Positions 1 to 22,248 of a DNA stretch of 22,248 nucleotides are shown in pieces; positions within the stretch are counted from its first letter, which is position 1, and each line of letters opens with the position of its first letter. The translations under genes and the position numbers were made by a program. Origin of the DNA: a virus; the IMG/VR virus record IMGVR_UViG_3300031673_000532, positions 1-22,248 of that record. One strand, 5' to 3'. The notes beneath the pieces were generated by a model that had not been told where the DNA came from, ran no database searches, and saw only the letters and a program-made list of their open reading frames with translations.

Positions 1-217
1 CGAAGTGGTCGCGCAGGATGTGAAAGAGGTTGGCGAGCCGGTCGTCGGCATCGTTGTACACCTCGACCGGCGACGGATCCTTGCGGAAGAGCACGTGGGC
101 GACGCCACCGAACACCTCAACATAGGTGTGGTGGGGCGGCATCATGGCGATGAGCTTGGGGGCGAGGGCGGCCTTGCCCCCAACGTAGGGGATGGGGTTG
201 CGAGTGGGCTGTGACAT
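1..217 (-). CDS. DNA adenine methylase, D12 class (partial, N-terminus only)
   Basis: The first 72 codons of a minus-strand gene are visible before it leaves the window. They begin MSQPTRNPIPYVGGKAALAP, continue through HHTYVEVFGGVAHVLF, and then a YNDADDRLANLF segment. The PYVGGK segment (about residues 10-15) and TYVEVFGG (about 38-45) match the AdoMet-binding region of D12-class (Dam-like) N6-adenine methyltransferases, and YNDAD fits the next conserved strand. The DPPY catalytic motif lies beyond the edge. The ATG at 217-215 has GAGGAG just upstream. The gene lies beyond the lysis genes, where Mu carries its mom DNA-modification gene, so a role protecting phage DNA from host restriction is a reasonable inference. 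Confidence 0.85.
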   Translation of the reverse strand, partial: MSQPTRNPIPYVGGKAALAPKLIAMMPPHHTYVEVFGGVAHVLFRKDPSPVEVYNDADDRLANLFHILRDHF

Positions 218-262
218 TCTCTCCTCTGATCTCGTGGAGTCTGTGGAACGATGTATCCGCAG

Positions 263-283
263 ACCCCTGCTCAGATCAGGGGT
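263..283 (-). other. Hairpin upstream of the methylase gene
   Basis: ACCCCTG (263-269) and CAGGGGT (277-283) form a perfect 7-bp stem with a 7-base loop. It lies in the 202-base gap between the holin and methylase genes. No run of U follows on the minus strand, so a role as an intrinsic terminator is unproven. Confidence 0.4.
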
Positions 284-291
284 TTGCTTCT

Positions 292-317
292 GCCGGGGGC
301 GTTCTAGCGCCCCCGGC
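292..317 (-). terminator. GC-rich hairpin between lysis genes and methylase
   Basis: GCCGGGGGCG (292-301) and CGCCCCCGGC (308-317) make a perfect 10-bp stem with a 6-base loop. It is the strongest of the hairpins in the 218-419 gap and may end or slow transcription after the lysis genes. The U-rich tail expected of a classical intrinsic terminator is missing. The rest of this gap holds a weaker GAGGGGG/CCCCCTC pair (349-355 with 375-381) and no gene I can support. Confidence 0.45.
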
Positions 318-419
318 GCTTCCTCTATGTCATTCTCAAAGATCGGATGAGGGGGACGGGTGGCGGCGGTCCGCCCCCCTCACCACGCCGGCGGGAGATC
401 TCAATCCGGGACCGCCAGC

Positions 420-617
420 TTACGGCGATCGACGATACTTGAGCCAGTTCCCGAGCATCGTCAATAGGGCGATGATGACCGGGTAGGCGATCCACTCGCG
501 CAGTGCTGGGATGTCCGCTGCACCTTGGATGATCGCATCGATTGCCGCGGCCAGGGCGAGGTAGAGGATCGCCCAGAGAGCTTTACGTACTCCAACGTCG
601 AGGCGATATCCGGTCAC
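420..617 (-). CDS. Small membrane protein, putative holin
   Basis: A 65-residue protein with two hydrophobic stretches, about residues 10-32 (around KALWAILYLALAAAIDAII) and 42-56 (around YPVIIALLTMLGNW), ending in a basic tail KYRRSP. Small size, two membrane segments, a charged C-terminus and a place in the lysis cassette are holin traits. No family is recognised with certainty. The chosen start is GTG at 617-615: it overlaps the stop of the upstream gene (GTGA) and has AGGAGG five bases before it. A longer frame beginning at 683 lies inside the upstream gene and lacks such a site. A minor membrane protein of another kind is possible. Confidence 0.6.
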   Translation of the reverse strand: MTGYRLDVGVRKALWAILYLALAAAIDAIIQGAADIPALREWIAYPVIIALLTMLGNWLKYRRSP

Positions 618-1102
618 AGCGGCCTCCTCAGCTCGGCAACCCAGGCATAGGGGATCTCGATGCTCGGCAGGAAGCCCGGCCACCAGTCGGGGGTCTGGAG
701 CTTCCTCTGGCTGATGTCGGCCGACACGGCCCTCACCCCGATCCGCAGCTCCGTGCCCTTGATGTTGGTGACCCTGGCGCTAAGGCCGATGACGGGCTGG
801 AAGACGGGGGTGTCGGCGTCAAAGACGCGCATGGTGAAGCCGAGGTTGTGGGCCACATACATGCTCTGGATGCCGATGAGCTTCGCCTTGATCTGGCGAT
901 CGCCGGCGGAGAGGGTGAGCGCCAGGGCGCCGGCTTCGTCGCCGGCGATGAACTCGGTGCTGATGCCCTGGGGATCGCAGAGCGTGTCCTCGAGGAAGCC
1001 GACGAGGCTGTCCTTCAGGTCGACCAGGTCGTTGGCCTGGGCCAGCCGTGCGGGGACGAGGCAGAGTGCAAGTAGAGCGACGATTGTGGTGATGCGTCTC
1101 AT
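614..1102 (-). CDS. Unknown secreted protein of the lysis cassette
   Basis: A 162-residue protein with a clear signal peptide: MRR, then a hydrophobic core through about residue 17, and a likely signal peptidase I site after LAQA (residue 23). The Cys in the core does not sit in a lipobox (LAL before it), so a lipoprotein is unlikely. The mature part has no recognised domain; it looks like an alternating beta-rich protein with a Trp/Pro patch near TPDWWPGFLP. It overlaps the endolysin stop by ATGA, with AGAAAGGA eight bases before the ATG. Its place between endolysin and holin suggests export to the envelope, possibly for lysis or host-surface modification, but its function is unknown. Confidence 0.65.
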   Translation of the reverse strand: MRRITTIVALLALCLVPARLAQANDLVDLKDSLVGFLEDTLCDPQGISTEFIAGDEAGALALTLSAGDRQIKAKLIGIQSMYVAHNLGFTMRVFDADTPVFQPVIGLSARVTNIKGTELRIGVRAVSADISQRKLQTPDWWPGFLPSIEIPYAWVAELRRPL

Positions 1103-1773
1103 TCTGACCGTCCTTTCTGCGCCCCGTAGACATAGATCTTGCGCTGTTCGGCGTGGATTGTGACGGCGGCGCCGAGGGCGAGGGCGACGGGGCCCAGGGG
1201 GCCCTCAGCGACGCCATCCACAAGCCGGCCGCAGCTACTGACGAGCTTGTCGTTGACGACGATCTTCATGCCGTCCATATCGCCGGGCAGCGGCAGGGCG
1301 ACGACCTCGAAGTGCATGGGATCGGGGGCGCTCCAGTTGCCGCCCCACTCCAATCCGTGGCGGCGGAAGGCTCCGATCAGGCGGGAGTCCTGCTTGTCTT
1401 TGGAGCCGTAGGGGAAGCGGCGGGTGTTGACGTCGACGGCGATGCCCCAGGAGTGGTGAGAAAGCGCCCGGCCGGGATTCCAAGACATGTGTCGGGCCGT
1501 CCAACACCCATCGAAGGTGTTGATGAGATGGGTGAGGGCGTTGTCTCGCAGCTCCACCAGGACAGCCTCGAGCTGGTCAGCAACGAGCTTGTGGCAGGGG
1601 ATGCGCGTGATGGAGTGGCCGGCAGCATCACTCATCGGGAAAGGAGAGTCGATCCGGATGATGTGCTGAGAGACCCAGCCTTCATCCATGACGATCGCTC
1701 CACGCTTCTTAGTGTCGTCACGCCAGTCGAACTTCCCGAAGTGCTCCTCGATCCAGGACAGGGGCTGCGGCAT
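1099..1773 (-). CDS. Endolysin, M15-type peptidase (VanY/L,D-endopeptidase-like)
   Basis: A 224-residue protein expected to cut peptide cross-links of the cell wall. Around residues 105-114 it has SHHSWGIAVD, matching the SxHxxGxAxD zinc motif of M15 peptidases (His107 and Asp114 as ligands), and PDPMHFE supplies the later His at about 154. After the catalytic domain, residues about 165-217 (KIVVNDKLV, LVDGV, ALGAAVTI, KIYVYG) resemble the copper amine oxidase N-terminal-like domain often attached to envelope proteins, so it may bind the wall; this is weaker. The ATG at 1773 is chosen because it follows GGAGG by six bases and overlaps the previous stop as TGATG. An in-frame start at 1788 exists. 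No signal peptide is visible, so export would rely on a holin. Confidence 0.85.
   Translation of the reverse strand: MPQPLSWIEEHFGKFDWRDDTKKRGAIVMDEGWVSQHIIRIDSPFPMSDAAGHSITRIPCHKLVADQLEAVLVELRDNALTHLINTFDGCWTARHMSWNPGRALSHHSWGIAVDVNTRRFPYGSKDKQDSRLIGAFRRHGLEWGGNWSAPDPMHFEVVALPLPGDMDGMKIVVNDKLVSSCGRLVDGVAEGPLGPVALALGAAVTIHAEQRKIYVYGAQKGRSE
1112..1125 (-). repeat. Shared ribosome-site motif, copy 1
   Basis: GGGGCGCAGAAAGG on the minus strand at the end of the endolysin gene, giving the ribosome site of the secreted protein that starts at 1102. Same 14 bases as at 21539-21552 and 21841-21854, at the far ends of the window. Confidence 0.6.
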
Positions 1774-2081
1774 CACTGACCTCCCCAAATGCGGGTGATG
1801 ATGGTGGCGACGGTGGCGGAGACGGCGGTGACAGCACCGGAGACGGCGATGATGGCCTTGGTGGAGAGGCTGCCGGTGCCCGCGCCGGAGCTGCCGGTGC
1901 CGTTGCGGAGTTTCTTCTCGACGTCGCCGACCCGGGCGGCGTTCTCCCCGATCCGGCGCTCGTTGTTGGGGCAGCGCTGGCCGAGTACCGCCTCGAGCTT
2001 CAGAACGGCGTCGCGTGTCTCCCTCTGCTCACCACGCAGATCGCGGATCTCGGCGGTCAGGGCTCGGATCTCGTCGCTCAT
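1773..2081 (-). CDS. Coiled-coil protein with C-terminal membrane segment (XhlA/holin-like)
   Basis: A 102-residue protein. Residues 2-58 are charged with heptad-like spacing (EIRALTAEIRDLRGEQ, then LEAVL, VEKKL), suggesting a coiled coil. A Gly/Ser linker (about 60-71) follows, then a hydrophobic segment around residues 74-95 (AIIAVSGAVTAVSATVATII). This layout resembles XhlA-type lysis helper proteins and other small phage membrane proteins placed next to endolysins. It overlaps the upstream gene by ATGA (ATG at 2081-2079) and is followed by the endolysin through TGATG. It could be the holin itself or a partner of the two-segment protein at 420-617. Confidence 0.6.
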   Translation of the reverse strand: MSDEIRALTAEIRDLRGEQRETRDAVLKLEAVLGQRCPNNERRIGENAARVGDVEKKLRNGTGSSGAGTGSLSTKAIIAVSGAVTAVSATVATIITRIWGGQ

Positions 2082-2452
2082 AGCTGGGCTTCCTTGGGGG
2101 CGGCCTTGAGGTCGGCGACGTCGGCTTCAATCTGCTTCAGTCGCAGCTCGGGGATGGCGGGGGTCTCACCCTTGCCGAGCGCTTCGAGGGCGGCGAGAGC
2201 TTCGGTGCGGGAGCTGACGTGCCCCTGGAGCTGGGCGAGGTGGGCGGGATCGGGTTGCTCGACCGCCTCGACGATATAGGGGAGCTTGAGCTTGTCCAGG
2301 GCGGCGGCGATGGCGTCGCGCTCGGCGTCGGAGTAGCCGAGAATGCCCCGGTCGTCGGTGCGGTGGGTGAAGTCCTCGGGCAGTTTCCTGAGATCGCAGA
2401 CGAGCCGGTGGGTGACGGGGATGATCTGGTTGTCGTCGACTCTGATGTCCAT
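2078..2452 (-). CDS. Unknown small protein next to the tail fibre
   Basis: A 124-residue acidic protein beginning MDIRVDDNQIIPVTHRLVCD, with a predicted helical C-terminal half (LAQLQGHVSS, ALAALEALGK, LRLKQIEADVADLKAA) that may form a coiled coil. Its position directly after the tail fibre fits a fibre-assembly or tail-associated protein, but no family is recognised. The ATG at 2452-2450 follows GAGG by eight bases and lies 10 bases after the tail-fibre stop. A longer frame up to 2590 would overlap the tail-fibre gene and has no supporting ribosome site. Confidence 0.6.
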   Translation of the reverse strand: MDIRVDDNQIIPVTHRLVCDLRKLPEDFTHRTDDRGILGYSDAERDAIAAALDKLKLPYIVEAVEQPDPAHLAQLQGHVSSRTEALAALEALGKGETPAIPELRLKQIEADVADLKAAPKEAQL

Positions 2453-2462
2453 GTCGTCATCC

Positions 2463-3917
2463 TCACGCGTTATCCGTCGCATTGGTGCTGGTGCCGGCAT
2501 CAGAGAGTCCGGCGGTGCATCCCCGGTACTGGTTGTCGTGCACCATCGCATAGCGCACCCTGGCGTCGGTGATCTTGATCCCGGTGGCAAGCTCCACCAG
2601 CCGGTTGCCGTTTACGAGCACGTTATCCACATTGTAGGGATTCGTCGTGACCAGCTCGATTCCGATCCCCGTCACCCCCGTGCTGATGACGATGTTTCCC
2701 ATCACGATCATGTCCGAGCAACTGAGAATGGTAGGCAGTATCTTCAAATAAGAGACGGCGGCGGGAGCAGTAACCCGGATGACATTGCCGATGACCGCGA
2801 TTCCCACTCCCGAACGGACGTAGATGGCTGCCCAGGCAGAGGCCGAGGCGATTTCGATGGCATTGGCGATGATCCTCATCCTATCCCCGTAGGCATAAAT
2901 CCCGTAGGCCGCGCCAGATGATCGTGCGATGACATTGCCCTGGATCAGGATATCCGCGCCCCCACAGGCGATCGCGGCGCCCCCTGACCCACCGCCGATG
3001 ACCACCCGGCAATTCCCGACCGTTGCCCGGTCTGCCCCATTGAGACATACTCCATAGATCAGGCCTGCGCCGGAAATGTAGATGCCTTTGATCACCAGAT
3101 CCGCACAGGCAGTTGCCTCATTAATAGCCCGGTAGCCATTGGATGCGTGGGCAGTGATCGATAGATTGCGGATGGAGATGCCGGACTTGCCGTTCAGATC
3201 GATGATGGTCTGGTTGCTGGCGGTGGTGTTGTTGAGGATTGTCGCGTAGGTGCCTGCCCCGATGATGCTGATATTGTTTGCGGGGATGGTGATGGTGGCG
3301 GTAAGAGTGTAGATTCCGGGGCAGATGTAGACCACGTCGCCAGCGCTCGCAGCCTCGATGGCGGTCTTCGGGGAGGTATAGGCGCCGCCGCTCGGGGCGA
3401 CGACCTTCAGGCCGGGGATGTCGGAGATGATCTGGGGGTTGGGGTTGTCGCGGATGTACGGCACTCGGCCGGTGGGGGTATTGGTGATGAGGGTGATGTC
3501 GCCCGCAGCGCAGGTGACGGCGGCGATGAGGATGGCGTCGGCCATGCTGCTGGAGAGGGACGCCTCGACGGTGAAGCTTTGGTCGGCGCTCGTGGTGGCG
3601 GTTTTCTTGAGGAAGATGTAGTTGAGCTGGTTATCGGTCAGGTTGGCCTTGGCGGTGGGGGCGGCCGCCTCGATCACCAGACCCCCGATGAACCCCTGGC
3701 CGGCGGAGACCTCGATATTGAGGCCGCCGTCATCGGAGACCTGAAAGCCGTCGCCGAGCGTGCCGTCGCCGTTCTCGTCCGTCAGCGCCTTGGTGATGAT
3801 CTCCAGCACCCAGTCCGGGATGTTCGAACGGAGGGCCTCGTCGGCCGCGCTGGAAACATCGCCCGCGGCGGGGACCGGGATGTTGAGCCAATCTGTGGGT
3901 GTGCCGGTGTATAACAT
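2463..3917 (-). CDS. Tail fibre/tailspike with right-handed beta-helix
   Basis: A 484-residue protein. Residues 1-170 look like a tail-attachment region (DDGGLNIEVSAGQGFIGG, then LTDNQLNYIFL) of the kind seen in siphophage fibres. From about residue 170 to 465 there are repeated short strands typical of pectate-lyase-like beta-helix folds: SISIIGAG-type turns, ISIRNLSI, DLVIKGIYI, DILIQGNVIA, RIIANAIEI, IAVIGNVI, MIVMGNIV and VLVNGNRL. The AGDVVYICPGIYTLTATI segment is the usual first coil of such folds. It probably binds, and perhaps degrades, a host surface glycan. Several stretches use more A/T than neighbouring genes, as expected of a fast-changing host-range gene. The ATG at 3917 follows GGAG by eight bases. 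Confidence 0.8.
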   Translation of the reverse strand: MLYTGTPTDWLNIPVPAAGDVSSAADEALRSNIPDWVLEIITKALTDENGDGTLGDGFQVSDDGGLNIEVSAGQGFIGGLVIEAAAPTAKANLTDNQLNYIFLKKTATTSADQSFTVEASLSSSMADAILIAAVTCAAGDITLITNTPTGRVPYIRDNPNPQIISDIPGLKVVAPSGGAYTSPKTAIEAASAGDVVYICPGIYTLTATITIPANNISIIGAGTYATILNNTTASNQTIIDLNGKSGISIRNLSITAHASNGYRAINEATACADLVIKGIYISGAGLIYGVCLNGADRATVGNCRVVIGGGSGGAAIACGGADILIQGNVIARSSGAAYGIYAYGDRMRIIANAIEIASASAWAAIYVRSGVGIAVIGNVIRVTAPAAVSYLKILPTILSCSDMIVMGNIVISTGVTGIGIELVTTNPYNVDNVLVNGNRLVELATGIKITDARVRYAMVHDNQYRGCTAGLSDAGTSTNATDNA

Positions 3918-3920
3918 CGC

Positions 3921-4223
3921 TCAGGCTCCAAACACGTCCAGAGTGCTATCCCATACGAAATGACCCCACACCGCCATCCGCTGGCCGGTCTCGGGGTTTC
4001 CGAACTCGGGGATGCCGGTGTCGGGATCGCCGGGGATGACGCCAGGGCCGACGCCGAACTGGAGGCCGATGCTGCCGCTGCCCCCGCTCGACTGGGCGGC
4101 GTCCTGGCCGGAGGTGAGGGTGCGGGGGGCGCGGCCGGCGAGGGCGCTGCCGAGGCCGCGGGCGCCCTGCTCTCGCTCAGATCGAAAGCGGAACTGATCG
4201 GGATCGTTGGCAATGTGCCTCAT
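3921..4223 (-). CDS. Small tail-region protein, unknown
   Basis: A 100-residue protein beginning MRHIANDPDQFRFRSEREQG. It has a Gly/Ser/Pro-rich middle (SSGGSGSIGLQFGVGPG) and ends MAVWGHFVWDSTLDVFGA. No family is recognised. The start at 4223-4221 is chosen because it overlaps the hub gene stop as ATGA. A longer reading up to 4388 is Arg-rich out-of-frame sequence inside the hub gene. It lies between the hub and the tail fibre, so it may be a linker or adaptor at the tail tip; this is inference from position only. Confidence 0.6.
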   Translation of the reverse strand: MRHIANDPDQFRFRSEREQGARGLGSALAGRAPRTLTSGQDAAQSSGGSGSIGLQFGVGPGVIPGDPDTGIPEFGNPETGQRMAVWGHFVWDSTLDVFGA

Positions 4224-6295
4224 AGGGCCGCCCCCATGAACTCGGTTATGAATTCGCCCTTCTCGGGGTTGAGGGTGCCGTGCTTTTCGAGGATCTTGAA
4301 GACGGTGCCCGGAGCGACGTCGATGTCGGAGACGTTTACTGCGACGAAGTGGCCGGGGAAGAGGGCGGGCTTGCCATTGGTCTGCCATTTGAGCAGGCGC
4401 TGATACTGCATCAGCTCGGTGCCGCGGAACTGGGCGGTGAGGCCGGGCTTGCCACCATCCGGGGCAAAGATCACCTCACACCACTCATCGCCGATGAAGG
4501 CGTCGGCGTTGGGGTCGGACATGGATTCGGTCCAGCGCCAGGAGACGATCTGGTCGTTGCCGTTGGCGTCCTTGCCGAGGCAGAGGACGCGGTTTCTGAG
4601 AGCGAAGATGTCGCGCTTGATCTCCACAAAGTAGAGAAAATCGTCCTCGGTGACGGTGTCGTCGTCGAGGATGAACTCGGGGGTGCCGTCATAGACCTCG
4701 GTGCCGAGGGCGACGGTGAAGATCTGCCCCAGGCGATCGACGCCCCAGCGCCGGCCGGCGGCCTTGGCGAGGGCGTCGGCGACGGCGTCGACCTTGAGCG
4801 TTTGATCGAACTGGAGGATGAGGTGCTGGAGGGGGCAGTCATAGATGTACTCAGACGCCCCGGCGTCGAGTGTGAGATGCGCCTCGGGTATCCCGGCGCA
4901 CTCGTGGAAGAGCCAGGTGAAGGCATCCTGGAAGCTCCACCCGGCGAAGCTGGGCAGCAGGTAGGCCGACTTGTTCTTCAGGCGGACGAAGCGATCGTGG
5001 GCGGCGAGATGGAGCATTATGACGCCGGGCTGTTTGGCGTCGCGCACGAGCTTCGGGGTCTCGAGGTAGCCGGTGACCTGCTCGACGTACGTCGGGGTTT
5101 CGGCGTTGAAGGCGACGGAGAGCTGGGCCTTCTCGTTGCCGCCGAAGGCGTACTCTCCGGCTGTGCGGAGCGTCGCCTTGAACCAGGAGCCGTGCTGATC
5201 TTTGGCGCAGTAGAACTCGCAGCTCTCGAAGACGCCGGTATCGCCATCAGTGTTGTCGAAGCGGACGGCGGTGACGGGGGTGGCGTGTTTGGCGGGGCGG
5301 GTGGCCTGGATCTCATAGAGGAGCGGGGTGCGATCGCCATCGCTGTAGAGGGTGGCGGAGGGGTAGAGCCCGTTCTCGTCGTCGACCATTTCGGCGGCGA
5401 TCTCCGTCCCGTCCGGCTCCTGGCAGAGGATCTCGACCGTATCGGCAGCCTCGTCGTTGAGGAAGTCGGGGGCGGAGATGTAGTTATAGAGCTCGATGGC
5501 GCCGGGGCTGATGAAGGCGAGCTGATCGAAGTGGAAAGCGATCTGGCCGCCCTCGGACTCGAAGAGGACGTGGCCCTGGGGAATCTGCAGGCCGGGCTCG
5601 TAGTATATCCAACGGAGGCCGGTGTCGCCGAGGTGGATGATGAGATGATCCGGCACCCAGAGGCAGGAGAGCCAGGCGGGCTGTTCGAAGGCGCCGGCGG
5701 CCCAGCGGACGGCTTCATCCTGGGCGAACTCGTCGAGGATGGACCAGTTGGCTCCCGAATCGCTGGAGTAGAGGAGCCGCGGGTAGCCGCTGCCGTCCTG
5801 GGGCAGGTAGATGCAGAAGCGCTCGGTGCCGAGGGCGTTCATGTTGAGGGCGATATAGGGGACCTCGATCTGGTCGGCCGGCGGCTGGGACCGCAGGAAG
5901 CGGAGCCCCCAGGAGGCGTTTTTCGGGATGGTGAAACTGCTGAGCAGGGCCTGGTACTCATCGGCCCCGCCGTCATAGCCTTTGAGCCAGGTCATGCCTC
6001 CCCAGCCGGGCGGTTGGACCTCCCGCCAGTAGCTGGAGTTCTGGATCCAGGAGCCGAGAACCATGTCGCTGTTGCCCCAGGAATAATCCAGCATCACGGC
6101 GCCCAGCTCGGGGAGGGGGATGACGCCATCACGATACCACACGGGGCTCTCGAAGGCGGCGTTGGCGTAGGGGCCGGCGAGCTGCCGCGTCCGATCGGCG
6201 GTGGTCATGGGCCAGTCGAGGCCCCAGGCGGATTTGATGACATAGCCGTCGGAGCGGGGATCGGCGATGACGAGTTTGGCGATGGGGGTGCTCAT
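4220..6295 (-). CDS. Tail-tip / baseplate hub protein
   Basis: A 691-residue protein. The N-terminal half (about 40-330) is beta-rich and contains a sialidase-type Asp-box, SSDSGANW, at 177-184. The C-terminal half (about 420-691) resembles phage hub proteins of the gp27/XkdQ type: a helical segment (FQDAFTWLFHECAGIPEA), then VDAVADALAKAAGRRWGVDR followed by LGQIFTVAL, then further beta strands. Such hubs join tail tube and fibres. The start at 6295 overlaps the previous stop as TGATG. A 695-codon open frame exists on the opposite strand but is composed of the reverse pattern of this gene's codon bias. Exact family is uncertain; tail-tip role is likely. Confidence 0.65.
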   Translation of the reverse strand: MSTPIAKLVIADPRSDGYVIKSAWGLDWPMTTADRTRQLAGPYANAAFESPVWYRDGVIPLPELGAVMLDYSWGNSDMVLGSWIQNSSYWREVQPPGWGGMTWLKGYDGGADEYQALLSSFTIPKNASWGLRFLRSQPPADQIEVPYIALNMNALGTERFCIYLPQDGSGYPRLLYSSDSGANWSILDEFAQDEAVRWAAGAFEQPAWLSCLWVPDHLIIHLGDTGLRWIYYEPGLQIPQGHVLFESEGGQIAFHFDQLAFISPGAIELYNYISAPDFLNDEAADTVEILCQEPDGTEIAAEMVDDENGLYPSATLYSDGDRTPLLYEIQATRPAKHATPVTAVRFDNTDGDTGVFESCEFYCAKDQHGSWFKATLRTAGEYAFGGNEKAQLSVAFNAETPTYVEQVTGYLETPKLVRDAKQPGVIMLHLAAHDRFVRLKNKSAYLLPSFAGWSFQDAFTWLFHECAGIPEAHLTLDAGASEYIYDCPLQHLILQFDQTLKVDAVADALAKAAGRRWGVDRLGQIFTVALGTEVYDGTPEFILDDDTVTEDDFLYFVEIKRDIFALRNRVLCLGKDANGNDQIVSWRWTESMSDPNADAFIGDEWCEVIFAPDGGKPGLTAQFRGTELMQYQRLLKWQTNGKPALFPGHFVAVNVSDIDVAPGTVFKILEKHGTLNPEKGEFITEFMGAAL

Positions 6296-6549
6296 CAGCT
6301 CCAGCTCCCGGAGTCGCCGTCGAGCTGCGATTCCTTGGTGAGGCGGTTGCCGTCGGCGTCGAGGTAGGTGATGATGAGCCGGCCGTCATCGGCGGCGTCG
6401 AGGTCGATGGGGGAGTCTTCGACGGGCTGCTCGAAGGCGAGGACAGCACCGGCGAGGTTGGATTCGATGTAGACATCCACGCCGTCCGTGTAGGCGGTGA
6501 ACTCCTCGCCGAAGATGTCGGTTGCGATGCAGGGGTTTCCTGTGGCCAT
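6295..6549 (-). CDS. Small tail-tip protein, unknown
   Basis: An 84-residue beta-rich acidic protein, beginning MATGNPCIATDIFGEEFTAY. Its C-terminal part reads DGRLIITYLDADGN and ends in GDSGSWS, closely echoing the C-terminus of the preceding gene (DGRLRCALIDSDGN and DGESWA), so the two share a repeated module. The ATG at 6549 overlaps the upstream stop as TGATG, and the stop overlaps the hub start the same way, so the three proteins are probably made in step. A structural role at the tail tip is inferred. A longer frame to 6645 is Arg/Pro-rich and inside the upstream gene. Confidence 0.65.
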   Translation of the reverse strand: MATGNPCIATDIFGEEFTAYTDGVDVYIESNLAGAVLAFEQPVEDSPIDLDAADDGRLIITYLDADGNRLTKESQLDGDSGSWS

Positions 6550-7322
6550 CAGGCCCAGCTTTCTCCATCGTCGGATGAGTAGAATTGCTGGAGGTTGCCG
6601 TCGGAGTCGATGAGGGCGCAGCGGAGGCGGCCGTCGGCGAGGCACTCGATATCGGGGGTATTGGAGCCTTCGCCGAAGGGCTGAGTGGGAGTGGACCAGG
6701 CGCCGGCGGGATGGTCGAGCCGCTCGAAGGAGACCTGACCGGCGTCGCCGTCATCGAAGACGCGGAAGCGCTGGCCGGTGGGGGAGTGGGCGGTGGAGAG
6801 GCGGCCGGCGGCGCTGAATGTGACCAGGTCGGTTGAAAGTGTATGTGGAGCGAAGATGCTCGGGCTAACAAAAACAAGCATCCATGCCATCCCATCACCG
6901 TCGACCATATCGGCAAGCGGCACGTAGGTGGGTGGGGTCGCGACGGCGAACTGGGTGAAGAACAGCTCAAAGTCTGTCGTCATGCCATTCAAACTTCCCG
7001 GATACATCCACTGTGCGTTATCCGGAATCCATCGCCACAGAGTCACACCCATTGTGCCAGCTAGCGGGGGGGTGTAGTCGGGATGGCCCTCCCATAGAAA
7101 TCGATATGAGGTTAATCCCGTGACGTTCAGCGCGGACAGATCGAATCGGAAGAGGTGATACGCATGCTTTAGGTAGTTGTCGTCCCCACTCGAACTGAAG
7201 CGATTGTCGTCGCTTTCTCCGCACAGACCTAGCTCGGTCGGAGTCATCTGAGTCCCGTCGCCGGGTTGAATGCCCCCAACATAGCTCATGCCATATCGCC
7301 CCTCGCTTGGCCCTACGATCAT
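6549..7322 (-). CDS. Tail-tip protein with Asp-box motif
   Basis: A 257-residue protein, beta-rich, following the tape measure. It has aromatic-rich segments (YHLFRFDLSAL, LWRWIPDNAQWMYPGS) and ends with DGNLQQFYSSDDGESWA, in which SSDDGESW matches the sialidase/BNR Asp-box pattern SxDxGxxW. By position it corresponds to the distal-tail protein of siphophages, but its fold cannot be named. The start is the ATG at 7322-7320, overlapping the tape-measure stop as TGATG; a GTG one codon earlier is equally close. The first two thirds (about 6840-7320) use more A/T than neighbours. Confidence 0.6.
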   Translation of the reverse strand: MIVGPSEGRYGMSYVGGIQPGDGTQMTPTELGLCGESDDNRFSSSGDDNYLKHAYHLFRFDLSALNVTGLTSYRFLWEGHPDYTPPLAGTMGVTLWRWIPDNAQWMYPGSLNGMTTDFELFFTQFAVATPPTYVPLADMVDGDGMAWMLVFVSPSIFAPHTLSTDLVTFSAAGRLSTAHSPTGQRFRVFDDGDAGQVSFERLDHPAGAWSTPTQPFGEGSNTPDIECLADGRLRCALIDSDGNLQQFYSSDDGESWA

Positions 7323-9070
7323 CACCCCACCCCCTGATAGGCGAAGTCTTCGAGGTAGGCGTCGGTGGCGTCGGTGAGGATGCCGGGGGCGGTCTCGGGG
7401 ATGAGCACCCGGATGAGGACTTCGCGGCCCCGATCGGTGTAGGACTCGGAGACGTCGACGCCCTCGGCATTGACAGTGAGGGTTCGCTGGGCGGGCGTCT
7501 TCTGGCGGCGCAGCGCCTGGGCATAGGCGGGTTCGGGGGCGGCGGGGATGGCGAAGGCGCCACCGCCCAGGCCGGTGATGCCGGCGATGGAGCGGGGGGC
7601 GGCGATCGCCTCGGGCAGTTTGGGAGCCGGTCCCACCGGGGCGGCGATCGCCTCGGGCAGGTTGGGAACCTGGCCCGCCGCGGGGATGAGCTCGGGGGCG
7701 AGCATTCCGGCGAGCTCCGGAGCGAGCATCTCGTCGGAGATCATCTGCTCGGTCGGGATGGCGGCGAGGGAGGGGATCATCTCGGGCATCTCCACGCCGG
7801 GGATGCCGGCGATGCCCTGGGCCTCTCGCTCCTTCTGCCAGCGCGCCATGTTGGCGGCGATGAGCGCCTTCTGCTCGGGGGTCTCGGTGGCGCCGGATTC
7901 GATGTCGGCGGCCTGGGCTTCGGCTTCGGCCTCCTTCTTCGCAAAGTAGTATTTTGAGCCTTCATAGGCGAGGTCGGCGGCGATGGCATAGGGGGCGACG
8001 CGGGCCGCCCCACGCAGGACACCTCTGACTCCCCACTTGGAAGCCGCTCTGCCGACAGCCGCCCCTCCCCCCACAGCGACGCCCGTGCCGACAAGGCTTC
8101 CAGCCCCGAGGGTGGCGCCACCGGCCAGCGTCGTCGCGGCGGCGAGTCGGGTGTTGGCGGCGGCGGCGGTGTTGGCAGCGGCAGCGTTGCGGAGCTGAGC
8201 GCCGGTGAGGATCTCCCACGCTCGTACGGCCGTGGGCAGCATCATGAGCATCGCCCCGAGGGGAACCATCAGCAGCCCGGCCCCCGTGGCGGCGATGACG
8301 AAGGCTTTGCCGAGGGGGGTGTCCACCATCGCCTTCGCCACAGCCACCAGCGGCTTGAGGACGGCGACGCCGGCCTTGAGGACGGGGATGAGCGCCTCGC
8401 CCGCCACCTCCCGGAGATCTCCAAACTCGTTGGCGAGCTGCTCGGCGGCGCCGGCGCCCTTGGCGAGCTCCTCGGCGGCGGGCCCGGTGTTCCGGTCGAT
8501 CGCCTGCAGGATCTTGACGAAGTCGCCGGATTTCTGGGTGTCCTCATCGATGATGATCCCGAAGCGGGTGAGAGCTCCCCAGTTGGCGGTGGAGATGGCC
8601 TTGCCCACGGCGATGGCGGCGGACTGCATGTCGGTGCCCATGATCGCCGAGATGTTCTGGATACGGGGGGCGAGCTGCTCGATCTGATCCTGCGTGAGAT
8701 TGAAGGTGACCAACATGGCCATCATCTCTTGGGTCGCCTCATCGCCGAAAGTGGTCACCTTCTGGAGATCCTGGGCGAGCTTCTCGAGGCGGGACTGGTC
8801 GATGGCCTGGGCGGTGCCCTTGATGGCGGCGGACAGCTTCGCCTGAGCGACCTCCTGGCTGCGGTAGGCGTCGAGGTTTCCCTTGGCGACGGCGAGAGTG
8901 GCCACTCCGAAACCGGTCATCGCCATGCCCGCGGCGCGGATCTCGCCGGCGTGGGCCTTGATGGAGCCGGCCATGCCGGCGAACTCGGTCTTAGCCGTGC
9001 CGGCGATGCCCTTCAGCACTCCGCTGGCGTTATCTTGGGCGTCTATGACGATCTGGAGCTTCTCGGCCAT
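7322..9070 (-). CDS. Tail tape measure protein
   Basis: A 582-residue protein setting tail length and leaving through the tube at infection. It starts MAEKLQIVIDAQDNASGVLK, the usual opening of tape measures, followed by helical sequence including the PhageMin_Tail-like stretch (QEMMAMLVTFNLTQDQIEQL, MQSAAIAVGKAI, FGIIIDEDT). A hydrophobic segment near residues 255-285 (KAFVIAATGAGLLMVPLGAM) fits a membrane-inserting part. The C-terminal third is Pro/Ala-rich with repeated LPEAIAAP and MLAPEL units. At 582 residues it is short; with the usual 1.5 angstrom per residue a tail near 85-90 nm would follow. GAGG lies three bases before the ATG. Confidence 0.9.
   Translation of the reverse strand: MAEKLQIVIDAQDNASGVLKGIAGTAKTEFAGMAGSIKAHAGEIRAAGMAMTGFGVATLAVAKGNLDAYRSQEVAQAKLSAAIKGTAQAIDQSRLEKLAQDLQKVTTFGDEATQEMMAMLVTFNLTQDQIEQLAPRIQNISAIMGTDMQSAAIAVGKAISTANWGALTRFGIIIDEDTQKSGDFVKILQAIDRNTGPAAEELAKGAGAAEQLANEFGDLREVAGEALIPVLKAGVAVLKPLVAVAKAMVDTPLGKAFVIAATGAGLLMVPLGAMLMMLPTAVRAWEILTGAQLRNAAAANTAAAANTRLAAATTLAGGATLGAGSLVGTGVAVGGGAAVGRAASKWGVRGVLRGAARVAPYAIAADLAYEGSKYYFAKKEAEAEAQAADIESGATETPEQKALIAANMARWQKEREAQGIAGIPGVEMPEMIPSLAAIPTEQMISDEMLAPELAGMLAPELIPAAGQVPNLPEAIAAPVGPAPKLPEAIAAPRSIAGITGLGGGAFAIPAAPEPAYAQALRRQKTPAQRTLTVNAEGVDVSESYTDRGREVLIRVLIPETAPGILTDATDAYLEDFAYQGVG
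7596..7660. repeat. Short direct repeat in the tape-measure gene
   Basis: GGGGCGGCGATCGCCTCGGGCAG occurs at 7596-7618 and again at 7638-7660, encoding the LPEAIAAP unit twice in the Pro/Ala-rich part of the tape measure. Likely the result of a small in-frame duplication. Confidence 0.7.
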
Positions 9071-9100
9071 GTGCCTCGCTCAGAAGATCAGCAATGTCGG

Positions 9101-9490
9101 CTATTCGCTCTCGTCGGGTTTGGCTTGGTCGCCATCGGAAGGTGAGGGCGCATCGCCGGACGAGTCCGGAGAGGTCGATTCCTCCTCGGGCGACGGGGAA
9201 ATCTCCGTGAAACCATACAATCGCCGAAGGAAAGGGACTGCTTCGATCACCATGTTCCAGAGGGCGATGAAGTCGTCGTTGGGGAGCTTCTGGATCTCGC
9301 CGTGGGAGATCTTCGATCCCGCCTTCTTCAGACAGAGGAAGGCGAGATAGGTGCGCCCCTTCACGCTGTTGATGACCTTCGGGTCGGTGAGGGGGCCGAT
9401 GTGGGCCTCGAAGTGCTCGAGGTCACCGATGGTGGGGGATTCCCACCGGAGTTCTTTGCCGCCGATTTCGATGGTGCCGGTTGCCGCCAT
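9101..9490 (-). CDS. Tail assembly chaperone
   Basis: A 129-residue protein between tube and tape measure, the standard place of the tail assembly chaperone (lambda G-like). It opens with a beta segment (TIEIGGKELRWESPTIGDLE), followed by helices (YLAFLCLKKAGSKISHGEIQ, FIALWNMVIEAV) and an acidic, disordered Ser/Pro/Asp tail. AGAAAGGA lies six bases before the ATG. Chaperones of this type are often extended by a ribosomal frameshift; the -1 frame stays open past this stop into the tape-measure start, but no convincing slippery site is seen. Assigned from position and architecture rather than strong sequence similarity. Confidence 0.65.
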   Translation of the reverse strand: MAATGTIEIGGKELRWESPTIGDLEHFEAHIGPLTDPKVINSVKGRTYLAFLCLKKAGSKISHGEIQKLPNDDFIALWNMVIEAVPFLRRLYGFTEISPSPEEESTSPDSSGDAPSPSDGDQAKPDESE

Positions 9491-9508
9491 GTCAGTTCCT
9501 TTCTAAGC

Positions 9509-9595
9509 GGCGGGCGTAGGCACGCCCGCCCTACAATGGCGGGGATCGGTGTCCCCGCCCTACAGTTGGCGGGGATCGGTGTCCCCGCCCTACAG
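9509..9595. repeat. Three REP-like hairpin repeats in a tail intergenic gap
   Basis: Three units of about 27-30 bases lie in the 138-base gap between tube and chaperone genes. Units two and three (9536-9565 and 9566-9595) are tandem near-identical copies with arms GGCGGGGA and TCCCCGCC around TCGGTG, each followed by CTACAG. Unit one (9509-9535) has arms GGCGGGCGT and ACGCCCGCC around AGGC and then CTACA. Its arm changes are matched on both sides, so the hairpin shape is kept. Short palindromes of this look with a GTAGGG border are, from memory, common as scattered host repeats in Chloroflexota and several uncultured phyla. Confidence 0.85.
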
Positions 9596-9604
9596 CTACA
9601 AGCG

Positions 9605-9628
9605 ATGACGGTCCAGTAGGTCCGTCAT
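9605..9628 (-). other. Imperfect palindrome just after the tail-tube stop
   Basis: ATGACGG then T, CC, AGTA, GG, T, CCGTCAT forms a stem of seven plus two pairs around one T-T mismatch, directly beside the tail-tube stop codon (9629-9631). It may protect the 3' end of the tube message or slow transcription; no U-run follows on the minus strand. Confidence 0.45.
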
Positions 9629-10462
9629 TTACGTGATCACCAGGGAGCCGGGTTTGCCCTGGAGCTGGAGATCCCAGAGCACGTCATCGCCGCCGGCCTG
9701 GAATGGCATCGTCATCCCGCCGATGACGGCGAGGTCGGTGAAGGTGAGGGTGACGGTGGTGACGCCATCGGTGTAGACGATGACCGCGGCGACGTTGCGG
9801 GCGGGGGTGTCGGCGAGGATGTCATAGGCGAGATAGGTGCCGAGGCTCAGGCGGAGCTTGATCTCCTCGGGCCCCAGGCTGAAGCCCCCGGGGAAGCGGG
9901 CAGAGTCGGCCACCTTGGCGTCGAGGTTGGGGTTGGGGCGGACGTTGTTGTTGATCTCGACCTCGAAGGACCGGCAATCATAGGGGGATTCGCCGATCGT
10001 CACCGCACCGTGATACCAGTCGAGCAGGGTGCCAACCGCTGGTTCTTCCGCTCCAGCCGAGGCCTCTGTGAGCTCCAGGGCGGCGATGTCGAAGCTGGCG
10101 CGCAGGGGGCTGTCCGGACTGCCGGAGAGTCGCAGGGAGCGAATCAGGGCGGTCTCAAACAGCCAGTCATGGGCGGCCGTGCCGACGTGACACATGATCG
10201 ATGTGAGGGCGCCGGCGGGGTAGCTGGCGCGGGTGGCGTAGCCGATGAGGGTCTTCGTGTCGGCTGTGACCTCTATCTCGGGGGCGACGGAGGGCATGAT
10301 GGCCCCGGCCGACCAGGCGGCCTGAGCGCCGATGCCGAGACGCAGGTTGTCGGGGGATGGTATGGGCATCGATCCGCCGACCACGAGGCCGCCGGAGTTG
10401 TAGGAGGGCTCCGCACCCTGCTCATCCCACTTGAACGCTTGAACGAAGCCGGTTTCGGCCAT
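9629..10462 (-). CDS. Major tail tube protein
   Basis: A 277-residue protein forming the non-contractile tail tube. It has the two-part beta-rich layout of siphophage tube proteins: an early FKWDEQGAEPSYNSGG region, a middle with SLRLSGSPDSPLRASFDIAA, the segment SFEVEINNNVRPNPNLDAK typical of tube subunits, and a C-terminal VTTVTLTFTDLAVIGG strand set. No tail sheath gene accompanies it, which supports a siphovirus. Upstream gene stop and this ATG are separated by one base. The gap after it holds hairpin repeats rather than the next gene directly. Confidence 0.75.
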   Translation of the reverse strand: MAETGFVQAFKWDEQGAEPSYNSGGLVVGGSMPIPSPDNLRLGIGAQAAWSAGAIMPSVAPEIEVTADTKTLIGYATRASYPAGALTSIMCHVGTAAHDWLFETALIRSLRLSGSPDSPLRASFDIAALELTEASAGAEEPAVGTLLDWYHGAVTIGESPYDCRSFEVEINNNVRPNPNLDAKVADSARFPGGFSLGPEEIKLRLSLGTYLAYDILADTPARNVAAVIVYTDGVTTVTLTFTDLAVIGGMTMPFQAGGDDVLWDLQLQGKPGSLVIT

Positions 10463-10463
10463 G

Positions 10464-10742
10464 TCAGATCTCCTCTGCCGGGCGGTCGTCGCCGTCCGGG
10501 CTTACTGGTGCAGCGTCCGGTGCGACCGGTGCGAGCGGTGCGATGGGCACGCCCGCGAGGCGGGCGATCTCGGCGACGCGGCTGGGTATGGGAGCGCCCT
10601 GGAGCTGCGGGGCGACGTGGGCGATGAGCGGCCGGAGCCAGACGCCCAGCGCCCGATCGGGGACGCCGCTGTAGTGGCGCAGCAGCCGGTCGAGATCGGC
10701 GGCGACGGCGGGAACTTTGAGCTCGCCTTTGGCTTTGGGCAT
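10464..10742 (-). CDS. Unknown small protein between tail terminator and tube
   Basis: A 92-residue protein starting MPKAKGELKVPAVAADLDRL. The first 65 residues look helical (LLRHYSGVPDRALGVWLRPL); the rest is Pro/Ala-rich (PIAPLAPVAPDAAP) and ends in acidic residues. No family recognised. The ATG overlaps the upstream stop as TGATG. Its place in the operon implies a role in tail completion or assembly, not shown by sequence. Confidence 0.6.
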   Translation of the reverse strand: MPKAKGELKVPAVAADLDRLLRHYSGVPDRALGVWLRPLIAHVAPQLQGAPIPSRVAEIARLAGVPIAPLAPVAPDAAPVSPDGDDRPAEEI

Positions 10743-11197
10743 CAGGAGTCTCCTCGGTTGCGGGTTTGGCGCAGCTCGGCGGTGACGGCGGCGGCGCGGT
10801 AGAGGGCGTTTCCGCCCTTGAGGTTCATCGAACTGTCGGCATCGGTGACGGCGAGCTTGCCGGCCGCGCCGATAGTCACCTCGGATTCGAGGACCTTGGT
10901 GACGAGGTCGAGGTAGGCGTAGAGATAGCTGGCGAGGGTCTCGGGGTCCGAGGCCATGACGATGATGTGGACGATGATTTCATTGGCGCGCTTGCCGCCG
11001 GAGCCGACGAAGCCCTCCTGTCTGTATCGCGGCACGTCGACGGCGATGACGGGGGCCTGCGTGGTCGGGGTGAGATCCGGCTCGCCCGTCTTATAGCTGA
11101 GCGGGATCGGCACGCTGGCGGCGACGAGGAGCGCCGGGAGGTGGGACGCCAGCTCCGCCTTGACGGTGGCGACGATTGTCTGGGTGGATGTGGCCAT
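10742..11197 (-). CDS. Tail terminator / completion protein (gp37- or U-like)
   Basis: A 151-residue protein. It opens with a helix (TIVATVKAELASHLPALLVA), then strands (QAPVIAVDVPRYRQE, NEIIVHIIVMASDPETLASY) and a helix containing LYAYLDLVTKVLES, ending in a strand pair (LYRAAAVTAELRQTR). This is the alpha/beta layout of tail terminators, which cap the tube and dock it to the head. Position between gpG-like protein and tube agrees. The start overlaps the previous stop as TGATG. Confidence 0.6.
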   Translation of the reverse strand: MATSTQTIVATVKAELASHLPALLVAASVPIPLSYKTGEPDLTPTTQAPVIAVDVPRYRQEGFVGSGGKRANEIIVHIIVMASDPETLASYLYAYLDLVTKVLESEVTIGAAGKLAVTDADSSMNLKGGNALYRAAAVTAELRQTRNRGDS

Positions 11198-11709
11198 CAG
11201 TCGTTGAACTTCCCTTCGATGCGGAAGTGGTCGGCGAGGATCCGCATCCAGCGGTGGCGCTGCCGAGTGCCGACCGCGATGGGCCGGCGGGCGGGCATGC
11301 CGCGCGTCGTGCCGGTGAAGTGGAGGCCGCCGAGATCGTAGCTGCCGACCTGGACGGTGCCGCCGACGACCATGCGGAGGGGAGCGATCTCCCGGACGGA
11401 GCCGGGGCCGCCGGCGAGGGCGTCGCGGAGCTTGCCGGAGCGGACGAGGGTCTTCGTGCCCGGGTAGTGCTGGGCTTTCCAGGCGGCATAGGCCGGTGAG
11501 AGCGGCTTCCAGGCGGTGGAGCCGTCATGGGAGCCCTCGCGGTCGAAGCGCCGCTCCTGGGTCTCCTCGAAGTCGTCGGCGATCCTCGTGAAGGCGGGGC
11601 TGAGGTCGGACGTCGCCCGGATGCGGCCGGCGAGCGCGCGCTGAAGCTGCATCTCTCCCATGATGGAGACGGAGAACTGGACGCCGGCTTCGGTGGTGGC
11701 GGGCAGCAT
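11197..11709 (-). CDS. Virion morphogenesis protein, Mu gpG-like
   Basis: A 170-residue protein related to Mu gpG and P2 S (phage virion morphogenesis family). Key segments are RIADDFEETQERRFDREGSH, then WKPLSPAYAAWKAQHYPGTK, LVRSGKLRDAL, and a C-terminal strand/helix part (LHFTGTTRGMPARRPIAVG). The W-x-P-L-S-x-x-Y-x-x-x-K and L-x-x-S/T-G-x-L patterns define the family. It acts at the head-tail junction, probably as a tail-completion factor. The ATG overlaps the gp36-like stop as TGATG; another ATG at residue 17 is less likely. Confidence 0.8.
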   Translation of the reverse strand: MLPATTEAGVQFSVSIMGEMQLQRALAGRIRATSDLSPAFTRIADDFEETQERRFDREGSHDGSTAWKPLSPAYAAWKAQHYPGTKTLVRSGKLRDALAGGPGSVREIAPLRMVVGGTVQVGSYDLGGLHFTGTTRGMPARRPIAVGTRQRHRWMRILADHFRIEGKFND

Positions 11710-12179
11710 CAGAACACCTGCCCCGGCGGGAAGGCCTGCCGCATCTCGACATCCTGGAGCGGATCCGCTTCGATCGTCCGCATGGTCATCGACACGGCTC
11801 CGGGATCGCTGGCGGAGCCCTCGCCGATCCCCGTCGCATCGGAGAGCTCGGCGCGGCCGGCGACGATGGCCTCGAGCAGCTTGCGGCCGCCCTCATCCCA
11901 GTCCTTGGGATAGTTGGCGTCGCCGGTGAACTGGGTGAAGGCGGTGCCCCAGATCCGAATAGCAGCCATGCGGGCGGAGATACCTGTGAGTAGTGCGAGG
12001 GATGCGCTGCCGGTGATGGGCGTCGAGTAGAGCGTGGCGAGGCGGGCGTCTATCTCGGCGTCGACCTGGGGGATGATGTCGGCGGTTACCTCAGCGCTGG
12101 TCGGCTGCGAGGAAACGCCGGGGCTCCAGTTCTGGGTCGGTATAAGTGCGCTGACGTCGTCCACTGTGCAGTATGCCAT
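11709..12179 (-). CDS. Mu gp36-like head-tail connector (DUF1320)
   Basis: A 156-residue protein of the DUF1320/gp36 type, likely an adaptor on the portal. It begins MAYCTVDDVSALIPTQNW, with the usual opening Y-x-T-x-x-D, a helix containing VDAEIDARLATLYSTPI, and then LLTGISARMAAIRIWG, and a C-terminal tail of low complexity. Order with gp35- and gpG-like genes mirrors Mu. AGGAAGG lies seven bases before the ATG, and a strong hairpin (12201-12244) lies just upstream. Confidence 0.75.
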   Translation of the reverse strand: MAYCTVDDVSALIPTQNWSPGVSSQPTSAEVTADIIPQVDAEIDARLATLYSTPITGSASLALLTGISARMAAIRIWGTAFTQFTGDANYPKDWDEGGRKLLEAIVAGRAELSDATGIGEGSASDPGAVSMTMRTIEADPLQDVEMRQAFPPGQVF

Positions 12180-12200
12180 TGCCGCCCTTCCTGTCTACAT

Positions 12201-12244
12201 GGGCCCGGCCGGTCGAGCCGAGGTCACGGCAACCGGCCGGGCCC
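12201..12244 (-). other. Perfect 13-bp hairpin upstream of the gp36-like gene
   Basis: GGGCCCGGCCGGT (12201-12213) and ACCGGCCGGGCCC (12232-12244) are exact reverse complements around an 18-base loop. It fills most of the 72-base gap before the gp36-like gene and ends about 22 bases before its ATG, leaving the ribosome site free. No U-run follows, so an RNA processing, stability or pausing signal is more likely than a terminator. Confidence 0.6.
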
Positions 12245-12251
12245 CTCTGCG

Positions 12252-12548
12252 CTATCTCTCGACGGACTCGCAGCGGAGCTGCGGCTCGTCGATGATTCTC
12301 TCGAATCTCTCCTTGCCGATCTCGCTTTCGCGGACGATCGTCGGCTCGGTCGAGGTGAAGAGCAGGCCGGCGCGCCGGAAGGATGGGCGCCGGCTGCGGA
12401 CTGTCATGACGCGGCCCGAGGGCTTCGGATCGGGAGTAGGCTCGGGCTTCGCCTTCGGTTTGGCCGCGGGTTTGGCGGCCGGCTTGGTCGAGGCCGGCAG
12501 CCGTTTCCGCTGACCGTTCGGGACTTTTCGTGTCGCCGCCTTGGTCAT
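12252..12548 (-). CDS. Mu gp35-like protein with Lys/Pro/Ala-rich N-terminus
   Basis: A 98-residue protein. Residues 20-45 are a low-complexity KPAAKPAAKPKAKPEPTP run. The C-terminal half contains VRSRRPSFRRAGLLFTSTEP and ends with a short helix (GKERFERIIDEPQL), which matches the HI1506/Mu gp35 pattern FRRAG-x-x-F followed by a region ending DP-x-L. Position between decoration protein and gp36-like gene is also that of Mu gp35. Function in the family is not well defined; a small head-associated protein is the likely role. Confidence 0.65.
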   Translation of the reverse strand: MTKAATRKVPNGQRKRLPASTKPAAKPAAKPKAKPEPTPDPKPSGRVMTVRSRRPSFRRAGLLFTSTEPTIVRESEIGKERFERIIDEPQLRCESVER

Positions 12549-12563
12549 GTGGTCGCTATCCTC

Positions 12564-13376
12564 TTATGCCTGGAGCAGGCAGCGGTAGGTGATGACCAGG
12601 ACGATCTCGCCTTCGATGAAGGTGGTCGTGCTGGCGGCCACCACCGAGAGAGTGTCCGTGGCGGCGAAGGCGTTGGCGGCGCTGACGGCGGAGCCGGCGA
12701 CGACCTTGCCGAGGGTGTCGAGTCCGGCGGTGGTGAGGGCGACGGCGCCTCCGGTGACGGGCGTCGCTCCGATCTCCAGGTGGAGGGTGGAGAGCTTGCT
12801 GGCGGTCGAGGCGACGACCTTGGCGAAGGCGTTCACCGAGACAATCTCGCCCACGAAGTCGAGCGGGAGGTCCGTCACGATATCGCCGTCGGCGATGGTG
12901 GCGAGATCGATGGGGATGCACATCATCCCGTAGGAGTAGCTCACCGCGTCCGGGACGTTCTGGGCGAGCTTGAGCTGGACGCGGACGAGGCTCGAGCTGA
13001 TGATCTCGATGATCGTGCCCACGAAGACCTTGTTGGTGCTCGACCCGGCGACGACGACCGTGCCGTCATATCCAGCATAGACGGGCAGGCCGAGGTCGGT
13101 CTGGGCGGCGGTCGACTTGGTGAAGACGGCGTTGCCGGCCATCTGCACCCGGACGCGCTTGCCGCCCTGCGAGTGGCCGGTGAGGGTGTTATCGATCTCC
13201 TCGAGCGCCACGCCGACGAAGACACTGCCGGAGTCATCACCCATCGGCGTGGCGTAGCCGTCGGAGTTGACGCAGACGCCCACGCCTCGGTAGATGTGGA
13301 CGTTATCCTCCATCAAGTAGGACTGTACCTCTCCCGCCTTGGTCTGCGGGTCGCGGTTCGCGGAGACGTCGGCCAT
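12564..13376 (-). CDS. Head decoration/capsid-stabilising protein (DUF2190-like N-terminus)
   Basis: A 270-residue protein right after the capsid gene. Residues 15-125 (YLMEDNVHIYRGVGVCVNSD, FVGVALEEIDN, GGKRVRVQMAGNAVFTKS, LGLPVYAGYDGTVV) match the barrel-like DUF2190/decoration pattern. Residues 145-270 form a second region (LPLDFVGEIVSVNAFAKVVA, then IEGEIVLVITYRCLLQA), perhaps a surface or fibre-like domain. It probably trims the outside of the capsid. GAAAGGA lies seven bases before the ATG. Confidence 0.7.
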   Translation of the reverse strand: MADVSANRDPQTKAGEVQSYLMEDNVHIYRGVGVCVNSDGYATPMGDDSGSVFVGVALEEIDNTLTGHSQGGKRVRVQMAGNAVFTKSTAAQTDLGLPVYAGYDGTVVVAGSSTNKVFVGTIIEIISSSLVRVQLKLAQNVPDAVSYSYGMMCIPIDLATIADGDIVTDLPLDFVGEIVSVNAFAKVVASTASKLSTLHLEIGATPVTGGAVALTTAGLDTLGKVVAGSAVSAANAFAATDTLSVVAASTTTFIEGEIVLVITYRCLLQA

Positions 13377-13436
13377 TTCGGGTTTCCTTTCCCGCGCCAG
13401 GTGTCCGCTGTGGGAGGCCTGCGCGGCTGGTTATCT

Positions 13437-13451
13437 CGGGGCCAGGCCCCG
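13437..13451 (-). other. Near-perfect palindrome after the capsid gene
   Basis: CGGGGCC (13437-13443), one base, GGCCCCG (13445-13451). As RNA it would fold with a small loop. It is the second of two GC-rich palindromes in the gap following the capsid gene and could add to message stability or weak termination. Confidence 0.4.
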
Positions 13452-13462
13452 GATGCAGCGAA

Positions 13463-13492
13463 GGCGAGGGGGGCCCGAAGGACCCCCTCGCC
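13463..13492 (-). terminator. UUCG-capped hairpin just after the capsid gene
   Basis: On the minus strand, GGCGAGGGGGTCC, loop TTCG, GGCCCCCCTCGCC form a 13-position stem with one mismatch, closed by a C(UUCG)G tetraloop, starting 12 bases after the capsid stop codon. Only a weak U-rich tail (TTCGCTG) follows. A partial terminator or 3' stabiliser that lifts capsid message over downstream genes fits best. Confidence 0.55.
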
Positions 13493-13503
13493 GGTCAGCT
13501 CGC

Positions 13504-14952
13504 TTACGACTTCTGGATCTTGATGACGTAGCGCCAGTCGCCGGGGGCGACGGTGTAGTTCCCCTGGGTGGAGAACCAGGCCCGACCGGTCTTCATCGCA
13601 TGCTCCGAGTCCGGGCCGAGGGTCTTCAGCGCGCTCGGCTCATTCTGGTACTGGACGATGAAGGGCTTCACCGGCCCGTTCGTCCACAGGATGAACCACT
13701 CGTCGGCGGCAGTCATCTCGGGTAGAGCCATCGGCCGGATGCGGCCCTTCCAGGTGTTGGTGGCGGTGCCACTCGTGCCGGACACCTGCTCCGCGGTGGC
13801 CAGCTTATCGAAGACCGGGAGATCCTCGGGGCGGCAGACCACGTCGAAGACGGCGTTGGCTCCGGATCCGATGCGGAGGTACTTTCCCTTATCATCCTTG
13901 AAGCGGTTAAAGGCGGCGATGGCGGTGCCGAGATCGACGGCGACATCCTCGATGTCGTCGCTGTCTCCGCCGGTGGTCAGGAAGTTGCTCTGCGTGCCGG
14001 AGTCTCCCTCGGAGTGGTCCGTGTCGACCATGTACTGGCCGTCATAGCAGAGCGTGGTCTCGGCGGCGGCGAACAGGGCCGCGATCAGCTCGTCGGGATG
14101 CTGCTTGGCGAAGGCGCCCATCTGCTGCATTGCCATCGCATACTCACCCAGCAGATCGGCCTGAAGCTCGCTGATCGGGATCTGGACGGTGGCCTCCCAA
14201 TCGCGCACTGTGACGGGGAAGGGCGTCTTGGTGTTGAGGACAGCGCCCTGGATCTCGTCGAGCCATTCCCTCATCCGGGGCGGCGCTCCGAGCGCGCGAT
14301 AGTCGATGGTGCGCTGATTTTTGACGACGCGGTTGGCAAAGGTGCTCGTGAGAGCCTGGATGCTCTCGTAGCCGGCGACGAAGAAGCCCTCGATGAGGAT
14401 CATCGTCTCCTGGTAGGAGAGGCTGGGCATCTCGACGCTGGCGGTCAGCGGGGCGATGCGGCCGACACCGGCGCGGGCGCCCTCGATGTCGAGTGCTCCA
14501 CCGGGGCCGCGGTTGGCGGCGGCGAAGACGAAGGTGGGATCGAGCCCGAGTCGGCGGGCGGTGGCGACTAGGGCGGGGCTGATTCCGCCGCTGACGATGT
14601 GGGCCGGCGATGCGCCGCCCATCTCTCCCTGTGGGACCATGCCCTTCTCCATTGCCTCGATCTGAGCGGTGACGTGCGCATCCCGCTTGTCGTCGGGGAT
14701 GTCCATCGCGGCCTCGGCGAGGCGCTTGGCATGGGCCTCGGAGAGCTGCGACTGGCCCTGCCTCACGGCGGCGAAGCGGGCGGTGATGTCGGCGAGCGAC
14801 TTCTCCCGCTTGGCGGTGGCCTGCTGCGCCTCGAGCTGGGCGGTCTTTGCTCGCTCGGCGGTGAGCTGTGTCTCCAGCTCGGCGGTCCTGTCGGCGGGCG
14901 GGGCGGGCGGATCCTGCTTGTCGCCCTGGGGCGGCTTCGTGGGTTCCGGCAT
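13504..14952 (-). CDS. Nested internal-start product: scaffold-capsid without protease
   Basis: Within the fusion gene an in-frame ATG at 14952-14950 (residue 192) begins MPEPTKPPQGDKQDPPAP. AGAGGAG (14967-14961) lies eight bases before it, a better ribosome site than that of the full-length start. The start falls exactly between the protease domain and the coiled coil. In Mu the scaffold Z is made from an internal in-frame start of the protease gene I, so the same device is expected here. The product would have 482 residues: scaffold plus gpT. That it is made is inference; the ATG and site are seen. Confidence 0.6.
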   Translation of the reverse strand: MPEPTKPPQGDKQDPPAPPADRTAELETQLTAERAKTAQLEAQQATAKREKSLADITARFAAVRQGQSQLSEAHAKRLAEAAMDIPDDKRDAHVTAQIEAMEKGMVPQGEMGGASPAHIVSGGISPALVATARRLGLDPTFVFAAANRGPGGALDIEGARAGVGRIAPLTASVEMPSLSYQETMILIEGFFVAGYESIQALTSTFANRVVKNQRTIDYRALGAPPRMREWLDEIQGAVLNTKTPFPVTVRDWEATVQIPISELQADLLGEYAMAMQQMGAFAKQHPDELIAALFAAAETTLCYDGQYMVDTDHSEGDSGTQSNFLTTGGDSDDIEDVAVDLGTAIAAFNRFKDDKGKYLRIGSGANAVFDVVCRPEDLPVFDKLATAEQVSGTSGTATNTWKGRIRPMALPEMTAADEWFILWTNGPVKPFIVQYQNEPSALKTLGPDSEHAMKTGRAWFSTQGNYTVAPGDWRYVIKIQKS

Positions 14953-15525
14953 TGGTCGATCTCCTCTGTGGTCAAAATTGGCTGCGGTGCAGACGAGAAT
15001 TCCGTCCTGCCGGGTCTCGGCCACCGCGGCGAGCTCGCTGAAAAACGGCTTGTTCGTGAGGGCATATCCCTCCAGCACCCAGGGGACTTTCTCCCCGGTG
15101 GTCGGGTCCTGGTAGGGGAGGATGGATGCGTCATACCAGCTCGGGCTGCCGTACGCGTAGAGCTTCTTTCCGACGAGGTCATCGCCGAGGGCAGTCCACT
15201 CGATCCGCGCCCAGAGGCCGTCGGCCTCCGCCCGCAGCTCCTTGATCCAGCCGGGGGCGGGACCTCGCTGATGGTTTTCGTCGACGGCGATCTCGATACC
15301 GAGGACGTTGGCGTCGAAGTTGCGGACGATCTGGGAGATGGCGTCGGGGGTGATCTCGTAGATGTCCAGGCCCATGAACTGCCAAGGCGCCTTCCAGCTT
15401 CCGATCGGCATGATGTGGAGCCAGACGCCGCCGCCCTCTGCCTCGGTGGCAGCGCGGGCGGCCGACAGGGGCATGAAGAACTGGATGGCCTGATTCGGTT
15501 TGACGATCGTCGGCGTCTCTGGCAT
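13504..15525 (-). CDS. Protease-scaffold-major capsid fusion (Mu I/Z + T homologues)
   Basis: A 673-residue protein joining three capsid functions. Residues 30-165 match the Mu gpI protease: WLHIMPIGSW, DENHQRGPAPGWIKEL with candidate catalytic His85, then SPSW with candidate Ser127, and LEGYALTNKPFF. Residues 205-300 are a charged coiled coil (AELETQLTAERAKTAQLEAQ) like a scaffold. Residues 370-673 match Mu gpT major head protein, including the segments YRALGAPPRMREWLDE, WEATVQIPISELQADLLGEY and TTLCYDGQYMVDTDH. The ATG at 15525 follows GGAG by nine bases; the frame is open from 15558. An internal in-frame ATG at 14952 has its own ribosome site. Mu encodes protease and capsid separately, so the fusion is unusual for this lineage. 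Confidence 0.85.
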   Translation of the reverse strand: MPETPTIVKPNQAIQFFMPLSAARAATEAEGGGVWLHIMPIGSWKAPWQFMGLDIYEITPDAISQIVRNFDANVLGIEIAVDENHQRGPAPGWIKELRAEADGLWARIEWTALGDDLVGKKLYAYGSPSWYDASILPYQDPTTGEKVPWVLEGYALTNKPFFSELAAVAETRQDGILVCTAANFDHRGDRPMPEPTKPPQGDKQDPPAPPADRTAELETQLTAERAKTAQLEAQQATAKREKSLADITARFAAVRQGQSQLSEAHAKRLAEAAMDIPDDKRDAHVTAQIEAMEKGMVPQGEMGGASPAHIVSGGISPALVATARRLGLDPTFVFAAANRGPGGALDIEGARAGVGRIAPLTASVEMPSLSYQETMILIEGFFVAGYESIQALTSTFANRVVKNQRTIDYRALGAPPRMREWLDEIQGAVLNTKTPFPVTVRDWEATVQIPISELQADLLGEYAMAMQQMGAFAKQHPDELIAALFAAAETTLCYDGQYMVDTDHSEGDSGTQSNFLTTGGDSDDIEDVAVDLGTAIAAFNRFKDDKGKYLRIGSGANAVFDVVCRPEDLPVFDKLATAEQVSGTSGTATNTWKGRIRPMALPEMTAADEWFILWTNGPVKPFIVQYQNEPSALKTLGPDSEHAMKTGRAWFSTQGNYTVAPGDWRYVIKIQKS
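14961..14967 (-). promoter_or_regulatory. Internal ribosome binding site of the nested capsid start
   Basis: AGAGGAG on the minus strand, eight bases upstream of the in-frame ATG at 14952. It lies between codons for the protease and scaffold regions, where a chance strong site exactly at a domain border is unlikely. Confidence 0.6.
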
Positions 15526-15544
15526 CGCTCGTATCTCCTGGGCC

Positions 15545-15587
15545 AAGAGAAAAGCCACCGCCCAGCCCGAAGGCTGCAGACGGTGGC
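15545..15587 (-). terminator. Terminator-like hairpin in the capsid leader
   Basis: On the minus strand GCCACCG (15587-15581) pairs with CGGTGGC (15560-15554). An inner stem CAGCC and GGCTG is closed by a C(UUCG)G tetraloop. TTTTCTCTT (15553-15545) follows at once, as in intrinsic terminators. The ribosome site CAGGAG (15540-15535) and ATG (15525) come directly after. Transcripts from the promoter at 15713-15685 must pass it, so it is either an attenuator or the 3' end of a small RNA. Confidence 0.75.
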
Positions 15588-15678
15588 CGTTTACCGGACC
15601 TCGCCTCGTGTGGAGGCGCTAGGTGCCACTGAGATCTTCAATTATAGGCGGCGGACCTAAGGACCGCCGTGCGTCCGT
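15545..15678 (-). ncRNA. Structured leader or small RNA upstream of the capsid gene
   Basis: About 134 nt from the predicted start point to the end of the terminator-like hairpin. It holds three clear stems: CGGCGG with CCGCCG (15669-15664, 15654-15649) continuing past a U-U mismatch into CC(UUA)GG; CGCCTC with GAGGCG (15618-15613, 15607-15602) around CACAC; and the UUCG-capped terminator hairpin. A GTGGC at 15628-15624 region could pair instead with GCCAC of the terminator arm. From memory, a conserved RNA class linked with Mu gpT genes in metagenomes (Mu-gpT-DE) has been described; whether this is a member is untested. Confidence 0.5.
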
Positions 15679-15684
15679 CGCTAG

Positions 15685-15713
15685 CTTATACCACACCGGA
15701 GGCGGGGAGTCAA
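15685..15713 (-). promoter_or_regulatory. Sigma70-type promoter for the capsid gene
   Basis: TTGACT (15713-15708), exactly 17 bases, TATAAG (15690-15685). Transcription would start near 15678, about 150 bases before the capsid ATG. The -35 box overlaps the TGA stop of the upstream gpF-like gene. A second TATAAT occurs at 15646-15641 but lacks a -35 partner. Confidence 0.75.
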
Positions 15714-16210
15714 GCGGCTTCCAACTCATACGGCTCGATCCGCCAGTCGATCCGCACCCGCTGCTTGCCCTCTTCGTCAACGTACGGCCGGGCCACGAAG
15801 TCTCTTCCCTCGGGCTGGGCAATGACCTTCAGCGGCTTGTACTTCTCGGGAAACCGCATGAAGTGTCCGTGCTCGTCTATCAGGTCCTGGCTCGGCCTCG
15901 AGTAGTCCGGCTCCAGCGGATCGCCGTTGGGATCGACCTCCGCCTTCCCCACGCCGGCCAGGATCCGCCGGCAGTTGATGTGGGCGGGCTGGGAGACGAT
16001 GGGATAGTCGGGGTCGTCGCGCCCGATGATCTGCCCGTCCATCTCCGCGCAGAGGTCGCAGCTCGCGTCGTCCAGCGCCTCGATGATCTCCATGTACGGG
16101 TAGTCATCGGCGGGGATGGCGGCGTCCCGGCCGATGTTCTCGAGCTGCATGACGACGATGTTCGCCGTCATCCGGAGCAGGTTGTTGATGATGTCGGGGG
16201 CTTCAGGCAC
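15710..16210 (-). CDS. Minor head protein, C-terminal domain of Mu gpF type
   Basis: A 166-residue protein. The segment around residues 40-80 (EIIEALDDASCDLCAEMDGQ, then PIVSQPAHINCRRILAG) is the Cys/His cluster ending Mu gpF/SPP1 gp7-type head morphogenesis proteins: CxxC, then P-x-H-x-N-C-R. Usual family members have 250-420 residues, and the helical N-terminal domain is missing here but seems present at the end of the portal protein. The start is taken as GTG at 16210, eight bases into the previous gene's end, with GGAAG seven or more bases ahead; an ATG at 16171 is an alternative. Its stop overlaps the capsid promoter. Confidence 0.7.
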   Translation of the reverse strand: MPEAPDIINNLLRMTANIVVMQLENIGRDAAIPADDYPYMEIIEALDDASCDLCAEMDGQIIGRDDPDYPIVSQPAHINCRRILAGVGKAEVDPNGDPLEPDYSRPSQDLIDEHGHFMRFPEKYKPLKVIAQPEGRDFVARPYVDEEGKQRVRIDWRIEPYELEAA

Positions 16211-16424
16211 GGAGCTTCTTCCGCAGGAACGGCACCGCCTCTTCGATGACATGGCGCAGCAGGGCGGGATCGGAGCTGCGGCGGATCCGGGCTTCGTCGG
16301 TGAGCACGCGTTTGATCTGCCGGACGTGCTGACCGTTGGCGGCGGCCGGATCGGTGATGCCACGATGGACCTGGCCGGTGCTCAGACCGGTGAGTCCGGC
16401 GACGCTCCTGAACGTCAACCCCAT
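16203..16424 (-). CDS. Small HTH-like protein inside the head module
   Basis: A 73-residue basic protein from ATG 16424: MGLTFRSVAGLTGLSTGQVH, then RGITDPAAANGQHVRQIKRV and a C-terminal helical part ending FLRKKLRA. The stretch FRSVAGLTGLSTGQVHRGI looks like a helix-turn-helix (FxxVAxxTGLSxxxVxR). It sits between portal and gpF-like genes, where Mu has no regulator. The frame is open to 16499; starts at 16463 (GTG) and 16445 (ATG) are possible, but AGAGG six bases before 16424 is the best ribosome site. It could be a DNA-binding regulator of the nearby promoter or a packaging factor; function unknown. Confidence 0.55.
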   Translation of the reverse strand: MGLTFRSVAGLTGLSTGQVHRGITDPAAANGQHVRQIKRVLTDEARIRRSSDPALLRHVIEEAVPFLRKKLRA

Positions 16425-16519
16425 GCTGCGCCTCTGACCGTCCATCGAGAGTGCTCTGTTCACCTCTGAACATCCTCTCTGCCGGGCGCTGTGCGCCATC
16501 GGCTACATCTACCCGCCCG

Positions 16520-16538
16520 GAATCGTCTCAGGCGATTC
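16520..16538 (-). other. Short hairpin after the portal gene
   Basis: GAATCG (16520-16525) and CGATTC (16533-16538) form a perfect 6-bp stem with a 7-base loop just downstream of the portal stop codon (16546). No U-run follows; perhaps a message end or pause. Confidence 0.35.
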
Positions 16539-16545
16539 TGTGGCG

Positions 16546-18483
16546 TTATTCGGCAGGAGTCGGTTCGGGCTCCGGAAGCAGCGCGGAGATCATGTCTTCG
16601 AGCGTTGCCACGAGCTGCCGTCCCGCGTCCCGCAGGCCCTCGTCGAGCACGAGGCTGGACTTATCCCGCGCCGCCTGCTCGGCGCTCCGGATGATGCGGG
16701 CGACGGGCAGGTCCATCCGCGCCTGCTCCAGCACCTCATAGAGAACGGCCGCGCGGAGCTGCCCGGCGTGGTCGTCGGCCATCACGTCGGCCTTGGTGGT
16801 GATCCAGCTTCTCATGGCGTTGGATACTGCCTCGGGGACGTCGAGGCTGAGGTCCTTCGCCGATTTCTCCCGGGCGGTGTTGAACAGTCCGAGCATCCAG
16901 TCTCGGAGCAGTCCCCGGTACTCTGATACGTTGGGCACCGTCACCTGGCGCATCTTCAGGAAGTATTTGCCCTTCTCGATCTCCGGCGCTTTGCGGTAGG
17001 ACTCGATCAGCGGCTCAAGCTTCTTCATGAGCGCCGCATGCTGCTTGTCGACGACCTTCTTCATGTCCCGCTGGAAGCTGTCCTGGGCGGCGACGAGGCG
17101 GGCGCGATCGCGGGCCAGCCTCCCCTTGTCCCGCGGCCGGCGGACCTTGGCCGCTTGCAGCGATCGATGGCGCCGGCTGGCCCCGACGTCCTCCTGGGGG
17201 ATGGTCTCCTCGGTGTCGTCGGGCTCCTCGTCCTCGTCCGCCTTCGTCTTCGGCGGGAGGCCGAGGTAGTCACGCGCCATGTCCTCCAGGTCGTCATCCC
17301 TGTCGATGAGCTTGCCGGCGACGAGGTCTTTGAGAAGCTGGAGCAGGCCCACCTTCTGGACGACGTGCGCCAGCGGCCGCCAACCGAGCGTGGGAAATCG
17401 CTCGACGCCCGGGTAGTTATAGCCGACCCACTCCGGGATGAGGAAGCGATCGAAGACGGCGGCGATCCGCTTGAGGACCGTTTCGAGCGCCATCAGGAAG
17501 AGGGTGACGTGGCTGTCGCTGAGCGCCCAGGAGCCGCTGTCGCCGGAGCCGAGCTGGAGGAACTGGGCGAGCGCCGACCGCGCCATGAGCGTATCATGGT
17601 AGGTGATGTATTCGGTGATGCTCGGGAGGCGCTGGTTGCCGGCGGGGAAGGTGGGGTCGTCATAGCCGCTCGGGAGCACCACCCCGCGGCCGAAGTGACG
17701 GAGCACGGCGATATACTGCTCGCGGTCGCTGGCGCTGTGGTTTGCCGGGAGATGCCCGAAGGCGGCCGGGTTGTACAGCCCTTCGAAGCCCTGGTTGGCA
17801 ATGTTGTAGAGGGCGTGCTTGATGTACCAGTGGGTTCGCATCGCCCGCATGATGCCGCGCCCCTCGAAGTTCCCGCCCTGCCCCCGGAAGGTGAACCGCA
17901 GGAGCCGCTCGATGGGAATGACGACATCCCGGGTGATCATGGTTGTGGGGTCGGTGACGCGCTGCTTGACGCCCTGGGAGCCGCCCTCCGCGTCGAGCAT
18001 CCAGTCGATGATAGTGCGGGGGTGGCGGGGGGCGAGCTTCCGCAGCCAGGCCATCCCGTTGCGCGGCTCCCACACCTTCTCCAGAGCGTTGACACCCATC
18101 AGCGGCGACATCATCGTCTCCGCGACGACGTCGGCCCAGGTGATCGTCATGCCCTCGAAGAGGTTGGTGGCGAGTGCCTCGGCAATCTCGATGTCGATGG
18201 GCTCGCCGGCTTCGTTGGGATCGACGCGCCAGTCGGTGCTCTCGGGCGGCAGGGTAAACACCAGCTCCACGGCCTGGATCTGCCCGTCGCCGCGGAGCAT
18301 CTTGTCATAGTCATCGTAGAGCTTCGGCCCTCGAAGGTCTAGGTTGTATTCCTCCAGGATCTTCCCATAGGAGCTGCGCAGCCCGGTGCCGCCGATCTCC
18401 CCTGGGGAGGGGCGGCGGCTGATCGTGGCGGCCTGCTGGGGTGTCTGCTGCCCTTGCGCCTTGCGGCGCCGTCGTCTGCTCAT
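16546..18483 (-). CDS. Portal protein (DUF935, Mu gp29-like) with long C-terminal extension
   Basis: A 645-residue protein. Residues 40-410 match DUF935 portals: MLRGDGQIQAVELVFTLPPE, SPLMGVNALEKVWEP, LRFTFRGQGGNFEGRGIMRA, YIKHALYNIANQGFEGLYNP, SGYDDPTFPAGNQRLPSITEY and a late helix KLIDRDDDLEDMARDYLGLP. These form the dodecameric DNA gate at one capsid vertex. Residues 440-640 are an extra helical region (LFNTAREKSAKDLSLDVPEA, MADDHAGQLRAAVLYEVLEQ), resembling the N-terminal part of gpF-type head morphogenesis proteins. Mu gp29 has about 510 residues, so this is longer than usual. Starts three bases after the terminase stop. Confidence 0.85.
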   Translation of the reverse strand: MSRRRRRKAQGQQTPQQAATISRRPSPGEIGGTGLRSSYGKILEEYNLDLRGPKLYDDYDKMLRGDGQIQAVELVFTLPPESTDWRVDPNEAGEPIDIEIAEALATNLFEGMTITWADVVAETMMSPLMGVNALEKVWEPRNGMAWLRKLAPRHPRTIIDWMLDAEGGSQGVKQRVTDPTTMITRDVVIPIERLLRFTFRGQGGNFEGRGIMRAMRTHWYIKHALYNIANQGFEGLYNPAAFGHLPANHSASDREQYIAVLRHFGRGVVLPSGYDDPTFPAGNQRLPSITEYITYHDTLMARSALAQFLQLGSGDSGSWALSDSHVTLFLMALETVLKRIAAVFDRFLIPEWVGYNYPGVERFPTLGWRPLAHVVQKVGLLQLLKDLVAGKLIDRDDDLEDMARDYLGLPPKTKADEDEEPDDTEETIPQEDVGASRRHRSLQAAKVRRPRDKGRLARDRARLVAAQDSFQRDMKKVVDKQHAALMKKLEPLIESYRKAPEIEKGKYFLKMRQVTVPNVSEYRGLLRDWMLGLFNTAREKSAKDLSLDVPEAVSNAMRSWITTKADVMADDHAGQLRAAVLYEVLEQARMDLPVARIIRSAEQAARDKSSLVLDEGLRDAGRQLVATLEDMISALLPEPEPTPAE

Positions 18484-18486
18484 GGC

Positions 18487-20169
18487 CTACCATCCCCTCG
18501 GGGAGAACTTCTCCCCAACGATATGCTCGCTCGGCTGTCCTCGCATCGGAGACCGGAAGTGCCCCGCCGGTGCGAGGCCCAGGGCTTCCTGGGCGCTGAC
18601 GCCGGCGAGCATGTGGGCGAGGGCGAAGGCGAAGTGGTTTTCGACGCCCTTGCGATACTCGAAGCTGCCATCGGACTTCCGGTCCTTCACCACCCGGCCG
18701 AGGTGCTCTCTCACCCGCTGCGTCTGCGGCAGTCCCGGCCTGGGCAGGTAGAGCTCTCCGGAGAGGAAGCCGGCGACGAGCTCGTCGAGCAGGTCGGTCC
18801 GGTTCATGGAGATCTTCCGGACGGGCTTCGTGTCGGCATCCTCTTCGCCCACGGTCCGCTGCTGCGCGCCGGTGTAGATGATGGCGCCGTTGCCGAGCGC
18901 CCGGCACAGCTCCTTCGCCTTCGTCTTCTCCGGCATGGCGTCGATGATGAATGCGGCGACGTTATGATCCCGGAGCCGCTTCTGGACGAGGCCCCAGTCG
19001 GGCGTTTCTTCGAGCCACACGACCTTGCCCACGCCGCCCGCATACCGGGCGATGGCGAGGTGGATGACGTCGCCGACGTCGATTCCGGCGAACGGGATCC
19101 CCAGCGGGAGATCCGCTCCCTTGCCCACCGGGCTGATGCCCCATGTGCCGCAGCGCTCGTTCAGAACAACATCGGTGAGGGGTTTGCGATCGCCCGCAAA
19201 GGGCAGCCCGAGAATCGAGATATGGAAGCGCTCCATCCGGTTCGGGCGGGTCTGCGCATGGTCCCACTGCCCGGCCACGAGATCGGCGTCGACGTGGGGA
19301 CCGTAGAGCTGGGAGATGTGGTAGCCGGAGACCTCGCGGCCCGGGTGCATGGCCACCCATTCCCCATCCGCCCGGTGGAGCTTGGCGTGACAATTGGGGC
19401 AGGCGATCCGCCACTCGCCCCGGATCTGGACGAGGACGTCGGGGAAGCTCAGCTCGAGCGCCGTCCACGTGCGGCAGCGGCGGCAGCGGATCTTCCAGAA
19501 CTGCATATCGGAATGGACGAAGCGCTCGTCGATGTCCATCTCGGGCACGCCGGGCTGCGAATACCACCACTCCCGCTTATAGCTCGAATGGAGGAGGCGG
19601 TCCTGGGCAAACTCGACGATCTCCGGGTTGAGCTCCGCCACCTCGTCCATCATCAACATGTCCAGCGGCGTGCTCTTCACCTCGGCCATGACCTGTGTTG
19701 AGAGGAAGTAGGCTTTGCCGTCGCGGACGCGCTTGAGCCGGACGTTATCGGCGCTGCCTCCGCCGCGCCGCTTCGGGCGATTGGGCGAGCGCCATTCCTC
19801 TTCGGCGACGAGGCGGGTGATCTCGTCGGAGTTGTCGATGATGGGATCGACGATGCCCTGGACGAAGCTCCTCATGCGATGCTGGGTGTCGAGGAAGTAG
19901 CCGACGTGGAGGCCGCCCATCGCCGTGTGGATCAGCGTGCCGACCGCCAGGGTCGAAGCTCCCACCTGGGCGGCCTTCTCGATGATGATCACGCGGCTCT
20001 CATCGCGGGCGATGGCCTCGAGGTACTCATGCCCCTTCAGCGTCCAGGGCTGCTTCGGACGCGGGCGGACGTGGCGCTGGAGGAAGGTGAGGCGGTCCTC
20101 GACGTCAGCGCTTCGGCCGGCGGCTTCTGCGACTGCTTGTCTGAGCTCTGCTGCTTTGGTTGCTGCCAT
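18487..20169 (-). CDS. Terminase large subunit, GpA type
   Basis: A 560-residue DNA-packaging motor. The ATPase has a Walker A-like loop EKAAQVGAS (64-72, without the classical GK[ST]), and Walker B DMLMMDE (170-176). A zinc ribbon follows with Cys229, Cys232, Cys257 and Cys260, a hallmark of lambda GpA-family enzymes. The C-terminal nuclease has GIDVGD (Asp364) and FIIDAMPEKT (Asp410) as likely metal ligands. Mu itself uses a different terminase class, so the head module is mosaic. The first 65 bases overlap the end of the small-terminase gene in another frame; no later start preserves the ATPase, so the overlap is probably real. Confidence 0.85.
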   Translation of the reverse strand: MAATKAAELRQAVAEAAGRSADVEDRLTFLQRHVRPRPKQPWTLKGHEYLEAIARDESRVIIIEKAAQVGASTLAVGTLIHTAMGGLHVGYFLDTQHRMRSFVQGIVDPIIDNSDEITRLVAEEEWRSPNRPKRRGGGSADNVRLKRVRDGKAYFLSTQVMAEVKSTPLDMLMMDEVAELNPEIVEFAQDRLLHSSYKREWWYSQPGVPEMDIDERFVHSDMQFWKIRCRRCRTWTALELSFPDVLVQIRGEWRIACPNCHAKLHRADGEWVAMHPGREVSGYHISQLYGPHVDADLVAGQWDHAQTRPNRMERFHISILGLPFAGDRKPLTDVVLNERCGTWGISPVGKGADLPLGIPFAGIDVGDVIHLAIARYAGGVGKVVWLEETPDWGLVQKRLRDHNVAAFIIDAMPEKTKAKELCRALGNGAIIYTGAQQRTVGEEDADTKPVRKISMNRTDLLDELVAGFLSGELYLPRPGLPQTQRVREHLGRVVKDRKSDGSFEYRKGVENHFAFALAHMLAGVSAQEALGLAPAGHFRSPMRGQPSEHIVGEKFSPRGW

Positions 20170-20890
20170 TGGGCTTCGATGCCTTGGTCGTCTTCTTCTT
20201 CGGTGGCTGCGGTGTACCGCCGGCCGTGAGCGCCTTCATCGGCTGCGGTGCGAGGTCGAGCTCGGCGAGGATCTTGTTCGCCTTCTCTGGCTCATCCCGG
20301 AGCTGGGAGATGATCCACTGGCGGGCGATGACGTCGGCGCGGCCCTGCTTGAGGGCGAGCTCGACGGCCCGGAGTTCGACCAGCTTCTGTTTCAGCTTGC
20401 GATCCGCGCCGAGGGCGTCGATCTGGGCGATCGTGCGGGCGAGCTCGGCGAGCGACTTGATGAGCTTCGCATCGGCGCTCGCGGCGAGCGCATCCATGTT
20501 GATCTTGTTCACTGCCTGAAGCGCCCGCATGGCGAGGCTGCGGGCGAGGGCGGAAGCGATCGTGGCGGGCGTGTCCGGATCCATCGCCGCCTGTTCCGCC
20601 CGGAGCCGCCGCTCGATCTCCAGGGCGTCGTGATAGTGGCCGAGGAAATGATTGTGGTAGTGGCGGCTGAGTGCCTTATCGGTGACCCTAATCCCATGCG
20701 TGCCGAGGAATTCGATCACTTCCTTCTGCTCGTGGCCCATCATGAGCATCTCGGTCATCTCGCCGAAGCGCTCGGGGTGGGTGCGGTAGATGCGACAGAT
20801 CGAGCAGCGGGAGGCCAGGGGGAAGATCGGCACCTGGATCTCGGTGGTGAATGTTCCGACCGGCTTGACGGCATCGCCTTTGCGTGGCAT
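20105..20890 (-). CDS. Zinc/HTH protein, candidate small terminase subunit
   Basis: A 261-residue protein. Residues 25-90 carry CSICRIYRTHPERFGEMTEM, followed by VTDKALSRHYHNHF: the pattern CxxC, HPxR, helix, HTH, then RHxxNH found in a common phage DNA-binding family. The middle is helical with leucine-rich repeats (SLAELARTIAQIDALGADRK), suited to oligomerisation, and the tail is very basic (KKKTTKASK, SRRSRRPKR). Position directly before the large terminase supports recognition of phage DNA for packaging. The ATG at 20890 follows GGGGTG by six bases; the open frame up to 20983 runs through a terminator hairpin and is not used. Confidence 0.65.
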   Translation of the reverse strand: MPRKGDAVKPVGTFTTEIQVPIFPLASRCSICRIYRTHPERFGEMTEMLMMGHEQKEVIEFLGTHGIRVTDKALSRHYHNHFLGHYHDALEIERRLRAEQAAMDPDTPATIASALARSLAMRALQAVNKINMDALAASADAKLIKSLAELARTIAQIDALGADRKLKQKLVELRAVELALKQGRADVIARQWIISQLRDEPEKANKILAELDLAPQPMKALTAGGTPQPPKKKTTKASKPNGSNQSSRAQTSSRRSRRPKR

Positions 20891-20912
20891 GGCGTTCACC
20901 CCATTCAAACCA

Positions 20913-20957
20913 AAAGCCGAGGTCAGGGCCGCGCGAGCGGCCTGTGACCTCGGCTTT
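20913..20957 (-). terminator. Long perfect hairpin before the terminase genes
   Basis: AAAGCCGAGGTCA (20913-20925) and TGACCTCGGCTTT (20945-20957) are exact reverse complements, and inside them GGCCGC/GCGGCC pair around a four-base loop. On the minus strand TTTTGGTTTG follows. It lies only about ten bases after the predicted start point of the nearby promoter, so a transcript from there would meet it immediately: attenuation, termination of the early operon, or a short RNA of about 60 nt. Confidence 0.8.
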
Positions 20958-20973
20958 CGATTCTTCTGGAGGG

Positions 20974-21002
20974 ATTGTACCATGTCGGGAACGGAACCTC
21001 AA
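20974..21002 (-). promoter_or_regulatory. Sigma70-type promoter for the terminase/head operon
   Basis: TTGAGG (21002-20997), exactly 17 bases, TACAAT (20979-20974). Start expected near 20967. The -35 box overlaps the TGA stop of the gam gene (21001-20999), just as the capsid promoter overlaps a stop codon. Confidence 0.6.
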
Positions 21003-21523
21003 GCAAGCTCGTAGTATGCGATTTCGTCCTGGGTGATCGACACGCCGAGGATCCGGCGCTGATCCTCATCGACGGCGCCCTTCTCGATCGCCGCCATGAG
21101 AGCTTCCTTGTCCAGAGTCTCCTTCGTTCGGATGAACTTCTCACGAAGGCTCTTTGGCATCTCCTTGATGGCGTCCAGGACCTTCGCCCACGTCAGCTTC
21201 TTCGGGATGCTGAGCTTTGCCGGAGATAGCTTGAGCCCGACCCGGCCGGCCTCCAGCAGGACACTGCGGGATTCCCCCTCCTGGCTCAGCTCCTTGCGGT
21301 GGGCGAACACGAAATCGCCGACAGCCTCGGCGAGTTCCTTCAGGTCTGCCTGGAGCGGATCGATCTGGGGCGAATAGCGCTGCTGGAGGTTCGCTGTTCC
21401 CTTGTCGAGCCGCCCCTGGAGCCGGGCGACATCCGCCTCGGTCTGCTTGATGCGGAGCAGGGCGGCGTTCACCGCCTCCCACGTCTCCAATGGCTTCGTC
21501 TGCTGCTTCGTTGCTGTCGTCAT
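20999..21523 (-). CDS. gam: Host-nuclease inhibitor Gam (Mu Gam-like)
   Basis: A 174-residue protein matching Mu Gam, which binds double-strand DNA ends like Ku and shields them from exonucleases. The N-terminal part is a long helical hairpin (AVNAALLRIKQTEADVARLQ, NLQQRYSPQIDPLQADLKEL), followed by GDFVFAHRKEL, the strand pair SRSVLLEAGRVGLKLSPAKL, then TWAKVLDAIKEMPKSLREKF and a C-terminal VSITQDEIAYYELA. This order and length (about 175) are typical. It is found mainly in transposing phages, supporting a Mu-like lifestyle. AGGA lies nine bases before the ATG. It ends the visible early region. Confidence 0.85.
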   Translation of the reverse strand: MTTATKQQTKPLETWEAVNAALLRIKQTEADVARLQGRLDKGTANLQQRYSPQIDPLQADLKELAEAVGDFVFAHRKELSQEGESRSVLLEAGRVGLKLSPAKLSIPKKLTWAKVLDAIKEMPKSLREKFIRTKETLDKEALMAAIEKGAVDEDQRRILGVSITQDEIAYYELA

Positions 21524-21538
21524 CTGCTGCGATCCTTG

Positions 21539-21552
21539 CCTTTCTGCGCCCC
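21539..21552 (-). repeat. Shared ribosome-site motif, copy 2
   Basis: GGGGCGCAGAAAGG on the minus strand, 16 bases before the gam ATG. The same 14 bases occur at 1112-1125 and 21841-21854, each time just ahead of a gene start. Confidence 0.6.
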
Positions 21553-21563
21553 TGGGTTGGTCT

Positions 21564-21833
21564 CTACAGTAGTTTCTCCCGTGCGACCTGGCTCGCCATC
21601 ATGGCGAAGTTGCAGACATGCGCCGCCCGCTTCCTGATCTCGGCCGGGTCCTTCCCGTCGTGGATAGCACCACGAAGCAGCATCAGCTGGGCGTCGGCCG
21701 CCTTGCACCATTCCCGCTGATCCGGGCCGAACCAGCTGCCCGGGCCGCCCTTCTCCTCTTCGTGCGCCTTGAGCTCTGCCACCATGTCGGCGGCCTGCTC
21801 GTTTACAGAGTCCTCAAACGTCTCTGGTCTCAT
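21564..21833 (-). CDS. Small unknown early protein
   Basis: An 89-residue protein, MRPETFEDSVNEQAADMVAE, with a helical, charged profile and a C-terminal AEIRKRAAHVCNFAMMASQV segment. The AAHVCNFAMM part recalls helical segments of small phage proteins linked to nucleotide metabolism, but this is too weak to assign. The ATG at 21833 follows AGAAAGGA by six bases; a GTG at 21866 overlaps the previous stop but lacks a ribosome site. It lies in the early operon between the DUF4031 protein and Gam. Confidence 0.65.
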   Translation of the reverse strand: MRPETFEDSVNEQAADMVAELKAHEEEKGGPGSWFGPDQREWCKAADAQLMLLRGAIHDGKDPAEIRKRAAHVCNFAMMASQVAREKLL

Positions 21834-21840
21834 TGTCGGT

Positions 21841-21854
21841 CCTTTCTGCGCCCC
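21841..21854 (-). repeat. Shared ribosome-site motif, copy 3
   Basis: GGGGCGCAGAAAGG on the minus strand, directly ahead of the ATG at 21833 and holding its ribosome site. One further base (A) is shared with the copy at 1111-1125, making 15 identical bases. Confidence 0.6.
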
Positions 21855-21862
21855 TTCGTGTC

Positions 21863-22129
21863 TCACTCAACGGCTGAAGCACATCTCTTCGCCATCTCCA
21901 ATAGCTCCCGCCGGCCGACCTCGGGCACCAGCCGGCATGCCTTCCTCACCAGGCGCTGCGACATCACATCATAGTGAGGGTAGGAGTTGGGCTGATACCA
22001 ACTGCGGGCCAGTCCGATCTGAGCCGCGGCTTCGTGGAGCTCCTCGATCGTGTCCGCCACCAGGTGACAGTGGACGGTCTCCCTGCCGCGGAACGCGATC
22101 GGGGATGGTGTGTCGTGACCTGTGCTCAT
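21863..22129 (-). CDS. DUF4031 domain protein
   Basis: An 88-residue protein. HCHLVADTIEELHEAAAQIG (residues 20-39) and SWYQPNSYPHYDV (about 43-55) match DUF4031, whose members carry a C/W-H-L-x-AD-x-x-EELH core, then W[FY]Q...PHYD. The function of this family is not established; it recurs in phages and bacteria as a stand-alone small protein. The start overlaps the upstream gene as ATGA. Conserved His/Asp/Tyr residues hint at metal binding or catalysis, which is inference. Confidence 0.8.
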   Translation of the reverse strand: MSTGHDTPSPIAFRGRETVHCHLVADTIEELHEAAAQIGLARSWYQPNSYPHYDVMSQRLVRKACRLVPEVGRRELLEMAKRCASAVE

Positions 22130-22248
22130 GATTGGCTGAAGTCCTCGCAGTATCGGAAGCCGCGGAAGCCGGTCATAGGGACCGGCTGCTCAAGCGGGTG
22201 GAAGTGACCTCGGCGCACCAGGTAGAACCCGGCCGGCCACTGCTTGCC
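22126..22248 (-). CDS. Unknown early gene (C-terminal part only)
   Basis: The last 40 codons of a gene entering from the right edge: GKQWPAGFYLVRRGHFHPLE, then QPVPMTGFRGFRYCEDFSQS, stop TGA at 22128-22126. The stop overlaps the DUF4031 start (ATGA), so both belong to one operon. Too little is visible to assign a family. Confidence 0.6.
   Translation of the reverse strand, partial: GKQWPAGFYLVRRGHFHPLEQPVPMTGFRGFRYCEDFSQS

Follow-up and report, generated by a model that had tools for sequence, protein, structure and literature searches.

Introduction

Late control in Mu-like phages is the textbook example of an activator that works on weak promoters. In Mu, the late promoters before lys and I depend on C and depart from consensus in both the −35 and the −10 element (PMC4461284). 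In the Q systems of phages lambda and 21 and in the AlpA system, a promoter is followed by a terminator (PMC6606751, PMC9371919). In the Q promoters, the region transcribed first contains a −10-like sequence (PMC6606751), and the pause element of PalpB lies at −1 to +5 (PMC9371919).

Here, we describe two predicted promoter-terminator units in a Mu-like viral contig (IMGVR_UViG_3300031673_000532), the whole 22,248-nt stretch of which is referred to as the window. The recognised genes of the window all lie on the minus strand, in the order gam, probable terS, TerL, portal, F-like gene, protease-gpT fusion, and more head and tail genes.

Predicted promoter, leader and terminator before the capsid gene

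The original prediction described a TTGACT-17-TATAAG promoter with a structured leader of some 134 nt, a hairpin capped by UUCG, TTTTCTCTT behind it and then a ribosome site, and all of these were seen as claimed. The features of this region, designated unit 2, and of the gene behind it are as follows:

15685..15713, minus strand: unit 2 promoter, TTGACT-17-TATAAG with extended −10 TGG (from sequence, promoter scan and four-phage comparison)
15678, minus strand: predicted transcription start of unit 2, placed from the −10 position only
15650..15668, minus strand: stem 1, GGCGGTCCTTAGGTCCGCC, a palindrome similar to copies elsewhere
15622..15642, minus strand: leader core AYTGAA-N(1-9)-GGCRCC, common to all four leaders
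15602..15618, minus strand: hairpin 2, CGCCTC-cacac-GAGGCG, its position kept and its base pairs different in each homologue
15545..15588, minus strand: predicted intrinsic terminator of unit 2, a bulged GC-rich hairpin (15588-15553) with a UUCG loop, then TTTTCTCTT
15539-15534, minus strand: ribosome-binding site AGGAGA of the capsid fusion
13504..15525, minus strand: fusion of a Mu I-like protease with the gpT-type major capsid protein, 673 aa, ATG at 15525

The −35 hexamer TTGACT (15713-15708) overlaps the stop codon of the F-like gene and is followed by a 17-nt spacer ending in TGG and by TATAAG (15690-15685). About 134 nt of structured leader lie between the promoter and the end of the terminator, and the ribosome-binding site and ATG of the capsid gene fall within about 25 nt of the latter. 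The predicted fold of the leader (−63.2 kcal/mol) was more stable than those of shuffled sequences (−49.6, sd 3.6; z −3.7). A simple generic scanner detected neither the unit 2 promoter nor its terminator, owing to the final G of the −10 and the bulge in the terminator stem; in a scan permitting both, the promoter ranked top in the window. In the window the capsid protein is fused to the protease, whereas the gpT-bearing regions checked in bacterial genomes encode it on its own, as a gene of about 300 aa. Two gene gaps, one following the capsid gene (13455-13495) and one preceding the gp36-like gene (12201-12244, both minus strand), also hold long GC-rich hairpins without T-tracts.

A second unit before the probable terS gene

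A second promoter-terminator unit, absent from the first reading and designated unit 1, was found at 21002-20911 (minus strand), preceding the gene beside TerL:

20974..21002, minus strand: unit 1 promoter, TTGAGG-17-TACAAT with extended −10 TGG (from promoter scan and relatives)
20911..20955, minus strand: predicted intrinsic terminator of unit 1, AGCCGAGGTC...GACCTCGGCT then TTTTGG, with the hairpin at 20955-20915
20105..20890, minus strand: probable terS, the first gene behind unit 1, ATG at 20890

The gene at 20105..20890 gave no match to any family and is probably the small terminase subunit, based on its position beside TerL. As at unit 2, the −35 overlaps an upstream stop codon, here that of gam. 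The hairpin starts about 12 nt past the predicted start and the terminator ends about 60 nt downstream, and the RNA of about 60 nt would be nearly all terminator. A −10-like hexamer (AAGAAT, GAGAAT or GACAAT) is present at about +1 to +8 in three of the four unit 1 variants, while no consistent −10-like pause element was found across the unit 2 variants. The unit 1 GAAT is also base-paired to the U-rich tail in the window, which may be another reason for its conservation.

Comparison with described late-control systems

Like lambda PR'-tR' (Q, and phage 21 Q), the locus combines a predicted strong sigma70 promoter with a predicted intrinsic terminator, with late genes that would be expressed by read-through. 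It differs from the lambda Q system in having two units instead of one and in lying within a Mu-like head module; neither a Q-like protein nor a Q binding element was identified here, and a −10-like pause sequence occurs only in most unit 1 variants. The AlpA-PalpB-tB system of Pseudomonas aeruginosa is also built of a promoter and then an intrinsic terminator, and the −10-like hexamer in the first transcribed bases of most unit 1 variants is close in position to the PalpB pause element. That system, however, controls a host lysis operon, and no AlpA homologue was identified here. With respect to Mu, unit 2 matches PI closely in position, before the protease-capsid genes, and unit 1 is roughly like Plys in opening the packaging genes. 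Whereas the Mu late promoters are weak and activator-dependent, both units here are near-consensus with an extended −10. No strong promoter-then-terminator pair was found in Mu at the places of Plys and PI; its G-I gap holds a terminator-like hairpin about 100 nt before gene I with no strong promoter ahead of it. Phages RC1 and Spike were likewise without such a pair. The junction of genes G and I, before the protease gene, is also where moron inserts such as the Spike anti-CRISPR lie, but no inserted protein gene is present here and unit 2 ends directly before the ribosome site of the capsid gene.

We propose, with moderate confidence, that both units are late promoters of high strength and that antitermination opens their operons, in the manner of lambda PR'-tR' or AlpA-PalpB. 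Our confidence is not higher because unit 2 has no clear pause element and because no antiterminator was recognised in the early genes present; most of the early region is missing from the contigs.

Conservation and promoter class

The promoter-terminator pair before the capsid gene was found in all three other phages compared, whose capsids are 65-72% identical to that of the window. Unit 2 is thus present in 4/4 phages covering the site (window, L003/L009, L004/L010/L013 and L002/L014), and, as judged from sequence, its layout is no chance find, since it recurs in three related phages. Unit 1 was found in the window, L011, L012/L015, L010/L013, L014 and L073. The sample comprises four unit 2 leaders and four clearly distinct unit 1 lineages. 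L073 was obtained via a terS search and checked only once the pattern was already defined; in it, unit 1 is the sole promoter-like site scoring 10 or more. In L014, the upstream neighbours at both units differ from those of the window, and the units still adjoin terS and the capsid gene. The layout, its conservation, the linkage to the downstream genes and the promoter class can be read directly from the DNA. As a separate observation, the DNA of the window and that of L009 are 87% identical until about position 15603, midway through the leader, and align again only inside the capsid gene; a mosaic boundary near 15603 is possible.

Two promoter-terminator pairs occur in the window, whereas 200 dinucleotide-preserving shuffles averaged 0.005 and never exceeded 1, by promoter and terminator criteria that were borrowed from well-studied bacteria and may not be those of the host. 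In the close relative L015, an early-region ORF (1695-2498) encodes an S-layer homology domain, a possible hint of an S-layer-bearing host; nearby ORFs carry ASCH and DUF4031 domains. A 17-nt spacer and an invariant TGGTA are found in 8/8 distinct promoters of units 1 and 2, and TTGAC, a 17-nt spacer and GTGGTAT in 4/4 phages at unit 2. The spacers, where a Q/AlpA-type unit would have a binding element between −35 and −10, are C-rich (53/98, p ~1e-4), with CRTGG common to most. When six contigs were scanned on both strands, T[T/A]GA-N16-TGGTA was restricted to unit 1 and unit 2 sites; the pattern was written knowing these promoters, and the scan shows specificity and no independent discovery.

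The T-tracts mostly consist of 4 or 5 T followed by an interruption, and those of L002 unit 2 and L073 unit 1 are poorer. Given these short or interrupted tracts, the terminators may be leaky, which favors a model in which each terminator stops a constant share of transcription and sets packaging and capsid output without a dedicated factor; the weaker tail of L073 and the absence of a recognised antiterminator gene among the early genes present point the same way. We regard such fixed attenuation as unlikely, since capsid is needed in bulk and it would make little sense to throttle a strong promoter with a highly stable, conserved hairpin, and since one promoter class and layout at two operons points to a common switch. 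It is highly improbable that the hairpins are not terminators of these promoters' transcripts at all, serving instead as stabilisers of the mRNA 5' end or as insulators against upstream read-through. In favor of this reading, other gene gaps carry GC-rich hairpins without T-tracts; against it, T-rich tails follow the hairpins in the units compared, and one would look for an insulator ahead of the promoter and not between promoter and gene.

Leader elements and RNA searches

Most of the leader outside the AYTGAA...GGCRCC core could not be aligned across the four phages, and its length and sequence vary greatly. In hairpin 2 and in the terminators of both units, pairing is preserved by different bases in relatives. 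The original prediction named a lack of compensatory changes in homologues among the findings that would count against it, but hairpin 2 and the terminator are kept with different base pairs in three relatives; from a hand alignment of four leaders, which falls short of a full covariation test, these changes are suggestive of compensation. Stem 1 was ruled out as a functional core, being missing from the L004 leader and resembling a repeated palindrome. A similar palindrome is found near 9607-9626 in the window, and in L003 the palindrome occurs three times, with two copies behind the terminator; it was not enriched in genomes of the phylum of an Armatimonadetes MAG. The intergenic region 9510-9626 (minus strand) holds a cluster of GC-rich palindromes: two tandem copies of TGGCGGGGATCGGTGTCCCCGCCCTACAG at 30-nt spacing, a third, related copy and the stem 1-like palindrome.

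Membership in Mu-gpT-DE (RF03012) and a phi29-like packaging RNA function, both raised as hypotheses by the original prediction, found no support. None of the Rfam families passed threshold in the window, and Mu-gpT-DE and phi29-type pRNA were absent at E up to 5 in 15400-15850 and at E up to 1 in three homologues. Unit 2 is like Mu-gpT-DE in being an RNA element near a gpT gene, and unlike it in giving no covariance-model match. A CRISPR-repeat mimic was considered for the ATTGAA motif and rejected, with no CRISPR family of Rfam matched. A BLASTN search of the leader against phages gave no match, and in a DNA-pattern scan of viral contigs for the promoter and leader core only L004's own contig was real; the other 14 matches were chance-like, with neither terminator nor capsid context seen. 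A profile of the protease-gpT protein matched in 101/291 genomes of the Armatimonadetes MAG phylum to which L008's genome belongs, with distant gpT genes, which suggests that Mu-like prophages or head modules are common in that phylum. In 19 gpT-bearing regions checked there, no promoter-terminator pair was found just before head genes.

The leader core motif and the hairpins kept in position could indicate that unit 2 is an autonomous, moron-like small-RNA gene whose terminated RNA acts in trans, while late transcripts read through, and in the Pseudomonas phage Spike the junction ahead of the protease gene serves as a cargo slot holding anti-CRISPR genes. We consider this rather unlikely, as unit 1 has the same promoter class, yet its RNA is only about 60 nt and almost all terminator, and as the leader changes greatly in length and sequence and has no Rfam match. 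The free small RNA of the original prediction is possible for unit 2 and accounts poorly for unit 1. The HK022 put RNA modifies polymerase in cis, and the unit 2 core (AYTGAA, GGCRCC and hairpin) might itself be functional, either as such a polymerase-modifying signal or as a cargo small RNA at the junction before the protease gene, in a lineage not known to make an RNA of this kind. We think this quite improbable.

A further possibility is that the leader itself decides between termination and read-through, by alternative RNA structure or by translation of a short leader ORF. In three of the four leaders, an upstream segment can pair with the terminator's 5' arm before the 3' arm is made, and a 12-codon GTG frame lies within the window leader. 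A structure switch is unlikely because the L004 leader has no stable competing structure and because the unit 1 hairpin, starting so soon after the predicted start, leaves no room for one; the frame has no good ribosome site and no start codon at the matching place in L002. Neither an antiterminator structure nor a leader peptide is conserved, and we view intrinsic attenuation or a riboswitch as very unlikely. The capsid-level control of the original prediction is well motivated as termination and read-through, since the capsid ATG lies about 25 nt beyond a terminator that polymerase has to pass, but unsupported as classical attenuation by alternative leader structures.

Discussion

Promoter and terminator activity, antitermination and the factor behind it are predictions of the model proposed here. 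Both promoters are near-consensus sigma70-type with an extended −10 and would fire without an activator. Each would run into an intrinsic terminator ending about 60 nt (unit 1) or 134 nt (unit 2) downstream, before its operon, which comprises the terS-TerL-portal packaging genes behind unit 1 and the protease-capsid genes behind unit 2; in the default state, only short terminated RNAs would be made. In the window, the distance from T-tract to start codon is only about 21-25 nt at both units, and no further promoter fits in this space; as none fits after the terminators, polymerase must cross a terminator to express either operon. The arrangement suggests that the virion genes are off until RNA polymerase reads through the terminators. 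A phage factor acting in the lytic cycle, and probably loading at the promoter or the early transcribed region, would make polymerase terminator-resistant, and resistance to both terminators would open both operons together. Promoter-loaded antitermination would need only the promoter and the first bases, which is what both units share.

If the antitermination model is true, these phages would represent a Mu-like lineage with a gene order similar to that of Mu but a different regulatory logic. The model predicts a new antiterminator, and the conserved site pattern would provide a handle for finding it in related contigs.
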